From NCBI RefSeq assembly GCF_000746025.2, contig NZ_CP045798.1, positions 62,001 through 126,000 of the forward strand: a DNA stretch of 64,000 bases. The letters run 5' to 3'. This document shows positions 1-64,000 of the stretch, one piece after another; the first letter of the stretch is position 1; each line of letters begins with the position of its first letter. This stretch comes from Thermanaerosceptrum fracticalcis (lineage in GTDB: Bacteria; Bacillota; Peptococcia; DRI-13). A model generated the notes under the pieces. It saw nothing but the letters and a program-made list of their open reading frames with translations, was not told where the DNA came from and made no database searches. The position numbers and the translations under genes were made by a program.

Positions 1-285
1 GACACAAGAGCCAGTGATGCGGTTATCATGGTAGACGGTAAAAAAATACCTGCCAAGGAAGGCGAACCCATCGCTGCTGCCCTTTTAGCTGCTGGGATCC
101 GAAAATTTCGCGTTACTCCCAAAGACGGTAACCCGCGAGGGATTTTTTGCGGGATAGGCCGGTGTACGGATTGTATTATGACGGTAGATGGACAGCCTAA
201 TGTACGTACCTGCGTTACCCCCGTCCGGAACGGTATGGTGATTGAAAGCCAAAAAGGCCTCGGGAAATGGGGGGATGAGGAATGA
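1..285 (+). CDS. (2Fe-2S)-binding small subunit of an amino-acid dehydrogenase complex, 5' end cut by window
   Basis: The frame is open from base 1 through an ATG at 28 to the stop at 283-285, so the true start probably lies upstream and the gene is partial. The 85 visible residues after the ATG carry a plant-type [2Fe-2S] ligand set, Cys-x4-Cys-x2-Cys with a fourth Cys about 11 residues later (FCGIGRCTDC then RTC), preceded by the EGEPIAAALLAAGI stretch typical of the HcnA/SoxA-like small subunits. It would shuttle electrons from the flavin subunits encoded next. The stop overlaps the ATG of the FAD gene at 282, showing translational coupling. Family assignment is firm; the substrate of the complex is not. 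Confidence 0.85.
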   Translation, partial: DTRASDAVIMVDGKKIPAKEGEPIAAALLAAGIRKFRVTPKDGNPRGIFCGIGRCTDCIMTVDGQPNVRTCVTPVRNGMVIESQKGLGKWGDEE

Positions 286-1379
286 GAAAAACTCAGACTG
301 TAGTTATTGGAGCGGGTCCTGCCGGCTTGGCCGCTGCCATCGAAGTAGCAAAAGCCGGGGGAAAAGTCACTTTAATCGATGAGAATACTAAACCTGGCGG
401 GCAATTATTTAAACAGATTCATAAATTCTTTGGTTCCCGTGAGCATCTGGCCGGAATCAGGGGCTATAATATCGGAAAACAACTGCTTTCTGATACGGAA
501 AAACTAGGTGTAGAAGTTTTGCTCAATTCGCCGGTATTTGCCATTTATCCTGACATGACCATTAGTTATTTAAGCCAGGGGCGAGAACAATGCCTCCAGG
601 CCGAAAAAATAATTTTAGCCACCGGTGCTACGGAGAATGCCTTGGCTTTCCCGGGCAGTACTTTACCGGGTGTGATGGGAGCTGGGGCAGCCCAAACCAT
701 GATTAATGTTCATCGTGTTTTGCCTGGGAAAAGGGTGCTCATGGTGGGTTCGGGAAACGTGGGACTGATTGTTTCTTATCAGTTAATGCAGGCCGGCGCC
801 AAAGTAGTAAGTCTGATTGAAGCGGCGCCGCAAATCGGCGGTTATGGCGTTCATGCTGCGAAGATTCGCCGGGCCGGTGTACCTATTTATGTATCACACA
901 CGGTGAAGAGAGTTATAGGCAATGACCAGGTTGAAGCTGTGGAAATCGTAGAACTTGATATCAAATGGCAGCCTGTACCGGGAAGTGAAAAATTGCTGGA
1001 TGTTGATACAGTGTGTATTGCTGTAGGCTTGAGTCCTTTAACGGAATTGGCCTGGTTGCTGGGGTGTGAGTTTGCCTTTGTTCCCCGTTTAGGCGGCCAC
1101 GTTCCCAAACATGACCGAAACATGGAGACAACGGTTCCCGGTTTATACGTGGCGGGAGATATTACCGGTGTGGAGGAAGCCAGTTCGGCTATGGAAGAAG
1201 GACGTTTAGCCGGTATTGCCTGTGCCGAGTCCCTGGGGCTATATAGTCCAGAAGAGGCTGCCAAATTAAAACAGGAGGTTTGGGACCGTCTCAATACTTT
1301 AAGAACAGGTCCTTTCGGTGAAGGCAGAAGGCAGGCTAAAGACGAACTGCTAAAAATTTCCGGGGAGGGACAAGCGTGA
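282..1379 (+). CDS. FAD/NAD(P)-binding oxidoreductase subunit (HcnB/SoxA-like)
   Basis: A 365-residue pyridine-nucleotide-disulfide-type flavoprotein. An N-terminal dinucleotide fold (GAGPAGLAAAIEVAKAGG, residues about 9-26) is followed by PGGQLFKQ. A second Rossmann motif, GSGNVGLIVSYQ, lies near residue 160. The C-terminal GLYVAGDITGVEEAS segment is the FAD-contacting region. In this family the subunit pairs with a DAO-type FAD subunit and a [2Fe-2S] subunit to oxidise sarcosine, proline, hydroxyproline or glycine. It overlaps both neighbours by 4 bp, so the operon is tightly coupled. Family certain; substrate open. Confidence 0.85.
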   Translation: MRKTQTVVIGAGPAGLAAAIEVAKAGGKVTLIDENTKPGGQLFKQIHKFFGSREHLAGIRGYNIGKQLLSDTEKLGVEVLLNSPVFAIYPDMTISYLSQGREQCLQAEKIILATGATENALAFPGSTLPGVMGAGAAQTMINVHRVLPGKRVLMVGSGNVGLIVSYQLMQAGAKVVSLIEAAPQIGGYGVHAAKIRRAGVPIYVSHTVKRVIGNDQVEAVEIVELDIKWQPVPGSEKLLDVDTVCIAVGLSPLTELAWLLGCEFAFVPRLGGHVPKHDRNMETTVPGLYVAGDITGVEEASSAMEEGRLAGIACAESLGLYSPEEAAKLKQEVWDRLNTLRTGPFGEGRRQAKDELLKISGEGQA

Positions 1380-1885
1380 ATAAAGGCGTAAAATTTACCG
1401 GAATTCCTTCAGAAGAAGAACTTCTCAGTATCCCGGGAAGACCCGGTGAGGAAAGACTGGAAAAAGGCCCTGTGGCTTTCATTGAGTGTGTACAGGAGAT
1501 TCCCTGTAATCCCTGTGAAAAGGCCTGTCCTTTTGGGGCTATCACCGTGGGGCAGCCCATTACCAACCTGCCTGCTCTCGATGCTGATAAATGTACGGGC
1601 TGTGGAATTTGTATTCCCTCCTGTCCCGGGCTGGCTATTTTTAAGATTCATAAAAATTATACGGATACTACGGCTCTGGTAGAGTTCCCCTATGAATATT
1701 ACCCATTACCCAGGGAAGGGGAGAATGTTTTCTGTGGAGACCGGGCCGGAAAATTCATAACACAGGGTAAAGTGGTTAAAGTCAAAAACCCCAAAGCCTA
1801 TGACGGGACCTCCGTTATCACGGTGGAAATTCCCAAAGCATACTGCCTGGAGGTTTGCACCATTTGCCGGGAGGAGGATTGTTAA
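1376..1885 (+). CDS. 4Fe-4S dicluster ferredoxin-type subunit
   Basis: GTG start at 1376 overlapping the previous stop (GTGA). The 169 residues contain two [4Fe-4S] motifs: C38-x5-C44-x2-C47-x3-C51-P, a variant spacing, and the classical C73-x2-C76-x2-C79-x3-C83-P. The C-terminal tail holds four more cysteines (AYCLEVCTIC and EEDC). It probably carries electrons from the FAD subunits to the cell's ferredoxin or quinone pool. A separate ferredoxin-like subunit inside a sarcosine/proline-dehydrogenase-like operon suits an anaerobe that cannot use oxygen as acceptor; that last point is inference. Confidence 0.8.
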   Translation: MNKGVKFTGIPSEEELLSIPGRPGEERLEKGPVAFIECVQEIPCNPCEKACPFGAITVGQPITNLPALDADKCTGCGICIPSCPGLAIFKIHKNYTDTTALVEFPYEYYPLPREGENVFCGDRAGKFITQGKVVKVKNPKAYDGTSVITVEIPKAYCLEVCTICREEDC

Positions 1886-1886
1886 G

Positions 1887-2162
1887 ATGTCAGATGCTAC
1901 TGATAAAGTATATATCTGCCGCTGTGAAGAGGTTACCAAAGAGGAGATAGAGCAGGCCATCCGGGAGGGGGCTACAACGCTGACCGGCATCAAAAAACGT
2001 ACCCATGCCGGCATGGGGCTGTGCCAGGGCCGTACCTGCCGTAAACTGATCAGCGGCATGCTGGCGGGAAAAAAGGAACCGGCAGAGATTATTCCTCCCA
2101 CCTCGCGTCCCCCCGTGCGGACAGCTAAGATCAGTGAATTTGTGGAGGAGGATGAAGTATGA
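1887..2162 (+). CDS. BFD-like [2Fe-2S] domain protein
   Basis: A 91-residue protein with the bacterioferritin-associated-ferredoxin fold signature: ICRCEEVTKEEIEQAI near the N terminus and GLCQGRTCRKL in the middle, giving Cys-x-Cys and Cys-x4-Cys ligand pairs for one [2Fe-2S] cluster. This domain is usually fused to the C terminus of the HcnB/SoxA-type FAD subunit; here it is a free gene. I chose ATG 1887, one base after the previous stop, because residues upstream of it in this frame overlap the 4Fe-4S gene and do not match the domain. The C-terminal 25 residues are acidic and proline-rich. Confidence 0.8.
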   Translation: MSDATDKVYICRCEEVTKEEIEQAIREGATTLTGIKKRTHAGMGLCQGRTCRKLISGMLAGKKEPAEIIPPTSRPPVRTAKISEFVEEDEV

Positions 2163-3334
2163 CCAGGAAAGCCGATGTGGTGGTAATCGGTGGGGGCGTT
2201 ATCGGCACTGCTGTTGCCTATTACCTCTCTAAAAGGGGTAAAAAAGTTATGGTGACGGAGAGATATGACCATGCTTCCGGGGCCTCGGGGTCTTGTGACC
2301 AGATGATTATTCTCCAGTCTAAAAACCCGGGAATCCACCTGAAACTGGCCTTAGCCAGTGGGGAAATGTATCAGACCCTGGCCCGGGAGCTGGAATATGA
2401 TATCGAATACCACAACCGGGGTGGGATGATCCTGATTGAGAATGAGTCGGAATTAAAAATCATGGAAGATTTCGTAGCAAGGCAAAAGCAAATCGGACTC
2501 CAGGTGGAAATTCTGGAGAGAAAGGATGCTGCCAAATTACAGAGAGGTTTGGCTGAGCATTTAGTGGGCTCTACCTACAGCCCCCAGGATGCCCATGTGA
2601 ATTCCATCCGCTTGAACCTGGGCTTTGCCCGGGCTGCAACAAAATTAGGAGCGGAGATTCTGCTGGAGACGGAAGTTACAGGTATTATCCTTAAAGGAGA
2701 CCAGGTAGAGGGAGTGGAGACTACCCAAGGTCCTATTCATGCACCCGTAGTCATCAACGCCGCAGGGGCCTGGGCTCCCCAGATCGGCAGGATGGTGGGG
2801 TTAGATATACCCATTAAACCGCGCCGCGGCCAGATCATCATTACTGAGCCCGTGCCGCCCTATGTTACAGGGGATGTTCTTTCGGCCCAGTATATTGTGG
2901 CCAAATATAACCCTGACCTCATTAAAAACTCCGAAAGCCGAGCCATCCAGCTGGGCGTGGGCCTGGCCCTGAGCCAGACAGAAAAGGGCAATATCTTAAT
3001 CGGGGCCACCAGGGAATTCGTGGGTTATGATGTGAAGACCACCCGGGAAGGGATTAAAGAAATCCTGAAAAATGCCACCCGGCTGGTTCCCGGTCTCAAA
3101 GAGATTAATTTTATTCGTACCATGGGAGGGCTGAGACCTTATACACCAGATGGGCTCCCCCTTTTAGGTCCTGTGAAAGGATTAGAAGGCTTTATCATGG
3201 CCGCCGGCCATGAGGGTGATGGGATTGCCCTCGCTCCAGTTACAGGTAAGATTATTGCCGATTTAGTCATGGATGGTAAAACCTTTATGGATGTGGAAGC
3301 CCTGAATCCTAACAGGTTTGCCCCTGGGTCGTAA
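2159..3334 (+). CDS. DAO-family FAD-dependent oxidoreductase, catalytic subunit (HcnC/glycine-oxidase-like)
   Basis: A 391-residue FAD-dependent amine oxidoreductase of the DAO superfamily. N-terminal VVVIGGGVIGTAVAYYLSKRG is the FAD Rossmann motif, followed by GASGSCDQ. The C-terminal MGGLRPYTPDGLPLLGP and AAGHEGDGIALAP stretches are the hallmarks of glycine/sarcosine/D-amino-acid dehydrogenase subunits. It overlaps the BFD gene by 4 bp and ends the operon, with a hairpin terminator 28 bp downstream. Together with the four preceding genes it should form a heteromeric dehydrogenase for proline, hydroxyproline, sarcosine or a related secondary amine. Which one cannot be read from the sequence. 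Confidence 0.85.
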   Translation: MTRKADVVVIGGGVIGTAVAYYLSKRGKKVMVTERYDHASGASGSCDQMIILQSKNPGIHLKLALASGEMYQTLARELEYDIEYHNRGGMILIENESELKIMEDFVARQKQIGLQVEILERKDAAKLQRGLAEHLVGSTYSPQDAHVNSIRLNLGFARAATKLGAEILLETEVTGIILKGDQVEGVETTQGPIHAPVVINAAGAWAPQIGRMVGLDIPIKPRRGQIIITEPVPPYVTGDVLSAQYIVAKYNPDLIKNSESRAIQLGVGLALSQTEKGNILIGATREFVGYDVKTTREGIKEILKNATRLVPGLKEINFIRTMGGLRPYTPDGLPLLGPVKGLEGFIMAAGHEGDGIALAPVTGKIIADLVMDGKTFMDVEALNPNRFAPGS

Positions 3335-3361
3335 ACAAATATTGTACTGTACATGGCACAC

Positions 3362-3400
3362 AAAAACCCGATCCCTTGTGGGGGACCGGGTTTTTATATT
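3362..3400 (+). terminator. Rho-independent terminator after the dehydrogenase operon
   Basis: The arms ACCCGATCCC and GGGACCGGGT form a near-perfect stem (one mismatch) with a short loop and a T-run, and an A-run on the other side. It may work in both directions, also ending the minus-strand gene at 3416-3745. Confidence 0.8.
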
Positions 3401-3415
3401 CAATTTTCACCAGAC

Positions 3416-3745
3416 TTAGTCCTGGATAATCTCTACCGCACCTGACTGCTCCATCATTTCCCGAACCCTGGTAGCATCATGTTTGGGAAGCTCTACGGCT
3501 ACGATAATCCCATCCCTGCCTTTAAGACCTTTGATACTGTCGCCGAAAGTTCCCACTTTACTTAAGCTTTCAAGCTCGGTTTTTATGAGGGGCATTTCTT
3601 CTGCAGCATCTTCTATGCTCTTAAATTCCTGTTCTTCCCCAAGGTCACTAATGATCATGTCTTTGCGGTCAAATCCGCTGTTTCGAAGGGAATCTACAAG
3701 AAACCCTACTTGCTCCTTATTAGGAAATCTCGCTATTAAACGCAT
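3416..3745 (-). CDS. Small soluble protein of unknown function (109 aa)
   Basis: Reads as a real gene: RLIARFPNKEQVGFLVDSLRNSGFDRKDMIISDLGEE begins like general-stress/heat-induced proteins that sense or bind small ligands, with an alpha-beta pattern repeated once (residues 1-30 and about 65-109), which suggests a ferredoxin-like fold. An A/G-rich ribosome site lies just upstream on the minus strand (GGAGGTGGGT before the ATG at 3745). No catalytic motif, signal peptide or membrane segment is visible. It is monocistronic, between the dehydrogenase terminator and the two-component system. Function unknown. Confidence 0.6.
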   Translation of the reverse strand: MRLIARFPNKEQVGFLVDSLRNSGFDRKDMIISDLGEEQEFKSIEDAAEEMPLIKTELESLSKVGTFGDSIKGLKGRDGIIVAVELPKHDATRVREMMEQSGAVEIIQD

Positions 3746-3813
3746 ATACCCACCTCCACACCTTATTATAACCGTATAACCGTAAAACTATCTCCTAACT
3801 CTCAGCTGAGTTA

Positions 3814-3838
3814 AGTTGAGGTGCCTGGCACCTCAACT
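3814..3838. repeat. Perfect 25-nt palindrome, dispersed repeat copy 1
   Basis: Two 12-nt arms (AGTTGAGGTGCC and its complement) flank a single central T. The same core, with longer arms, recurs at 22487-22527. It lies in the 248-bp gap between the minus-strand gene at 3745 and the response regulator at 3994. Probably a member of a genome-wide REP-like family. Confidence 0.7.
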
Positions 3839-3993
3839 AATTAACAATAAATTAACAATTGGTGTTCAAAGAAAATACAATGGGCATATGTGCGAAGGTG
3901 TAAGGAACTATGGGGGCCTGTTGGACTGGCAATTTTAAAATTCCATATGGTAGAATAGGGCTGACACAATGGATGGGGAGGTAACTACAGGAG

Positions 3994-4668
3994 ATGGAGG
4001 CTAAAAAAATTGTCGTCGTTGATGACGACCCCAAGATCAGGGCCATGCTCATGCGCAGCCTCACATATGCGGGGTATGAGGTAGCTGCCGCCGAAGATGG
4101 AATCCAGGGCTGGGATGTGGTGATGAAAGAAAAACCTCACGTCATAATCCTGGACATTATGCTTCCTGGGTTGGATGGCTATGAGTTATGCCAGCGTTTA
4201 AAGGAAGTCATCGATACACCTATTCTCATGCTGACGGCCAGGGATGAGGTTAAGGACCGGGTGAAAGGCCTGGACTGCGGGGCCGATGATTACTTGGTTA
4301 AGCCCTTTGCCCTGGAGGAACTGTTAGCACGGGTGCGGGTCCTTTTACGCAGGTATCGTGCTAAAGAGGAGGCTGTGTTGGAATTCAAGGATTTAAAAGT
4401 AAATATGGCTACGCGCCAGGTCTGGCGTGACAAGCGTCCCATCACGCTTTCGGCTAAAGAATTTGATCTTTTAGCCCTGTTTATTACCCATCCCCGCCAG
4501 GTCTTAACAAGGGAAAAATTGATGGATACGGTGTGGGGTTTGGATTTTGAAGGAGAATCCAACGTCCTGGAAGTGTATATCGGCTATTTACGGCACAAGC
4601 TGGAAGAGGCAGGGGAGACCCGCCTGATCCATACGGTAAGAGGTGTGGGATACGTCTTAAAAGAGTAG
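3994..4668 (+). CDS. OmpR/PhoB-family response regulator
   Basis: A 224-residue two-domain regulator. The receiver domain (about 1-118) has the acidic cluster DDD at 10-12, phosphoacceptor Asp54 in ILDIMLPGLDGYE, Thr in MLTARDE and Lys in YLVKPF. The C-terminal winged-helix domain (about 128-222) ends in VRGVGYVLKE as is typical. The gene is 11 bp upstream of its cognate kinase, so a co-transcribed two-component system is clear. The following HtrA gene suggests cell-envelope stress as the signal, by analogy with CssRS-type systems; this is inference from context only. Confidence 0.92.
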   Translation: MEAKKIVVVDDDPKIRAMLMRSLTYAGYEVAAAEDGIQGWDVVMKEKPHVIILDIMLPGLDGYELCQRLKEVIDTPILMLTARDEVKDRVKGLDCGADDYLVKPFALEELLARVRVLLRRYRAKEEAVLEFKDLKVNMATRQVWRDKRPITLSAKEFDLLALFITHPRQVLTREKLMDTVWGLDFEGESNVLEVYIGYLRHKLEEAGETRLIHTVRGVGYVLKE

Positions 4669-4679
4669 GAGGAAACACT

Positions 4680-6119
4680 ATGCCCATTCGCTGGCGCTTG
4701 ACCCTCTGGTATACGGGCATTTTACTGGCTGTACTGGTTGTTTTGGGGAGTGCTGTCTATTTTTTACTAGAGCGCTCTTTAATGGCAGAAATAGACCGTT
4801 ATCTTGAAGCTAAAGCCACTGAAGTCGTTAAATCAACAAAAGTGGTAGGCACATTGCCTTTCTTTCTAAGACAGGTGGTCCTGCCTGATGTGGAGGTCTT
4901 TGCGGCCCCTGATGTTTATCTCCAGGTAGTGGCCCTCAAGGGGGAAATCGCCGTACGTTCCAAAAATCTGGGGAATTATTCCCTGCCCGTGGATGAAAAA
5001 GCCGTACAGGAAATGCTGAAAAAGGGAACTGCTTTCCAAACCTTCAGTGTAGGAGAAGAGAAATTTAAAATGATTCTCAAACCGCTGATTGTAGAAAGGG
5101 AAATCGTTGGTTTTTTACAGGTGGCCAGGCCCCTCAAGTCATTGACACTGGCTTTAGGCCGTTTGAAGAATATTCTTGTATTTGGTGGATTCATCTCTGT
5201 GCTTTTGGCTTTGGCCTTGGGTTGGTTTATGTCAGGGAAAGCGCTGAGCCCCATTGGCCACCTGACCCGGGAAGCTAAAACTATTGGAGAAAATAGAGCT
5301 TTTCACAGCAGGGTGAAATATGTAGGACCCAGGGATGAGCTGGGGGAACTGGCTTTAACCTTTAATAAGATGCTGGAGAATTTGGAGGAGGCCTACCGTC
5401 TTCTGGAAGAATCTTTACAGACCCAGAAAAGGTTTGTGGCCGATGCTTCCCATGAGTTAAGAACACCCCTTACCTCTATCCAGGGAAATGTTGATTTTCT
5501 TCTTCAGCTTTCTCACGAGAGTCCGGAGTTGCAAAAGGAAGTTCTTCTTGATATTTCTGCCGAGACAAAAAGGCTCTCCCGTCTGGTGAAAGACCTTTTG
5601 ACTTTAGCCAGGGCTGATTCGGGCTTGAGTTTAAATCTGCAGGAAATGGAATTAAAGCCTGTCCTGGAAGAGGTAACCCGCCAGGCCCGTTTCTTGGGTA
5701 AAAACCACCATTTCCGGATAGAGATGGAAGAGGCCGGAGATGTGGTGCTGAAAGCTGATGTGGATTATTTTAAACAACTGCTGTTCATTTTTTTGGATAA
5801 TGCCTTTAAATATACCCAGCCTGGCAAGAATGTTACATTAATTGTAAAACGGCAGGAAGACAGGGTTGAACTCTTATTTGCCGATGAGGGACCGGGCATA
5901 CCCCAAGAGGATTTGCCCCATATCTTTGACCGGTTTTACCGTGCGGGCAAAGCCCGCTCCGGCGGGGGTACAGGTTTGGGTTTGGCCATTGCCCGCTGGA
6001 TTGCTGTAGAACACGGAGCTGAAATAAGTGTGGAGAGTACGGTAGGACAGGGAAGTATATTTAGAATTTCTTTTCCCATTTTCAGGAAAAGCAATACCGC
6101 TGTTGGCCGAAAGGTATGA
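4680..6119 (+). CDS. Membrane sensor histidine kinase (HAMP, HisKA, HATPase)
   Basis: 479 residues: TM1 about 10-30, an extracytoplasmic sensor of about 130 residues, TM2 about 163-184, HAMP 185-238, HisKA dimerisation domain with phosphoacceptor His258 in ASHELRTPL, and an HATPase domain with N box (LDNAFKYT), G1 (DEGPGIP), F box (IFDRFYRA) and G2 (GGTGLGLAIA). All catalytic motifs are intact. It phosphorylates the regulator encoded 11 bp upstream. A 98-bp gap separates it from HtrA, so the protease may have its own promoter or be read through. Confidence 0.92.
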   Translation: MPIRWRLTLWYTGILLAVLVVLGSAVYFLLERSLMAEIDRYLEAKATEVVKSTKVVGTLPFFLRQVVLPDVEVFAAPDVYLQVVALKGEIAVRSKNLGNYSLPVDEKAVQEMLKKGTAFQTFSVGEEKFKMILKPLIVEREIVGFLQVARPLKSLTLALGRLKNILVFGGFISVLLALALGWFMSGKALSPIGHLTREAKTIGENRAFHSRVKYVGPRDELGELALTFNKMLENLEEAYRLLEESLQTQKRFVADASHELRTPLTSIQGNVDFLLQLSHESPELQKEVLLDISAETKRLSRLVKDLLTLARADSGLSLNLQEMELKPVLEEVTRQARFLGKNHHFRIEMEEAGDVVLKADVDYFKQLLFIFLDNAFKYTQPGKNVTLIVKRQEDRVELLFADEGPGIPQEDLPHIFDRFYRAGKARSGGGTGLGLAIARWIAVEHGAEISVESTVGQGSIFRISFPIFRKSNTAVGRKV

Positions 6120-6217
6120 AATGCTTTTGTTTTTCTCAGGTTATTTTAAGGTTTTGCCTGTATTTTTAACCTTGTAGAGCTCACAAGTACTATTCAGGTT
6201 AAGGAGGGAGACATTAC

Positions 6218-7390
6218 ATGAATCGCTTAAGGGTTAACAAATTACTTGTGATTTACACATTAATCGTTTTCCTGGGAGGTATTTTTACGGCCGGCTTCTG
6301 GCTTACAGTAAAGGGCTATGATTTGCCCTGGAGCAGTGTTCGACCAGCCTTAGCCCAAGATACGTCTTCCCAGGTTGCTACAGCGGCTTCCTTTTTCAGC
6401 CCTGATACCATTCAGCAGATTGTGGAAAAAACCGGACCGGCGGTGGTGAAAATCGAGACTCTTGCCAAGAGCAGGAGCCGCTCTGTTGACCCCTTTTTCG
6501 ATGATCCTTTTTTCCGGGAGTTTTTTGGCTACAATTTCAGGGTTAATCCCCAGCCCCAATCCCAGGTGAGGAGCGGGCTTGGCTCCGGCTTCATCATCTC
6601 CAAGGATGGCTACATCCTTACCAATAACCACGTGGTAGAAGGGGCAGAGGAAATAAAAGTGTACTTAACCAGCCGCCAGGAACCCTATCCTGGAAAAATT
6701 GTAGGGGCCGATCCTGAACTGGACCTGGCTGTGGTCAAAATTGAAGCGGGAAACGACCTGCCCATCCTTGAATTTGGTGATGTGAATAAAATGAAAGTAG
6801 GCAACTGGGTCATTGCCATTGGTAACCCTTATGGGCTTGATCATACAGTGACCGTAGGTGTGATCAGCGCCAAAGGCAGGCCAGTTAACATAGATGGGAG
6901 GGAGTTTAAGGATCTTATCCAAACCGATGCCTCCATTAACCCGGGGAACAGTGGAGGCCCCCTCTTAAACCTAAACGGCGAAGTGGTGGGGATTAATACA
7001 GCCATTAATGCTAATGCTCAGGGTATCGGCTTTGCCATCCCCAGTTCTACTGTACAGCAAGTGCTGGACCAGCTCCTGGAAAAGGGCAAGGTTGTGCGGC
7101 CCTGGTTAGGGGTCTACCTGCAGCCTGTTACTGAAGAAATTGCCAAATATTTCGGGCTCAAAAAGGTGGATGGGGTCTTGATCAGCGCCGTACAGGAGGG
7201 TTCACCTGCCGAGAAGGCAGGCCTTATGAGAGGGGATATCATCCTGGAGTTTAGCGGGAAACACATCTCCAAACCGGAAGACCTCCAGCAGGCGGTGAAG
7301 GAAGCTAAAATAGGCGAGAAGGTGATTGTACTTATCCACCGGAATGGTAAAACGGCTTACATGAGTGTGACCATTGAAGAAAGGAAGTAG
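6218..7390 (+). CDS. HtrA/DegP-family serine protease with PDZ domain
   Basis: A 390-residue membrane-anchored S1C protease. An N-terminal transmembrane anchor (about 9-30) precedes a trypsin-like domain with the catalytic triad His138 (LTNNHVV), Asp169 (PELDLAVV) and Ser245 (NPGNSGGPL). One PDZ domain occupies about 295-385 (GVLISAVQEGSPAEKAGL). It should degrade or chaperone misfolded envelope proteins. A strong AAGGAGGG ribosome site precedes the ATG. Position right after a two-component system suggests the pair controls it. The stop codon lies inside the terminator stem. Confidence 0.92.
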   Translation: MNRLRVNKLLVIYTLIVFLGGIFTAGFWLTVKGYDLPWSSVRPALAQDTSSQVATAASFFSPDTIQQIVEKTGPAVVKIETLAKSRSRSVDPFFDDPFFREFFGYNFRVNPQPQSQVRSGLGSGFIISKDGYILTNNHVVEGAEEIKVYLTSRQEPYPGKIVGADPELDLAVVKIEAGNDLPILEFGDVNKMKVGNWVIAIGNPYGLDHTVTVGVISAKGRPVNIDGREFKDLIQTDASINPGNSGGPLLNLNGEVVGINTAINANAQGIGFAIPSSTVQQVLDQLLEKGKVVRPWLGVYLQPVTEEIAKYFGLKKVDGVLISAVQEGSPAEKAGLMRGDIILEFSGKHISKPEDLQQAVKEAKIGEKVIVLIHRNGKTAYMSVTIEERK

Positions 7391-7425
7391 ACGCAAGCCG
7401 GGCTTGCGTCTACTTCCTTTCTTTT
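7382..7425 (+). terminator. Long perfect terminator hairpin overlapping the htrA stop
   Basis: Arms of about 18 nt (AAGGAAGTAGACGCAAGC and its complement) with a 3-nt loop and a following T-rich run. The stem contains the TAG stop of the protease gene, so the last codons are part of the terminator. Confidence 0.9.
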
Positions 7426-7545
7426 GCTATATTTTCTTTAGTATTCGTTCTCATCAGTGGATCTTAGGGAGGCGAGTTTTTCACGTAAGTATAATGTGTT
7501 AATATAAAAAAGTGATAGAGAGATTTTAAATAATATGGAGGATTT

Positions 7546-8238
7546 ATGCCGAAGGCTTTTGCTTGGTCTAAATGGCGAACTATAGCCAAATTAGATCCTG
7601 AAAAAACACTGGAAAATACCAAACTCCACAGGCTTGTAAAAAGCCCGGTCCTCGATGCCATCGTAGTGGGGGGGACACAGGGTATAACTTATACTAATAC
7701 TTCGCAGCTCATAAAACAAATCAAAGAGGCGGGTTACCGGGGGCCTTTGCTGCAGGAGGTGTCTTCTTTGGAAAGTATCACGCCGGAAGCCGATTACTAC
7801 TTTATTCCCCTGGTGCTGAATGCCGGAAATTTGGAATGGATGAGAGACGCCCATTTAAGGGCTTTAAAATCTTTTGGGCATCTCATTGACTGGTCAAGGG
7901 TGGCGGTAGAGGGTTACCTGGTGTTTAACCCCTATTCGGCCGTGGCTGAATTGACGTCGGCCGTTGTTCCTGAGAAGGAGGATGTCCTAGCCTACCTTGA
8001 CTATGCAGAAAATATCCTGCATCTCCCTATATTCTATATAGAGTTCAGCGGTAGCTTCGCTGATATGGAGCTGCTGGAGGCTGTGGGCCAGAGACGGAGA
8101 AGGATTCATCTAGTTTATGGAGGAGGCGTCCGGCAGGCCCGGCAGGTTGCCCAGGTTCTACAATACGTCGATACCGTCGTGATTGGGAATGGCCTGTATG
8201 AGGGCAATGATATTTTAAAAGATGTATTTCAATGTTAA
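7546..8238 (+). CDS. pcrB: Heptaprenylglyceryl phosphate synthase (PcrB)
   Basis: A 230-residue TIM-barrel prenyltransferase of the GGGP-synthase family. It transfers a heptaprenyl group to sn-glycerol-1-phosphate, giving archaeal-type ether lipids in Firmicutes. Diagnostic stretches match bacterial PcrB in order: KLDPEKT near residue 19, VVGGTQGIT, YFIPLVLNAGN, VAVEGYLVFNP, LPIFYIEFSG, and the phosphate-binding YGGGVR and IGNGLYEG at the C terminus. Length is standard. A ribosome site (TGGAGG) lies just before the ATG. No functionally related neighbours; it appears monocistronic with its own terminator. Confidence 0.9.
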   Translation: MPKAFAWSKWRTIAKLDPEKTLENTKLHRLVKSPVLDAIVVGGTQGITYTNTSQLIKQIKEAGYRGPLLQEVSSLESITPEADYYFIPLVLNAGNLEWMRDAHLRALKSFGHLIDWSRVAVEGYLVFNPYSAVAELTSAVVPEKEDVLAYLDYAENILHLPIFYIEFSGSFADMELLEAVGQRRRRIHLVYGGGVRQARQVAQVLQYVDTVVIGNGLYEGNDILKDVFQC

Positions 8239-8247
8239 TAACAATTG

Positions 8248-8277
8248 AAGCCTGGATACACAAGTCCAGGCTTTTTT
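8248..8277 (+). terminator. Terminator after pcrB
   Basis: Stem AAGCCTGGA / TCCAGGCTT with an 8-nt loop, followed by a T-run. Confidence 0.85.
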
Positions 8278-8389
8278 CGTAATTTAAGAAAGCATATAAC
8301 TATCTTAAATTAGGTGTTTGGGACGCAGTCTCACTGCCAACTACGAACTGCGAACTTTAGAGGTTAGAAGTTAAGTCATGTAGCATGTT

Positions 8390-9037
8390 CTATGTAAATA
8401 GTTTTTTTACGGCTTCCTGTATTTCGGCGAAGACATCCTTTTTATCCCTTAAGGCATTCACAATCAAGATATTTTCGCCTTCAGCCTGCAGTTTACCCGC
8501 AATTTCCAGGTAGTTCCGGCTGATTTGTGTAAGATAATCTTCTCTTTCATAGAGTTCCTCGTGAAAACGGGCCCGGCTTCTCCGTTCTATAGATTCACTG
8601 ATGGGCAGTTGCAAGAGGATTGTGAGGTCTGGTTTGATACAGTAGGCGTTGATCTGGCGCAGCCAGGCCAGGTCTACCTGCAGAGACTGGTAGGCAAAAG
8701 AAGACAGGTAATAGCGGTCTGAAATGACGTTTATTCCCTTTTCCAGTTTGGCGACAATTCCGCTGTTCTGTTCATTTTCTCCCGTGCAGTAAAGATGATC
8801 CATGCGGTCCGCAGCAAAGAGGAGGGCCATCATTCTTTCATCCAAAGGCTTAAGCCTTTTGGCCAGAGCCAGTCGAATCTGCCCGCCTGCGGGGCCATCT
8901 GTTGGTTCTTTTGTAAAAAAAGTCCGGCCGTAGATAGCTTCGTTTTCCTCTAACCAGGTCCTTAAGAGGCTGGTTTGGGTAGTAATGCCTGACCCGTCTA
9001 CGCCTTCCAATACTATGAATTTACCTTTTTTTGTCAT
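8390..9037 (-). CDS. Thymidylate (dTMP) kinase-family protein with altered P-loop
   Basis: About 215 residues from the chosen start. ATG at 9037 is preferred to one at 9118 because GGAGGAG stands 10 nt before it and the protein then begins with the usual MTKKGKFIVLEGVDG. The family fold is clear: P-loop region EGVDGSGITTQ, the FTKEPTDGPAGGQIR donor loop, the ADRMDHL stretch, and DRYYLSSFAYQ, which matches the DRY-SxxAYQ dTMP-binding motif. The invariant P-loop lysine is replaced by isoleucine (codon ATT). It may be an active subfamily variant or a kinase-dead paralogue; a canonical tmk could exist elsewhere. Monocistronic. Confidence 0.8.
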   Translation of the reverse strand: MTKKGKFIVLEGVDGSGITTQTSLLRTWLEENEAIYGRTFFTKEPTDGPAGGQIRLALAKRLKPLDERMMALLFAADRMDHLYCTGENEQNSGIVAKLEKGINVISDRYYLSSFAYQSLQVDLAWLRQINAYCIKPDLTILLQLPISESIERRSRARFHEELYEREDYLTQISRNYLEIAGKLQAEGENILIVNALRDKKDVFAEIQEAVKKLFT

Positions 9038-9244
9038 AAGCGTTTCGCTCCTCCGGCTGTTAGTAAAACGTAATGCAAATACAGTGATAGATTGCTCTTT
9101 AAACATATTCTTGCTCATTGAGATATTTTCCTTTAATTCTTGGTAAAATTCTGTTTAATTATGGTATTCCTTCGGAGTTACATAATTTGTTGCTCTTTGC
9201 GAAAACTAAAGAAAACATCAAATAAAATAATTAGGAGTGATGAT

Positions 9245-9745
9245 ATGCAACTGATTAACAGGAAATGGGCAGTACTCTTTTTAGTGTTCACTTTACTGTT
9301 TACTATCATAACCGCGTCAGCCTGTGCGCCGCAGCGGAGACCGGCTCCTACGCCGCCTGCTCCGGCACCTGCACCTGCCCCTGCACCCCAAACTCCACCC
9401 CAGCGGGCTGACGAAAATGCCAAGGCTGACATGCTGGCTAAAAAGATTGCCGATATGCAAAACATTAACTCCGCTACTGTCGTTATTTCCGGGAACCAGG
9501 CCTGGGTTGGTGTAGATTTACATGCCAATGTCAAAGGACAGCTAAGTAATCAAATGAAAAATGACATAACGAATGTGGTGAAAAATGAAGTACCAAATAT
9601 CCAGACCGTTTACGTTACCGCCGATGCCGACACTGTTACCCGCCTGAGAGACATTGCCCGGGATATAGCTGCCGGCAGGCCTGTGTCCGGTTTTATTAAT
9701 GAATTGACGGAAATTGGCCGGAGGATTACGCCATCCGCTAAATAA
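9245..9745 (+). CDS. YhcN/YlaJ-family sporulation lipoprotein
   Basis: 166 residues from ATG 9245, chosen because TTAGGAG lies 7 nt upstream and a lipoprotein signal then starts at once. The signal ends in a lipobox (ASAC) near residue 28. A low-complexity Pro-Ala linker (about 35-55) leads to a YhcN/YlaJ domain: the AKKIADMQNINSATVVISGN and WVGVDLHANVK stretches are characteristic. Family members are membrane lipoproteins of the forespore or spore needed for normal germination or outgrowth in bacilli. Its presence implies a spore-former. Single gene with terminator. Confidence 0.8.
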   Translation: MQLINRKWAVLFLVFTLLFTIITASACAPQRRPAPTPPAPAPAPAPAPQTPPQRADENAKADMLAKKIADMQNINSATVVISGNQAWVGVDLHANVKGQLSNQMKNDITNVVKNEVPNIQTVYVTADADTVTRLRDIARDIAAGRPVSGFINELTEIGRRITPSAK

Positions 9746-9761
9746 CAATGAAAAGACATGA

Positions 9762-9800
9762 AAAAGCTCCCACTCCTGTGACTTGGGGGCTTTTCGTTTT
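9762..9800 (+). terminator. Terminator after the YhcN-type gene
   Basis: Stem AAAAGCTCCCA / TGGGGGCTTTT (one G-T pair) with an 11-nt loop and T-rich tail. Confidence 0.8.
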
Positions 9801-10018
9801 CTAAAGACAGTGATTAAGGGTGATAAAGAACGAGAAACAGACGTTCAAGGTGCTAGATTGGTATAGCAGGTTTTAGTTACATTGTTTATATCTTCCGGAC
9901 AAAATTTAATCGTTGAATTATACAAGAAAAGTATTATGCTAATAATTGTGGCTTTAAGGAGAAGTGTACAAGACGAATTTAAAGCTTAAATCCAGGGGAG
10001 GAAAGGTGGGGCACCGGT

Positions 10019-10141
10019 ATGTTAGACTTAAGTCTGGCCGAATTAATCACAGTTGTAGTATTGCCCTTGGCAACTTACATCTATTTGGTCAGAAATAAAT
10101 ATTCCTCGGCAGGGAACAAGCACCATATCAGATTTATCTAA
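10019..10141 (+). CDS. Candidate 40-aa membrane peptide upstream of the c-di-AMP riboswitch
   Basis: ATG at 10019, stop at 10139-10141. The peptide starts MLDLSLAELITVVV and continues with a single hydrophobic helix (about residues 6-24) and a basic tail (RNKYSSAGNKHH). A purine-rich block (GGGGAGGAAAGGTGG) ends about 9 nt before the ATG. It sits between the YhcN terminator and the riboswitch, in the likely transcript leader of the potassium-transport operon. Small single-helix peptides accompany other K+ systems (KdpF with Kdp), but no sequence match to KdpF is claimed. Could be a chance ORF. Confidence 0.4.
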   Translation: MLDLSLAELITVVVLPLATYIYLVRNKYSSAGNKHHIRFI

Positions 10142-10227
10142 GAGAGTCCAAACTTATCGAAAAATAACTATGTCAGAGATCAAGCCAGCCAACGCTGTAC
10201 AAACTGTACGAATCGTTATATAATGCA

Positions 10228-10408
10228 GTAAATAGCGAATACGCGCTGAATTCCCACGGGAAACGGGGGACCCACAGTTTTGGGGTGAATCCTACTACGG
10301 TAGGTAGGGCTAAACTCTTTCGGCCCGAATCCGTCAGCTAACCTCGTAAGCGTTGGAGGAGATAAAAGTAGTGAGAAGTGTGCCTTTAGGTACGCTTATC
10401 TTTGCTTG
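10228..10408 (+). ncRNA. Cyclic di-AMP riboswitch (ydaO/yuaA class)
   Basis: Conserved blocks of the class are visible in order: ACGGGAAACGGGGGACCCA, GGGGTGAATCC, TAGGTAGGGC, TTTCGGCCCGAATCCGTCAG, and CTAACCTCGTAAGCGT. A closing stem AAGTGTGCC/GGTACGCTT follows. An intrinsic terminator lies 11 nt downstream, so binding of c-di-AMP should stop transcription (OFF switch). The controlled genes are an unknown 210-aa protein and ktrB-ktrA, consistent with the known role of this class in shutting off K+ uptake when c-di-AMP is high. Outer boundaries are approximate. Confidence 0.92.
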
Positions 10409-10418
10409 AATCAATCCT

Positions 10419-10450
10419 CCAGGCTTTTCATAAAGCCTGGTTTTTCTTTT
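10419..10450 (+). terminator. Expression-platform terminator of the c-di-AMP riboswitch
   Basis: Perfect stem CCAGGCTTT / AAAGCCTGG with 4-nt loop and a T-rich run (TTTTTCTTTT), between the aptamer and the first gene. Confidence 0.9.
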
Positions 10451-10465
10451 CATTGAAACAAGGAG

Positions 10466-11098
10466 ATGACAAGTGTGAACAGGGACTTATTGGTCAAGAC
10501 GTTAAAGCTGCATGTGGAAACAGCCCATTCTCTTAAGGAACTTTCCCGTCATAATATTAATTTTCAAATTTGGCAGGAGAAAACCAGGGAAACCCTGGAA
10601 AGGGCCTTTGGCCCCCAGGGGGAGATGGTAAAAAGATTTAACTCCATTAAATATCACCTACCGCCAAAACTCCACGATGATGAAAGCCATGACTTAGCGG
10701 AGATTCGCCAGGCCTACTTGTCAGGTCTGGACAAGGCTATTACCATCCTAATGGATAGTATAAAAGTGTTGAGTGACGGTGTTGATGTTCAGTTACATCC
10801 CAACTGTTCCCTCCATTGTGACACTAATGGGGAGCTGGATTTGAAGCTTCATCTTTCTTTCCAGGATATTGTCAACTATGTGGATCAGACTAATCTCCCA
10901 AAGATTGAACAAAAGGAGATTAAAGAGGAATTACAACAAATATACGACCTTTTAAGCAAGAAGAAACTGGATCAAGACAAGGTGAAACTGCATAAAAGTA
11001 AACTTGTCGGCATTCTCAACAGTATGGTGGGTAAAACCGGTGGTATCTTTCTTCTCTATCAGCTTCTTGAAATTTTAGAAACCCTTATTGTTATGTAG
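10466..11098 (+). CDS. Unknown helical protein co-regulated with KtrAB (210 aa)
   Basis: First gene after the riboswitch terminator, with AAGGAG close to the start and ktrB beginning 9 bp after its stop. No signal peptide or membrane segment; strongly helical and charged. The first ~100 residues show the pattern F-x2-W then LERAFGP, KRFNSI, and Y-x2-GLDKAITIL, which I have seen as an N-terminal helical module in various uncharacterised bacterial proteins. The second half contains LHPNCSLHCD and DLKLHLSFQDI and ends in leucine-rich helices. I do not recognise a named family. Its place makes a role in K+ or osmotic homeostasis under c-di-AMP control likely. Confidence 0.65.
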   Translation: MTSVNRDLLVKTLKLHVETAHSLKELSRHNINFQIWQEKTRETLERAFGPQGEMVKRFNSIKYHLPPKLHDDESHDLAEIRQAYLSGLDKAITILMDSIKVLSDGVDVQLHPNCSLHCDTNGELDLKLHLSFQDIVNYVDQTNLPKIEQKEIKEELQQIYDLLSKKKLDQDKVKLHKSKLVGILNSMVGKTGGIFLLYQLLEILETLIVM

Positions 11099-11107
11099 GT
11101 AAGTATT

Positions 11108-12487
11108 ATGGAAAACATTATTCTAAATAATTACTCTCAAGAAAAGAAACCACAACGAAAAGGGGAATTTCTGACGCCATCGCGTATTTTGGTCCTGGGC
11201 TTTGCGTTACTTATTCTCATAGGGGCTCTGCTTTTAACCTTGCCCGTAGCAACGTTGAACGGGCAGGGTTTAAACTTTCTTGACGCTCTCTTTACAGCTA
11301 CTTCCGCTGTATGTGTAACAGGCCTGGTGGTGGTTGATACAGGAACATATTTCACTACCTTTGGTCAGGTCGTGATACTTCTTTTAATCCAGGTGGGGGG
11401 CTTAGGTTTTATGACCTTCGCCACCCTCTTCGCGATTATTTTGGGACGCAAGATTACCCTAAAAGAGCGCCTTCTCCTGCAGGAAGCCTTAAACCAGGTT
11501 TCCCTGGAAGGAATAGTTCGCCTGGCTAAATATGTTATCCAGATTTCCTTTGTTATTGAGGTTTTAGGCGCCCTGATTTTGACCATGCGCTGGTCTACAG
11601 ACCTGGGCTGGGGGAAGGCTTTGTACTTTGGCGTATTTCATGCTATTTCCGCCTTTAATAACGCGGGATTTGACCTCTTTGGCAATTTTTCCAGCCTGAC
11701 CCGTTACCAGGGCGATATTACCACTAATCTTACCATTATGTTCTTGATTATCACGGGTGGGATCGGCTTTGCTGTTCTTTCGGATGCTTATGTGAACAGG
11801 GGACGTAAATTTACCCTGCATTCCCGGGCTGTGCTCAAAGTATCGGGAGTTTTGATTCTTTTAGGTGCTTTGTTCATCTTTGCTTTGGAGTACACCAATC
11901 CTAAAACCCTGGGAAGCCTGGATCCGGTTGCTAAAGTACTTGCTTCTTTCTTCCAGTCGGTAACGCCCAGGACTGCCGGCTTTAATACCGTGAACCTTCC
12001 CGATTTACGGGATACCACCGTATTAGTTATTATCGTGCTGATGTTCATTGGGGCTTCACCCGGCTCAACGGGTGGCGGCATTAAAACTACTACTCTACTG
12101 GCCATCATCCTCTCGGTATCCAGTACTTTCAAAGGATACTGTCACGTTACCCTGGAAGAGCGCACTCTGCCCAAGGATATTATCCAAAAGGCGGTAGCCA
12201 TGACTTTCACGGCTATGTTATTAGTCTTGACTGTTACCGGGTTACTTACCATTACGGAAGAAGCTGATGTCCTAACCCTCCTCTTTGAAGTCACCTCCGC
12301 CTTTGGTACAGTTGGGCTTTCCCTGGGTATTACTCCTAATTTGTCTTCTTTGGGCAGGTTAGCCATTATCTTTACGATGTTCTGCGGACGGGTAGGACCT
12401 TTGACCCTGGCCTTTGCTTTGGCTCAGAAAAGAGCCTTGGTCATGAACCAGATTAAATATCCAGAAGAAAGAATCATTATAGGTTAG
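11108..12487 (+). CDS. ktrB: KtrB/TrkH-type potassium channel subunit
   Basis: 459 residues, the usual length for KtrB. Four repeated pore motifs are visible: TSAVCVTGL (near 62), AISAFNNAGF (near 180), VTPRTAGFN (near 287) and TSAFGTVGLS (near 398). Each carries the selectivity-filter glycine. About ten transmembrane segments. The protein forms the K+ (Na+-coupled) uptake channel and works with the cytoplasmic gating ring encoded 11 bp downstream. Regulation by the upstream c-di-AMP riboswitch at RNA level is expected. Confidence 0.93.
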   Translation: MENIILNNYSQEKKPQRKGEFLTPSRILVLGFALLILIGALLLTLPVATLNGQGLNFLDALFTATSAVCVTGLVVVDTGTYFTTFGQVVILLLIQVGGLGFMTFATLFAIILGRKITLKERLLLQEALNQVSLEGIVRLAKYVIQISFVIEVLGALILTMRWSTDLGWGKALYFGVFHAISAFNNAGFDLFGNFSSLTRYQGDITTNLTIMFLIITGGIGFAVLSDAYVNRGRKFTLHSRAVLKVSGVLILLGALFIFALEYTNPKTLGSLDPVAKVLASFFQSVTPRTAGFNTVNLPDLRDTTVLVIIVLMFIGASPGSTGGGIKTTTLLAIILSVSSTFKGYCHVTLEERTLPKDIIQKAVAMTFTAMLLVLTVTGLLTITEEADVLTLLFEVTSAFGTVGLSLGITPNLSSLGRLAIIFTMFCGRVGPLTLAFALAQKRALVMNQIKYPEERIIIG

Positions 12488-12498
12488 GAGGATATATT

Positions 12499-13146
12499 AT
12501 GCGTAAACAGTTTGCCGTTATTGGTCTAGGCCGTTTTGGCACCAGTGTGGCCAAAACGCTAAGTGCTCTGGGCCACGATGTGCTGGCCATCGATAGCTCC
12601 GAAAGTGCTGTGCAGGCGGTAGTTCATGACGTAACCCACGCTGTACAGGCAGATGCCCGGGACGAGGAAACCCTGAAAGCTCTGGGAATTCGTAATTTTG
12701 ATGTAGCCGTGGTGGCCATTGGTCATGAACTGGAGGCCAATATTTTGATCACCGTGATGCTGAAAGAGATGGGTGTAAAATATGTGGTGGCTAAAGCCCA
12801 AACTGCTTTACACGGTAAAGTCCTGGAAAGAATAGGTGCTGATAAAATTATTTATCCCGAGAAAGATATGGGCATCCGCCTGGCTCACAATCTGGTCACC
12901 TCTAATGTTATGGACTTTATCGAACTTTCACCGGGATACAGTATTGTAGAAATCATTGCCCCCTTCGCCTATACCAATAAAACACTGGGAGAGTTAAATT
13001 TAAGGGCCAGATTTGGGATCAGCGTCATGGCCATTAAGAAGAAAGATAATATTATTGTTGGCCCGGGAGCTGATGCCCTGATTGAAGAGGATGACACCTT
13101 AGTACTTCTTAGCAAAAACGACGCTCTGGCCAAACTGCCGGAATGA
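12499..13146 (+). CDS. ktrA: KtrA/TrkA potassium uptake regulatory subunit
   Basis: 215 residues with an N-terminal RCK/Rossmann domain (VIGLGRFGTSVAKTLSALGHDV; then AIDSSE) and a C-terminal RCK_C (TrkA_C) domain (about 135-215, starting SPGYSIVEI). The octameric ring binds nucleotides and gates KtrB; in Firmicutes the C-terminal domain is itself a c-di-AMP receptor, so the operon may be controlled by c-di-AMP both at RNA and at protein level. An AGGAGG site precedes the ATG. A terminator follows. Confidence 0.93.
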   Translation: MRKQFAVIGLGRFGTSVAKTLSALGHDVLAIDSSESAVQAVVHDVTHAVQADARDEETLKALGIRNFDVAVVAIGHELEANILITVMLKEMGVKYVVAKAQTALHGKVLERIGADKIIYPEKDMGIRLAHNLVTSNVMDFIELSPGYSIVEIIAPFAYTNKTLGELNLRARFGISVMAIKKKDNIIVGPGADALIEEDDTLVLLSKNDALAKLPE

Positions 13147-13156
13147 AGATAGTTAG

Positions 13157-13200
13157 AAGGGAAGGTTGTGTGTAGCACAGCCTTCCCTTTTGTTAATTTT
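13157..13200 (+). terminator. Terminator after ktrA
   Basis: Perfect stem AAGGGAAGG-TTGTG / CACAG-CCTTCCCTT with 5-nt loop and T-rich tail. Confidence 0.88.
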
Positions 13201-13348
13201 TGTTAATTTCCTTGCCGATACAAATACTAAAGCAGAAGTGGTATGAATGAATGGTTAGGATATAGGAGTGCATGATATTGGGAAAAGTATAAGCAGGGTA
13301 ATCCACTGGCCAAGGTAGTTGATGTACTGGAAAGACAAGTATTAAAAA

Positions 13349-13528
13349 GTGAAAGAAAGGAAAAATCTCAGAACGAAGGATAGATTAGTGGCCGGTAGTT
13401 TGGCCGGAGTTATTAGCGCGCTTATCCAGGAACTGTACGCCATAATTTTAACAACCCTGGAGTTTTCTGATAGAACTTTTGGAGATTTAGCTTGTATCCT
13501 TATCAGCCAAAAATATCAGACTCTATAA
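13349..13528 (+). pseudogene. Truncated small membrane-protein ORF (59 aa), probable relic
   Basis: A GTG-initiated frame reading VKERKNLRTKDRLVAGSLAG and continuing with ISALIQELYAIILTTLEFSDRTFGDLA. The DRLVAGSLAGVISA and FSDRTFGDLA pieces resemble the N-terminal part of a family of roughly 130-150-residue membrane proteins common in Clostridia, but the frame ends after 59 codons, before further helices. No strong ribosome site. An overlapping frame just upstream (KQGNPLAKVVDVLERQVL, ending at 13383) also looks like the tail of a lost gene. The rest of the 13.2-13.6 kb gap shows nothing else. Confidence 0.4.
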
Positions 13529-13634
13529 TAAGCTCATAAAAAAATTGATGCACTGATGAAATTTACAGAAACGCTGCAAGCAAACAATATGGTAAAATAA
13601 AAATAGGCAAGTGGTGGATAGGAGGAGATAGAGA

Positions 13635-13994
13635 ATGTTCATTTATCATGCTGGGATTATCACTTTAGCTATTGCTCTTGTTTTGCTTGCAGTTTCCTCT
13701 CTTACCGGTGGTTTAACCCTATACACCGGTTTGGCTTTCGGCCTAATCGTCTTCATTGCCTCGGTCATTGGTTTGTATGAGTATACACGGCGCCTGGCCC
13801 GGGAAGAATTGTTCAGTTTTCTTTATAATAACAGGGATTCTTTTAAACACCCCGAGCTGGTGGCCGAATTACGCAAAGAATTGATGGCCGCAGCTAAGAA
13901 CAAAGATAAAAAGCAATATGAGGAAACCATGAAAAAAATTTGGTGCCTCAATGATCCCAAGATTTTTGCCTTCCTGGTGAACGAAGGCTACTAG
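13635..13994 (+). CDS. Small membrane protein of unknown function (119 aa)
   Basis: Two N-terminal transmembrane helices (about 7-28 and 32-50) are followed by a cytoplasmic helical tail with YEYTRRLAREELF, AELRKELMAAAKN and the ending IWCLNDPKIFAFLVNEGY. A TAGGAGG site precedes the ATG. It is monocistronic with its own terminator. No family recognised; nothing suggests catalysis. Confidence 0.6.
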   Translation: MFIYHAGIITLAIALVLLAVSSLTGGLTLYTGLAFGLIVFIASVIGLYEYTRRLAREELFSFLYNNRDSFKHPELVAELRKELMAAAKNKDKKQYEETMKKIWCLNDPKIFAFLVNEGY

Positions 13995-13998
13995 GAAT

Positions 13999-14027
13999 AA
14001 CCCCGGTAACCGGGGTTTTATTTTTTT
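13999..14027 (+). terminator. Terminator before cysK
   Basis: Stem AACCCCGG / CCGGGGTT with a TAA loop and a long T-run. Confidence 0.9.
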
Positions 14028-14106
14028 CCCCCTTTTCCTAAAGCCATTCTTATGATAAAATACAACTAATCATACAGAAATAGTCGGAAATAGGAGGAAT
14101 AAAAAA

Positions 14107-15027
14107 ATGATTCATAATGATATTACCAGTCTCATTGGGAAAACCCCCCTTGTCCGTTTAAACAAGGTAACGGAGGGAATGGGGGCTGAAGTACTGGCCA
14201 AAGTGGAATATTTTAATCCCGGAGGCAGTATTAAAGACAGGATCGCCCTTAATATGATCACTCAAGCGGAAAAAGAGGGACGTATCAACAGCGATACAGT
14301 GTTAATCGAGCCTACCAGCGGTAATACCGGGGTAGGACTGGCCATGGTGGCCGCAGCCAAAGGTTTAAAACTGATTTTAACCATGCCGGAAACCATGAGC
14401 ATGGAAAGGCGCAGGCTTTTAAAAGCCTATGGCGCAGAACTTGTTTTAACTCCCGGTCCTTTGGGGATGAAAGGGGCTATTGAAAAAGCCCGGGAACTGG
14501 CGGAGCAAAATCCCAATTCTTTAATCCTGCAGCAGTTTGAGAATCCGGCTAACCCGGAAATCCACCGGTTAACGACAGCACAGGAGATTTTGGAAGACAC
14601 CCAGGGCAAACTTGATATTTTTGTGGCCGGTGTAGGTACGGGAGGTACAATCACCGGAGTGGCAAGTGTGATTAAAGAGAAACTTCCTCACGTTCAGTTT
14701 GTAGCCGTGGAACCTGCGGACTCACCGGTATTAAGCGGTGGCAACCCGGGGCCTCATAAAATTCAGGGCATCGGTGCCGGTTTCGTTCCTCAGGTTTTAG
14801 ATACTGCGCTCATCGACCAGATTATTACTGTAAAAACCGGTGATGCTTATGAAACAGCCAGGGAATTGGCCAGGAAAGAAGGACTCCTGGTGGGGATTTC
14901 TTCTGGGGCTGCTGCTTTTGCTGCCCTGCAGTTAGCGAAAGACCCTGCCAATAGTGGTAAGAGAATTGTGGTAGTGCTGCCCGATACGGGTGAAAGATAC
15001 CTCTCTACTGAACTGTTTGAAAGTTAA
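14107..15027 (+). CDS. cysK: Cysteine synthase A (O-acetylserine sulfhydrylase)
   Basis: 306 residues, standard length. PLP lysine K43 in [11 protein letters not shown], the substrate loop PTSGNTG (near 75), and the phosphate-binding glycines [10 protein letters not shown] (near 176) are intact, as is the C-terminal GISSGAA. It makes cysteine from O-acetylserine and sulfide. Monocistronic, with a clear TAGGAGG site. It lies near the ArsR/rhodanese block but is separated from it by the cytochrome genes, so a shared sulfur role is only a possibility. Confidence 0.93.
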
Positions 15028-15101
15028 AGAAAACTTGGCTTGTACCGAGCCAAAGGCGAAGATAGAAGCCTTAGTTGCACTTATGCCCGTGGTATAAAAG
15101 G

Positions 15102-15133
15102 AAAACCCCAGTCGAAAGACTGGGGTTTTAAAT
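15102..15133. terminator. Bidirectional terminator between cysK and the cytochrome b gene
   Basis: Perfect 12-bp stem AAAACCCCAGTC / GACTGGGGTTTT with a GAAA tetraloop; A-run on one side and T-run on the other serve the two convergent genes. Confidence 0.92.
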
Positions 15134-15146
15134 TATCTGCTGGCTC

Positions 15147-15914
15147 CTACGTAACAGCAGTTTTACCGGAAGCAGAACTCTGCTCTAATTCCTTGACCCA
15201 CTCGGGGTGATGGGCTTTGGCCCATTCCCTGGCTACCTTACCATGCAGCAGGACTTGGAAAGTACCGGGGTTTGCGGCGGTACCCAGGTAAGCGTGGCCG
15301 AGTACGGCGGCAAAAAGTATAAGGGCGGAAAGACCGTGGATGAGGGCAGCGACCATAGCTATATTAATATGATAGTTTTGGGGGAAAACGAGGATATAAC
15401 CGGAAACGATAATAAAAATACTTAGGGTTGCACTTAACCAGAAAAAGACCTTCTGCCCGGCATTGAGTTTCCCGGCAGGGAGGTGCATTTCTTTTTTGGT
15501 GAGATAGCCCCCCATATACTTAAACCACTCCAGATCATATTTCTTAAAGAGGGAAGCTTTAAAGTACATAACAATACTGATAATACTGCTCACAGTAAAA
15601 ATGATGCCCAGGGCTATATGGAATTTGAGAGCCCACTGGTAACTCAGGCCCAGGTTATTAACCTTAAAGGTGGCAAAAGCTATGCCGGTGAGGGCCAGGA
15701 GTACGCAGCTGACCATACGGAAAAAATGAGCAAACCGTTCCAAAAGAGTCATACGGATTATTTCCGGCGGGAGTTTAGCCAGTTTCTTGCCGTGGGGACC
15801 GATGATGAAATAATGAGCGGCCGCGCCCAGTACTACTCCGGAAATAGCCAGTGCAAAGAGAATACCGATAAAGTCTATGTAATAATTAATGAGGGTTACC
15901 AGTAAAGAATTCAT
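15147..15914 (-). CDS. Membrane di-heme cytochrome b subunit (formate-dehydrogenase-gamma/Ni-hydrogenase b type)
   Basis: 255 residues from the ATG at 15914, chosen because GGGAGGGA lies 5 nt upstream (an upstream start at 15959 lacks one). Four to five transmembrane helices; candidate heme histidines in AHFFRMV, LKFHIALGI, ALIHGLSAL and VLGHAYLG. The fold matches the b-type subunit that exchanges electrons between menaquinone and a periplasmic or extracellular partner. It is downstream of, and co-directional with, a hexaheme lipoprotein gene, so the two probably form a quinol-cytochrome c module. Extracytoplasmic electron delivery is inferred. Confidence 0.8.
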   Translation of the reverse strand: MNSLLVTLINYYIDFIGILFALAISGVVLGAAAHYFIIGPHGKKLAKLPPEIIRMTLLERFAHFFRMVSCVLLALTGIAFATFKVNNLGLSYQWALKFHIALGIIFTVSSIISIVMYFKASLFKKYDLEWFKYMGGYLTKKEMHLPAGKLNAGQKVFFWLSATLSIFIIVSGYILVFPQNYHINIAMVAALIHGLSALILFAAVLGHAYLGTAANPGTFQVLLHGKVAREWAKAHHPEWVKELEQSSASGKTAVT

Positions 15915-15986
15915 GTTGTTCCCTCCCCTTAGAATGTAACCAAAACCCTCTAAGACCAAGAGGGGTATGGGGGATAAAAAATTGTG

Positions 15987-16865
15987 TTAGTGAGTTTTTA
16001 ATACAGCATGATGGGGGTCGGAATTGCCGCTTTCATGACAGGATTCACAGCTAAGAGTATCTTCTTTGAACATCAGCCCCCGGGCATTGCCGTGGGGATT
16101 GTGACATTCCAGGCATGACTGTTTGGGTGTGAGATTAGCCGGTTTTTCACCGCCGGCATGACATATGTAGCAGGAATCTTCATTAACGGCAATGGCTGCA
16201 GGACTGCCTGTAGCAGCATGAACACTTCCCGGACCATGACAGGTTTCACAGCTCATACCACCAGTGAGTTTGTTGGAACCGGGAGCCTGCAAAGCCTGGG
16301 CGGCCAATCCCGGGCTATGGCAGGTGGCGCAGTCTCCGTAATTTCGGACTCCCCAATCTTTTGTACCATTTTTATCGTAATCTTTTTCGATAGCCGGGGT
16401 TAATTTCCAGGCATTGTTCTCTTGGGCCAGGTCGGCAATACGGTATAAGCCCAGCCTATCACTTGTAAATCCTGTACCAGGCTTAAGTGAAGCTACAAGA
16501 TGCCGGTCGGCCATAATACCGTTAATCTCTGGCTGGGTTAAGGTAATATCCAATTTTACAGGCTTATTCTTATTGCCATCATCATAAACGGTAATGGTTT
16601 GATTTAAATTGAGACCGGGATAATGGGCGGCTGCTTTGAATAAAGCGGCATGAGTGGTTTTATTAAATGAGTCCATAATTGTACTGCCGTGACAGGATGT
16701 ACAGGTCTGTGAGCCCACATAGGCAGCTTGACTAATATCGATAGGCTCAGCCTGTATGGTGCTGTTATTTGGAGCAGGAGACAGGGGCTTTGGGCTGGAA
16801 CAAGCCGCTGACAGGACAAAAACGGCAAAAACTAGTATAAATAAAGCCTTCGAATGTTTTTTCAC
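15987..16865 (-). CDS. Hexaheme c-type cytochrome lipoprotein
   Basis: 292 residues from a GTG start at 16865 with AAGGGAGG 11 nt upstream. The signal peptide ends at a lipobox (LSAAC), so the protein is anchored outside the cell membrane. Six CxxCH heme motifs are present: CTSCH, CATCH, CETCH, CYICH, CLECH, CESCH. The spacing between first and second motif (about 120 residues) leaves room for a globular domain of unknown role. The C-terminal motifs resemble doubled-CxxCH domains. Genes for ResB/CcsA maturation proteins start divergently 304 bp away. Confidence 0.85.
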   Translation of the reverse strand: MKKHSKALFILVFAVFVLSAACSSPKPLSPAPNNSTIQAEPIDISQAAYVGSQTCTSCHGSTIMDSFNKTTHAALFKAAAHYPGLNLNQTITVYDDGNKNKPVKLDITLTQPEINGIMADRHLVASLKPGTGFTSDRLGLYRIADLAQENNAWKLTPAIEKDYDKNGTKDWGVRNYGDCATCHSPGLAAQALQAPGSNKLTGGMSCETCHGPGSVHAATGSPAAIAVNEDSCYICHAGGEKPANLTPKQSCLECHNPHGNARGLMFKEDTLSCESCHESGNSDPHHAVLKTH

Positions 16866-17168
16866 TCCCTTTCATACCTCCCTTGCACTTTAATTTACAA
16901 AAGATTCCTACATACTAAAATATTAGCTTATGGTAAACATAAGTGTCAATAATATAACTGAATATTAAAATGAAACAAAAACGTAATATTAGAATAAAAT
17001 AATTTTTCTCCCAAAACAGCAGGAATTTATAGGATAAAAAGCAAATATACACTAAGTTATAGATTGAACATGCGAAAAGAAAGGGGAAAGGCCACACTAG
17101 GGTGGGTGAATTATGGTTAAAATTTACAATAAAAGTAAACACACAAAATTCCAGGGATGTGAGAGAAT
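16866..17168. other. Divergent AT-rich intergenic region
   Basis: A 303-bp spacer between the minus-strand cytochrome operon and resB. It is very AT-rich and should hold both divergent promoters, but I cannot fix -35/-10 boxes with confidence. No repeats, RNA structures or coding frames of note. Confidence 0.5.
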
Positions 17169-18302
17169 ATGCTGAAATTCTTTTCTTCGATGAAAGCGGG
17201 TTTAATCATTATGGGGCTCATTATCATAGCATCCATTGCGGGAACGCTCCAGCCCCAATCTACCATATATAAATCCTTTTGGTTTAATGGTTTGCTCTTG
17301 CTTTTGACTATTAATCTGACTGTGTGTACTTTCCGGCGTATACCGGGTTTGCTGGAAAAAATCAAGGGTTTTTCTCCGGAAGAAAAGGAAGAGTTCCCCG
17401 TGGAAGAAGGAATTAAGGTAGAAAGTTCGCGAGACAGGGAAGCCAAAATCCTGGAGGCTTTAAGAAATAAGGGTTATAAAGTAAACCTTATGACCCAAAA
17501 AGACTACAGTTGCATCATAGCCCGCAAAGGTATTTTGTACCTGATTGCTCCCCATTTGCTGCATATTTCGCTGATTGTTATTTTTTTGGGGGCTTTGATC
17601 GGTTCCACAGGTGAATCAATCAATGTGGGCGGCTATGTGGGTGATGTTACCCCTATCCCGGAGAAGGTGGCCAAAACTCACCTTCTTCTTAAAATCAAGG
17701 ATTTCCAGACTGTGTATGACAAGGATAAAACTGTTGATAACTGGGAATCAGCCATCGCCCTGCTGGCAGGTGAAAGCATCGTGGCCGAGGGGACAACAAA
17801 AGTAAATCATCCCTTTAAATATAAAGGGATGACCTTTTACCAGAGCGGGTATGGCTATAACCATCTGATAGAAGTGCAGGGAGAAGCGGAAGGTAAGCAC
17901 ATCATTCCCCTCAATAAGGTGTTGTCCCTGGCGGGGAGGATGTTTAAGATAGAGAAAGCTCCGGGGATGGGTTATGTGTTAAAGGTTTACGAGAACCATA
18001 CCAAGTATGACACTTATGAATTGAAAGAAGGGACCGTCATTAATTTCCCCAACGCTACTATTTTGAAATACCTGGGGGAGAAACCCTATACGGTACTGAA
18101 GGTGAAGACAGACCCCGGAACCCCTGTGGTCATGAGCGGATTCTTCCTAATGACCCTGGCTTCTTTTCTTTTCTGGACCGGAAGCTACCGCGAGATTAAA
18201 ATAGGGTTTAATCACACAAAACAATTGGCAAAATTCCAGGTAATCTGCCGGAATAAAAGCGTGCAGGAGAAACTGCACCAAGAAATGACTGCTTTATTAT
18301 AA
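17169..18302 (+). CDS. resB: ResB-family cytochrome c biogenesis protein
   Basis: 377 residues. N-terminal helices (about 9-27 and 36-54) with the SMKAGLIIMGLIIIASIAGT signature, a third helix near 125-145 after IAPHLLHISLI, a large extracytoplasmic domain (about 150-310), and a last helix near 320-340. This is the ResB/Ccs1 part of System II cytochrome c maturation, which keeps apocytochrome cysteines reduced and delivers heme together with CcsA. It is 13 bp from the CcsA gene. The cytochromes on both sides supply an obvious need. Confidence 0.88.
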   Translation: MLKFFSSMKAGLIIMGLIIIASIAGTLQPQSTIYKSFWFNGLLLLLTINLTVCTFRRIPGLLEKIKGFSPEEKEEFPVEEGIKVESSRDREAKILEALRNKGYKVNLMTQKDYSCIIARKGILYLIAPHLLHISLIVIFLGALIGSTGESINVGGYVGDVTPIPEKVAKTHLLLKIKDFQTVYDKDKTVDNWESAIALLAGESIVAEGTTKVNHPFKYKGMTFYQSGYGYNHLIEVQGEAEGKHIIPLNKVLSLAGRMFKIEKAPGMGYVLKVYENHTKYDTYELKEGTVINFPNATILKYLGEKPYTVLKVKTDPGTPVVMSGFFLMTLASFLFWTGSYREIKIGFNHTKQLAKFQVICRNKSVQEKLHQEMTALL

Positions 18303-18315
18303 AGGGGGTTCGTTT

Positions 18316-19125
18316 GTGGAAACCACATTACTCTATTTACTGACCACTTCCGGGGTTTTCTTTTTAGCCGCAGCCATCTTTTATATCCTTAATTTTTTCA
18401 ACCATTCGGAGGCCAAGGCACAAGTAGCATCAGGTGCATCTTCAATAGGTTTTTTAGGTACTACGGCGGCCCTTGTTGTTTATACCATAGGGGTGGGGAG
18501 AGTTCCCCTGGCCAGTATGTTTGAGTTCGGGCTCTTTTTCTTATGGAGTATTGTAGGAATTCACCTGTTCATCGAATATAAATATAAACTGAAGCAATTA
18601 GGGGTTATCGTTCTTCCCATGGTTTTTTCTATGACTCTATGGCTTTTAATGATTGAGAAGGGGTCCAGGCCCTTGATGCCGGCCCTGCGTAGCAACTGGC
18701 TGTACTTTCACGTTTTCACCGCTATCATGGCTTATGGGGCTTTTGCCGTATCTTTTGCCGTAGCTCTTCTTTACCTCATTAAGGAGGGGGCAGGCGGGAA
18801 TTTTGCCAGGAACTTACCTCAGCTGGAAGTCCTTGATAATTTAACCCACAAGATTATCATGGTAGGGATGCCCTTTTTAACACTCTGCATTGTAACGGGC
18901 GCTGTTTGGGCTGAATATGCCTGGGGGAGTTACTGGAGCTGGGATCCCAAGGAAACCTGGTCCTTAATAACCTGGTTTGTTTATGCCGTTTATCTTCACG
19001 CTCGCTTCGTGGCTAACTGGAAAGGGAAGAAAGCCATCTACCTGGCTATAGGCGGGTTCTTAGCTGTACTTTTTACCTTCTTCGGGGTAAACCTGCTGCT
19101 TCCCGGCCTGCACAGCTATAAATAA
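18316..19125 (+). CDS. ccsA: CcsA/ResC-family heme handling protein
   Basis: 269 residues from a GTG with an AAAGGGGG site. Eight predicted membrane helices. The WWD heme-binding motif reads WGSYWSWDPKETWSLI (near 206-221), with candidate axial histidines in LYFHVFTA, LTHKII and YLHARF. With ResB it completes System II heme attachment to CxxCH motifs outside the membrane. Both genes are intact, so the several multiheme cytochromes in this window can be matured. Confidence 0.92.
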   Translation: METTLLYLLTTSGVFFLAAAIFYILNFFNHSEAKAQVASGASSIGFLGTTAALVVYTIGVGRVPLASMFEFGLFFLWSIVGIHLFIEYKYKLKQLGVIVLPMVFSMTLWLLMIEKGSRPLMPALRSNWLYFHVFTAIMAYGAFAVSFAVALLYLIKEGAGGNFARNLPQLEVLDNLTHKIIMVGMPFLTLCIVTGAVWAEYAWGSYWSWDPKETWSLITWFVYAVYLHARFVANWKGKKAIYLAIGGFLAVLFTFFGVNLLLPGLHSYK

Positions 19126-19142
19126 GAAATGTAGATAAAAAG

Positions 19143-19176
19143 AAAAAACGCAAGCTGGATGCATGCGGTTTTTAAA
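19143..19176. terminator. Weak hairpin between ccsA and the ArsR gene
   Basis: Imperfect stem of AAAAAACGCAAGC with TGCATGCGGTTTTT (two mismatches) and T/A-runs; plausible shared terminator for the convergent genes. Confidence 0.5.
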
Positions 19177-19183
19177 AAGAAAA

Positions 19184-19501
19184 TTATTCGTTTGGCAATA
19201 ACTCCGGTATTAATCCTTTGACAACGGTAATGGCATCATTATCAATAACACTATAGGTAATTTCCGTGCCGCTTCTTCTACCCTCAATAATACCGGAAGC
19301 TTTTAACTTCCCAAGGTGCTGGGAAATAGTGGACTGAGGTAATGAGAGACAGCTTTGCATCTTTGTAACGTTACAGCCGCCTGTCTCTAAGAGGTTTCGT
19401 ACAATACACAAACGGACGGGATGGGCTAGAGCCTTGAGTATTTCAGCTTTAGATTCCAGGATTTTCTTTTGTTTTTCTGTCATTGTCATTGTTTCGGACA
19501 T
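19184..19501 (-). CDS. ArsR/SmtB-family transcriptional regulator with three cysteines
   Basis: 105 residues with the ArsR winged helix: KALAHPVRLCIVRNLLE, then recognition helix SLPQSTISQHLGKLKASGII and wing GRRSGTEITYSV. Cysteines 32, 43 and 51 lie where metal- or thiol-responsive members carry their sensing pair (C43 and C51 flank the alpha3-N region). Such dicysteine ArsR proteins include persulfide sensors (BigR/SqrR type) as well as metal sensors. A rhodanese lipoprotein gene lies next upstream on the same strand, which favours a reactive-sulfur signal, but this is inference. Confidence 0.82.
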   Translation of the reverse strand: MSETMTMTEKQKKILESKAEILKALAHPVRLCIVRNLLETGGCNVTKMQSCLSLPQSTISQHLGKLKASGIIEGRRSGTEITYSVIDNDAITVVKGLIPELLPNE

Positions 19502-19620
19502 ATAATATACCCCTCACAAGGATTGTTCTTATTATTACAATGTCATAATATACTATAATAACTAATAGTGCAACTTTTATATGAAAAAATTCCGGCAATT
19601 AGAATAATATTGTGTGAATG

Positions 19621-19656
19621 AAAAGAGCTGTACAAAGTCTTGCACAGCTCTTTTTT
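19621..19656. terminator. Terminator between the rhodanese and ArsR genes
   Basis: Stem AAAAGAGCTGT / ACAGCTCTTTT with an inner CAAG/CTTG pair and T-runs on both sides. It should end the minus-strand rhodanese transcript, so ArsR probably has its own promoter. Confidence 0.8.
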
Positions 19657-19730
19657 ACCAGGTCGTTTATTACGAACAGGAAACTATATTCGTCCTTAAT
19701 GTATCAGTTTAAACATTGTTAAAGGCTTTT

Positions 19731-20225
19731 TTATTTCTCTACAGGATACTTTTCAGCTTCCCAGGAAGGGAATCCACCTTTGAGGGAAACGGCATTCAGG
19801 CCCAGGACCCTTAAAGCGCCTACAGTTTGACCGGCGGTTTGACCGCTGTAGCAGACCACTACGATTTGCTTCCCCTTAGGGAGTTTATCCAGGTTTTCCC
19901 CGACTTTGGCAAAACCGATGTTGGTAGAGCCGGCAATACGGCCTTTAGCGAAGTCCTCGGGTTTTCTGATATCGAGGATAAATACGCTGCCGGCCTGGGC
20001 ATCCATGGTTTCCTTCAACTGTTTGGGTTCGATAATGTTATTGCTTTTAGCAATGTCTGCAAAATATCTTACTACGGCTTCTTTAACGATGGCGTTTTTA
20101 TCCACCGGTGCAGGGGCAGGAGCCGGTGCGGGAGCAGGAGCGGGAGCAGGCTTAGAACCGCCGCAGCCCACCAGGCTGAGGGCTAATACCAGTACTAAAA
20201 CAATCGCAGTTAACCGTTTGAACAT
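19731..20225 (-). CDS. Rhodanese-domain lipoprotein
   Basis: 164 residues. A signal peptide with lipobox (SLVGC, Cys21) is followed by a Pro-Ala linker (26-40) and a rhodanese domain (about 65-162). The active-site loop is CYSGQTA with catalytic Cys125; the LDIRKPEDFAKGRI and GGFPSWE stretches complete the fold. It would transfer sulfane sulfur outside the membrane, for instance handling polysulfide or thiosulfate. It is next to the multiheme cytochrome gene on the same strand (53 bp apart), so both may be one operon. Confidence 0.85.
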   Translation of the reverse strand: MFKRLTAIVLVLVLALSLVGCGGSKPAPAPAPAPAPAPAPVDKNAIVKEAVVRYFADIAKSNNIIEPKQLKETMDAQAGSVFILDIRKPEDFAKGRIAGSTNIGFAKVGENLDKLPKGKQIVVVCYSGQTAGQTVGALRVLGLNAVSLKGGFPSWEAEKYPVEK

Positions 20226-20278
20226 GAATAATTCCTCCTCTTTCTTTTCATTATGATTTGGTAACCACCGCCAGGTGG

Positions 20279-21625
20279 TTACTTATCCACCAGGAGTTTT
20301 TCATTAGCCTTGCTGTCACTGGGTCTAAGGTCTTCCTTAGTGAGGTAGAGTCCTTTGGTAGAATGGCAGGTCTCACAGTCGCTGTTTTGTGGTGTAAACC
20401 TTTGGATGTTGTGCGTAGGGGAAAGCTTCCAGTTGGGAATCTCATCAAAGTTGGGCAGAGCGTTTTTCCCCAGGGCGTCAAAACTGTTCTTGATGGTGGG
20501 GATATGTCTTACCGTAATGTATTTTTCCGGGTGTAACTTGTCGGGAGCAGGGTTTTTGCCGATCTTGAACATCAGTTTGACTTCCGAGTGACTGGCCAGT
20601 TTACCGTCTTCCTTTACATTAATATGACATTCAAAGCAGTTATTGGTAGCACTGGAATGGCAGACCTGACAGCTTAAAGTGTTTTCCGGATGGGCTTTAT
20701 GGGCTTCGATTTTACTCTCGGGACCATATGTATCTTTGTGACAGTCCAGGCAATCAGGCAGATCCTCTTTCAACATCATCTCGGTAGCTTCCGGTTTGCT
20801 GCCGTGGAAGTTGGTAGCAGGATGACAGTCTATACAGGTCAGGCCTTTCTGGTAATGAACGTCAGCAGTGATTCCGACAGTACCGGTATACTCGGCACCG
20901 TTTCTCGTACTATGACACAAGACACAGTTCTTTTCCATATCAGGCATCACAAACTGGTGTTGGGCCAAAAGGCCGCCGCTCTGGGCTTTGGGTCTGCTGA
21001 CATGACAATCGCCGCAGGAGACATGACAGGTGGAGCAGTTCCCGGCAAAGGCCTCTTTCAAAGCACCGTCTTCATTAAGAATTCCTTCGTGAGAAAACTC
21101 CTCCAGTGATTTAACGAAACCTGTTTGTTTAAAGTGTAAGGAATCTTTAAAAGTGTCGGCAATCTCTTGATGGCATTCGGCGCACACACCGCCGCCAACA
21201 GTGTCGCTGGGGTCTTTTACAAGGTCTTTATGCGCCAGGGTCATATCCGCCGAGTTTTGCCCGCCGTGGCAGGTCCGGCAGTCCAGATTGCCATGTTTGG
21301 TATCCATAAAGCCAGGGGAAACCAGTGATCTCTCAGTCCCGCTGAGAGGAGGGGGCGGAGCACCTCAGCCACCTGTGGCTTCCTTAGGTCCCTCGGGCTT
21401 GGCTGCTAATTTTTCAATAGTCTCGGGATTCGTGTGACACTGGATACACTGGTCCGAGGGTTTTTGCTGGCTTAAGAGGCTGCTGTTCATGGCAAGCTTC
21501 TTAGCCTGCGGGGCGGCGGGCAGTGTGAATACGGCACTTTGTTTGACACCTTGGGGGTTACCGCAGCCGAAAGTGAAAATTAACACAAAACTGAGCAATA
21601 AAACTATTGCACGTTTTTTCAACAA
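20279..21625 (-). CDS. Undecaheme c-type cytochrome lipoprotein with in-frame UGA (candidate selenoprotein)
   Basis: Two frames (21625 to 21365 and 21307 to 20279) are in the same phase and separated only by one TGA at 21365-21367; reading through gives a single protein of about 448 residues. The first part has a lipoprotein signal (FTFGC) and heme motif CIQCH. After the TGA the frame stays open (GAPPPPLSGTERS then GFMDTKHG) and carries ten more CxxCH motifs (CRTCH, CAECH, CSTCH, CGDCH, CVLCH, CIDCH, CLDCH, CQVCH, CFECH, CETCH). The UGA stands in the context GG-UGA-GA. A 7-bp hairpin follows it (separate entry). Either selenocysteine is inserted or this is a fresh nonsense mutation. The internal ATG at 21305-21307 has no evident ribosome site. 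Confidence 0.65.
21330..21367 (-). promoter_or_regulatory. UGA codon with bacterial SECIS-like hairpin
   Basis: Downstream of the TGA at 21365-21367 on the minus strand, CTCTCAG (17-23 nt after the codon) pairs perfectly with CTGAGAG (29-35 nt), enclosing the 5-nt loop CGGGA. Bacterial SECIS elements are hairpins immediately 3' of UGA with a G among the first loop bases and the loop roughly 16-37 nt away; this fits. The similarity is structural only and could be chance. Confidence 0.45.
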
Positions 21626-21737
21626 TTCACCCCCTTTCCTTATGGTGCCGATAAGGGCAATTTATATTACATCATTATTATATTTTGTTTTTAAGATAAT
21701 GAAAAGGAGTATTTTTCATTTTATTGGAAAAAATAAT

Positions 21738-21761
21738 AACCTCACCCGGCCGGGTGAGGTT
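21738..21761 (-). terminator. 24-nt perfect palindrome, terminator of the fumarase remnant
   Basis: AACCTCACCCGG joined directly to its complement. On the minus strand it is followed by a T-rich run (ATTATTTTTTCC), so it would end minus-strand transcription from the fumarase pseudogene. Confidence 0.75.
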
Positions 21762-21801
21762 TGAAAAACCAGATACTCTTATAATATTTTATCATTGACA
21801 G

Positions 21802-22357
21802 TTATTCAGCTAAACGGTAAACTTCCACACCGATTTTATACTGGTCAGTTCCTTCCGCGTCTAAACCACAATACAGGGAAAATCCTCAACTTCCAGGCGG
21901 TAAATAGCATCAGGCCCCAATTCCGGGGAAGCTACTACATCGGCTTTTTTACGGAACGGGCTATGGTAGCGCCGTCTCCGCCAATAGCGGCAAAATATAC
22001 GGCACCGTATTTTTTCATGGCTTCTACCACCTGAGGGCTGCGGGGACCTTTACCGACCATACCATTTAACCCTTTTTCAACCAGGAGAGGGGCATAGGCA
22101 TCCATGCGCCCGCTGGTGGTGGGTCCGCAGGAACCTATAGCCTATCCGGGCCTGGCGGGACAGGGCCCCACATAGTAGATAATCTGGTCCGTTAACTCTA
22201 CCGGCAGGGGTTGGCCTTCCTGCAGGGTTTTGGCCAGATATTTATGGGCTGCATCACGTCCTGTGTAGATAACTCCGGTAATAGTCACACGATCTCCGGC
22301 TTTTTAATCCTGTACCTGCTCAGGTGTTAAAGGAGTAGTTGTTTTTACCTGTCCCAT
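21802..22357 (-). pseudogene. Class I fumarate hydratase beta subunit, decayed
   Basis: The minus strand starts MGQVKTTTPLTPEQVQD and shows family hallmarks: AGDRVTITGVIYTGRDAAHK, IGSCGPTTSGRMDAYAP, GKGPRSPQVVEAM and AAIGGDGATIARSVKK. It is broken by stops after VQD and after PARPG, and by two frameshifts (one in the A-run of SVKKADV, one after PCIV, whose continuation GLDAEGTDQYKIGVEVYRLAE is in another frame). The intact protein would have been about 185 residues. The partner alpha subunit gene is absent from the window. Clearly non-functional as read; sequencing error cannot explain four lesions easily. Confidence 0.85.
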
Positions 22358-22486
22358 TTCCTTCACGTCCTTTCATTAACTAATTCGTAGCTAACAGCGG
22401 TCAAGTTACTAGTTATTTTCTGTGGGAAACGGAGGTCGGAAATCGATAGTCGGATGTCGTTCTTAATTGAGTCTTTGTTAAAGGAA

Positions 22487-22527
22487 TGTTAAAAAGTTGA
22501 GGTGCCTGGCACCTCAACTTTTTAACA
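22487..22527. repeat. Perfect 41-nt palindrome, dispersed repeat copy 2, also bioB terminator
   Basis: Two 20-nt arms (TGTTAAAAAGTTGAGGTGCC and complement) around a central T. The inner 25 nt are identical to the copy at 3814-3838. The outer A/T arms make a bidirectional intrinsic terminator, and the bioB stop codon (22522-22524) lies inside the right arm. Confidence 0.85.
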
Positions 22528-23526
22528 TTTGTCTTTTTTTACTGCGGAAAGGGGTTTTAAACCCAAATCCCGTATCATTTTTAAATCCATAGCGCAGTTG
22601 CGGCCTCCGGTGGTAAGGTAGCCGCCAATGAGCATCCCGTTAATTCCGGAAAGGAGGGCAGTGGCCTGGAGATCGCGCAGGTTGACCTCCCGTCCCCCTG
22701 CAGTACGAATTCCCCGGTCAGGCAGGATGAAGCGGAACAGGGCAAAGGTTTTTAAGATTTCCAGGGGTTGCAGTGGGGACTGGTTCTCCAGGGGTGTGCC
22801 CTTGATGGGATTAAGAATATTCACAGGCACTGAATGAACACCCAGCTCCTTTAACTCAAAAGCCATCTCTATTCTTTGCAGCATGGTTTCTCCCAGGCCG
22901 ATAATTCCCCCGGAACAAACCTCCAAACCGGCCTGGTGGGCCACCCTGATGGTATGAATTCTTTCATCATAAGTGTGGGTGGTACAGATCGAAGGATAAA
23001 AACTGCGGCTCGATTCCACGTTATGGTGGTACCGTTCCACTCCCGCTTCTTTAAGCTGTAAAGCCTGATCCAGGGTGAGGGTTCCCAGGGAAGCACATAA
23101 CTTTAAATTGGTTTCAGCTTTAATCCGCTGCAGCCCCTTGATAATACGGGGCAAATCCTGGTCATAAGCCACACCGTGTCCGCTGGTGACAATACTGAAA
23201 CGCAGGGCGCCGTTAGTTTCGGCCTCAAGGGCGGCTTTTAACAGTTTATCTTCCTCCATAAGGGGATAAACTTCGATTTGTGCTTTATGATGAGCCGATT
23301 GGGCGCAGAAAGAGCAGTTTTCGGAACACATGCCGGAACGTCCGTTGACAATGGAGCAGAGGTCTACCTCATTACCCACAAACTGCTGCCGGATTTTATT
23401 GGCCATGGCTGTAAGAAAAGGGATATCGCTCTCTTCGGTTTTGCTAAGTGCTACAGCTTCGGTAAAGTCAATGCTTTCGCCTGCCAGGACTTTATTGCCT
23501 AAAACCAGTATTTTTTCTACATTCAT
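22522..23526 (-). CDS. bioB: Biotin synthase
   Basis: 334 residues, radical-SAM enzyme converting dethiobiotin to biotin. The SAM-cluster motif is C67-x3-C71-x2-C74 (CSENCSFC); the [2Fe-2S] sulfur-donor cluster region shows HHNVESSRSFYP, and GIIGLGE and PNILNPIKGTPL-type segments follow, with RxAGGREVNL near 270. Length is standard. A BirA-type operator overlaps the promoter region. Other bio genes are not in the window. The SufBC genes that start divergently could supply Fe-S clusters, a plausible but unproved link. Confidence 0.93.
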   Translation of the reverse strand: MNVEKILVLGNKVLAGESIDFTEAVALSKTEESDIPFLTAMANKIRQQFVGNEVDLCSIVNGRSGMCSENCSFCAQSAHHKAQIEVYPLMEEDKLLKAALEAETNGALRFSIVTSGHGVAYDQDLPRIIKGLQRIKAETNLKLCASLGTLTLDQALQLKEAGVERYHHNVESSRSFYPSICTTHTYDERIHTIRVAHQAGLEVCSGGIIGLGETMLQRIEMAFELKELGVHSVPVNILNPIKGTPLENQSPLQPLEILKTFALFRFILPDRGIRTAGGREVNLRDLQATALLSGINGMLIGGYLTTGGRNCAMDLKMIRDLGLKPLSAVKKDKC

Positions 23527-23573
23527 TTTCTGCCTCTTACCTCCGGTTCATAATTAAATAAAGTTGACTATAC

Positions 23574-23603
23574 TGTTAACCTTTTTAACCAAGAAGGTTA
23601 ACA
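23574..23603 (-). promoter_or_regulatory. BirA operator upstream of bioB
   Basis: Inverted half-sites TGTTAACC and GGTTAACA separated by 14 nt, matching the spacing and TTAACC core of Firmicute BirA boxes. It is 48 bp upstream of the bioB start, positioned to block its promoter when biotin is plentiful. Its other flank faces sufC, so an effect there is possible. Confidence 0.85.
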
Positions 23604-23734
23604 ATAGTATTGTACCTTTTTTCTTTGGGCCTGTAAACCAATTAAATTTGACCGGATTTGCAGGAAATACTAGTTAGAGGGAGAAGTGTAAATGGGAAAA
23701 GATACAAGTGTTACCTCAAAGGAGTGAAGATAAG

Positions 23735-24487
23735 TTGCTGGAATTAAAAGACGTATCCCTGACCATAGAAGGGGAAAAAGGAGCAGTGGAGATACTGCAC
23801 AATATTAATTTGACCCTGGAGGACCGCCGTTTCTATGTGATCACAGGGCCCAACGGGGGAGGCAAATCCTCCCTGGCCAAATTATTAATGGGGATTTACC
23901 GCCCAACTTACGGGAGAATTATCCTGGACGGGCAGGATATTACTGACCTGGGTATAACGGAAAGAGCCCGCCTGGGGGTAGGTTATGCTTTTCAGCAGCC
24001 TCCCAGGTTCAAAGGGTTAACAGTAAAAGAACTGCTCCAGCTGGCCGGCGGCAAAAACAGCTTCGGCAATGTTTGTAATTACCTCTTTGATGTAGGTCTA
24101 TGTCCCCAGGATTACCAGGACAGAGAAGTAGATGCCAGCCTCTCCGGGGGAGAACTGAAGCGCATTGAAATCGCCACGCTCCTGGCCAGGAAACTGAAAG
24201 TGGCCCTCTACGACGAACCCGAGGCCGGTATTGATTTGTGGAGCTTTGGTCGTTTGACGGAAACTTTTAAGACCATGCACAAAAAATATGCTACAACTAT
24301 GATCATCATTTCCCACCAGGAAAGAATTTTAAGCCTGGCCGATGAAATCATTATGATTGCCGAGGGCAGTGTGAAACAAAAAGGGACTAAGGAACAAATC
24401 TGGCCCCTGATTATGGACGAGGCCGGCTGCGCCTGCAGCAAAGACTGTATTGAAAGGGCTGATAACAATGCTGAGTGCAATAGATAA
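23735..24487 (+). CDS. SufC-like Fe-S assembly ABC ATPase
   Basis: 250 residues from TTG 23735, preferred over GTG 23708 because AAAGGAG lies 10 nt upstream and the protein then begins MLELKDVSL, as in homologues. Walker A is GPNGGGKSS, the Q-loop FQQPPRF, signature LSGGELKRIEIA, Walker B VALYDEPEAGIDL, and the His switch IISHQ. The E-A-G-I-D form after Walker B is typical of SufC. The C terminus has CACSKDC, an extra cysteine cluster. It overlaps the SufB-like gene by 20 bp. Confidence 0.85.
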   Translation: MLELKDVSLTIEGEKGAVEILHNINLTLEDRRFYVITGPNGGGKSSLAKLLMGIYRPTYGRIILDGQDITDLGITERARLGVGYAFQQPPRFKGLTVKELLQLAGGKNSFGNVCNYLFDVGLCPQDYQDREVDASLSGGELKRIEIATLLARKLKVALYDEPEAGIDLWSFGRLTETFKTMHKKYATTMIIISHQERILSLADEIIMIAEGSVKQKGTKEQIWPLIMDEAGCACSKDCIERADNNAECNR

Positions 24488-25388
24488 AAGAATCCTGGCC
24501 CAGGTGGCCGACCTTCACGAAATTCCCCAGGGGGCGTACAATATTCGTAAAAACGGCATGGGTGTCCAGCGTAATTCCACGGCCAACATTGAGATCAAGG
24601 CCAAAGAGGACAAGCCGGGCATAGACATTATTGTTAAGCCCGGCACGAAAGGTGAGAGTGTGCATATTCCCGTTATCCTCACAGCAGAAGGCCTGGAGGA
24701 TATGGTTTACAACACCTTTGAGATTGGGGAAGGGGCCGATGTCTTAGTGGTAGCAGGCTGCGGTATCCATAACCCCGGCAGTGAAAAGGCTGAGCATAAC
24801 GGTATTCATGAGTTTTTCATCCGTAAAGGGGCCCGCATGCGTTATGTCGAGAAACACTACGGGGAAGGAGAAGGTACAGGGAAGAAGGTCCTCAACCCCA
24901 GGACCGTCCTTCATCTGGAAGAGGGGGCTACGGCCGAACTGGAACTGGTCCAGATTAGAGGTGTCGATAATACGAAACGCTATACAGAGGCACGTCTGGA
25001 AAGGAAGGCCCATCTCGTCATCACGGAGCGCATGCTCACCCATGGGGACCAGTATGCCGAATCCGATATTTTAATTGAACTGACAGGGGAAGATGCTACC
25101 ACCCAGGTTATTTCCCGCTCCGTAGCCCAGGACAGGTCAAAGCAAATCTTTTATCCACGCGTGGTTGGGCAGAACAAGTGCCGTGGACATGTCCAGTGTG
25201 ATGCCATCATTATGGACGAAGCCCAGGTCCGGGCAATACCGGAGATAGCGGCTAACCATTCCGACGCCCAGTTGGTCCATGAAGCGGCCATCGGTAAGAT
25301 TGCCGGTGAACAGGTTATTAAATTGATGTCCCTGGGTCTTTCCGAGAAGGAAGCTGAGGAAACCATCTTACAAGGTTTCTTAAAATGA
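24468..25388 (+). CDS. SufB/SufD-like Fe-S scaffold protein (short form)
   Basis: 306 residues from ATG 24468, overlapping sufC. Much shorter than classical SufB (about 470). The core beta-helix signature is present: GADVLVVAGCGIHN, AEHNGIHEFFI, and the C-terminal RAIPEIAANHSDAQLVHEAAIGKI with the conserved histidines, then LMSLGLSEKEAEETILQGFL. Together with the ATPase this is the two-gene minimal SUF-type (SmsCB) arrangement known from archaea and many anaerobes. No SufS or SufU is adjacent, so the sulfur source may be sulfide or cysteine desulfurases elsewhere. Confidence 0.85.
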   Translation: MLSAIDKRILAQVADLHEIPQGAYNIRKNGMGVQRNSTANIEIKAKEDKPGIDIIVKPGTKGESVHIPVILTAEGLEDMVYNTFEIGEGADVLVVAGCGIHNPGSEKAEHNGIHEFFIRKGARMRYVEKHYGEGEGTGKKVLNPRTVLHLEEGATAELELVQIRGVDNTKRYTEARLERKAHLVITERMLTHGDQYAESDILIELTGEDATTQVISRSVAQDRSKQIFYPRVVGQNKCRGHVQCDAIIMDEAQVRAIPEIAANHSDAQLVHEAAIGKIAGEQVIKLMSLGLSEKEAEETILQGFLK

Positions 25389-25412
25389 CCTATGTTCGTT
25401 ATGGGGGAAGAT

Positions 25413-25492
25413 AACCAAAAAGCGTAACAAGGTAAATTCTACCTGTTACGCTTTTTGGTTTAAAATCAGATAGTAATACTATCTGATTTTAG
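25413..25492 (+). terminator. Two tandem terminator-like hairpins after the suf genes
   Basis: The first is a very long stem: AACCAAAAAGCGTAACA with its complement (25413-25460) including inner GGTA/TACC pairs. The second, TAAAATCAGATAG / CTATCTGATTTTA (25462-25492), follows immediately. The 130 bp beyond hold short palindromes (GGGACGCAGTCCC; AGGGAAC...GTTCCCT) and no gene. Confidence 0.85.
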
Positions 25493-25624
25493 GGGTGTTA
25501 GGGGACGCAGTCCCTTAAGCTTAGATGAGGAGGGTAACAGAGGAACGTCATAGGGAACGCAGGGGTTCCCTTTGAAAGAAGAAAAGCACAACAGTTAATT
25601 AAGTGCACGTACGTGTTTTCCTTC

Positions 25625-26524
25625 TTACTTACTGGCAAAATAAGTACCCACCAGGGCTAAGAGGCCGCCCGCAATGGTGAAGAAGCCCGGTGTCTCTTGA
25701 AGAAAGATAGCCGCAATGACAGCGGCGATGACGGGCAGGAGATAAAGGTAAGCCCCGGCCGTAACGGCAGGAACTTTCGCCAGTCCGGCATTCCAGAGGA
25801 GGTAGGCCAGGGCGGAGGCCATGAGGCCTAAATAAACGATATTCAGCCAGTCCCATAAGTCCACGGCTGCCAGGTTAACGGGGTATTCCAGTAGAACCAG
25901 GGGAGCAAGGAAAATGGTACCGGCAAAAGTACAATAGGCCAGGACAGAGGTGACAGGATAACGGTCCAGGAGTTTTTTCACACTGGTACTGTATATGGCC
26001 CAGGAAATTCCTGTAATCAGGATGAGGGAGTCACCAAAGAGTTGGGTGGGATTTAAAGTTAAGCTTTCCAGGGAGCCTTTGGTGGCTACCAGGGCGGAGC
26101 CGGTAAAGGCCATAATAATTCCTGCTACCTGGCGGGAGGAAATTTTTTCTTTGAGGTAAGCCCAGGCCAGGAGGGCCATGAAGACAGGTGCCATGGAGGC
26201 GAGAATAGCCGCATCGGTGGAACCGGCATAGCGCAGTCCCTGGTTCTGCAGGAAATTATAGAGGGCAATACCCGTCAGGCCGCATAAGGCCACACGGGGC
26301 CAATCTTTCCTCGGTATGAGGGGGTACCCCTTGTATTTTATGTAAAAACCCAGAGCCAGGCTGGCTATGACAAAACGCAGGAACGCTAAAGTATTGGGAG
26401 GAACCTGGAGCAGGACAATCTTAATATTGATGAAAGTGCTGGCCCAGATCGTAGTAGTAAGTAAGAGCCCCAGATGGTAACGGGCTTCACCCTGTTTTTT
26501 GGCTTGTAGCAGCGGGAAGTTCAA
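25625..26524 (-). CDS. EamA/DMT-superfamily transporter
   Basis: 299 residues, ten predicted transmembrane helices in two EamA repeats (about 15-145 and 160-295). Family landmarks: TTTIWASTFINIK at the start, LTGIALYNFLQNQGLRY, and the ending VPAVTAGAYLYLLPVIAAV. It should be an inner-membrane exporter or importer of a metabolite such as an amino acid or nucleotide; the substrate cannot be told. It stands alone between the suf hairpins and the TRAP region. Confidence 0.85.
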   Translation of the reverse strand: MNFPLLQAKKQGEARYHLGLLLTTTIWASTFINIKIVLLQVPPNTLAFLRFVIASLALGFYIKYKGYPLIPRKDWPRVALCGLTGIALYNFLQNQGLRYAGSTDAAILASMAPVFMALLAWAYLKEKISSRQVAGIIMAFTGSALVATKGSLESLTLNPTQLFGDSLILITGISWAIYSTSVKKLLDRYPVTSVLAYCTFAGTIFLAPLVLLEYPVNLAAVDLWDWLNIVYLGLMASALAYLLWNAGLAKVPAVTAGAYLYLLPVIAAVIAAIFLQETPGFFTIAGGLLALVGTYFASK

Positions 26525-27119
26525 AGAAAAGTCCCCCTTCTAAGATAGTAAATCATAAGGGTGCAATTATATTTACATTATTTTTACATTATCAGGTAGA
26601 GAATAGGCTCTGTCAAGTGTTTTTTATTAAGGATATAGCTGAAGGAAGTGCCTGCTACCTGCCATGTTTATTTTGGTTCGGTCATCGCTGCTGCCCCTGA
26701 TGGGCATTTATCGATACTTTGGATAATTTCCTCCGCGTGGCCCCGTTAACGTCGATCCACGGGCGCCTTTCATAGCAAATACCTGGGGCAACAGGTATAT
26801 TTGTATAGATTGCACTATCTCAAGACGGAGCCTATTAGAGAAGAACGATGGACGAAACATGATTCCAAGGGTAATAACAAGAATATAGCTAATAAACGAA
26901 AAAATAAAAAAAATAAAAAAATGCAAGAGGCACAGAAGGAATAATATAAAGTCTATAGAATATAACAACATATAATATAACCTGATGACATTATGAAAAT
27001 AGTGTACTTTTCAGGTACAATATGTACACTAAAAAACTAAATACCAAAGGGGGTGAAGGGAAAAGCATCCTGGAATTAAAAACAAATCCAACTTTAAAAG
27101 AATGGGAGGTATGTTTTAA
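26525..27119. other. 595-bp non-coding region upstream of the TRAP transporter
   Basis: No convincing gene. A 26708-26971 minus-strand frame is AT-rich low complexity. The right third is extremely AT-rich and should hold the TRAP operon promoter; the GTAC-repeat operator candidate lies at 27001-27030. The 26640-26800 part is more GC-rich and may be decayed coding sequence that I cannot identify. Confidence 0.5.
27001..27030 (+). promoter_or_regulatory. GTAC-repeat inverted operator candidate
   Basis: AGTGTAC at 27001 and GTACACT at 27024-27030 form 7-bp inverted arms; between them GTACA-ATA-TGTAC (27015-27027) is a further perfect palindrome. Three GTAC cores thus occur in 27 bp, 90 bp before the TAXI gene. 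This could bind the FadR-type regulator encoded at 43253, but no matching site was seen at that gene's own promoter. Confidence 0.4.
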
Positions 27120-28127
27120 ATGTCAAAGAGGAATACAAAGGTTTTCGCGTTGATTCTTGTGCTTGCTTTTATGGTAACTTTGTTGGGTGGCTGCAGTTCC
27201 AAGACGGATGCACCTAAGGGTGAGAAGGCAAAAGGACCCGCTATGATACAAATTTGCGGAGCTACCAGCGGAGGTACTTATTTCTTATTAGCTAATGCTA
27301 TTGCCCAAATGTTGAATACCAAATATCCTAATGATTTTAAAGCTTCAGCCCAGTCTACAGCAGGTACACCTGTTATTGTCCGTCTATTAGAAAATAAAGA
27401 AGCGGATTTCGGTTTTGGTCAAGCAGGTATTGCTAAAGACGCCTTGGATGGCAAGGGTGGTTTTGATAAAAAATATAGTAACTTAGCCAGCGTTACCTAC
27501 ATGTATCCTAATGTCATGCAAATACCTGTACGTAAGGATTCTGGTATAAAGAGCTTTGCCGATTTTAAAGGCAAGAGTTTTGCCGTCGGTGCTTCCGGCA
27601 GTGCTACGGAGCTTAACAGCCGGGATATGGCGAAAATCTATGGTCTGGATTACCTGGAAAAGAAAGACTTCAAACCTGAATTTGCTAGTGAAGCCCAGGC
27701 AGTAGAACTCATGAAAAACCGCCAGGCTGACGGTGCTAACCTTATTGCCGGTATCGGCGCAGCCAGCGTTATGGACTTAATGAGTTCAGGTAAATATGAA
27801 CTCTTATCGTTCCCCGATGACAAAATTGCTGAGTTACAGAAAATGAATCCTGCTTACTTTAAGTATGTGATTCCTGCCAATACCTACCCCAACCAGCCTG
27901 AGCCCGTCCAGACTTTTGCGGTGGCTAACTATATCTTTGTACGCAAAGACCTGCCTGAAGATTTGGTCTACAAGTTTACCAAAGCCCTCTATGAAAATCA
28001 GGCTGATCTGGTAGCTGCCCATAAGGCGGCCAAAGAAATGAAAAAAGAAAATGCCGTAAACGGCTTAACAGTCCCCTTACATCCCGGTGCAGAAAAATAT
28101 CTTAAAGAAATTGGAGCTATTAAGTAG
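27120..28127 (+). CDS. TAXI-family TRAP transporter substrate-binding lipoprotein
   Basis: 335 residues with a lipoprotein signal (LLGGC near residue 25). The mature part follows the TAXI pattern: ICGATSGGTYFLLANAIAQ, STAGTPVIVRLLENKEADFGFGQAG, the FKGKSFAVGASGS hinge, and LPEDLVYKFTKALYEN toward the C terminus. It captures an organic acid outside the membrane for the fused permease encoded 148 bp downstream. TAXI substrates in general are poorly known; the following sugar-acid-type enzymes suggest a hydroxy or sugar acid. Confidence 0.9.
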   Translation: MSKRNTKVFALILVLAFMVTLLGGCSSKTDAPKGEKAKGPAMIQICGATSGGTYFLLANAIAQMLNTKYPNDFKASAQSTAGTPVIVRLLENKEADFGFGQAGIAKDALDGKGGFDKKYSNLASVTYMYPNVMQIPVRKDSGIKSFADFKGKSFAVGASGSATELNSRDMAKIYGLDYLEKKDFKPEFASEAQAVELMKNRQADGANLIAGIGAASVMDLMSSGKYELLSFPDDKIAELQKMNPAYFKYVIPANTYPNQPEPVQTFAVANYIFVRKDLPEDLVYKFTKALYENQADLVAAHKAAKEMKKENAVNGLTVPLHPGAEKYLKEIGAIK

Positions 28128-28275
28128 TTAAGAGAGAAAAACATTAAATAGATTTACTGCCGTGTTTTTGTGACCAGTAGAGTATGGTGTAAACTACCTG
28201 CTCTACTGGCAGAACCGGCAGACGTAATATTACAAAGAAGCAGCTTGGATTTTAAATAAAGGGGGAACGAACATC

Positions 28276-30249
28276 GTGGCTGAAGAAGATAAAAAAGATC
28301 TCAAATCTACTGTAAATGGCCCAGAGCAAGTTGATATGGATGAGCTAATGCGCAAATATGAGGCGGAAGCTAGAGTGCGTAAACTTCAAGGACTTGCCTC
28401 CAAGATCGTTACAGGCACCGCCGTAATAATGTCGCTCTTCCATTTATACATGGCTGGTCTCGGTACAATGCCTACCAATAAACAGCGTATGATCCACCTG
28501 GGCTTGTCTATGGTCTTAATCTTCCTTTTATACCCCTTCTGGAAGAAGTCCAGCCAGAAAAAAGCCGGTCCTTTAGATTTTTTATTAGCAGCAATAAGCT
28601 TAGGTGTTAATTTGTATCTATTATTTAATATTGATGCCATTTCTGCGCGGGCAGGATTAGTTTCCAATATGGACATAATCATGGGTACTATAACCATTGT
28701 GCTGGTCTTAGAGGCGGCCAGGCGCTGCATCGGGATTGAATTGCCACTGCTGGCGATGGTTTTTCTCGCCTATGCCTACCTTGGGCCTTATCTGCCCGGT
28801 TCTTTAGCTCACCGCGGTTACAGCTTTCAACGTATAGTAGATCATATGTACATTAGTGCAGAAGGTATATACGGGGTTGCTCTCGGTGTTTCTTCTACAT
28901 ATATATTTTTGTTTATTTTATTCGGCGCGTTTTTAGGTGAGACAGGATTATCCAAATTATTCACTAATGTTTCCATGGCTATTGCTGGTCACAGGCCTGG
29001 GGGACCTGCAAAAGTAGCAATCATTGCCAGTGGTCTTTTAGGGATGATTAACGGTAGTGCAGCAGCGAACGTTGTTACTACGGGAGCTTTTACTATTCCT
29101 TTGATGAAGAGTATCGGTTACAAGCCCTATTTTGCCGGGGCCGTAGAAGCAGTAGCCTCAACAGGTGGGCAGATCATGCCTCCCGTCATGGGAGCTGCCG
29201 CCTTTATCATGGCAGAATTTTTAGGCATTCCTTATAAAACTGTCATGATTACAGCCTTAATTCCCTCCGTTTTATATTATCTAGCTCTGTGGGTTAATGT
29301 TCATTTGGAAGCACTTAAACTAGGACTTAGCGGTATACCCAAGGATCAGTTACCCAGTGCACGAGTAGAATTAAAGGAAAATGGACATTTGATACTGCCT
29401 ATCATTCTATTAATCTATTTATTGTTTGCTGATTATACACCGTCCTTTGCCGCCTTCTACAGTATCATCGCCCTGGTTATCGTCAGTTTTTTAAGGAAAC
29501 ATACACGAATGAACCTGATGTCGTTAGTAAAATCTTTGGATACAGGTGCCCGCGGAGCCGTGGGAGTAGCTATTGCCTGTGCTGTCGTAGGTATAATCGT
29601 TGGGGTTGTCAGCATTACTGGTCTGGGACTGCAGCTGGCTAACATGATTTTAATGCTTTCGGCAGGCAAGTTAATCCCCACCCTGTTCCTGACTATGGTT
29701 GCCTGTATGATCCTCGGTATGGGCATGCCCACCTCCGCAGCGTATATTGTGGCTGGTACCGTAGCCGCGCCTGCCATGGTTAAACTGGGTGTGGATCCTA
29801 TTATCGCTCACATGTTCGTGCTGTATTATGCAGTACTTTCTGCTATTACTCCACCGGTGGCTCTTGCTGCCTACGCCGGTGCCGGGATAGCAGGTGCCGA
29901 TCCCACCAAAGTAGGTTGGACAGCAGTACGTTTAGGTTTAGCTGGTTTTATCGTGCCCTTTATGTTCGTCTATTCCACTGGTCTCGTGTTCCAGGCAGAC
30001 AGTGTGCTGCTAATTTTAGGTAACTTTGCGACTGCAACTGTTGGGGTTATTTGCCTTGCCGGTGCAATTCAAGGTTATATGGTAACCCGCGCTAATTATT
30101 TGATACGGGCTATGCTTTTTAGCAGTGCCTTGTTATTGATTGACGGGGGCTTTGTCACAGATATCATCGGCTTGGGGCTGTTAGTTTTGTCTATATTTAT
30201 GCAAAAGGCTAAGTTGGTACGGGAAACTGTTAATAACGCAAAGGCCTGA
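28276..30249 (+). CDS. TRAP transporter fused DctQM-type permease (TAXI type)
   Basis: 657 residues from a GTG start with GGGGGAAC upstream. The N-terminal ~170 residues carry four helices (DctQ-like), fused to a DctM-like part with about a dozen helices. Landmarks are GLLGMINGSAAANVVTTGAFTIP, EAVASTGGQIMPPVMGAAAFIMAE and MILGMGMPTSAAYIV plus ITPPVALAAYAGAGIAG, all typical of TAXI permeases. It uses the ion gradient for uptake. Beginning of the large co-directional catabolic series. Confidence 0.92.
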   Translation: MAEEDKKDLKSTVNGPEQVDMDELMRKYEAEARVRKLQGLASKIVTGTAVIMSLFHLYMAGLGTMPTNKQRMIHLGLSMVLIFLLYPFWKKSSQKKAGPLDFLLAAISLGVNLYLLFNIDAISARAGLVSNMDIIMGTITIVLVLEAARRCIGIELPLLAMVFLAYAYLGPYLPGSLAHRGYSFQRIVDHMYISAEGIYGVALGVSSTYIFLFILFGAFLGETGLSKLFTNVSMAIAGHRPGGPAKVAIIASGLLGMINGSAAANVVTTGAFTIPLMKSIGYKPYFAGAVEAVASTGGQIMPPVMGAAAFIMAEFLGIPYKTVMITALIPSVLYYLALWVNVHLEALKLGLSGIPKDQLPSARVELKENGHLILPIILLIYLLFADYTPSFAAFYSIIALVIVSFLRKHTRMNLMSLVKSLDTGARGAVGVAIACAVVGIIVGVVSITGLGLQLANMILMLSAGKLIPTLFLTMVACMILGMGMPTSAAYIVAGTVAAPAMVKLGVDPIIAHMFVLYYAVLSAITPPVALAAYAGAGIAGADPTKVGWTAVRLGLAGFIVPFMFVYSTGLVFQADSVLLILGNFATATVGVICLAGAIQGYMVTRANYLIRAMLFSSALLLIDGGFVTDIIGLGLLVLSIFMQKAKLVRETVNNAKA

Positions 30250-30309
30250 TTGGAGTAAGAAGTTTAAGCAAAATTACGGAGCAGTCCAGGGGAAAATGGA
30301 GGAATTGCT

Positions 30310-31617
30310 ATGTTGGTCAGTGTGCCCTTTGGTAAGAAGGATCTACAGTTTGAAATACCAGACAAAAATTTGTTGGGAATTATTACTCCTGAACAGCAAA
30401 AACCCCTTCATGATATCAAGGAAGCAATCCTTGCCGCCCTCAGGAACCCCATCGGTTGTCCCAGGCTTTCTGAGTTAGCAAGGCCTGGGCAGAAAGTGGT
30501 AATTATTCCCACAGATATTACCCGTAGTTTACATGAAAATGTCATCCTTCCCCTTCTTTTAGATGAGTTAAACCAGGCCGGTATTCCTGATAACGATATC
30601 ACCTTGGTCATAGCTACCGGGACCCACCGTCCCAATAACCAGGAAGAGTGTATTGAGATGTACGGGGAAGAGGTGGTAAGAAGGGTAAAAATCATCAACC
30701 ATTTTGCCTTTGAACCTGAGACTCTTAAATACCTTGGCGATACTCCCACTCAGGGTATACCTGTTGAGCTCAACAAGGTTGTAGCCGATGCGGACCTGCG
30801 CATTTCTACGGCTTCCATTGAGCCCCACCTCTTTGCGGGGTACAGCGGTGGAGTAAAAAGTTTGGCTGTGGGGGTAGCGGGGGTTCGTACAATCGCCGCA
30901 ACGCATAATGTCCAGGTTCTGGATCACCCCCGAACCCGCCTGGGGGTCCTCGAAGGCAATATCTTCCGACAATTCCTGGAAGAGGCCGCCGGGATGGTGG
31001 GATTAGATTTTATTGTCAATATGGTCTTAAACGAGGAGAAAGAAGTTCTCAAAGTAGTGGCAGGAAACCCCGTAAAGGCCCATGCTGCCGGAGTAGAATT
31101 TGCCCGGAAGGTTTTTGAGGTGAAGGTGGACCGCCAGGCCGATATTGTCATCGCAGCCCCGGGATATCCCAAGGACCGGGATCTGTATCAGGCTAGCAGA
31201 GCGGTAAACACGAGTATTTTTGGCCCTATGCCCCTTGTAAAGCCAGGAGGTGCACTAATAATTCCTGCTCCCTGTCAGGACGGCATCGGGCATGAGGGTT
31301 ACCACACCTGGATGAAAACAGTCAAGACACCTGATGAAGCTCTGGAGAAGGCCAGACGGGAGGGGTTTGCTCCTGGTGAACACAAAATATTTGTCCTGGC
31401 ACGAATTCTCAAATATGCGGAATTAATGATAGTTGGTTCAGCTATTCCCGCCACAACATTGCGGGAACTCCTGCTTACACCCATTTCTACTATGGAAGAA
31501 GCCCTGGATCGTGCTTTTGCCAGACTGGGGCCTGAGGCCACGGTATGGGTACTGCCTTATGGCGTAATCACAATTCCCGTAGTAACCGGAGAAGGGAGAT
31601 GTTGCTGTGGAGTCTGA
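30310..31617 (+). CDS. LarA-family nickel-pincer racemase/epimerase homologue
   Basis: 435 residues, standard for LarA (nickel-dependent lactate racemase family). The DITR segment, VIATGTHRP (catalytic His region), NHFAFE and EPHLFAGYSGGVKSLAVGVAG (His and Lys that hold the NPN cofactor) are visible in order. LarA homologues racemise or epimerise alpha-hydroxy acids including lactate, malate and sugar acids. The pincer-cofactor genes larB, larC and larE are not in the window. The C terminus ends in three consecutive cysteines followed by Gly-Val, which is unusual. Overlaps the next gene by 11 bp. Confidence 0.85.
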   Translation: MLVSVPFGKKDLQFEIPDKNLLGIITPEQQKPLHDIKEAILAALRNPIGCPRLSELARPGQKVVIIPTDITRSLHENVILPLLLDELNQAGIPDNDITLVIATGTHRPNNQEECIEMYGEEVVRRVKIINHFAFEPETLKYLGDTPTQGIPVELNKVVADADLRISTASIEPHLFAGYSGGVKSLAVGVAGVRTIAATHNVQVLDHPRTRLGVLEGNIFRQFLEEAAGMVGLDFIVNMVLNEEKEVLKVVAGNPVKAHAAGVEFARKVFEVKVDRQADIVIAAPGYPKDRDLYQASRAVNTSIFGPMPLVKPGGALIIPAPCQDGIGHEGYHTWMKTVKTPDEALEKARREGFAPGEHKIFVLARILKYAELMIVGSAIPATTLRELLLTPISTMEEALDRAFARLGPEATVWVLPYGVITIPVVTGEGRCCCGV

Positions 31618-31933
31618 GCAAAGGGGCATGGTTGTGGTCATCGACTTCCTGGATAATGTTGCTACGGCTGTAGAGGATCTAAAGGCGGGCGAGGAGATCC
31701 GGGTTTGTATTGCAGGCCGGGATACTCTGCTCAGAATAGCTCAAGATGTGCCTTTCGGCCATAAGGTGGCTATAGCGCCTATACCTAAGGGCCGGGAAGT
31801 AATTAAATACGGTGAGCCTATAGGCACTTCCGTTACTGATATCAAGCTGGGTGAGCACGTCCATGTGCACAATATGGTGAGCAACCGGGGACGGGGCGAT
31901 TTGCAAATGGGTGTGCAAGAGGAACAGCTGTGA
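31607..31933 (+). CDS. UxaA-type dehydratase small subunit (SAF domain)
   Basis: 108 residues from a GTG start overlapping the larA-like stop. A single SAF domain with LDNVATAVEDLKAG, VPFGHKVAIAPIPKG and the conserved VIKYGEPIGTSVTDIKLGEHVHVHN signature of altronate/galactarate dehydratase and sulfolactate sulfo-lyase small subunits. In UxaA of E. coli this domain is fused to the large one; here they are separate genes as in SuyAB. It would form the Fe-S dehydratase with the next product. Confidence 0.88.
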   Translation: MESEQRGMVVVIDFLDNVATAVEDLKAGEEIRVCIAGRDTLLRIAQDVPFGHKVAIAPIPKGREVIKYGEPIGTSVTDIKLGEHVHVHNMVSNRGRGDLQMGVQEEQL

Positions 31934-31956
31934 CAGGTGAAGGGGGGAAGCATCCC

Positions 31957-33114
31957 ATGGATATTTGGGGCTACAGGCGGCCTGACGGAAGGGCCGGGAT
32001 TCGTAATCATGTGTTAATTCTTTCCACCATTGTATGTGCCAATGAAGTTGCAGACCGTATTTTCCGTTCTGTGGAGGGAGTTGTTCCCGTAGTCCATCCC
32101 CATGGCTGTGGGCAGCTGGGGGTGGATTTTGAACAGACAAAACGCACACTGGTGGGTGTGGCGCTGAATCCCAATGTGGCAAGTGTATTGGTAGTTGGCC
32201 TGGGTTGTGAAAAAATGGAGGCCAAAATGGTGGCCGGGGAAATCGCAGCCGGGGGGAAACGGGTGGAAACCTTGGTTATACAGGAAGCTGGAGGTACCAG
32301 CAAAGCGGTTAGACAGGGCATTGATCTGGCGGAAAAACTGGTCAGGCAGGCCCGTGCGGTGCCTCTGGCGCCAATTTCCATGGAGGACCTGGTACTGGGT
32401 CTGGAATGCGGCGGGTCCGACACTACTTCCGGACTGGCCGGTAATCCCGCCGTAGGGGTAGCCAGTGATATGCTGTTAGCAGATGGAGGTACAGTAATCC
32501 TTTCGGAAACGGCAGAAATCATTGGGGCTGAGCACCTGCTGGCCAGGAGAGCCGTTTCCGGGGAAGTAGCCCAGGAACTGCTGGCTATTGTCAGGTCTGC
32601 CGAAGGTGACGCTGTCCGCATGGGAGTAGACCTGAGGGGAACCCAGCCTTCGCCGGGTAATATAGCCGGAGGGTTGACCACCATCGAGGAAAAATCCCTG
32701 GGCTGTCTCCGTAAGGCCGGTACAGGTCAGGTTCAAGGGATCTTGAAATACGCCCAGGCTCCGCCTGGCAAGGGGCTCTATGTCATGGATACTCCGGGAC
32801 AGGATGTGGAATCTGTTACTGGCATGGTGGCAGGAGGCTGCCAGTTGGTCCTGTTTACAACTGGGAGAGGTACTCCGGTGGGTTGTCCGATAGCTCCTGT
32901 CATAAAAATAACCGGCAATCCCCGCACCTTCGAAACCATGGAGGAAAACATGGATATTAATGCTGGGACGATAATTCGCGGCGAGGAGACAATTGACCAG
33001 GTGGGCAAGAGAATCTACGACCTGATGCGGGCCGTGGCCGGTGGGCAATTGACCAAGGCAGAGGTTCTAAAACACTATGAATTTGCCATAACAAGGATTG
33101 GACCAAGTATATAA
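31957..33114 (+). CDS. UxaA/GarD-type dehydratase large subunit
   Basis: 385 residues from ATG 31957, preferred because a GGGGGG tract is 9 nt before it and MDIWGYRRPDGRAGIRNHVLIL is the family's usual beginning; a GTG at 31930 is possible. Further landmarks: VHPHGCGQ, VVGLGCEKM, LECGGSDTTSGLAGNPAVG, LSETAEIIGAEHLL. Members remove water from altronate, galactarate or related sugar acids, or sulfite from sulfolactate. The reaction gives a 2-oxo-3-deoxy acid. Cysteines that may bind the cluster are in HGCGQ, GLGCE and LECGG. Confidence 0.87.
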   Translation: MDIWGYRRPDGRAGIRNHVLILSTIVCANEVADRIFRSVEGVVPVVHPHGCGQLGVDFEQTKRTLVGVALNPNVASVLVVGLGCEKMEAKMVAGEIAAGGKRVETLVIQEAGGTSKAVRQGIDLAEKLVRQARAVPLAPISMEDLVLGLECGGSDTTSGLAGNPAVGVASDMLLADGGTVILSETAEIIGAEHLLARRAVSGEVAQELLAIVRSAEGDAVRMGVDLRGTQPSPGNIAGGLTTIEEKSLGCLRKAGTGQVQGILKYAQAPPGKGLYVMDTPGQDVESVTGMVAGGCQLVLFTTGRGTPVGCPIAPVIKITGNPRTFETMEENMDINAGTIIRGEETIDQVGKRIYDLMRAVAGGQLTKAEVLKHYEFAITRIGPSI

Positions 33115-33131
33115 AAAGAGGTGAAGAGGAT

Positions 33132-34124
33132 ATGGGGAAAAAAGTGTTGCTGACTCAGCCCATTCATCCTGATGCCATTGCCAGGCTCAGGGAAGAAGCC
33201 GAGGTAGTTATAGCGGAAAGTACCGAAGAGAGTGTGGTCAAGAAGGCTATTAAGGATGCTGACGGGGCCATTGTGCGGGTGAGTCCTTTTACTAGGGCTA
33301 TCATTGAATCCGGAGACAAGCTCAAAGTTATCGGCCGGCACGGAGTGGGCCTGGATAATATTGATGTAAAGGCCGCTACTGAACATAATATCCCGGTAGT
33401 GTATGCTCCGGGGTCCAATACCAATGCTGTGGCAGAGCATGCCGTGACCCTGATGCTGGCTCTGGCTAAAAAGCTGTTACAGGCCCATACAGCCCTGACC
33501 CAGAGAGGTGATTACCAGTGCCGTTTGACCATAAGAACCGGTGAAATAAAAGATAAAGTCGTCGGAATCGTGGGCCTGGGTCAGATAGGCCGGCGTGTGG
33601 CTGCCATCTGCCAGCATGGTTTTGGGGCCAAATTAATCACTTACGACCCTTACCTGTCTCAGGAGACACTACAAAGCAGTGGACTTAAAGTTAAGGTCGT
33701 GGCTAAACTAGACGATTTACTTCAGGAGGCAGATTTTGTTTCCCTCCATGCTCCAGCAACCCCTGATAACCGCAAACTGATTGGAACCAGGGAACTGGCC
33801 CTTATGAAGAAATCGGCTTTTCTCATTAACACGGGACGCGGTGAACTGGTTGATGAAGAAGCCCTATATCAAGCCTTAACCCAAGGAATAATCAGCGGAG
33901 CAGGATTGGACGTTTTTGACCCTGAGCCGCCTGAACAAGGGAATCCCCTGTTCGGCCTCCCCAATGTGGTAGTGACACCCCATATGGCAGCCCACAGTGA
34001 GGAAGGTTTGAGGATGATGGCCATGATGGCGGCAGAACAGGTGCTTCAGGTTCTACGGGGAGAACGGCCTCCCCACCTGGCTAATCCACAGATCTGGGAG
34101 AGTCGCAGGTTTAAACAATCATAG
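33132..34124 (+). CDS. D-isomer-specific 2-hydroxyacid dehydrogenase
   Basis: 330 residues. NAD-binding Rossmann motif GIVGLGQIGRRVA (near 145) with Asp of YDPY; catalytic Arg in NTGRGELVDEEAL, Glu in the DVFDPEPPE segment and His in TPHMAAHS. Architecture as in phosphoglycerate, glyoxylate/hydroxypyruvate and other 2-hydroxyacid dehydrogenases, without the ACT domain of SerA. It interconverts a 2-oxoacid and a D-2-hydroxyacid. In this cluster it could oxidise the epimerised substrate or reduce an intermediate. Confidence 0.88.
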   Translation: MGKKVLLTQPIHPDAIARLREEAEVVIAESTEESVVKKAIKDADGAIVRVSPFTRAIIESGDKLKVIGRHGVGLDNIDVKAATEHNIPVVYAPGSNTNAVAEHAVTLMLALAKKLLQAHTALTQRGDYQCRLTIRTGEIKDKVVGIVGLGQIGRRVAAICQHGFGAKLITYDPYLSQETLQSSGLKVKVVAKLDDLLQEADFVSLHAPATPDNRKLIGTRELALMKKSAFLINTGRGELVDEEALYQALTQGIISGAGLDVFDPEPPEQGNPLFGLPNVVVTPHMAAHSEEGLRMMAMMAAEQVLQVLRGERPPHLANPQIWESRRFKQS

Positions 34125-34147
34125 AAGAGATTGTGGGGTGTAACAAC

Positions 34148-35842
34148 ATGGTCAGGCTGGAGTATAAGTCCAATAAGTTGAGGAGCAGTACCCTGGTTAA
34201 TGGCTTAGACCGGGCGGGGATGCGGGCCCATTTAAACGCTATAGGGCTCATATCACGGGAGTTTTCTCAACCTTTCATAGGCATTGTTAACTCCTGGAAT
34301 GAAATGCATCCTGGGCATGCCCATTTGCAGCGTTTAAGTCAGGAAGTAAAAAATGGTGTACGCATGGCAGGCGGTGTACCCTTTGAATTCAACACTATAG
34401 CAGTATGTGACGGGCTGGCTCAAGGTCATGTAGGCATGTGTTTTTCCCTGCCCAGCCGGGAAATCATAGCAGACTCCATTGAAGTGATGGTTGAAGCCCA
34501 GCGCTACGATGGCCTCGTTTTTATTGGCGGCTGTGACAAAATAGTACCCGGTATGCTTATGGCCTTAGCCAGGTTGAACCTGCCTGCGGTATTTTTGCCG
34601 GCCGGGCCTATGCTGCCGGGACGTTATCAAGGCCGGGAACTGGCCATCTATGAAGTCAGGGAAGCAGTAGGCAAAGTGCATAAAGGTGAAATGACGGAAG
34701 AGGGTCTGGCTGAACTGGAAGAGATTATTTGTCCCTCCTACGGTTCCTGTGCCATGATGGGTACGGCCAACACCATGAGTTGTGTGGCCGAAGGATTGGG
34801 ATTGGCCCTGCCGGGCAGTTCTACAACCCATGCTGTTTTTTCCAGGAAATTGAGAGAGGCCAAACAGAGCGGCCTGGAGGTAGTTCGCCTGGTCCAAGAG
34901 AATATCAGGCCTTCGGAAATCCTCACCGAAAAGAGCTTTCACAATGCTTTGCGGTTAAGTATGGCCCTGGGGGGGTCTTCCAACCTGCTCCTGCACATAC
35001 CGGCCATAGCTCACGAGGTAGGGATAACCCTGACTGCCGATGACATTGAACTTATCAGCCGGTCTACTCCCCATCTTTGTGATATTAAGCCCTCAGGGCG
35101 GTATGTGATGAAAGACCTGGATGAGGCAGGGGGTGTGCCCGCGGTGATGAAGGAGCTGGGTAACGAGTTATTATATCTGGATGCCCCAACAGTAAACGGC
35201 CGTTCATGGGGAGAAATAGTATCCACAGTGGCCAATAAAAATCCCCAGGTCATCAGAACCCGGGATAACGCGGTTCATGAACATGGCAGCCTGGCCATCC
35301 TTAAAGGCAACCTGGCACCGGAAGGCGCTGTGGTCAAGCAGACGGCGGTAGCTCCAAGTATGCGTCGTCACAGAGGTCCGGCTCGAGTTTTCGATTCCCA
35401 GGAAGAAGCGGTAGAAACTATCCTGGCGGGGCGGATCAGTCCGGGGGATGTTCTGGTAATCAGGTATGAAGGCCCGAAGGGCGGTCCGGGGATGCGGGAA
35501 TTATTGGCGGTAACTTCTGTCTTGATGGGAATGGGGCTGGGTGAGAACACTGCCTTAATTACGGACGGCAGGTTTTCCGGCGCCACCCGGGGACCGTGTG
35601 TGGGGCATGTGGCACCGGAGGCTGCTGCGGGTGGATTGATAGCCATTCTTCAAGACGGCGACATGATTAACATCGACATACCCGGTCGGGAGTTAAATGT
35701 GGATTTATCAATGGAGGTAATTAAAGAACGGTTTGAGAAGTGGAGTCCCAAGATGCCTAAAGTGAACAGCAGTTATCTGAGCCGTTACAGCAGGCTGGTT
35801 GAATCGGTGGCCAGGGGTGCTGTCTTGAAAAAAGAGTGGTAA
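34148..35842 (+). CDS. IlvD/Edd-family dehydratase
   Basis: 564 residues from ATG 34148 (GTG 34133 also in frame). The family core is clear: SWNEMHPGHAHLQRL, FNTIAVCDGLAQGHVGM, GGCDKIVPGMLMALARLNLP, SCAMMGTANTMSCVAEGLGLALPG and the C-terminal GRFSGATRGPCVGHVAPEAA. The first position often occupied by a [2Fe-2S]-ligand cysteine is Gly here (HPGH, like E. coli IlvD), suggesting the [4Fe-4S] type. It could be dihydroxy-acid dehydratase, but its place between sugar-acid-type enzymes favours a sugar-acid dehydratase. A second dehydratase in one cluster is notable. Confidence 0.88.
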   Translation: MVRLEYKSNKLRSSTLVNGLDRAGMRAHLNAIGLISREFSQPFIGIVNSWNEMHPGHAHLQRLSQEVKNGVRMAGGVPFEFNTIAVCDGLAQGHVGMCFSLPSREIIADSIEVMVEAQRYDGLVFIGGCDKIVPGMLMALARLNLPAVFLPAGPMLPGRYQGRELAIYEVREAVGKVHKGEMTEEGLAELEEIICPSYGSCAMMGTANTMSCVAEGLGLALPGSSTTHAVFSRKLREAKQSGLEVVRLVQENIRPSEILTEKSFHNALRLSMALGGSSNLLLHIPAIAHEVGITLTADDIELISRSTPHLCDIKPSGRYVMKDLDEAGGVPAVMKELGNELLYLDAPTVNGRSWGEIVSTVANKNPQVIRTRDNAVHEHGSLAILKGNLAPEGAVVKQTAVAPSMRRHRGPARVFDSQEEAVETILAGRISPGDVLVIRYEGPKGGPGMRELLAVTSVLMGMGLGENTALITDGRFSGATRGPCVGHVAPEAAAGGLIAILQDGDMINIDIPGRELNVDLSMEVIKERFEKWSPKMPKVNSSYLSRYSRLVESVARGAVLKKEW

Positions 35843-35952
35843 TGTAAATATTTTTAATCGAGAGATTTTTAAGAAGGAAATATCAGAATGGCGACGAATA
35901 GATAAGGTGATATGATGACCTGAGGACATGATGATAAAGAAGGGGGATAGTG

Positions 35953-36168
35953 ATGGCCAAATATATTATTGACGTACGAAAAAACTGGTGCAAGTCATGT
36001 GGTATCTGTATCGATTTTTGCCCTAAAGGTGTTCTGGGTTTTGACACTGAAGGGAAAGCAGCTGTTTTAGACCTGGAAAGCTGTACGGGCTGCATGATGT
36101 GCGAGTACAGGTGCCCAGACTTTGCTATTAAAGTAGAAGGAAGTGAGAGCAATGAAGCGGCAAGTTAA
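35953..36168 (+). CDS. korD: 2-oxoacid:ferredoxin oxidoreductase delta subunit (ferredoxin)
   Basis: 71 residues with two [4Fe-4S] motifs: WCKSCGICIDFCPKG and SCTGCMMCEYRCPD. This is the electron-accepting subunit of KorDABC/VorDABC enzymes. ATG 35953 is used; GTG 35950 is an alternative with the same GGGGGAT site. It overlaps korA by 17 bp. The 110-bp gap upstream, AT-rich, may carry a promoter. Confidence 0.88.
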   Translation: MAKYIIDVRKNWCKSCGICIDFCPKGVLGFDTEGKAAVLDLESCTGCMMCEYRCPDFAIKVEGSESNEAAS

Positions 36169-37291
36169 ACTGTTGCAGGGTAATGAAGCCTGTGCTATGG
36201 CAGCTGTGGCTGCAGGAGTACGGTTTTTTGCCGGCTATCCTATTACGCCGGCCACTGAAATAGCGGAAATACTGGCCCAAGAGCTGCCCAAGGTGGGCGG
36301 GACCTTTATCCAGATGGAAGATGAGATTGCCAGTATGGCGGCAGTCATCGGCGCCTCTATCGGCGGAGTCAAAGGTCTCACAGCCACCAGCGGTCCGGGA
36401 TTTACTTTGAAACAGGAGAATTTGGGCTATGCGGCAATGGTTCAGGTTCCTTGTGTCATTGTAAATGTGCAGAGGGGAGGACCCAGCACAGGTATGCCTA
36501 CCCTGCCAGCCCAAATGGATGTAATGCAAGCCAGGTGGGGCACCCATGGAGACCACCCCATCATTGTACTTTGTCCTTCGACAGTTTACGAATACTACAT
36601 GCTTACCATCAAAGCTGTAAACTTTTCGGAGATGTTGAGGATGCCGGTCATTATTCTCTCCGATGCAGTCGTAGGACATTTGCGGGAGAAAGTTGTTTTG
36701 CCTGATATTTCGGAAATTGAGATAGTAGAGCGTAAGAAAGTAACTGTGCCCCCTGAAGAATTCTTGCCCTTTAAACCGGATGCCGATGATGTGCCGCCCT
36801 TTGTTTCATACGGTAAGGGCTATAGATATCACATGACCAGCAACAATTATGATGAAGGCGGGTACCCTGCCACTAATAATCATCAGGTTGCAGATAAACT
36901 GCTTCGTCGTTTGCACAATAAAATTGAAAAACGTCGTGGAGAAATTGTCATGACTGAAGAAATCATGATGGATGATGCGGAAGTGGCTATTTTTGCTTAT
37001 GGCTGCACGGCCCGTTCGGCTTACAGCGCCGTGGAGACAGCCCGGGCTCAGGGATTAAAAGTGGGCCTCATCAAAGCTTTGACCCTCTGGCCTTTCCCCC
37101 GTGAAGTAGTGGAGAAGTACGGCGATAAAGTGCAGGCTGTAATTGTGCCTGAAATGAATATGGGTCAGTTAGTGGGTGAAGTGGAACGTGCTTTAAAGGA
37201 TAAAAAGGCTGGGGTGCGTCCGCTAAACAGGTTTGACGGCAAAATGATTACGCCCGAGCAGATCGTCAGTGCCGTGAAAGAGGTGAAGTAA
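36152..37291 (+). CDS. korA: 2-oxoacid:ferredoxin oxidoreductase alpha subunit
   Basis: 379 residues from ATG 36152 (a GTG at 36143 is in frame). Pyrimidine-domain signature GNEACAMAAVAAGVRFFAGYPITPATEIAE and QMEDEIASMAAVIGASIGGVKGLTATSGPG, followed by VNVQRGGPSTGMPT. The later YGCTARSAYSAVETAR segment belongs to domain II. It oxidatively decarboxylates a 2-oxoacid with CoA and ferredoxin, giving acyl-CoA, CO2 and reduced ferredoxin. Specificity (2-oxoglutarate, branched-chain or other) cannot be read reliably. Confidence 0.9.
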   Translation: MKRQVKLLQGNEACAMAAVAAGVRFFAGYPITPATEIAEILAQELPKVGGTFIQMEDEIASMAAVIGASIGGVKGLTATSGPGFTLKQENLGYAAMVQVPCVIVNVQRGGPSTGMPTLPAQMDVMQARWGTHGDHPIIVLCPSTVYEYYMLTIKAVNFSEMLRMPVIILSDAVVGHLREKVVLPDISEIEIVERKKVTVPPEEFLPFKPDADDVPPFVSYGKGYRYHMTSNNYDEGGYPATNNHQVADKLLRRLHNKIEKRRGEIVMTEEIMMDDAEVAIFAYGCTARSAYSAVETARAQGLKVGLIKALTLWPFPREVVEKYGDKVQAVIVPEMNMGQLVGEVERALKDKKAGVRPLNRFDGKMITPEQIVSAVKEVK

Positions 37292-38116
37292 ATGGCAGTT
37301 CATGTTCAGGATTATTTGAGAATGCATAAAATGCCCCATATCTGGTGTCCGGGATGCGGTACGGGTATTGCCCTTGGAGCAGTGGTTAGGGCTATTCATA
37401 ATGTGGGCTATAGCCGGGATGAGGTAATAGTTATTACAGGGATCGGCTGTTCGGCCAGAACCAATGCCATCATCGATTTTAATACCTTTCAGACTACTCA
37501 CGGCAGGGCCTTAAGCTTTGCCACCGGGTTTAAACTTACAAGGCCGGAGATGAAGGTTGTTGTCATAACCGGTGACGGCGACGGGGCAGGTATCGGCGGT
37601 AATCATCTCATCCATACTTGCAGGCGTAATATTGATATTACCACCATTTTAATCAACAACAGTATCTACGGTATGACGGGGGGGCAGTACTCACCCCTTA
37701 CTCCCCAGGGAAGTTATGCTACCACTGCCCCATACGGTACAGTTGAACCCAGTTTTGATATCTGCAAACTGGCCGAAGGGGCCGGCGCCACTTATGTGGG
37801 CAGAGCGACGGCTTATCATGTTACTCTTCTAGAACAGCTCGTAACCAAAGCACTAAAACATGAAGGATTTTCTTTGGTGGAAGCTATTACCCAGTGTCCC
37901 ATTGGTTATGGGCGGCGCAATAAGATGAAATCGCCCACCGAGATGTTGAAGTGGCAGAAAGAGCATGCGGTGAACGTAAAAGCTGCAGCCGGCATGAGTC
38001 CCGAGCAATTGGAAGGAAAATTCCTGATTGGCGAGTTTGTGAATAAAACTGCTCCTGAGTATACCAAACTCTATCAAAAATTAATCGAAGACGCGCAGAG
38101 TAAGGGGGCAAAGTGA
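37292..38116 (+). CDS. korB: 2-oxoacid:ferredoxin oxidoreductase beta subunit (TPP-binding)
   Basis: 274 residues starting directly after the korA stop. N-terminal WCPGCGTGIALG supplies cluster-linked cysteines; the TPP/Mg motif is GDGDGAGIGGNHLIH followed by NNSIYGMTGGQYSP, as in KorB. It ends with an overlap of 4 bp with korC. All ligands look intact. Confidence 0.92.
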   Translation: MAVHVQDYLRMHKMPHIWCPGCGTGIALGAVVRAIHNVGYSRDEVIVITGIGCSARTNAIIDFNTFQTTHGRALSFATGFKLTRPEMKVVVITGDGDGAGIGGNHLIHTCRRNIDITTILINNSIYGMTGGQYSPLTPQGSYATTAPYGTVEPSFDICKLAEGAGATYVGRATAYHVTLLEQLVTKALKHEGFSLVEAITQCPIGYGRRNKMKSPTEMLKWQKEHAVNVKAAAGMSPEQLEGKFLIGEFVNKTAPEYTKLYQKLIEDAQSKGAK

Positions 38117-38661
38117 TGGAGAGATGTGAAATTGTATTAAGCGGATTCGGCGGACAGGGGATAGTTTTAGGAGGTATAATACTGGCCGAAGCAGCCGCCA
38201 TTTATGATGACATCAACGCCACCCATAACCAGTCCTATGGGCCGGAGGCCAGGGGTGGCGCCAGTAAATCTGAAGTGATCATCAGCAAGGAAGTCATTCA
38301 TTTTCCCGAGATTGAATACCCTGATGTGCTGGTGGCCTTAACTCAGGAAGCGGCCAATAAATTTGCCCCTACGGTGAAAGAACAGGGGGTATTGATAGTA
38401 GATTCCAGTGTGAAGATAAATGATCAAATCAAGGACAAAGTCAAGCTGTACAGTCTGCCAATTACCGAGATGGCAGTAAAAGTGGCCGGCAGTGAAATCG
38501 TTACCAATATGGTCACCCTGGGAGCACTGGTGGCTATTACCAAGGTGGTCAGCCGTGAAGCTCTGGAAAAAGCCATGTTCTCCCGGATTCCTAAAGGGAC
38601 GGAAGAGGTGAACATGAAGGCCTTGGCCCAAGGCTTTGCTTTAGCAGAACATCTGGTATAA
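38113..38661 (+). CDS. korC: 2-oxoacid:ferredoxin oxidoreductase gamma subunit
   Basis: 182 residues. GFGGQGIVLGGIILAEAAAI at the start and HNQSYGPEARGGASKSEVIIS are the gamma-subunit signatures. With korD, korA and korB it completes a four-subunit enzyme of D-A-B-C gene order. The next gene (AbfD-like) starts 29 bp later on the same strand, which suggests its acyl-CoA product feeds that enzyme. Confidence 0.92.
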   Translation: MMERCEIVLSGFGGQGIVLGGIILAEAAAIYDDINATHNQSYGPEARGGASKSEVIISKEVIHFPEIEYPDVLVALTQEAANKFAPTVKEQGVLIVDSSVKINDQIKDKVKLYSLPITEMAVKVAGSEIVTNMVTLGALVAITKVVSREALEKAMFSRIPKGTEEVNMKALAQGFALAEHLV

Positions 38662-38690
38662 CGAAAAAAATTGCAGTGAGGGGGATTTTT

Positions 38691-40127
38691 ATGGCAATTA
38701 AGACCAAGGAAGAATATATTGAATCTTTGCGCAAGATGAATCCCGTTGTCTATATGTTCGGTGAGCGGATTACCAATGTTGTGGATAATCCGCGCCTAAG
38801 AGCCGGCATAGAGGCGACTGCGGCCACCTATGAAGCCGCGAATATGGCGGAGTATCGCCATTCGATGGTCACGGAAAGCCCGCTAATTGGCGAGGCGGTC
38901 AACAGGTTCACATTGCCCCCGACTTCCATCGAAGATCTGGTGGCCAGAGTCAAGAACAACCGTATGCTGGGAGGACGGGTGGGCACCTGTTTCCAGCGCT
39001 GCACCGGCCTTGACTGTATGAGTGCCCTGTCCATCGTTACTTACAATATAGACCAGAAGTACGGAACAGAATATTACGCCCGTTTCCTGGAGTTCTTAAA
39101 GCATGTACAGAAGAATGATCTCACCTGCAATGCGGGGGTGACCGACGTTAAGGGAGACCGCTCCTTAAATCCCCACGAACAGCCGGACAAGGACATGTAC
39201 CTACGAGTGGTGGAGCGCCGCCATGACGGCATTGTAGTGCGCGGTGCCAAGGCCCACCAAACCGGCTCTCTCTCGTCTCACGAGATAATCGTGCTCCCTA
39301 CACGGGCTTTAAAAAAGGAAGACAAGGACTATGCCGTTGCCTTTGCCATTCCCACGGACACTCCCGGGCTAATCCACGTGGTGGGAAGATCTACTCTGGA
39401 TATGCGCGAGCTGCAGGGCTGCGACATCGGCAATACAAAATACTCGAAGTACTGTCCGACGGTTATTTTTAACGATGTATTCGTGCCCTGGGAGCGGGTG
39501 TTTATGTGTGGCGAGACTGAGTTTGCGGGTGACCTGGTAATGCGGTTTTCCGCCTTTCACCGGCAGAGTCACGGCGGCTGCAAAGCCGGAAAGATTGATT
39601 GCATGATAGGCGCGGCTCTAACGATGATGGACTATAACGGCACCGCTAAGTTGAGCCACCTAAGGCAGAAAATCATTGACATGATTCACCGGGCTGAAAC
39701 TCTGTATGGGTGTAGCATTGCGGCCTCTTACGAGGGAAAACGGCAGTCCTCCGGTACATACTTTATCGATCCTGTTCTGGCCAATGCCTCAAAAATACAC
39801 GAGGGCAAGGAAATGGCAGAAGTAGGACGTCTACTGGTGGATATTGCAGGCGGCTATGTCTGCGATTTGCCCTCAGATAGGGACCTGGCCAACCCCGAAA
39901 TAGGCCCGCTGGTGATGAAGTACATGCAGGGAGCGGCTGGTGTGCCCGTCGAGGACCGGATCAGAATGCTCAGGCTGGTGGAAAAGCTGGCACTAGAAAG
40001 TGCCGACACCGTTTCAGACATTCATGGCGGTGGATCTGCAGAGGCGCACCGGATCACCATAATGCGGGAGACCGATCTGGAGGGCAAGAAGAAGCTGAGC
40101 AAAAGGCTGGCGGGAATTGAAGACTAA
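38691..40127 (+). CDS. abfD: 4-hydroxybutyryl-CoA dehydratase-like flavin/Fe-S enzyme
   Basis: 478 residues from ATG 38691 (an upstream GTG is less likely). It is a member of the 4-hydroxyphenylacetate 3-hydroxylase superfamily. The four [4Fe-4S] ligands of clostridial AbfD have counterparts at C100 and C104 (CFQRC), H290 and C297 (HRQSHGGC), the same spacing to within two residues. Flanking GAKAHQTGSLSSHE, GDRSLNP and MDYNGTAKLSH also match AbfD. AbfD dehydrates 4-hydroxybutyryl-CoA to crotonyl-CoA and isomerises vinylacetyl-CoA. Thiolase, 3-hydroxyacyl-CoA dehydrogenase and crotonase follow, exactly the enzymes needed to process crotonyl-CoA. Confidence 0.88.
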   Translation: MAIKTKEEYIESLRKMNPVVYMFGERITNVVDNPRLRAGIEATAATYEAANMAEYRHSMVTESPLIGEAVNRFTLPPTSIEDLVARVKNNRMLGGRVGTCFQRCTGLDCMSALSIVTYNIDQKYGTEYYARFLEFLKHVQKNDLTCNAGVTDVKGDRSLNPHEQPDKDMYLRVVERRHDGIVVRGAKAHQTGSLSSHEIIVLPTRALKKEDKDYAVAFAIPTDTPGLIHVVGRSTLDMRELQGCDIGNTKYSKYCPTVIFNDVFVPWERVFMCGETEFAGDLVMRFSAFHRQSHGGCKAGKIDCMIGAALTMMDYNGTAKLSHLRQKIIDMIHRAETLYGCSIAASYEGKRQSSGTYFIDPVLANASKIHEGKEMAEVGRLLVDIAGGYVCDLPSDRDLANPEIGPLVMKYMQGAAGVPVEDRIRMLRLVEKLALESADTVSDIHGGGSAEAHRITIMRETDLEGKKKLSKRLAGIED

Positions 40128-40164
40128 TCAAGTTTAAATATATGAGAAAGGAAGTGTTGATGGC

Positions 40165-41346
40165 ATGAAAAGAGTGGTTATCGTTAGCGCGGTACGGACA
40201 GCTGGGGGCAGTTTTGGCGGTAGCTTCAAGGATTTAACAGCAGTCGATTTAGGGGCTGCGGTTATTAAAGAAGCAGTGAAGAGGGCCGGTCTTTCTCCCC
40301 ATGCTGTAGGTCAGGTGATTTTTGGCAACGGCTGGCAGGCAGGTGTTGGACCTAACCCGGCGCGACTATGTACTGTAAAAGGCGGACTCCCCGATAGCTG
40401 CCCGGCCTTTACTGTCAATATCCGGTGCGGTTCAAGCCTAAGAGCTGTTGAATTGGGAATCTTAAGCATTGCAGCCGGCGAAGAAGATATTGTGCTGGCG
40501 GGCGGTACTGAGTCCAGCACGCAGGTGCCATACATTCTGCCTGAAGCCAGGTGGGGGCAAAGGATGGGTGACACGAAAATATACGATGTCCTGCATAAAG
40601 ACGGGTTTATGTGCCAGTTGGCCGGCATGCTCATGGGCAATACGGCTGAACTGCTGGTGGAAAAATATAAAATATCCCGGGAGGAGCAGGACAGTTTTGC
40701 GCTGGAGAGTCATTATAAAGCTGTGGATGCTATGGAAAAAGGCCTTTTCAAAGAAGAGATTGTCCCTGTCGAAATTAAGGATAGGAAAGGAGTCAAATTG
40801 ATAGACACCGATGAGATTCCCAGGAAAGACGTCTCTTTGGAAAAGCTGGGCAAATTGCCGCCGGTTTTCCTGAAAGAAGGCAGTGTCACGGCAGGGAATA
40901 GTTGCGCCTTGTGTGACGCGGCCTCAGCCGTACTCCTCATGTCAGAGGAAAAAGCGAGGGAACTGGGGGTAAAACCCATGGCGCTGGTGCGTTCTTATTC
41001 GTATGTAGCGCTTGACCCCAAGTACATGGGATTGGGTCCGGTCCTGGCCATACCAAAGGCCCTGGAAAAAGCCGGCCTGAAACTGCAGGATATTGATTTA
41101 ATTGAATTAAACGAAGCGTTTGCTGCCCAGGTTATCGCCTGCGACAGAGAACTTAAGATAGATAAAGAAAAACTCAATGTACACGGCGGAGCCATAGCCC
41201 TGGGTCATCCTGTCGGAGCTACAGGAGCAAAAATACTGACCACCCTTCTCTATGCCCTTAAAAACCGTGACAAGCACCTCGGTATTGTCAGCCTCTGCAT
41301 TGGCGGCGGTCAGGGTGTAGCGCTGGTAGTGGAAAGATTGAACTAA
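40165..41346 (+). CDS. Thiolase (acetyl-CoA C-acetyltransferase type)
   Basis: 393 residues. Nucleophile Cys88 in NIRCGSSLRA, HGGAIALGHPVGATGA with catalytic His, and CIGGGQG with the second catalytic cysteine. The SVTAGNSCALCDAAS stretch is as in biosynthetic/degradative thiolases. It would split acetoacetyl-CoA (or a longer 3-oxoacyl-CoA) into acetyl-CoA units, the last step of the inferred route. Confidence 0.92.
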   Translation: MKRVVIVSAVRTAGGSFGGSFKDLTAVDLGAAVIKEAVKRAGLSPHAVGQVIFGNGWQAGVGPNPARLCTVKGGLPDSCPAFTVNIRCGSSLRAVELGILSIAAGEEDIVLAGGTESSTQVPYILPEARWGQRMGDTKIYDVLHKDGFMCQLAGMLMGNTAELLVEKYKISREEQDSFALESHYKAVDAMEKGLFKEEIVPVEIKDRKGVKLIDTDEIPRKDVSLEKLGKLPPVFLKEGSVTAGNSCALCDAASAVLLMSEEKARELGVKPMALVRSYSYVALDPKYMGLGPVLAIPKALEKAGLKLQDIDLIELNEAFAAQVIACDRELKIDKEKLNVHGGAIALGHPVGATGAKILTTLLYALKNRDKHLGIVSLCIGGGQGVALVVERLN

Positions 41347-41368
41347 AAATCAAAGAGGAGGGTAGAAA

Positions 41369-42253
41369 ATGCAAAAGATTTTCGTAATAGGGGCAGGGAC
41401 CATGGGCAGAGGAATAGCCCAGGTTGCCTCCCAGGCAAAATATTTGGTGTATATTTCGGATATCAACATTGATGTGGTCAAAAAGAGCCTGGACATGGTG
41501 AAAAGCGGACTGGACAGACAGGTAGAAAAAGGGAAAATGACGAAAGAAGAAGTCCAAGACATCATGGATCGGATCAAACCGGTGGAAGGTATGGAAAAAG
41601 TGAATGAGGCCGATTTTATCATCGAAGCGGCTTTGGAAGACGTGGCCTTAAAACAAAAGATCTTCAAAGAACTGGATGAAAAGTCAAATCCTCAGGCCAT
41701 CCTGGCCACCAACACCACTTCCTGTTCCATCACCGAAATAGCCTCGGCCACCAGAACCCCGGAACGCGTTGTAGGGATGCACTTTTTCAACCCGCCTATC
41801 CTCATGAAGCTCGTGGAGATAATGCCCGGGATACTTACAGCCGATGAAACGGTTGATAAAACTAAAGACTTGGCCCTCAAGATGGGCAAAGACCCGGTGG
41901 TTACTAAAAAGGAGGGCCCGGCGGGGGTTACCAGCCGCATCCTGGCGGGTCTCCTCAATGAAGCCGTGTGGGTGCTGCATGAAGGCATTGCTACGGTGGA
42001 TGCCATTGATAAAGCCGTGGTAATGGGCTGCAACCACAGGATGGGACCTTTTGCCCTGATTGACCTCATCGGCGTAGATATTCACCTGGCCAAGACCCAG
42101 ATGTTGTATAACAAGACCGGCGACGACAGGTACAGGCCGTGCTATCTCCTGGAACAGATGGTTCAGGCGGGCCTTCTGGGCAAAAAAGCGGGCCGGGGGT
42201 TTTATGATTATTCAAAAGACCCTGCTGAGCCGGTGGACTTCTTCAAAAAATAA
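41369..42253 (+). CDS. 3-hydroxyacyl-CoA dehydrogenase (3-hydroxybutyryl-CoA type)
   Basis: 294 residues, the short monofunctional form. NAD motif VIGAGTMGRGIAQVAS at the N terminus, then EAALEDVALKQKIFKELD, ATNTTSCSITEIA, and MHFFNPPILMKLVE with the catalytic histidine; C-terminal LIDLIGVDIHLA and KAGRGFYDY. It oxidises (S)-3-hydroxybutyryl-CoA to acetoacetyl-CoA or the reverse. Starts 22 bp after the thiolase gene with GGAGGG upstream. Confidence 0.92.
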   Translation: MQKIFVIGAGTMGRGIAQVASQAKYLVYISDINIDVVKKSLDMVKSGLDRQVEKGKMTKEEVQDIMDRIKPVEGMEKVNEADFIIEAALEDVALKQKIFKELDEKSNPQAILATNTTSCSITEIASATRTPERVVGMHFFNPPILMKLVEIMPGILTADETVDKTKDLALKMGKDPVVTKKEGPAGVTSRILAGLLNEAVWVLHEGIATVDAIDKAVVMGCNHRMGPFALIDLIGVDIHLAKTQMLYNKTGDDRYRPCYLLEQMVQAGLLGKKAGRGFYDYSKDPAEPVDFFKK

Positions 42254-42285
42254 TGATGAATGCCAAACGAAGGTAGGTAAAAAGG

Positions 42286-43062
42286 ATGTATAAACACCTG
42301 GTACTTGAAAAAGAAGAAAACATCGGCCTGTTGACCTTGAACCGTCCTGAAATGAACGCTTTATGTAACGAGATGGTTGACGAACTGGATAAGGTCTTAA
42401 TGACACTGGAACAAGACAGTGAGGTAAAGGTTTTAATTATTACAGGAGCAGGGAACAAAGCTTTTATGGCGGGTGCTGATATCCGTGAACTTGATAAAAG
42501 GGATTTTATCTTGGGACGCCAGCAGACCAAACGCCGTCAGGATGTTTACAATAAAATCTCCAATTTGCATGTGCCCACCATTGCAGCAGTTAACGGTTTT
42601 GCGCTGGGAGCAGGGTTGGAACTTGCCCTGGCCTGCAGTATCCGTATTGCCTCGGATAAAGCCAAGTTCGGCGCTCCCGAAGTAAATCTGGGGATAATTC
42701 CGGGAGACGGGGCCACCCAGCGGTTGCCCAGGGTAATCGGCCAGGGAAGGGCCATGCACATGATTATTACCGGGGAAATGATTACTGCCGAGGAAGCCCT
42801 GCAGTACGGCCTTGTTACAAAAGTGTTTCCGCCGGAGGGATTGCTTGACGGCGCTAAGGAAATAGCTAAAACCATCATGAAAAAAGGCCCCCTGGCAGTC
42901 ATGTACGCCAAAGAAGCTGTCAACAGGTCCCTTGATACCTCTCTTTTCGTCGGTTTAACCTTAGAGTCCTATCTTCATGCCCTGGCCTGCGCCAGCGAGG
43001 ATAAGAAAGAAGGCGTCGAAGCTTTTCTTAATAAAAGAAAACCCGAGTTTAAGGGAAAATGA
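42286..43062 (+). CDS. Enoyl-CoA hydratase (crotonase family)
   Basis: 258 residues with [10 protein letters not shown], the oxyanion-hole segment [10 protein letters not shown], and [24 protein letters not shown] followed by [21 protein letters not shown], where both catalytic glutamates of crotonases appear. It hydrates crotonyl-CoA to 3-hydroxybutyryl-CoA. The gene is the last of the AbfD-thiolase-dehydrogenase-hydratase run; a 190-bp gap with a possible promoter separates it from the regulator. Confidence 0.9.
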
Positions 43063-43252
43063 ACGGAATTAAAGAAGCTTATAGATTAGGTTATCCTCAA
43101 GGTTTATCTGAAATTGCCTCAGGGAAGCTCTAATAAGTGAAGGCCCTCCCCTGTTAACCGGGGTGTTGTTATATTAAAAGAATATTTGTTGCATCATGAC
43201 GAAATAAGAGATAATCTTATAATATCATTAGGTTAGCAGAGGAGGGTATCAC

Positions 43253-43954
43253 ATGACACAGATTAGAAAAACGAAACTATATGAAGAAGTAATACAGAGA
43301 ATTGAAGAAATGATAAAGACAAATCAGATGCAGCCAGGTGATAAGCTTCAATCCGAAAAAGAACTTGCTGCTTACTTTGGAGTAAGTCGAATGGCTATCA
43401 GGGAAGCGTTGAGTGCGCTGCAGGCTGCGGGTTTACTTGAAGTGAAACATGGTTCAGGCATATTTATTCGCAATGTAAATGAAAAACTAACCAATCCCCT
43501 TACCCTCAGGCTTTTAACAGATAAAGAGAACCTGTTAAACATCCTGGAGTTACGGAAAGGACTGGAAACCGAAGGCGCTTTCCTGGCTGCGCTCCGGGCT
43601 GATGCTGCGGATCTCAGCAGACTTCACGAATGCCTGGAGGATATGGATAAGGAAATCAAGAGAGGCGGCAGCGCAGCCCAGGAAGACTTTAAGTTTCATT
43701 GTGCCCTCATGAAGGCTACCCACAATCCTGTCTATAGCAATGTATTCGATACGATATCCAATATCTTCCATGAAGGATTATTGTCAAGTCACGAGTATTT
43801 TAGGGTAAATCAGGGTCCCCGGTTGGTAGTCTTGGATGAACACAGGTTAATATACGAAGCAGTTAAAAACAAGCAGCCGAAAAAGGCACGGGAGGCCATG
43901 AGAAAACACCTGGAAAATGTCGAGGAAAAGCTGCGTAAAGTTGATTTTGTCTAG
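43253..43954 (+). CDS. GntR/FadR-subfamily transcriptional regulator
   Basis: 233 residues. N-terminal winged helix (about 8-76) with QPGDKLQSEKELAAYFGVSR and MAIREALSALQAAGLLEVKHGSGIFI; C-terminal FCD effector domain (about 95-225) with ELRKGLETEGA and the metal-ligand-type histidines HCALMKATHN and DEHRLIYEAV. Such proteins sense organic acids or acyl-CoAs. A TATAAT with an upstream TGACGA-like box stands at 43190-43225. It is the natural candidate to control the 27-45 kb cluster. Confidence 0.9.
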   Translation: MTQIRKTKLYEEVIQRIEEMIKTNQMQPGDKLQSEKELAAYFGVSRMAIREALSALQAAGLLEVKHGSGIFIRNVNEKLTNPLTLRLLTDKENLLNILELRKGLETEGAFLAALRADAADLSRLHECLEDMDKEIKRGGSAAQEDFKFHCALMKATHNPVYSNVFDTISNIFHEGLLSSHEYFRVNQGPRLVVLDEHRLIYEAVKNKQPKKAREAMRKHLENVEEKLRKVDFV

Positions 43955-43987
43955 TTCCTGGTAATCTGAACTAGTGAGGTTTATGTC

Positions 43988-45235
43988 ATGAGATATCCTA
44001 GAATATATAATGTTCGTCAGGTTTTTCCCCAGGATAAAATTTGCGACATAGCCGGTGAGTTAAGCACCCAGTTGGAGGAAGTAGGGGTCAGGTCCATTTT
44101 CTCACCGGGGGAAAGAGTTGCTGTTGCCGTAGGAAGCAGAGGAATTGCTAATATTAGTAAAATTATTAGCGTTCTGGTGGAGAAACTGAAGGTACTGGGT
44201 ACGAATCCCTTTATCGTACCGGCTATGGGCAGTCATGGCGGAGCTACTGCGCAAGGTCAGGTCGAGGTACTGGCCAGTTTGGGTATTACAGAAGGGACAG
44301 TGGGGGCCCCAATTGTCTCTGACATGGAAGTTGTGGAATTGGGGAAGACCGGCAGCGGGGCTACAGTTTATATGGATAAGAATGCATGGTCGGCAGACGC
44401 CATTGTGGTCGTGAACAGGGTCAAACCCCATACCAGATTTAAAGCGGAAAACGAAAGCGGTCTAATGAAGATGGTATCTGTGGGACTGGGCAAGCATAAA
44501 GGGTGCAGCCAGATGCATGCCTATGGCCTTTTCCCTACTGTTGTCGAAGCAGCCCGTTTGGCCTTAAGCAAAGCACCGATAAGGCTGGGGATTGGCATTG
44601 TAGAGAACTCCTACGATGAAACTGTCAAAATCGTAGCTGTAAAAAAAGAAGATTTAGAAGCGGTAGACGCCCAGTTGTTAAAGCTTGCCAAAAAGCTGAT
44701 GCCCTCACTGCCCGTTGAAGATATAGACCTGCTTGTAGTTAAAGAGATAGGTAAAAATATCAGCGGCACAGGAATGGATGTTAACGTTCTGGGGAGGGTG
44801 ACACAGCCTATTACTAATGAGGTTGATACTCCCAGGATAAAACGAATAGTTGCTCTAGAAATAACGGAAGCTTCCCACGGCAATGCCCTGGGGATGGGTT
44901 TAGCAGACGTTGTTCCCCGCCGTTTTGCAGATCAAATTGATTTTGAGGCCACCTACGCTAACGTTCTTGCGGCTGGAGTTCTTGACAGGGGTAAAATGCC
45001 GGTGGTTTGCAAGAATGACCAGGAGGCCATCACCGCAGCCCTTAAGTCTATTGAAAGGCTAGAACCGCCAAAGGCCCGCCTTATTTTTATCCGTAATACC
45101 CTGGAATTAAGCCATCTCAAAGTATCCGAGAGCATTTTGGCAGAAATAAGGAATCTGCCCTTTATCGAGGTTTTAGATGATGGCTTTGATCTGGGATTTG
45201 ACGAACACGGTAATATAGCTGATAAGTGGTGGTGA
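43988..45235 (+). CDS. LarA-superfamily (DUF2088-type) protein, second paralogue
   Basis: 415 residues. The N-terminal half carries VAVGSRGIANISKI and PAMGSHGGATAQGQ, then VVNRVKPHTRFKAENESGLMKMVSVGLGKHKG, a pattern related to the N-terminal domain of LarA. The C-terminal half (ISGTGMDVNVLGR, GNALGMGLADVVP) differs from typical LarA. Highly divergent from the copy at 30310. Activity unknown; an alpha-hydroxy-acid racemase or epimerase is plausible. The regulator lies 33 bp upstream and a long hairpin follows the stop. Confidence 0.7.
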   Translation: MRYPRIYNVRQVFPQDKICDIAGELSTQLEEVGVRSIFSPGERVAVAVGSRGIANISKIISVLVEKLKVLGTNPFIVPAMGSHGGATAQGQVEVLASLGITEGTVGAPIVSDMEVVELGKTGSGATVYMDKNAWSADAIVVVNRVKPHTRFKAENESGLMKMVSVGLGKHKGCSQMHAYGLFPTVVEAARLALSKAPIRLGIGIVENSYDETVKIVAVKKEDLEAVDAQLLKLAKKLMPSLPVEDIDLLVVKEIGKNISGTGMDVNVLGRVTQPITNEVDTPRIKRIVALEITEASHGNALGMGLADVVPRRFADQIDFEATYANVLAAGVLDRGKMPVVCKNDQEAITAALKSIERLEPPKARLIFIRNTLELSHLKVSESILAEIRNLPFIEVLDDGFDLGFDEHGNIADKWW

Positions 45236-45241
45236 ATAACG

Positions 45242-45280
45242 TTATGAGACGCAACAGATTTAAACTGTTGCGTCTCATAA
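45242..45280 (+). terminator. Strong hairpin terminator ending the catabolic island
   Basis: Perfect 16-bp stem TTATGAGACGCAACAG / complement with a 7-nt loop. It separates the intact LarA-like gene from a broken paralogue that starts 5 bp later. Confidence 0.85.
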
Positions 45281-45284
45281 TATT

Positions 45285-45780
45285 ATGGGCAGTCATGGAG
45301 GAGGGACTCCGGAAGGACAGAGGGAGATCCTGACCAGCTTGAATATTACCGAAGAGACCGTAGGTTGTCCTGTGGTTTGCTCTTCCGATGTAGTGAAGAT
45401 TGGTGTAACCCCAACTCATAACATTGATGTTTACTGCGCCAGGGAAGCTGTAGAAGCTGATGGCCTCATAGTAGTCAATAGAGTAAAGTGTCATACTGCT
45501 TTCAGGGCACCACGGGAATCGGGGCTCCTGAAAATGATGGGGATAGGTTTGGGCCGTGTACCAGGGGCGGATGCAATCCATTCAATTGGAACGGAGCATA
45601 TTGGTATGGTAATGCTAATGGCATTGGCCTGGCCGACTTTACTACCCGTAAACTCGTTGATAAGATTGACTTTCATGCTACCTATCTAAACTGCATGACA
45701 ACGGGGTTCCTACAGCAGGGAATGACTATGATTAAAAATCAAGAACTGAAAGATGCGCCTCAGTTATATATATTAATAGC
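45285..45780 (+). pseudogene. Fragment of a third LarA-superfamily gene
   Basis: The frame from 45285 (MGSHGGGTPEGQREILTSL then VVNRVKCHTAFRAPRESG, LLKMMGIGLGRVPGADAIHS) matches residues about 75-190 of the protein encoded at 43988. It then changes frame to GNANGIGLADFTTRKLVDKI and IDFHATYLNCMTTG, which matches residues about 297-330. So the 5' end is lost and about 100 residues in the middle are deleted, with a frameshift. Identity to the neighbour is moderate, so this is an old paralogue rather than a recent duplication. Confidence 0.85.
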
Positions 45781-45783
45781 AAT

Positions 45784-45971
45784 ATGAATCTGGGCCGGCA
45801 GATTTACTCTACCGCACATGAATTCAAGCATCTGTTCTTTGACGATATGACAGTGAACAGCGTGTATATCTGTAAAGGGGAAATAAGGAAGAGGAGATTA
45901 CCGCAGACTTATTTGCAGCTCATTTTCTGATGCCCTATGATAAAGGGCAAATACCACTTTCAGGACAGTAA
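45784..45971 (+). pseudogene. Remnant of an ImmA/IrrE-type metallopeptidase
   Basis: After MNLGRQIYST the frame reads AHEFKHLFFDD, which contains HExxH in its HEFKH form, then a frameshift near 45886 leads to EEEITADLFAAHFLMPYDKGQIP, the C-terminal glutamate-zinc-ligand part of ImmA/IrrE (M78) proteases (E-x-x-A-x-x-FAAxxLMP). The first half and the N-terminal regulator are missing. Such genes usually accompany mobile elements or toxin-antitoxin loci. Confidence 0.75.
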
Positions 45972-46108
45972 AAGTGTGAATTGTTTGAACCTCCATGGTG
46001 ATATATCAATATCAGTGGAGGTTTAATCTTCATAAAGTCATTTGTCTGTCTTGCGTGATTATTCATGCAATACTTTTAGCTAAAATAATACGGAAGTGGT
46101 TTGTATGT

Positions 46109-46618
46109 TTAGAGCCTTTGTAGAATTTCATCTATAAAATATGATTTTGCTATCCTATACATTGTTCTATTATCCCTGTACTTATGAGCAAGATAAATTT
46201 TCAAGGCTTGGTACTCGTTAGCAGCTTTACTATTTTGTCTAAGATATTTTCGAAATGCAAGGTTTTCTACCCAATAAGAACTACCCTTTGTCACAAGATG
46301 TAAATGATGTGTATTATTATCCGATGAGCCTTTTACGAAAAATATCCTATCCGGTCTTCCACATTCACCAAGACAGTGATAACCGATGCTTATAAGAGAT
46401 TTAGTGGTGCTATCATACTCATTATTATTGTCAACACCCACCATAATGTCTATTATTGGTTTTGCAGTCATATTAGGTATTGAAGTACTCCCTATATGAC
46501 AAATTGCAATTGATGAATTTTTAACCACAGAGAGTATTTCTTCTTTTTCTTGCTCAAACTGTTTTGGCCAGTCAGGATTGTACACTTCTAATTTTACTAC
46601 GTTATAAGGAAGGCCCAT
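46109..46618 (-). CDS. GrpB family (UPF0157) protein
   Basis: 169 residues from ATG 46618, where homologues begin (MGLPYNVVKLEVYNPDW); an ATG at 46666 would overlap the toxin gene. GrpB landmarks: HIGSTSIPNMTAKPIIDIMV, the YHCLGECGRPDRIFF stretch, NTHHLHLV and AFRKYLRQN. The fold is a nucleotidyltransferase-like domain of uncertain biochemical role, common near mobile or accessory genes. AT-rich compared with the flanking metabolic genes, which suggests acquisition. Confidence 0.85.
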   Translation of the reverse strand: MGLPYNVVKLEVYNPDWPKQFEQEKEEILSVVKNSSIAICHIGSTSIPNMTAKPIIDIMVGVDNNNEYDSTTKSLISIGYHCLGECGRPDRIFFVKGSSDNNTHHLHLVTKGSSYWVENLAFRKYLRQNSKAANEYQALKIYLAHKYRDNRTMYRIAKSYFIDEILQRL

Positions 46619-46653
46619 ATATTTAAATTCTCCATCTAAAGAGTTTTCTTCTC

Positions 46654-46956
46654 TTATAGTAGCCATTCATAATGGCGCTTGCCGTAGAGAATGCGGCGTA
46701 TCTGCACCGTATCAGCTTTTACAACAAAAAACACCAAATAGTTTTCTACAATCAGGCAGCGGTATCCCTTAGCCTTCAGGGCAGCATCCCGAACAAAGGG
46801 AAACCGTTCCGGCATTTCGGCAAGGCTGCCGATTTTTTCTATAATAAGATCATAATAATTGATTGCGGCCTGTGGTGATAGCGTATTGAGGTAGCTGACA
46901 ATATCCTTCAGGTCCGTTTTAGCATTGGAAAATATCTTGATTTTATACTTGCCCAT
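46654..46956 (-). CDS. RelE/ParE-family toxin
   Basis: 100 residues with the plasmid-stabilisation toxin fold: KIFSNAKTDLKDIVSYLNTL, the MPERFPFVRDAALKAKGYRCLIVENYLVFFVV core and RRILYGKRHYEWLL at the C terminus. RelE types cut mRNA on the ribosome, ParE types attack gyrase; the sequence alone does not separate them. Its start overlaps the antitoxin end by 14 bp, the usual antitoxin-first arrangement. Confidence 0.9.
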   Translation of the reverse strand: MGKYKIKIFSNAKTDLKDIVSYLNTLSPQAAINYYDLIIEKIGSLAEMPERFPFVRDAALKAKGYRCLIVENYLVFFVVKADTVQIRRILYGKRHYEWLL

Positions 46957-47215
46957 GTACGCTGTTCCTTAGCTGTCTTGCGACCTCAAAAAAATCCTCA
47001 CCCTTTGCACCGTTTGCTATTTCTTCCTCTGCTTCGGCAAGTTTTGCATACAGGCTTATTAATGCCTGCTGCCGTTCGTATGTTTCTAGGCTCATCACAA
47101 CCATATCGCCGACACCGTTTTTTGTAATGAAAACGGGTTCTCTTGATTTATGGCAGAACTCAGAAATATCATTGGCATTGTTTCTTAAATCGGAGATCGG
47201 TCTAATGTTCGGCAT
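46943..47215 (-). CDS. Phd/YefM-family antitoxin
   Basis: 90 residues. The N-terminal DNA-binding part reads MPNIRPISDLRNNANDISEFCH and EPVFITKNGVGDMVVMSLETYE, the Phd/YefM signature; the rest is a helical toxin-binding tail. It neutralises the adjacent toxin and represses its own promoter. The pair is intact and sits among broken genes, as expected for a self-maintaining module. Confidence 0.9.
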   Translation of the reverse strand: MPNIRPISDLRNNANDISEFCHKSREPVFITKNGVGDMVVMSLETYERQQALISLYAKLAEAEEEIANGAKGEDFFEVARQLRNSVHGQV

Positions 47216-47406
47216 ATCAAATGCTCCTTATATCAATATTAGTATTTATATTATATCAGAATATTGAGAGCCGAGTCTACGCGGCCGAATTATTTATCAC
47301 CAGGTTCAATTTATAACAGGAGTTATGCAGTTGGTGGAAATAAAAGCCCCCATAATCGCAGGGGATGGTAATTTTTACCACCACTCTGGCGATATGGGTG
47401 ATATTG

Positions 47407-47640
47407 ATGAGCAAGCTTTGTAAACCTACTTTCGAGAAAAAAGATCACGGGCGAGGTGCCGGGATTCCTGTACTCAAGACAATTTGGGATTTATTTGATC
47501 TGTCCCTTTTATTTTCACAATCAGGAACCCGTAAACACTCCGGAATTTCGGCATGGCTTCTAGTCTTTTGCTTACATCTGTGGCCTGATTGATAACGTAA
47601 TTTCCATTAATAAAAATGCTGAGTTTTCAACTAACGCTCC
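47407..47640 (+). pseudogene. N-terminal remnant of a DDE-type transposase
   Basis: From ATG 47407 the frame reads MSKLCKPTFEKKDHG, then GIPVLKTIWDLFDLSLLFSQ and SGTRKHSGISAWLLVF, resembling the first ~55 residues of IS4-like transposases. A frameshift follows (AYICGLIDNV continues in another frame), and the catalytic DDE part is absent. The family call is from memory of the N-terminal pattern and is tentative. The surrounding gap 47.2-47.7 kb has no other gene. Confidence 0.55.
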
Positions 47641-47691
47641 CTTTTTACAACAGCCCAAGTGATAGTCACCTCACATGACATACGATTTTTT

Positions 47692-47711
47692 TGTAACACG
47701 ACCGTGTTACA
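47692..47711. promoter_or_regulatory. 20-nt inverted repeat
   Basis: TGTAACACG and CGTGTTACA separated by AC. It has dyad symmetry like an operator, but no adjacent intact gene reads away from it; the tRNA terminator lies 12 bp further on. Possibly the left-over of a removed element. Confidence 0.4.
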
Positions 47712-47722
47712 CGACCCAAAAC

Positions 47723-47767
47723 AAAAAAGGCTTACGTTTTCTCATTTCGAGAATCTCGTAAGCCTTT
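47723..47767 (-). terminator. Terminator of tRNA-Leu
   Basis: On the minus strand AAAGGCTTACG pairs with CGTAAGCCTTT around a 20-nt loop and a T-run follows, 12 bp downstream of the tRNA 3' end. Confidence 0.85.
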
Positions 47768-47779
47768 AATCATCTTAGT

Positions 47780-47864
47780 TGGTGCGGAAGATGGGACTTG
47801 AACCCATACGCCTTGCGACACACGCCCCTCAAACGTGCCTGTCTGCCAATTCCAGCACTTCCGC
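47780..47864 (-). tRNA. tRNA-Leu (anticodon GAG)
   Basis: An 85-nt class II tRNA including the encoded CCA. Acceptor arms GCGGAAG / CTTCCGC pair fully; the D-arm has AATTGGCAGAC as usual in tRNA-Leu; anticodon stem CACGT/GCGTG encloses TTGAGGG, giving anticodon GAG; a variable arm TGTCGCAAGGCG and T-arm ATGGG-TTCAAGT-CCCAT follow. The discriminator is A, as required for leucine. Confidence 0.95.
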
Positions 47865-47910
47865 ATGTATTGTTTTGTGACAAGAAATATCTTAGCATGG
47901 AAGCGAAATA

Positions 47911-48066
47911 ATGTCAAGTAAGAATCACTGGATTGTAGGCGCTACCATGCTGGGCGTCAAACCTGCGGAATTACTAAATGTAGAGCCTTATGGCAAGAAC
48001 GGGCAAAAAGGTTGGCATGAGTGCCAGCTTTATTTTTCCGAGATAAAGGATCTCAGTTTCCTGTAA
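47911..48066 (+). pseudogene. Short ORF (51 aa), probable fragment
   Basis: ATG 47911 to TAA 48066. The product contains HWIVGATMLGVKPAELLNVE and GWHECQLYFSEIKDLSFL, which looks like genuine protein sequence and recalls the start of the DUF3793-type proteins (GIKPA motif), but it is much shorter and lacks a ribosome site. Probably a relic. It lies opposite the tRNA promoter region. Confidence 0.3.
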
Positions 48067-48114
48067 GTCCGTAATTTGGGAAGACTAAAACAGGTCTTTT
48101 TTTATCACCTTCAT

Positions 48115-48888
48115 TTAAAATAGTTGTTTGAGATACTCAAATACACCCAGGAGTTTGGCGGCCATGATGATGGCTACCACAATGAGGAATAACCGGATCC
48201 ACTTATCCCCTTTGGCCACGACAAAGGAACTACCTATCCAGCCGCCGATACCGTTACCCACGGAGAGCGTTAAGCCCAGAACCCAGTCCACTTTGCCTTC
48301 CAAGATAAAGACTACCAGGGAGATGAACATATAAAAAAGGACCACGAAGTTCTTTAAGCTGTTAATCTTGATCAGCGACATTCCCGTGAGGAGTGAGAGG
48401 CTGGCGATAATAATAAAGCCAACTCCGGCCTGGATAAACCCACCGTACATACCCACGAAGAAAAAAACAATGGCGGACAAAATGCGGCGGGGCAGGGACA
48501 GTTCCTCCTCGGGTTTTTCTACAGGTTGCTCGGGCTGCCGAACGATGAGAAAAAGAACGATGATCATTACGCCGGCCAGGATTTTATTAAAAATGGCATC
48601 CGGGAGATCAATGGCCAGTTTGGCCCCCAGATAAGAACCGATCATAGCCGGAATACCTAAAGTAAGGCCAAGCTTTAAATCAAAGTAGCCTTTCCGGCGA
48701 AAGTTAATGGCCGCGGCAATACCTTGCACCGTTAGAGCTACGCGGTTTGTGCCGTTGGCCAGGGCTGACGGCATCCCTAAAAAAATAAACATAGGCATGG
48801 TGAGGAGAGAACCTCCTCCGGCCACGGTATTTAGGAAACCCGCAATAACGCCGACAACCAGGATCAATAGTACTGTACCAATCGTCAT
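48115..48888 (-). CDS. TauE/SafE-family sulfite exporter-like permease
   Basis: 257 residues and about eight transmembrane helices. Family signatures: GVIAGFLNTVAGGGSLLTMPMFIFLGMP at the start, GTNRVALTVQ, and GGFIQAGVGFIIIASLSLL after the central loop. The family exports sulfite, sulfoacetate or related organosulfur anions. Nothing next to it fixes the substrate. Monocistronic, downstream of the ANTAR gene in the same direction with a 67-bp gap. Confidence 0.87.
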   Translation of the reverse strand: MTIGTVLLILVVGVIAGFLNTVAGGGSLLTMPMFIFLGMPSALANGTNRVALTVQGIAAAINFRRKGYFDLKLGLTLGIPAMIGSYLGAKLAIDLPDAIFNKILAGVMIIVLFLIVRQPEQPVEKPEEELSLPRRILSAIVFFFVGMYGGFIQAGVGFIIIASLSLLTGMSLIKINSLKNFVVLFYMFISLVVFILEGKVDWVLGLTLSVGNGIGGWIGSSFVVAKGDKWIRLFLIVVAIIMAAKLLGVFEYLKQLF

Positions 48889-48955
48889 AGGCTAATCCTT
48901 TCGCAAAAAGATATCATTATTTTACCATATCTGGTATTGATGGTGACCAAAGTAT

Positions 48956-49546
48956 TCACACTATTTTCATTGTATTATTCTTTTTCTTATTGGGTATTCC
49001 TCCTATGTGAGGGAGAAAAACATCTTTCTCCAACTGGCCCCGTAGAACCCTTTGTGAAACGGTAAGGAGAGGCAGCCGGGTACACATACTGGTATGTAGC
49101 AAGGTTCTGTGGGCCTGGGGTTCACTTAAAGCATATTTACGCATAACCTTGTCTTTGGCCAAAAGGAAGACCTTCTGGGGAGGAATGAGGGAATCTGCCC
49201 CCGGGAATTTAGCCAGGAGGAGTTCTAAGGCCTCTTCCAGGTGAAAGGTATCTGTGGAAATTTTGTTTGAGGGTTCTTGTAAAAACCATAGGGTTAACCG
49301 GGAAAAAGCCTGTTCCAGCAGGATTACATTGTGATTCTGAAGGACTGCTTTATATCTGGTGTGATAATAATGGGGTGACTGCAGGATAACCAGGGAAGGT
49401 TCCATAAAGTCGAGTACTGTGGGGGCATTAAATTTGACCGCCTCCCCTATCACAGTGAAAGAACGTTTAGTTAGCAGTCTTTTGATACGCAGGGTAATTT
49501 CAGGGGAAGCAACTGCAATATAAACCCGCTTACTGTCCAACTCCAC
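48956..49546 (-). CDS. ANTAR-domain protein with degenerate receiver
   Basis: 196 residues. The N-terminal ~115 residues have a CheY-like alternation (RVYIAVASPEITLRIKRLL, PSLVILQSPHYY) but lack the acidic phosphorylation triad. The 130-178 segment QKVFLLAKDKVMRKYALSEPQ followed by AHRTLLHTSM matches the ANTAR RNA-binding three-helix domain, which stabilises antiterminator hairpins. The tail is lysine-rich. It may regulate the TauE-type gene downstream or act in trans; no two-hexaloop ANTAR target was identified here. Confidence 0.65.
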   Translation of the reverse strand: MELDSKRVYIAVASPEITLRIKRLLTKRSFTVIGEAVKFNAPTVLDFMEPSLVILQSPHYYHTRYKAVLQNHNVILLEQAFSRLTLWFLQEPSNKISTDTFHLEEALELLLAKFPGADSLIPPQKVFLLAKDKVMRKYALSEPQAHRTLLHTSMCTRLPLLTVSQRVLRGQLEKDVFLPHIGGIPNKKKNNTMKIV

Positions 49547-49620
49547 TCTCTCCCTTCAAAGCGATTCATTGATGAAATATATGTGGCAGAGGAAAGATGG
49601 TGCATCTCAGTACAATAAAA

Positions 49621-50163
49621 AATGCCTTAATCTTACACTGCACCTATATTGGCTTAAGTACGGGCCAGGTACTGCTGCATAAACACGGGAGGGAATTGGC
49701 ATTTTATATAAGGACAGCCCCAGAAAGGAGCCACAAAGATAAATAGATTTAAGTAAGGCGGCTTATTACCTGTCATACCAAAGGAGAACCGGTAAAGGAC
49801 CAGCAAGGTCAATACACGACACAAAACCATTACGGAGCGAGGCACTGGTTTATGAGCGCCCAGACCAACCATGAAGGTATGACCTGTCTTGATTGCCATA
49901 CTTCCAACAAAGAGAATAAAGAAGGAAAACTTCTTGTAAAGGATTCGTCCCAGGAAGTATGTGCCAAGTGTCATAAAGGTGAGACGCTGGATGTGGACAA
50001 GATTATGGTGGGAGAATTCCACTGACCCTATAACCATATTACCCGTGACCATAGTTTCGGTGTTATCAGTTATCCCTCCCTGGGAGATGATCCTAATACC
50101 AAGTCTGTGGAAATTACTAAGCCAGATACTATTAAGTACTTAGAAAAGTATATGAGGAAATAG
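49621..50163 (+). pseudogene. Decayed multiheme cytochrome c (NapC/NrfH-like)
   Basis: One frame reads LLHKHGRELAFYIRTAPERS, stops (TAG, then TAA at 49746-49755), continues with a ruined first heme site (LITCH, the first Cys lost), KGEPVKDQQGQYTTQNHYG, then intact motifs CLDCH and CAKCH and KIMVGEFH, a TGA at 50023-50025, and PYNHITRDHSFGVISYP to the TAG at 50161. No start codon or signal peptide remains. Three stops and a lost ligand show decay. A minus-strand frame over the same bases is a shadow. Confidence 0.8.
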
Positions 50164-50290
50164 TATATGAAAAAATCCCATGCAGCAGCATGGGATAAAT
50201 TTGAGATAATCACACAAAAACTGTAGCATCATTTTAACCCCCGCATATTATGTACTGCAGAAAAGTTCAATATGAATTGAGGACAATGGC

Positions 50291-50335
50291 GCCCTCAAAA
50301 AGTCGAGCATGACTTTTGGAGGGCCTTTCATTTTG
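50291..50335 (+). terminator. Leader terminator/attenuator upstream of asnB
   Basis: GCCCTCAAAAAGTC pairs with GACTTTTGGAGGGC (one mismatch, 6-nt loop) followed by CTTTCATTTT. It ends 39 nt before the asnB start. A further hairpin ATCCCATGC/GCATGGGAT is at 50175-50196, at the end of the cytochrome remnant. Attenuation of asnB is possible; no T-box elements are present. Confidence 0.6.
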
Positions 50336-50362
50336 GACAAAACTAAAAGGGGGTTTTTCTGC

Positions 50363-52210
50363 ATGTGTGGAATTACAGGTTGGATTGACTGGGAACTGGA
50401 TCTGACCCAGCAGGAACGAATTATCGATAAGATGACCGAGACACTGGCACCCAGGGGACCTGACGATTCGGGAAAATGGCTGTCCACCCACGCCGCCTTC
50501 GGGCATCGCCGTCTAAGTGTTGTTGACCCCGCCGGCGGAGCCCAGCCCATGGTGCGGGAGCGGGGAGGGAAAACCTATGTTGTGACCTACAATGGGGAAC
50601 TCTATAATACGCCGGAATTACGCCGGGAACTGGAGAGCCGGGGTTATGTTTTTTCAACCAATTGTGATACGGAAGTATTGCTGGTGTCTTACATGGAATG
50701 GGGGCCCCAGTGTGTGGAAAGGTTTAATGGCATCTATGCTTTCGGGATCTGGGATGATGCGCAAGAGACTTTTTTTATGGCTCGTGACCGCATGGGTGTA
50801 AAACCCCTTTTTTATACAGTGAGAGGTAAATCTCTAATTTTTGGTTCCGAATTAAAAACTATTTTGGCTCACCCCGCTGTAAGACCGGTAGTGGGGGAGG
50901 AAGGCCTGGCTGAAGTGTTAATCATGGGCCCGGCCCGCACGCCGGGACATGGTGTCTATGAAGATGTTTATGAAGTCCGTCCTGGTTATAGTGTGTTGTA
51001 CAATAGAAACGGCATCCGTCATATCAAATACTGGACCTTGCGGAGTTTACCCCATCATGATGACCTGGAGACGACCACTGCCACGGTAAGGCACCTGGTG
51101 GAGGATTCCATTGAACGGCAGTTGGTGGCGGATGTGCCTGTTTGCACCTTTCTCTCGGGGGGCCTTGATTCCAGTACTATTACCGCCATTGCCGCCCGGG
51201 AATTTGTCAAAAGAGGATTGGGTACCCTGCGTACTTTCTCTATAGATTATAAAGATAATGACCGGTATTTTAAGGCCAGTGAGTTCCAGCCCAATGCCGA
51301 TGCACCCTGGATAGAAAGGGTAGCCCGGCACCTTGGTACCCGGCAAAAGGTAGTGATGGTGGATATCCCTCAACTGGTGGGAACCCTGGAAGAAGCCACC
51401 GTAGCCCGGGACCTTCCCGGTATGGCCGATGTTGATTCCTCCCTGCTTTATTTCTGCCGGGAAGTCAAGAAAGAAGCAACGGTGGCCCTTTCCGGCGAAT
51501 GTGCCGATGAGGTTTTTGGGGGATACCCCTGGTTCCATAATGCAGAGGCCTTGCTGGCTGATAGCTTCCCCTGGGTGCGTTCCCTGGAGGAAAGGATTAA
51601 GTTGTTTAAACCTGGGCTGTTTAAGTCTTTCCAACCTCAGGAATATATTGTCCAAAGATACAGGGAAACCATTGCCGAAGTGCCCCGGTTGGAGGGAGAA
51701 GATCCCCTGGAGGCGAAAAGGCGGGAGATGTTCTACCTCAATCTCAACTGGTTTATGAGTACTTTGCTAGACCGTAAAGACCGCATGAGCATGGCCACAG
51801 GCCTGGAAGTTCGCGTTCCTTTCTGTGACCACCGCCTGGTGGAATACGTCTGGAATATTCCCTGGGAAATGAAAACGGTGGACGGGAGGGCCAAAGGCAT
51901 CCTGCGCCGGGCTCTCCAAGGGTTACTGCCCCATGATGTGCTGGAGCGGCATAAGAGTCCTTATCCTAAGACTCATAACCCTGCTTACACGGAAGCCGTA
52001 AGGTCGGCGCTTCAAAAAATACTGGAGGATCCTGCTTCACCGCTGCTGCAGGTAATAAATGTACCGTTTATTAGAAAAATAATGGAATCCTCGGAGGAAA
52101 TCTTTGACCGTCCCTGGTTCGGCCAGCTGATGAAAGGGCCCCAGCTCTTTGCTTATCTCATCCAGGTCAATACCTGGCTCAAAACATATAAGGTAGAGAT
52201 TACTTGTTAA
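50363..52210 (+). CDS. asnB: Asparagine synthase (glutamine-hydrolysing)
   Basis: 615 residues from ATG 50363, which makes Cys2 the N-terminal nucleophile (MCGITGW); frames from upstream starts would bury it. GATase II domain about 2-210 with RGPDDSG, GHRRLSVVD and YNGELYN; synthetase domain with the PP-loop SGGLDSSTI and SGECADEVFGGYPWF. It amidates aspartate with ATP and glutamine. It converges with ilvE across a small hairpin. Preceded by an AAAAGGGGG site. Confidence 0.93.
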   Translation: MCGITGWIDWELDLTQQERIIDKMTETLAPRGPDDSGKWLSTHAAFGHRRLSVVDPAGGAQPMVRERGGKTYVVTYNGELYNTPELRRELESRGYVFSTNCDTEVLLVSYMEWGPQCVERFNGIYAFGIWDDAQETFFMARDRMGVKPLFYTVRGKSLIFGSELKTILAHPAVRPVVGEEGLAEVLIMGPARTPGHGVYEDVYEVRPGYSVLYNRNGIRHIKYWTLRSLPHHDDLETTTATVRHLVEDSIERQLVADVPVCTFLSGGLDSSTITAIAAREFVKRGLGTLRTFSIDYKDNDRYFKASEFQPNADAPWIERVARHLGTRQKVVMVDIPQLVGTLEEATVARDLPGMADVDSSLLYFCREVKKEATVALSGECADEVFGGYPWFHNAEALLADSFPWVRSLEERIKLFKPGLFKSFQPQEYIVQRYRETIAEVPRLEGEDPLEAKRREMFYLNLNWFMSTLLDRKDRMSMATGLEVRVPFCDHRLVEYVWNIPWEMKTVDGRAKGILRRALQGLLPHDVLERHKSPYPKTHNPAYTEAVRSALQKILEDPASPLLQVINVPFIRKIMESSEEIFDRPWFGQLMKGPQLFAYLIQVNTWLKTYKVEITC

Positions 52211-52216
52211 AAGTGA

Positions 52217-52240
52217 AGACCCGGTAATAAACCGGGTCTC
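52217..52240. terminator. Convergent hairpin between asnB and ilvE
   Basis: AGACCCGGT / ACCGGGTCT stem with a 5-nt loop; no long T-run on either side, so efficiency is doubtful. Confidence 0.6.
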
Positions 52241-52242
52241 AA

Positions 52243-53313
52243 TTACTCAATCTCTTCCATCCAGCCAAATTTATCGGCAAGCTTACCGTACTGGATGCCC
52301 GTAATTTCATCATAAAGGCGTAAGGATGTCTCTCCGGTCTCACCGTTATTAATGGTGATGACCTTACCGTTCCAGTCTAAGAGGGAAACAGGAGAGATGA
52401 CGGCGGCCGTACCGGTGCCAAAAACCTCCTGAAGTGTGCCTTGAGCATGGGCCGCATAGACTTCTTCAATGGAAATGTTACGCTCGCTGACTTTTAAACC
52501 CCACTGGCTAGCCACCTGGATAACAGAATCCCTGGTCATTCCGCCCAGAATACTGCCTTCCAGGGGAGGGGTAATGAGTTCATCGTTGATTTTGAAGAAG
52601 ATGTTCATGGTCCCCACTTCTTCGATATATTTCTTCTCCACACCATCTAGCCAGAGCACCTGGGTGTAGCCTTTCTTTTTCGCTTCCTCTGCGGCCAGGA
52701 GGCTGGCGGCATAATTGGCGGGAGTTTTAGCGAAACCCAAACCCCCTTTGACGGCTCTCACATATTCAGACTCAACCCAGATTTTTACTGGTTTAAATCC
52801 TTCCGGGTAGTAGGCACCGACAGGTGAAAGGATAATGAATAACCGGTAGGTAGCTGAAGGCTTAACCCCTAAAAAGGAATCGGTAGCGATAATAAAGGGT
52901 CTGATATATAAAGAAGTCATTTCCCCGGAGGGTACCCAGTCTTTTTCAATGCTAAGTAATTTCTTTAGACCCTTCAAGACAAATTCCACATCAATGGGGG
53001 GAATACATAAACGTTCGGCCGAACGGTTCATCCTGGACAGATATGACCTGGGTCTAAAAACTGTAATTTTGCCGTCCACAGTACGATAAGCTTTCATTCC
53101 TTCGAAAATGGCCTGGCCATAATGAAGAACAATATTAGCGGGGTCCATGAGGAAAGGACCATAGGGCTCGATTCTGGCATTATACCAGCCTTTACCTTCG
53201 GCATAGTCCATCACAAACATGTGATCTGTAAATATTTTCCCAAATCCTAACTGGTCGTCTTTGGGTTTGGGTTTCGGGCTATTAGTAAGATTTATACTGA
53301 TCTCACTACTCAT
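52243..53313 (-). CDS. ilvE: Branched-chain-amino-acid aminotransferase
   Basis: 356 residues, fold-type IV PLP enzyme of the longer (eukaryote/Firmicute) BCAT class. Landmarks: LHYGQAIFEGMKAYR, FRPRSYLSRMNRSAERLCIP, GLGFAKTPANYAAS, LWLDGVEKKYIEEVGTMNIFF-type segment with the PLP lysine, and GMTRDSVI. It transfers amino groups between glutamate and the keto acids of Leu, Ile and Val. Lies 83 bp downstream of the M-box-controlled CGGC gene on the same strand, so co-transcription is possible. Confidence 0.92.
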   Translation of the reverse strand: MSSEISINLTNSPKPKPKDDQLGFGKIFTDHMFVMDYAEGKGWYNARIEPYGPFLMDPANIVLHYGQAIFEGMKAYRTVDGKITVFRPRSYLSRMNRSAERLCIPPIDVEFVLKGLKKLLSIEKDWVPSGEMTSLYIRPFIIATDSFLGVKPSATYRLFIILSPVGAYYPEGFKPVKIWVESEYVRAVKGGLGFAKTPANYAASLLAAEEAKKKGYTQVLWLDGVEKKYIEEVGTMNIFFKINDELITPPLEGSILGGMTRDSVIQVASQWGLKVSERNISIEEVYAAHAQGTLQEVFGTGTAAVISPVSLLDWNGKVITINNGETGETSLRLYDEITGIQYGKLADKFGWMEEIE

Positions 53314-53396
53314 ACTCCGGCCTCCTCTGTAAATGCATAACTATTTTTAAAAAGTATTTCCACAGAAGAGGGAAAACTCCTGCTTCATTTTGGAGT

Positions 53397-53729
53397 TTAA
53401 TGAGTATAATCAATTAATTTAATCGATTCACCTAACTTTTTCTGGATGGTTTCTTTCATTTTATCAGCGTGGGGACAGGCAAATCCTATAGGGTTTCCTC
53501 TTGTAATGCAGGAGGCCAGGACAATAGTGTCCGCGCCTCGTTTGACTATTTCAGCGGCCCTGGTTACTGCTTTTTTCCCGGGACAACCTCCACAGGTATT
53601 TACGCCAATTACTTCGATATCCTCTTCTACACCTTCAAATGCGCATTTCTTTTCCTTCATAACTTTAAAATCCGTAGTGGCTGGGCACATATCCTCAGTT
53701 TGCATACATCTGATTAAACCAACCTTCAT
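53397..53729 (-). CDS. CGGC-domain putative metal-binding protein
   Basis: 110 residues. The motif NTCGGCPGKKAV defines the CGGC domain; other cysteines are C8 (LIRCMQ), C15 (MCPAT), C29 (KKCAF), the ASCITRG cysteine and the FACPHAD cysteine, the last with an adjacent His, giving a likely metal or cluster site. Function of the family is unknown. Ribosome site GGAGG 8 nt before the ATG. The transcript leader holds an Mg2+ M-box riboswitch and terminator, so expression should rise when Mg2+ is low, an unusual target for that class. Confidence 0.82.
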   Translation of the reverse strand: MKVGLIRCMQTEDMCPATTDFKVMKEKKCAFEGVEEDIEVIGVNTCGGCPGKKAVTRAAEIVKRGADTIVLASCITRGNPIGFACPHADKMKETIQKKLGESIKLIDYTH

Positions 53730-53740
53730 CTCATATCCTC

Positions 53741-53777
53741 CATATAAAAATTCCCCACTCTATCACGAGTGAGGAAT
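53741..53777 (-). terminator. M-box expression-platform terminator
   Basis: On the minus strand TTCCTCACTC pairs with GAGTGGGGAA (one T-G pair), followed by TTTTTATAT, 12 nt before the CGGC start codon. Confidence 0.88.
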
Positions 53778-53835
53778 AGAATAACGGTATTATTTATTCC
53801 CCTCGTGACAGCTTTGGCTCTATACAACGTAAGGG

Positions 53836-53955
53836 TTAATCCCAGCTACATTAGGTAACACCTTAAGCCGATGTTGCCTGCTAACCCTTTGGCATCTCTC
53901 GATGTTTCAGGGCAGTAGCATGTTTTTGTATAGTAACCTCACCTAACGGGTTAAT
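53836..53955 (-). ncRNA. M-box (ykoK-type) magnesium riboswitch
   Basis: Reading the minus strand, the conserved blocks appear in order: CCCGTTAGGTGAGGTTACTA, ACATGCTACTGCCCTGAAAC, ATCGAGAGATGCCAAAGGGT, AGCAGGCAACATCGGCTTAA, GGTGTTACCTAATGTAGCTG, then GGATTAA closing P1 with TTAACCC. The terminator lies about 60 nt downstream. Mg2+ binding should favour termination. The next gene on that strand is the CGGC protein; no MgtE, CorA or P-type ATPase gene is present within reach. Confidence 0.93.
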
Positions 53956-54014
53956 TTGTCGTATTTAATTATACACCTTTCTGTATCTTTGTAAAATAAT
54001 TTTAACTCAATCCA

Positions 54015-54422
54015 TTATTTTATTTTCATCGTATAACGAATTACCAAAGCAATGAGGAGGAGCCAAATAAAAATGATTACCCCTGCCGCCATCCAGTTGG
54101 TCGGTTTCGTTTGCATCAGTTCCGCTTTCTTCTGAGCATCTTCCATTACCTCTACAGGGATTAGCTTTAAAGCTAATGATACGCCCAGGGGTATGAGAAT
54201 TAGATCATCCAGGTAGCCTAAAACAGGAACAAAGTCCGGTATAAAATCAATGGGGCTGAAGGCATAGGCCACTACGCAAGCGATAAAGACTCTGGCATAC
54301 CACGGTACTCTGGGATCTTTATAGGCAAAAAATAAGGTATATACTTGCTTTTTAAGTATCCTGGACTGGCGCTTTAGTTTGCTTAAGAGACTTTCCTTTT
54401 CCACGGTATTACTTTTTTCCAT
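54015..54422 (-). CDS. YkvA/DUF1232-family membrane protein
   Basis: 135 residues. The DUF1232 core is ARVFIACVVAYAFSPIDFIP and DFVPVLGYLDDLILIPLGVS, about 45-85, followed by a C-terminal transmembrane helix (about 110-130). The family is widespread and of unknown function, likely membrane-embedded. A separate gene from the M-box transcript, which starts after its stop. Soluble N-terminal 40 residues are basic. Confidence 0.82.
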   Translation of the reverse strand: MEKSNTVEKESLLSKLKRQSRILKKQVYTLFFAYKDPRVPWYARVFIACVVAYAFSPIDFIPDFVPVLGYLDDLILIPLGVSLALKLIPVEVMEDAQKKAELMQTKPTNWMAAGVIIFIWLLLIALVIRYTMKIK

Positions 54423-54510
54423 AAATAATATTCTCCCGGAAATACTTATTATGATATTTATTTGTTTATTGGTTTGGATATAAGCATAAATGATAATGAG
54501 TTTATGATAG

Positions 54511-55668
54511 TTAAACCTGTTCTCCCCCGTTATTTTTCAGTGCGATGATTAGGCTCAAGGCTGCCAGTATACCTAAAGCTGCTCCGAAAAAGAAAGGAAC
54601 CCTGGATCCAAAGGCTTTCCATAAATAGCCGACCAGAATAGAAGCAGGGAGTAAACCAATTCCGGTTATGGTAGCATAAAGACCCATGAGGGTAGCCCGT
54701 TGACTCTCCGGGGCTAAATCGGCGACAAAGGCTTTTTCCACACCTTCACTAAAGGCAGCGTATATACCGTAGAATCCAAAAAGAAGCCAGAAGTGGGTGG
54801 GTTTTGTAGCCAAAGCGAAGCCAAAATAGATAAGCCCATAAAACAAGTAACCCGTTACAAGGACTATTTTACGTCCGATCAGGTCGGATAAACGACCGGC
54901 GGGGTAGGAGAAAAGAGCATAAACTACATTATAGAGCAAATAGAGAAGGATAACTTTGGCAGGATCAAAACCGTAATCCTGTGCCCTTAAGAGGAGAAAC
55001 TGGTTAGAAGAGTTTCCTAAAGCAAAAAGAAAGATAATAATGAGAAATTTTTTTAAGCTGGGATCAAGGTCTGACCAGGACAGGTTTAACCGCTTACGTA
55101 TGGTGTTTTTCTCAGATTTAACTTCCCTGACCAGAAAAAGCAAACCTATACCGATAAAAGCCGGGATAAGGGAGAGGATAAAGACAGTTTCATAACTTTT
55201 AAGATAAGATGAAAACAGGTAATAGGCGATAAGTACCCCCACCACTGCACCTAAGGTATCCAAGGTCCGGTGCAGGCCAAAAGCACTGCCGAATTTCTCC
55301 CGGCAGCTGGCTTGGGCAATTAAAGCGTCACGGGGAGCAGTTCTGATACCTTTGCCAAAACGGTCGAGAACTCTACCCCCAAAGACCCACAGCCAGGAAG
55401 AAGAAAAGACCAACACCACTTTACCGAGACCGGAGAAAGAATAGCCGCTAATGGCCAGGGGTTTCCTGCGATCGATTTTGTCCGACCAGTATCCGGAGAA
55501 AACTTTGAGAAGGCTGGCCAGGGACTCGGCTATTCCCTCAATGATTCCCAATATGGCTGGAGAGGCACTCAACTTTGAAGTTAAGTAAAGTGGTATGAGA
55601 GGATAGACCATTTCAGAACTGACATCGGTAAAAAAACTCACCAAACCTAACAAGATAATGGTACGCAC
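54511..55668 (-). CDS. MFS transporter
   Basis: 385 residues, twelve predicted helices. The loop 2-3 motif appears as GYWSDKIDRRKPLAISGYS and again in the second half as GRLSDLIGRKIVLVTGY. The GKGIRTAPRDALIA and EGVEKAFVADL segments are typical of the drug-efflux-like MFS subgroup seen with UMF/YfcJ-type members. Substrate unknown. The start GTGCGTACC at 55668 lies 83 bp after the end of DUF190 on the same strand, so it may be a late part of the fluoride operon, but no link is proved. Confidence 0.85.
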   Translation of the reverse strand: MRTIILLGLVSFFTDVSSEMVYPLIPLYLTSKLSASPAILGIIEGIAESLASLLKVFSGYWSDKIDRRKPLAISGYSFSGLGKVVLVFSSSWLWVFGGRVLDRFGKGIRTAPRDALIAQASCREKFGSAFGLHRTLDTLGAVVGVLIAYYLFSSYLKSYETVFILSLIPAFIGIGLLFLVREVKSEKNTIRKRLNLSWSDLDPSLKKFLIIIFLFALGNSSNQFLLLRAQDYGFDPAKVILLYLLYNVVYALFSYPAGRLSDLIGRKIVLVTGYLFYGLIYFGFALATKPTHFWLLFGFYGIYAAFSEGVEKAFVADLAPESQRATLMGLYATITGIGLLPASILVGYLWKAFGSRVPFFFGAALGILAALSLIIALKNNGGEQV

Positions 55669-55751
55669 TTAGGAACATCCTTCTTTCAATCTTCTTTAGC
55701 TAAAATTATATCTAATTTACAGCGAGCCGTTAACTTATTACTGAAGCTTTA

Positions 55752-56093
55752 TTAGCTTTGTTTAGGTGTGTATTTAATAATTTCCACATCTTCGATGGTA
55801 ATCAAGCCTTCGTTTACAGCTTCATCCAGAAAGGGCATGAGTTTTTCGATATATTCCACACTGTCTACAATCTCCACGATGATGGGTAAGTCATTGGAAA
55901 GATCCAGTAGACGAGCTGTCTTAATGCGGGTGTTAGGACCAAAACCTTCAATTCCTCTTAAGACAGTAGCCCCGGCTAAGCCCAGTTCCTTGGCTTTCAT
56001 GACAATGGCATGGTAGAGTAAATTTCCTTTGAATTTACTGGCTTCACCGATGTATATTCTTAATCTCCTGGCCTGGCCTGATATTTTAACCAT
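55752..56093 (-). CDS. DUF190 (PII-like fold) protein of the fluoride operon
   Basis: 113 residues with the DUF190 pattern: RLRIYIGEASKFKGNLLYHAIV, ELGLAGATVLRGIEGFGPN and LPIIVEIVDSVEYIEKLMPFLDE. The family adopts a PII-like ferredoxin fold and is often encoded with CrcB. Role unknown, perhaps sensing or regulating the channel. It is 12 bp downstream of crcB. Confidence 0.87.
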   Translation of the reverse strand: MVKISGQARRLRIYIGEASKFKGNLLYHAIVMKAKELGLAGATVLRGIEGFGPNTRIKTARLLDLSNDLPIIVEIVDSVEYIEKLMPFLDEAVNEGLITIEDVEIIKYTPKQS

Positions 56094-56105
56094 GCTATTC
56101 CCTCC

Positions 56106-56492
56106 TTACTTTGTGATTAATTGGGCAGCTACGGTTCCCAACCAAACCGCAACCAAGCCGATTAAGAGGCTGCCCGCTCCATTGAGAAGAGCTATTTTGA
56201 TCTGGCCATTCTTAATTATATTAAGTGTCTCCAGGCTAAATGTGGAGAAAGTTGTAAAGGCTCCTAAAAAACCCACGGCTAAAAAGGCCCGTGTATTGGG
56301 ATTGATCACCAGCTTTTCAACCCCCAGTACATAGACAAGTCCCAGCAGAAAACAGCCCAGCATATTGACCACAAAAGTCCCCCAGGGGAAGATGTATTCT
56401 CCTCTTTCGTAAATCCAGGTGGAAAGAAAATACCTCCCCAATGCACCCAAGGCGCCACCCAGGGCGATAAAAGCATAAGTGGCATAGTGCAA
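56106..56492 (-). CDS. crcB: CrcB/FluC fluoride channel
   Basis: 128 residues and four helices. Fluc signatures: GGALGALGRYFLSTWI at the start, GTFVVNMLGCFLLGL with the pore asparagine, and GFLGAFTTFSTFSLE with the polar track residues. It exports fluoride as a dual-topology dimer. The fluoride riboswitch upstream confirms function and control. Confidence 0.92.
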   Translation of the reverse strand: MHYATYAFIALGGALGALGRYFLSTWIYERGEYIFPWGTFVVNMLGCFLLGLVYVLGVEKLVINPNTRAFLAVGFLGAFTTFSTFSLETLNIIKNGQIKIALLNGAGSLLIGLVAVWLGTVAAQLITK

Positions 56493-56512
56493 TTCTTTCG
56501 ACCTCCCTTAGA

Positions 56513-56546
56513 AAAATAAAGGCTCCTACCTAAGGAGGTAGGAGCC
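56513..56546 (-). terminator. Fluoride-riboswitch expression-platform terminator
   Basis: GGCTCCTACCT pairs with AGGTAGGAGCC around CCTT, followed on the minus strand by TTTATTTTTC. The left arm shares GGCTCCTAC with the aptamer, so aptamer folding and termination exclude each other. Confidence 0.9.
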
Positions 56547-56590
56547 ATCAGCTGATGTTAGCATTTTCGGCGAGCCCCATCGCCATTGGT
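56537..56590 (-). ncRNA. Fluoride (crcB-class) riboswitch
   Basis: Minus strand: GGCGATGGGGCTCGCCGAAA, a short variable stem, then AGCTGATGGCTCCTAC. The GGNGATGG start, the CNCNCC block and the GCTGATGRCTCCTAC-like end are the class consensus. Fluoride should stabilise the aptamer and sequester the terminator arm, switching on crcB and DUF190. Confidence 0.92.
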
Positions 56591-56795
56591 ATTCATTTAA
56601 CATAAATATATCATTTATAACTTAATTTGTATAGAGGATCTATAGTTTGTCTTTACCATGATGTTTAAATTAGCCATAAATATACATTACTTGAAGTGAA
56701 GGCAGCACTACAATTAGATAAGTGTGAAGTTGGACAAGTAATTGACCTGGTACTAGGTCAAATACGTAACGTGGATAAGTTAACAATAAAAATAA

Positions 56796-56842
56796 TTGAC
56801 ATATGCTCAAAAATGATATATCGTAATATTGGACATATGTCC
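56796..56842 (+). promoter_or_regulatory. Promoter with palindromic operator before the DUF5320 gene
   Basis: TTGACA at 56796 with TATATC at 56817 (15-nt spacer) looks like a promoter. The perfect 12-nt palindrome GGACATATGTCC (56831-56842) overlaps the probable start point; a half-similar TTGACATATGCTC lies at the -35. An open 56-codon frame crosses this stretch without start signals. The rest of the 56.6-56.8 kb gap is featureless and AT-rich. Confidence 0.45.
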
Positions 56843-56875
56843 ATAAATTATACAAAAATTTAAGGGGGAATTAAA

Positions 56876-57217
56876 ATGCCAGGTTTCAATGGAAGGGGAC
56901 CCTCTAACCGGGGACCAATGACAGGTTGGGGGAGAGGATACTGTATCACAGAAGTCACACCTGAAAAGGAGGCGGCCTGGGCCGGGCTGGGTTTTGGCTT
57001 GGGCCTGGGTTTAGGGAGAGGACTGGGCAGGCGTTTAGGTAGAAGATTTAGCGGTGCCTTGGGCCGGGGCCTTAGGTGCTGGGGACTTAGAGGGGCTTTG
57101 CAGCCTGACCTGGATCAGTCCTTCCTGAAAGAACGGGCCACTTACTTAAAAGAAGAGTTAAACAGGATCGAGGCATTACTGAAACAAGAAAAAGAAAGTA
57201 ATGACGAGAACAAATGA
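56876..57217 (+). CDS. DUF5320-type glycine-rich protein
   Basis: 113 residues. N terminus MPGFNGRGPSNRGPMTGWGRGYC is the DUF5320 signature, followed by a Gly/Arg/Leu-rich repeat zone (GLGLGLGRGLGRRLGRR) and a C-terminal coiled coil (LKEELNRIEALLKQEKES). Such small proteins occur widely in anaerobes near NifX/dinitrogenase-iron-cofactor-type or electron-transfer genes; the role is unknown. A clear ribosome site (AAGGGGGA) precedes the ATG. Confidence 0.8.
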   Translation: MPGFNGRGPSNRGPMTGWGRGYCITEVTPEKEAAWAGLGFGLGLGLGRGLGRRLGRRFSGALGRGLRCWGLRGALQPDLDQSFLKERATYLKEELNRIEALLKQEKESNDENK

Positions 57218-57266
57218 GCAGAGGGGTATACCCTTTGCTCATTTGGCAATTATTTTAAAACAGCTT

Positions 57267-57303
57267 AAGAAGACCGGAACTTTTTTAGTTCCGGCCTTCT
57301 TGT
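57267..57303 (+). terminator. Terminator after the DUF5320 gene
   Basis: AAGAAG-CCGGAAC stem with GTTCCGG-CTTCTT (one bulged A/C) and a T-rich loop; weak tail. Confidence 0.75.
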
Positions 57304-57306
57304 TAT

Positions 57307-57360
57307 TGGGGACATTCCTGTCCCAGTGAATGACCCATCCTTCAGCCGGTGTGTCCCCTT
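57307..57360. repeat. REP-like element copy A
   Basis: TTGGGGACATTCCTGTCCCA is an internal palindrome; 18 bases later TTCAGCCGGTGTGTCCCC closes a larger stem (GGGGACA pairs with TGTCCCC). The same arrangement appears at 60497-60580. The rest of the gap up to 57515 is AT-rich and should carry the promoter of the next gene. Confidence 0.75.
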
Positions 57361-57515
57361 TCCTACTTAAAAATTTCTTGCAAAATTATGGTTATTGTCA
57401 TATGTTTAAAATATCTGATATTCTTTTCTTCATATCTTCTTAATAATTTCCCCACAACTAATAAAACGTCAAATATTAATATTAAGATAAAAAGATTTGT
57501 CTGGAGGTTTTAGTT

Positions 57516-58334
57516 ATGAAGAAACAAAACATACTGTCTCCCCGTATGATAGTGCAAACCATCTTTCTTGTCATTGTTGCGCTATTTGTGTTTAGCCCAT
57601 ATCTTTTCGACAAAAGCAGTAAAGCCGAAAGTCTTTGTCCCCTGGGCGGCTTAGAATCCTTACCCCAGGTGATCATGGGGACAAACCTGTTGAATCATAT
57701 CAATCCCTCTAACGTGGTTTTGCTGGTTGCCATCATTATTTCTACTCTCCTCGTGGGGAGACAATTTTGCAGCTGGATCTGCCCCTTAGGTACTTTACAG
57801 GAGTGGATGAGTAACCTTGGGAAAAAGTTAAAACTCACCATTGCTGTCCCGGAAAAAGTGGAAAAAATCCTGGCTAAATTAAAATATGTAATTTTGTTTT
57901 TGATTTTATTTGGCACTTACACAACAGCTACCCTGGTTTTCCGCGAGCTTGACCCCTTCTATGCCCTGTTCCACCTGGCCAATCCCACCTTAAGCGGGGC
58001 CTTTATCGTCTTTGCTTTGGTCTTAGTTCTCTCCCTTTTTATCCCCCGGGTATGGTGCCGGTTTTTATGTCCTCTGGGGGCCTTTGTCAATATTCTAAGC
58101 ATCGCCAGTTTGGTCAAACCTTACCGCAATGAAAACAAATGTATTGGCTGCGGCCTCTGTGACAGAAAGTGCCCCGTTCAGGTTCAGGTATCCAAAAGCA
58201 CAGTACTTTTGAACGACAGCTGTAATCACTGCCTGGACTGTATGGATGCGTGTCCGAAAAAAGGAGCCCTGGATTTCAAACTGGGTTATGTGCCATCCAA
58301 GAAAAGTGAAAAAGAGGTGAACCATAATGCTTAA
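57516..58334 (+). CDS. NapH/MauN-like membrane polyferredoxin
   Basis: 272 residues. Four or five membrane helices carry two reentrant Cys pairs (FCSWICPLGTLQEW and WCRFLCPLGAFVN), followed by two C-terminal [4Fe-4S] motifs (CIGCGLCDRKCPVQ and CNHCLDCMDACPKKG). In NapH and NosR-type proteins this passes electrons from quinol through the membrane. It overlaps the next gene by 8 bp. Without a terminal reductase next to it, its acceptor is unknown; the overlap points to the following repeat protein as partner. Confidence 0.87.
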   Translation: MKKQNILSPRMIVQTIFLVIVALFVFSPYLFDKSSKAESLCPLGGLESLPQVIMGTNLLNHINPSNVVLLVAIIISTLLVGRQFCSWICPLGTLQEWMSNLGKKLKLTIAVPEKVEKILAKLKYVILFLILFGTYTTATLVFRELDPFYALFHLANPTLSGAFIVFALVLVLSLFIPRVWCRFLCPLGAFVNILSIASLVKPYRNENKCIGCGLCDRKCPVQVQVSKSTVLLNDSCNHCLDCMDACPKKGALDFKLGYVPSKKSEKEVNHNA

Positions 58335-58851
58335 TAAGAAAACGGTCATAATGATAATGCTTGTATCTTTCCTGGGAACCATCGTCGTGGCCAATGTACT
58401 GGGTTTCTGGTCCATGTCAGTTGAAGAAGGGGTCTCCGGTGATACCTTACTCATTGAGGTTTCCAAGAAGTATCAAATACCTTTGGAAGAAATCTATGCC
58501 TATTGGAAGATTCCTTCCAGCGTGTCTCCCCGTGCCACTGTTTCCGATGCTAAAGCCGTGGCAGGATTTTCTACCGGCCAGTTTAAAGCCTGGGTAGCAG
58601 CAAAAACTGCCGTACCTGAATTAAAACAGGTGGAAGAAGTCGCTACCTCTGAATTAACTCTGGAAATTAAAGGATCAACTACTTTACAGCAAATATCCGA
58701 CACCTATAAAATTCCCCTTGATGTCATTTTCACCAAATGGAAACTATCCAAGATGATTTCGCCCAATACGCCTTTAAAGGAACTTAAGGATGGCTACGGT
58801 TTTACCATGGAAGAATTTAAGGCCTGGGTGGCAGAAACGAGGAAAAAGTAA
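58327..58851 (+). CDS. Extracytoplasmic protein with two tandem LysM-like repeats, partner of the polyferredoxin
   Basis: 174 residues. One N-terminal transmembrane anchor (about 6-25) and two copies of a ~55-residue module: GDTLLIEVSKKYQIPLEEIY with AYWKIPSSVSPRATVSD, and KGSTTLQQISDTYKIPLDVI with FTKWKLSKMISPNTPLKEL. Each ends with F-x-x-GQFKAWVA or EEFKAWVA. The pattern recalls LysM-type helices but no cysteines are present. Translational overlap with the polyferredoxin gene suggests one complex. Possibly it positions the redox protein in the envelope; unknown. Confidence 0.65.
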   Translation: MLNKKTVIMIMLVSFLGTIVVANVLGFWSMSVEEGVSGDTLLIEVSKKYQIPLEEIYAYWKIPSSVSPRATVSDAKAVAGFSTGQFKAWVAAKTAVPELKQVEEVATSELTLEIKGSTTLQQISDTYKIPLDVIFTKWKLSKMISPNTPLKELKDGYGFTMEEFKAWVAETRKK

Positions 58852-58856
58852 GCGGT

Positions 58857-58947
58857 AAAGAGCGGACAAATATGTCCGCTCTTTTTAACGTATAGGAAAG
58901 TATAAAAATTTTTGTGGTTCTCAGCCCTTGCTAAGCAAGGGTTTTTT
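58857..58947 (+). terminator. Two successive terminators
   Basis: AAAGAGCGGACA/TGTCCGCTCTTTTT (58857-58886) ends the polyferredoxin operon. CCCTTGCT-A-AGCAAGGG plus TTTTTT (58925-58947) lies just before the transposase and may shield the IS from outside transcription. Confidence 0.88.
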
Positions 58948-58994
58948 CATTTTTTAACGAAAGCAGGAAGTAGTTGTTAGAAAGGTGAGAACAT

Positions 58995-60254
58995 ATGGGC
59001 CAGGATAATATCTTAAGAGAGATATTTTTTGATGAGAACAAGCATTGGGAAAAGTTTGTTAATAAATACGAAGACAGAATACGTCCTGTTGTGATAAAGG
59101 AAATCAATAAATTTAATCGATGTGGACAAAAAGAAGCAGGATTTACTCTGTTCGCATGTCCGGTATGTGGAGAAATGAAAATAGTTCCTCACACGTGTAA
59201 GGGACGTTTTTGTACATCGTGCGCAACCGGATACACCCAAGAATGGAGTCGAGAAACCAGTAAAAGAATGTATCCGGTTCCTCATCGCCACATCATGTTT
59301 ACAGTGGACGAACGTTTGTGGGAAATATTTACCCGTCATAGAGAACTCTTGAAAGATCTAATGGACCTGGCAGTAAAAATACTATTAGAATGGCTGAAGA
59401 AAAGAGGAAAAGTCAAATCCGGCGCCATGGTAGGAATACATACCTTTGGAGCAAGAATGAACTTCAATCCCCATGTACATATCCTAGTAACTGAAGGTGG
59501 TTTTGACGGAGCGGGGAAATGGGTTGTTAAAGACTTTATCCCATATGTAATGCTGAGGAAAAGGTGGCAGGCGGCAGTAATGGAGATGTTGAAGAAAAAA
59601 CTGCCGGAACAAGAAGTTAAACGATATAAGAAGTTGTTTCAAAAGATATGGGATGATAACCCTGAAGGATTTGTAATCTATGGTCCGCCCAATAAAAAAG
59701 GACAAGGGTCAGTAGAAGCCCAAGTAGGATATATAGGGCGGTACATGAGAAGACCTGCCATGGCGTTAAGCAGAATTGTAGACTATGACGGGGAAAATGT
59801 AACCTTTAAATACTTTGATAAAACAGAGCAAAAAGAAAAACAAGAAACCATCACCGTAGAAGAATTCATATCACGGATAATAAGGCATATACCGGATGAG
59901 CAATTTAAAACAATCCGGTATTATGGAATTTACTCCAGAAGGAGTAAAAGATTGGCTGACAAATTAATGGAAGCATACCTGGGAAGGCAGAAAAGAAGGA
60001 AAAACGGCCAAAGAGGAAAGCAACGGATAGGCTGGAGAAATAAAATAGAAGAATTCACAGGAAAAGACCCGTTAGAATGTATGAGATGTAAAGAGATAAT
60101 GGAATACAAGGGGAAAGTGTGTCTAAAATCAGGGATATTGAAAGTTGTTGATGCCGTAGATGACTTTGCTAAAAAAAGACTAAAGGAGTTGGCAGGAATA
60201 GATGAGCCCAGTAAGCAGAAAAAGAAAGAAACACGCAAAGAAAAAGCCGCCTAA
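58995..60254 (+). CDS. IS91-family HUH transposase
   Basis: 419 residues. An N-terminal zinc finger (CPVCGEMKIVPHTCKGRFC with TSC) precedes the core: HIMFTVDERLWEIF, the HUH motif as FNPHVHILVTEGG, and the late tyrosine region YIGRYMRRPAMALSRI, where IS91-type enzymes have their catalytic Tyr. A second cysteine pair (CMRC) lies near residue 370. Intact; it mediates rolling-circle transposition. A GAAAGGTGAG site precedes the ATG. AT-rich and lysine-rich composition differs from neighbours. Confidence 0.9.
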   Translation: MGQDNILREIFFDENKHWEKFVNKYEDRIRPVVIKEINKFNRCGQKEAGFTLFACPVCGEMKIVPHTCKGRFCTSCATGYTQEWSRETSKRMYPVPHRHIMFTVDERLWEIFTRHRELLKDLMDLAVKILLEWLKKRGKVKSGAMVGIHTFGARMNFNPHVHILVTEGGFDGAGKWVVKDFIPYVMLRKRWQAAVMEMLKKKLPEQEVKRYKKLFQKIWDDNPEGFVIYGPPNKKGQGSVEAQVGYIGRYMRRPAMALSRIVDYDGENVTFKYFDKTEQKEKQETITVEEFISRIIRHIPDEQFKTIRYYGIYSRRSKRLADKLMEAYLGRQKRRKNGQRGKQRIGWRNKIEEFTGKDPLECMRCKEIMEYKGKVCLKSGILKVVDAVDDFAKKRLKELAGIDEPSKQKKKETRKEKAA

Positions 60255-60456
60255 AGTAGGCGGCAAGGCAACCATCAAATTTGTTTGTTTGCAGTGTAAC
60301 ATAGAAGAAGACATTCCGAAGGAAGTGGTGGATTACTGCGATATGATGGATGACGGAGATATTTCAGTTCCACCAAGGTTTAGTTGTGAGGTTTGTGGCG
60401 GTGAGATGCGCCCAAAAGAATACTTAGGTGTGCATGGTATTAAATATGAGTTATAG
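60202..60456 (+). CDS. Small zinc-ribbon protein overlapping the transposase
   Basis: 84 residues from ATG 60202, inside the last 53 bp of the transposase gene in another frame. A basic N terminus (SRKRKKHAKKKPPK) leads to two CxxC pairs, FVCLQCN and FSCEVCGGEM, probably one zinc ribbon. Its translation is likely coupled to the transposase (CAGGAATAG before the ATG). Likely a DNA-binding accessory of the element or a passenger; function unknown. Confidence 0.65.
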   Translation: MSPVSRKRKKHAKKKPPKVGGKATIKFVCLQCNIEEDIPKEVVDYCDMMDDGDISVPPRFSCEVCGGEMRPKEYLGVHGIKYEL

Positions 60457-60466
60457 GAACCAAAGA

Positions 60467-60493
60467 GCGCGCGACCTTGGTCGCGCTTTTTTT
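60467..60493 (+). terminator. Terminator at the right side of the IS
   Basis: GCGCGACC / GGTCGCGC with a TT loop followed by seven Ts. IS91-type replication ends at hairpins near the 3' side, so it may also be part of the terminus. Confidence 0.9.
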
Positions 60494-60496
60494 AAT

Positions 60497-60580
60497 TGGG
60501 GGACATTCCTGTCCCTAGAGGATTACCCGTACTTCAGCAGGTGTGTCCCCTGACCTTGTTGCTTCAGCAGGTGTGTCCCC
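60497..60580. repeat. REP-like element copy B with duplicated tail
   Basis: TTGGGGGACATTCCTGTCCC begins the unit as in copy A. The tail CTTCAGCAGGTGTGTCCCC occurs twice (60532-60550 and 60562-60580), 30 bp apart. The 90 bp after it are AT-rich and lead to the PadR gene. Confidence 0.78.
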
Positions 60581-60668
60581 TTTCCTTTAATAAGAGATAA
60601 TTGACAATTACCCAGTAAGAGGAGTAAATTATATATATGTAAATTACATATAAGGACGTGATGTATTT

Positions 60669-61061
60669 ATGTGTCGGGAACATGATAAAAACTGTAATCA
60701 TGACTCTTGTGGTTGTCGGGGGGGGAGAATTGAAAAGTTTATGGTACCTTGCTTGCTCCTTTTACTTTTAAAAAAAGAGCCCACCCACGGCTACGACCTC
60801 ATGGAAGACCTGGCCGTCTTTGGGCTTGACAATGACCCAGGGGCCGTATACCGGACCTTAAGGCGTTTGGAAAGTGATGAATTAGTTTCGTCAGCCTGGG
60901 ATACGGAAGGCGGCGGAGCAGCCAAACGGCTGTACAGGATTACGCCAGGTGGCAGGGAATTTCTCTTTACCTGGGTAAAGACCATAAGAAGAACCCGGAA
61001 CATCTTAGACAAATTCCTTCTGATGTATGAAGAATTGGCAGGCGAGGAGGGGGCACAGTGA
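60669..61061 (+). CDS. PadR-family regulator with Cys-rich N terminus
   Basis: 130 residues. The first 18 residues, MCREHDKNCNHDSCGCRG, hold four cysteines and two histidines that could bind a metal. The PadR winged helix follows: LLLLKKEPTHGYDLMEDL, then GAVYRTLRRLESDELVSS and KRLYRITPGGREFL. The C-terminal helix mediates dimerisation. It overlaps the permease gene by 4 bp, so it probably controls it; a metal or metalloid inducer is the natural guess but not shown. Confidence 0.85.
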   Translation: MCREHDKNCNHDSCGCRGGRIEKFMVPCLLLLLLKKEPTHGYDLMEDLAVFGLDNDPGAVYRTLRRLESDELVSSAWDTEGGGAAKRLYRITPGGREFLFTWVKTIRRTRNILDKFLLMYEELAGEEGAQ

Positions 61062-61537
61062 CTTTTAGTATAATCCTGTTTTCCATCACAGGCCTGTTGT
61101 TATTGCTTTCATTTCTTAAAAGTAAAGAAAAAACCAAAAAGGCTTTAACAATTGCCTTAAAATCTTTTCTCAACATCCTTCCCGTCATGCTGGGAGTAAT
61201 AGGGTTAATAAGTCTTTCCCTAACTCTCCTACCCCCCTCATCTATTGTGAAATTCTTTGGTCAAATCAATTTAATCAATACTCTTACCGTAGCCGGCATC
61301 GGTTCAATTATGCTTATCCCGGGGCTGATAGCCTTTCCTTTGGCTGCCGCCCTTTTAGAACAAGGGGCTGCCCTGCCTCTCGTGGTCATATTTATAACTA
61401 CTCTGATGATGGTGGGAATTATGACTTTACCTATGGAGATAAAGTTTTTTGGTAGAAACTTCGCCCTGATGAGGAATATAATCGGGCTGGCAGCTGCTTT
61501 AATCGTTGGTGTTGTCATGGGGGTGATCTTACCATGA
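61058..61537 (+). CDS. Permease half 1 (ArsP/DUF318-like)
   Basis: 159 residues from GTG 61058, overlapping the padR stop. About five helices. The conserved loop IGSIMLIPGLIAFPLAAALLE is the hallmark of the permease family that includes ArsP and other DUF318 members, usually about 300-350 residues with two such repeats in one chain. Here each repeat is a separate gene. It overlaps the second half by 4 bp. Candidate role: export of a metal(loid) or organoarsenic-like compound; inferred. Confidence 0.72.
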   Translation: MTFSIILFSITGLLLLLSFLKSKEKTKKALTIALKSFLNILPVMLGVIGLISLSLTLLPPSSIVKFFGQINLINTLTVAGIGSIMLIPGLIAFPLAAALLEQGAALPLVVIFITTLMMVGIMTLPMEIKFFGRNFALMRNIIGLAAALIVGVVMGVILP

Positions 61538-62061
61538 CCACCTTAAAAAGATACAGGTTATTCATAGCCGTTCTGGTTATTACTTTTTTGCTGACGCTGA
61601 AAGATATATCATTAGGTTATCAAACCTTGAGAGTATCGGGCCAATACTTACTGGATATGCTCACCATTCTTCCACCCATCTTCATTTTGATAGGCCTTCT
61701 AGATGTCTGGGTTCCCAAAAAGATTGTAGAGGATAATGTGGGAGACCAGTCCGGAATCAAAGGGATTTTGATTTCCATCTTTGTTGGTTCCGCCGCGGCA
61801 GGTCCTTTGTATGCCGCTTTTCCCGTAGCAGAGGCTATGCTCCGGAAAGGAGGCAGTTTGGCCAACGTGGTTATTTTTCTGGGTACCTGGGCCGCGATCA
61901 AAATCCCCATGATTATGATGGAAGTGAAGTACCTGGGATGGACTTTTTCCCTGACACGGTTGGCCCTGACCCTGCCTGTCATCATATTGAGCGGCTTCGT
62001 GATGCAGAACTTATTGAAAAGCAAAGGGGACACAAATTCAACGAGGAAAGTGGATTCTTGA
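61534..62061 (+). CDS. Permease half 2 (ArsP/DUF318-like)
   Basis: 175 residues, about five helices. It mirrors the first half: LPPIFILIGLLDVWVPK, the loop VGSAAAGPLYAAFPVAEAML and IFLGTWAAIKIPMIMMEVKYLG, equivalent to TTLMMVGIMTLPMEIKFFG in half 1. The shared motif order shows internal repeat homology. The two products probably assemble as a heterodimer. No cysteine motif for metalloid binding is visible. Confidence 0.72.
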   Translation: MTTLKRYRLFIAVLVITFLLTLKDISLGYQTLRVSGQYLLDMLTILPPIFILIGLLDVWVPKKIVEDNVGDQSGIKGILISIFVGSAAAGPLYAAFPVAEAMLRKGGSLANVVIFLGTWAAIKIPMIMMEVKYLGWTFSLTRLALTLPVIILSGFVMQNLLKSKGDTNSTRKVDS

Positions 62062-62152
62062 CAATATCTTGATATTCTCCAGAAAAAATATAAACATTGC
62101 TCTGTTATGATAAGACCATCAACACAAAACTTATCTAAGGAGGTAATGTTTC

Positions 62153-62605
62153 ATGAAAAAACGGTCCCTAATTATCCTAACTGTTTCCCTGATGGTGCTC
62201 TTCACAACAGCGGTATTTGCAGCTACCTACTCCAATCCGGCTCAGATTATTTCGGGGCTGACAGGGAAGACTGAGGCTGATGTCTATGCCCAGCGTTCCC
62301 AGGGTAAGACCTTTGGGCAGATAGCCCAGGAAAATGGGGTCTTCGACCAGTTTAAGTCCGATATGCTCCAGTACAAAAAGGAGATTATTGATCAGCGGGT
62401 AGCCAGCGGCACCATCACCAAGGAAAAGGGGGAAGCTATCAAGAAAGCCCTCGATGAAAGAATTGCCGCCTGCACCGGAACACCTGACCCCAATAGAGAT
62501 CGTTTAGGACAGAAGTTTGGCGGCGGTTTAGGTTTTGGTAAAGGGCAAAGCCGCGGCATGGGCAGAGGAATGGGAATGGGCCAGGGCATGGGCTTTGGCC
62601 GATGA
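62153..62605 (+). CDS. Secreted DUF2680-type protein with Gly/Met-rich tail
   Basis: 150 residues. Signal peptide (1-23, ending VFAAT). The domain about 30-105 has ADVYAQRSQGKTFGQIAQENG and the basic helix VASGTITKEKGEAIKKALDERIA, as in DUF2680 proteins. The C-terminal tail is a Gly-Met-Gln-Phe repeat (GMGRGMGMGQGMGFGR), rich in methionine, which might bind copper or silver. Near a PadR/permease module, but a 91-bp gap and its own terminator suggest a separate unit. Confidence 0.75.
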   Translation: MKKRSLIILTVSLMVLFTTAVFAATYSNPAQIISGLTGKTEADVYAQRSQGKTFGQIAQENGVFDQFKSDMLQYKKEIIDQRVASGTITKEKGEAIKKALDERIAACTGTPDPNRDRLGQKFGGGLGFGKGQSRGMGRGMGMGQGMGFGR

Positions 62606-62606
62606 G

Positions 62607-62645
62607 AAAAACCCGGCCCCCCTTAGGGGGTCGGTTTTTTTTTTC
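62607..62645 (+). terminator. Terminator after the DUF2680 gene
   Basis: CCGGCCCCC / GGGGGTCGG stem (one G-T pair) with TTA loop and a ten-T run. Confidence 0.92.
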
Positions 62646-62674
62646 ATTTCTTCCTGCCATTTTTCCTTGTAGTG

Positions 62675-62704
62675 GATAACAATCTTAAAGATAACAATCT
62701 TAAA
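62675..62704. repeat. Tandem 15-nt direct repeat
   Basis: GATAACAATCTTAAA occurs twice, head to tail with no gap, about 135 bp upstream of the PhnD-like gene. It could be an activator or repressor site, or slippage product. Confidence 0.6.
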
Positions 62705-62839
62705 AGATTAGGGATTTATACTTATTTTAAAAATAATTTATGCTTCATTTTACACGTTGTTAAATGGGACGTAACTTGTGCAAAATTGTTGCGTGTTAAG
62801 CTGATTACGAAACAAGGAAAAGGAAAGGGGTTAGGAAAA

Positions 62840-63865
62840 ATGAAAAAATTTCTCGCGGGTATTTTGCTTATGATGATGATGGCAGTTATCCTGGCAGGGT
62901 GTGCAGCCAAGGGTGGGGCCGACAGCAAAAGCATTATTATGGTTTGGTATCCCAATGAGTCGGGGGAAGATTTGAAAGGGGCCCGGGAGGCCATTGGCAA
63001 AGTGGTGGAAAAGGCCACGGGGAAAAAGGTCGAGCATAAGCTGACTACTGATTATGTGATTGCCATTGAGGCTCTGGCCACAGGGAATGCCCACATAGCT
63101 TTTCTTGGGGCCCAAGGATACATAGAGGCCCACAAGAAAAATCCCAAAGTTCTTCCCTTGGTGGTAAACAGCGGCAAATCTGGGACTTTGGCTGACGCTC
63201 AGTATTACAGCTGGCTCTGTGTTAAGCGGGGAGAAGAGACCCAATATAAAAACGGGGAAGCATTTTCCATTGATAATATTCAAGGCAAGCGTTTTTCCTT
63301 TGTTTCCAGCAGTTCCACTTCCGGTTTTAAAGTGCCGGCTGCAGGCATTGTTTCATATTTCAGCAAGAAGGAAAATTGGAAAAATCTCAAACAAGAGCAT
63401 TTAACTGAAGGCGGTAAGGACAAGTTCTTCAGTGAAGTCCTTTTCGGCGGTTCCCACCAGGGATCGGCTGTAAATCTTCTTACGGGCAAAGCAGATGTGG
63501 CTGCCTTCTGTGATACCTGTGTGGCCAACTATGTGGAATTGGCTGAAGGGACGGCTAATAAACCAGGGGCTGTATACCGTGTGAAAAAAGATGCTGCTGA
63601 ACCCTTTGATAAAGTGCCAGGGGCAGAATTCGTGGTAATTTCTTCCACGCCTGTGTTAAATGCGCCCTTTGCCGCCAATACGGAAAAAGTAAGTGAAAAA
63701 GACATCAAGGCTCTTCTGGCCCTTCTGACCAGTGATGAAGTGGCCAAAAATCAGGAAATCTTTGTCCCCAAAGGTTCCAGTTTTAAAGGATTGTTTGTAG
63801 CCGGGGAACGATTCGTAGAAGTAAAGGACGAGTGGTTTAACCCCATCAGGGAATTATCCAAATAG
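62840..63865 (+). CDS. PhnD-like phosphate/phosphonate ABC transporter binding lipoprotein
   Basis: 341 residues from ATG 62840, chosen because a lipoprotein signal starts there (MKKFLAGILLMM, lipobox VILAGC) and TTAGGA lies close upstream; a GTG at 62672 would add a non-signal leader. The domain follows PhnD/PtxB/SsuA-like solute-binding proteins: IIMVWYPNESGEDLKGARE, the AIEALATGNAHIAFLG motif, FVSSSSTSGFKVPAAG, GGSHQGSAVNLLTGKADVAAF and FVVISSTPVLNAPFA. It binds phosphonate, phosphite or a related anion. The ABC ATPase starts 11 bp later. Confidence 0.85.
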   Translation: MKKFLAGILLMMMMAVILAGCAAKGGADSKSIIMVWYPNESGEDLKGAREAIGKVVEKATGKKVEHKLTTDYVIAIEALATGNAHIAFLGAQGYIEAHKKNPKVLPLVVNSGKSGTLADAQYYSWLCVKRGEETQYKNGEAFSIDNIQGKRFSFVSSSSTSGFKVPAAGIVSYFSKKENWKNLKQEHLTEGGKDKFFSEVLFGGSHQGSAVNLLTGKADVAAFCDTCVANYVELAEGTANKPGAVYRVKKDAAEPFDKVPGAEFVVISSTPVLNAPFAANTEKVSEKDIKALLALLTSDEVAKNQEIFVPKGSSFKGLFVAGERFVEVKDEWFNPIRELSK

Positions 63866-63876
63866 GGCTGAAAAAG

Positions 63877-64000
63877 ATGTTGTTGGAAGTAAAAAATGTG
63901 ACCAAATCTTATGGTGGTCCTAAGAAGGCTTTGGACGATATCAGTTTTGTCGTGAAGAAAGGGGAGTTTGTAGCAGTTATCGGCCCTTCGGGCGCAGGCA
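63877..64000 (+). CDS. ABC transporter ATPase (PhnC-like), truncated by window end
   Basis: From ATG 63877 the frame is open to the right edge: MLLEVKNVTKSYGGPKKALDD, then GEFVAVIGPSGAG, the start of Walker A. Only 41 codons are visible. Its place after a PhnD-type binding protein and the sequence IGPSGAG fit PhnC-type phosphonate importers. The permease should follow outside the window. Confidence 0.8.
   Translation, partial: MLLEVKNVTKSYGGPKKALDDISFVVKKGEFVAVIGPSGAG

Follow-up and report, generated by a model that had tools for sequence, protein, structure and literature searches.

The window, i.e. the whole 64,000-nt stretch of Thermanaerosceptrum fracticalcis DNA analysed here, carries on its minus strand a gene for an undecaheme c-type cytochrome (20279–21625) that begins with TTG and encodes 448 residues with 11 CxxCH motifs when an internal UGA is read as selenocysteine (Sec87). 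Re-reading the sequence bears out the layout proposed in an earlier, sequence-only reading of this DNA: one minus-strand frame runs from 21625 to 20279 with the TGA at 21365–21367 as its sole break, the 19 codons from this TGA to the next ATG are open, the 5′ piece of 86 codons holds a lipoprotein-type signal and one CxxCH, and the 3′ piece holds ten CxxCH. The UGA sits in the motif ATGG-U-GAPPPPL, and the signal (...FTFGC21; 21563–21625, minus strand) is assigned from sequence alone. The product is predicted to be secreted and is probably anchored at the surface, and the suggestion that it is a large extracellular cytochrome is plausible given the lipoprotein signal. Pfam models that score above their cut-offs (Cytochrome_C7, Cytochrome_C554, and Cytochrom_c3_2) place the predicted protein among the multiheme c-type cytochromes. 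Sequence matches to known structures, with undecahemes such as UndA considered, are weak and fall on nitrite reductases and other cytochromes, while a Foldseek search of the AlphaFold model (pLDDT 82.8) against the PDB returns no match at E ≤ 0.001, so the fold offers no functional clue.

Next to the cytochrome, on the same strand, lies a gene for a rhodanese-like lipoprotein with the active-site loop CYSGQT (19731–20225, minus; PF00581, E 2.4e-17), which is a conserved neighbor of the family described below. A regulator of the ArsR/SmtB family (19184–19501, minus), weakly similar to BigR, a repressor that senses sulfite, stands beside this cytochrome–rhodanese pair, and two convergent genes on the plus strand encode ResB of system II cytochrome c synthesis (17169–18302; PF05140) and a CcsB/CcsA-type cytochrome c assembly protein (18316–19125; TIGR03144, PF01578). 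Just past the ResB/CcsB genes, the window also holds a second secreted multiheme c-type cytochrome of 292 aa with a lipoprotein-like signal (15987–16865, minus).

An interrupted frame of this kind could reflect a nonsense mutation, a pseudogene, an assembly error, or readthrough with an amino acid other than Sec, and the stop codon itself is the one point that favors such a reading. The genome of the same genus (G001), the only other one of the host's taxonomic family compared, encodes a cytochrome that is 94% identical and keeps the same TGA, which excludes both an error of sequencing and a newly arisen nonsense mutation. Between the two genes, 104 of 449 codons differ (81 synonymous and 23 nonsynonymous changes), and the excess of synonymous over nonsynonymous codon changes 3′ of the TGA (70 vs 12) indicates that this part is under coding constraint. 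A 105-nt block that spans the TGA and the adjoining hairpin (21288–21392, minus) shows no nucleotide change in this pairwise comparison (p about 0.001 under random placement of changes). The single fresh nonsense mutation that the sequence-only reading had kept as its alternative is therefore contradicted, as the sister species shares the TGA and the 3′ part is under purifying selection.

A search of class-level genomes finds no relative outside the genus, and as such the family was traced at the phylum level. Among 399 genomes of the host's own phylum, there are twelve full-length relatives, including that of the window, each with exactly one in-frame TGA and with eleven canonical heme motifs in all but one, L025, which has ten. 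A scan of one genome per species across 84,980 species yields 433 relatives; the best 80 of these all carry an in-frame TGA, located between heme 1 and heme 2, and the predicted Sec in these 80 is surrounded by Gly-rich motifs (e.g. GGUGxxxPxL, AGUGVSAPQV, GEGUGGPLAPL, and GEGUAGPPPP). Hosts are Bacillota, Spirochaetota, Desulfobacterota lineages, Chloroflexota, one Nitrospirota, and one Actinomycetes bin, with Anoxynatronum buryatiense and Malonomonas rubra among the isolates. In a second phylum (395 genomes), 50 of 51 matches that span the site have one TGA, and where its position was examined it falls at the same place in 29 of 30 loci, again within a Gly-rich motif. More distant multiheme relatives (L034–L037) are without the Sec loop, and a scan of viral contigs for the family found nothing. 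In the tree, the Spirochaetota sequences cluster in a single branch alongside Bacillota sequences, a placement that suggests, without proving, gene transfer.

In an alignment of 76 rows, the Sec column does not vary, and the only replacements found among the homologues examined are Ser (TCA), in a contig-end copy from the host's phylum (L030), and Tyr, in the remaining locus of the second phylum (L152). These two residues are not accounted for by loss of the Sec trait, given that tRNA-Sec occurs in the L152 genome and SelB in that of L030. The homologues thus have UGA rather than Trp, Gly, or a gap at the site, in line with the sequence-only reading, whereas the Cys version that would also be expected is absent from the homologues examined; the usual argument from Sec/Cys pairs is consequently missing here.

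The sequence-only reading had also pointed to a SECIS-like hairpin beginning 17 nt past the TGA, and the sequence confirms it: CTCTCAG and CTGAGAG form a stem of 7 bp (21348–21330, minus) around the loop CGGGA, which starts 24 nt after the UGA. The published model of bacterial SECIS elements (bSECIS) asks for a G within the first two loop positions and a loop 16–37 nt after the UGA (PMC13188914), and the hairpin of the window fits this model. By itself, it is energetically unremarkable, since the 55 nt after the TGA, folded alone, show no gain in stability over shuffled versions (z +1.6), and the case for Sec accordingly rests on the family rather than on the stability of a single hairpin. We applied the same constraints (PMC13188914) to 86 distinct family sequences, with in-frame sites of the same genes and synonymous shuffles as controls. 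A qualifying hairpin is present in 74 of 86 sequences, compared with 60 of 258 control sites and 102 of 258 synonymous shuffles; when the loop is fixed at 16–18 nt after the UGA, the counts become 70 of 86, 8 of 258, and 32 of 258, respectively. The G occupies the same loop position in 83 of the 86 sequences, and compensatory changes occur in the stem (C-G to G-C, and T-A to G-C or C-G). In the larger class of sequences, stem pairing holds in 86% of cells vs 36–54% when the stem is slid. The hairpins of the window and its sister lie 6–7 nt further 3′ than those of most relatives, within the accepted range.

Machinery for Sec insertion is complete in the host genome, where the four sel genes that the earlier reading had proposed to look for are all found—i.e. 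selC beside selB, and selA with selD directly after it. The host SelD also contains a Sec encoded by UGA (KGG-U-AAK; L161:6641, G000:C1 about 2742640), with a strong hairpin after the codon, and it thereby gives Sec decoding in this host an internal positive control. A standard ORF search of this gene returns only the part after the UGA. Its Sec lies in a Gly-rich loop (GG-U-AAK), as does that of the cytochrome, but the two proteins are unrelated in fold and function and the resemblance is local only. Across the family, of 30 genomes tested for SelB, most of which hold relatives, 28 score above the cut-off (phylum baseline 263 of 399), among them every genome of the host's phylum with a TGA-bearing relative; among 28 second-phylum genomes tested, 26 yield a tRNA-Sec. 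The missing SelB (2 of 30) and tRNA-Sec (2 of 28) possibly reflect incomplete bins.

Physical linkage to the Sec machinery is seen in Spirochaetota. Specifically, three loci (L052, L065, and L101) have the gene order rhodanese, selA, selB, cytochrome, ResB, CcsA, and the cytochrome also lies directly downstream of selA-selB in L053 and of selB in L063, selA being seen wherever the contig covers both sel genes. This gene order suggests that the Sec machinery and the cytochrome of these bacteria may be passed on together as a single unit.

Conserved UGA, SECIS, sel genes, and coding constraint on both sides of the codon together support the Sec interpretation put forward in the sequence-only reading, and the UGA is almost certainly decoded as selenocysteine. 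The presence of a TGA in nearly all relatives across phyla, the two-sided coding constraint, the conserved SECIS, and the selAB linkage make a nonsense mutation, pseudogene, assembly error, or non-Sec readthrough exceedingly improbable; a fresh nonsense mutation, a pseudogene, and reassignment of UGA to Trp are all rejected on comparative data.

The rhodanese recurs across the family. It lies within 3.5 kb of the cytochrome in 54 of the 69 loci whose cytochrome frame can be read (within 600 nt in 53), against a background of 1 rhodanese among 265 ORFs lying more than 4 kb away, while about a fifth of the 69 loci have no rhodanese within 3.5 kb. In one locus (L068:7965-10169), the Sec cytochrome is naturally fused to two rhodanese domains. 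Genes for system II cytochrome c assembly, present in the window too, are frequent neighbors of the family, and in many relatives ResB is the gene that immediately follows the cytochrome. CsoR-like regulators occur near some Chloroflexota members and ArsR regulators near others (L097, L098, L105, and L111); both regulator families include persulfide or sulfite sensors, and these neighbors are in line with a role in sulfur metabolism. Overall, we consider it highly likely that the locus represents a genuine family of Sec cytochromes with a rhodanese partner.

The family appears to be undescribed as a selenoprotein. Of the 119 prokaryotic selenoprotein families inventoried in 2026 (PMC13188914), two are multiheme c-type cytochromes, namely ExtKL and the TIGR04315 octaheme, and the family of the window is not among the 119. 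No NCBIfam model (June 2026) scores over its cut-off for the window protein, and the NCBIfam matches of 76 members include no selenocysteine-cytochrome model. A search of part of the literature for a Sec cytochrome of this type returned only ExtKL and the table of the 2026 review, and an earlier description elsewhere is conceivable. Very probably, therefore, these genes encode a new family of Sec multiheme cytochromes, of a kind that is already known from the pairing of a Sec cytochrome with a rhodanese in ExtKL/ExtH.

ExtKL (NF040886, 'cyt_C_like_Sec') resembles the window protein in being a multiheme c-type cytochrome with one Sec and a rhodanese-like protein in its cluster, but it has 5 hemes with the Sec after the last heme in AGHxIPDG-U-P, whereas the window family has 11 hemes with the Sec between heme 1 and heme 2 in GG-U-G or GEG-U-GG. 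Membership in NF040886 is rejected because there is no NCBIfam match and both the heme count and the Sec motif differ. One genome encodes tandem ExtKL-family copies without a TGA (G469:C12:96118-97377 and 97481-98740) together with a TGA-containing ExtKL copy. The TIGR04315 family, annotated as tetrathionate reductase family octaheme and with a GenBank-annotated selenoprotein (PMC13188914), is likewise multiheme with one member listed with Sec, and its link to sulfur chemistry parallels the role proposed below; it differs in being octaheme, while the window protein has 11 hemes. Membership in TIGR04315 is rejected at 20.6 bits against a cut-off of 375.

In the Geobacter ext cluster, the rhodanese ExtH and the Sec cytochrome ExtKL are implicated in selenite and tellurite reduction (PMC5877670, PMC6148476), and the same pairing raises the alternative that the window family acts as a selenite or tellurite reductase whose Sec would bind selenium or tellurium intermediates. 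In keeping with this, similarity below cut-off links several partner rhodaneses to ExtH, and it also links many members of the family to ExtM, ExtN, and ExtO. The cytochromes, however, do not match the ExtKL model and are unlike ExtKL in heme number and Sec site, and selenite reduction would be a poor general reason for conservation as wide as that observed; we regard this alternative as unlikely.

Other known systems offer parallels in sulfur metabolism. In Dethiobacter alkaliphilus (DealDRAFT_1917/1918), a multiheme cytochrome directly beside a rhodanese gene is upregulated on thiosulfate, with DealDRAFT_1917 described as SirA-like, octaheme, and without selenocysteine (PMC10376724, PMC5609068). 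Family loci L069 (Dethiobacter sp.) and L163 also have a directly adjoining rhodanese, and DealDRAFT_1917, likened here by gene layout, may correspond to the 3′ portion, as annotated, of a gene of this family. More generally, rhodaneses feed respiratory sulfur enzymes; in the Sud/Psr polysulfide respiration of Wolinella, for example, a rhodanese passes sulfane sulfur to the respiratory reductase. The catalytic subunit of Psr is a molybdenum enzyme, whereas the protein here is a Sec multiheme cytochrome, and the likeness between the two is a proposed analogy.

On this working analogy, Sud rhodanese feeding polysulfide reductase would have its counterpart in a system where a heme wire and a selenol replace the molybdenum enzyme. 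With UGA codon 87 decoded as Sec by SelB, tRNA-Sec, and the hairpin just 3′ of it, the partner rhodanese would bind, on its own cysteine, sulfane sulfur drawn from polysulfide, thiosulfate, or persulfide. The selenolate of the Gly-rich loop would then accept the rhodanese-bound sulfur as Se-S, and electrons arriving via the heme chain would release the Se-bound sulfur as sulfide. Both the sulfur substrate and the direction of the electrons are inferred by analogy. Joint action of the cytochrome and the rhodanese on sulfane sulfur seems somewhat favored, and for the reductive direction of electron flow the chances fall a little short of even.

Multiheme cytochromes are able to run in both directions, and an oxidative mode would send electrons from extracellular sulfide or persulfide to an extracellular acceptor, with the rhodanese clearing the sulfane sulfur formed. 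The record titles place many hosts in sediments and in lineages that include sulfur disproportionators, both of which would suit oxidation, while the thiosulfate-induced cytochrome–rhodanese pair of D. alkaliphilus would, if it belongs to this family, argue for reduction. We assign this oxidative mode a low probability. It is also conceivable, if quite improbable, that the Sec is a structural or heme-axial ligand rather than an acceptor of substrate sulfur: Cys is an axial heme ligand in some sulfur-cycle cytochromes, and both the invariance of the position and the nature of its sole replacements, Ser and Tyr, which are possible ligands, are compatible with this. Against it, residues 81–90, which form the Sec loop, are modeled at low confidence (mean pLDDT 55, in an AlphaFold model without hemes), as for a mobile loop.

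A selenol wired to eleven hemes would constitute a new redox site. Nearly all known selenoproteins have Cys counterparts, on which standard discovery pipelines depend (PMC13188914), and a family that counts its candidate homologues in the hundreds and lacks a Cys form could thus escape them, with its members likely annotated as truncated cytochromes. More broadly, and as a tentative proposal that we hold at rather less than even confidence, these proteins may be an ancient, widespread class of respiratory enzymes in which Sec on a multiheme cytochrome would be the rhodanese-fed catalytic site for reduction (or oxidation) of sulfane sulfur, Sec would be obligatory as reflected in the lack of a Cys form, and the gene may contribute to the retention or spread of the Sec machinery, Spirochaetota, where selAB adjoins the cytochrome gene, being an example. 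The Sec cytochrome would be a candidate for unexplained sulfur and thiosulfate respiration in bacteria without classical reductases, and the selAB linkage in Spirochaetota offers a setting in which to test whether Sec machinery travels along with a respiratory gene.
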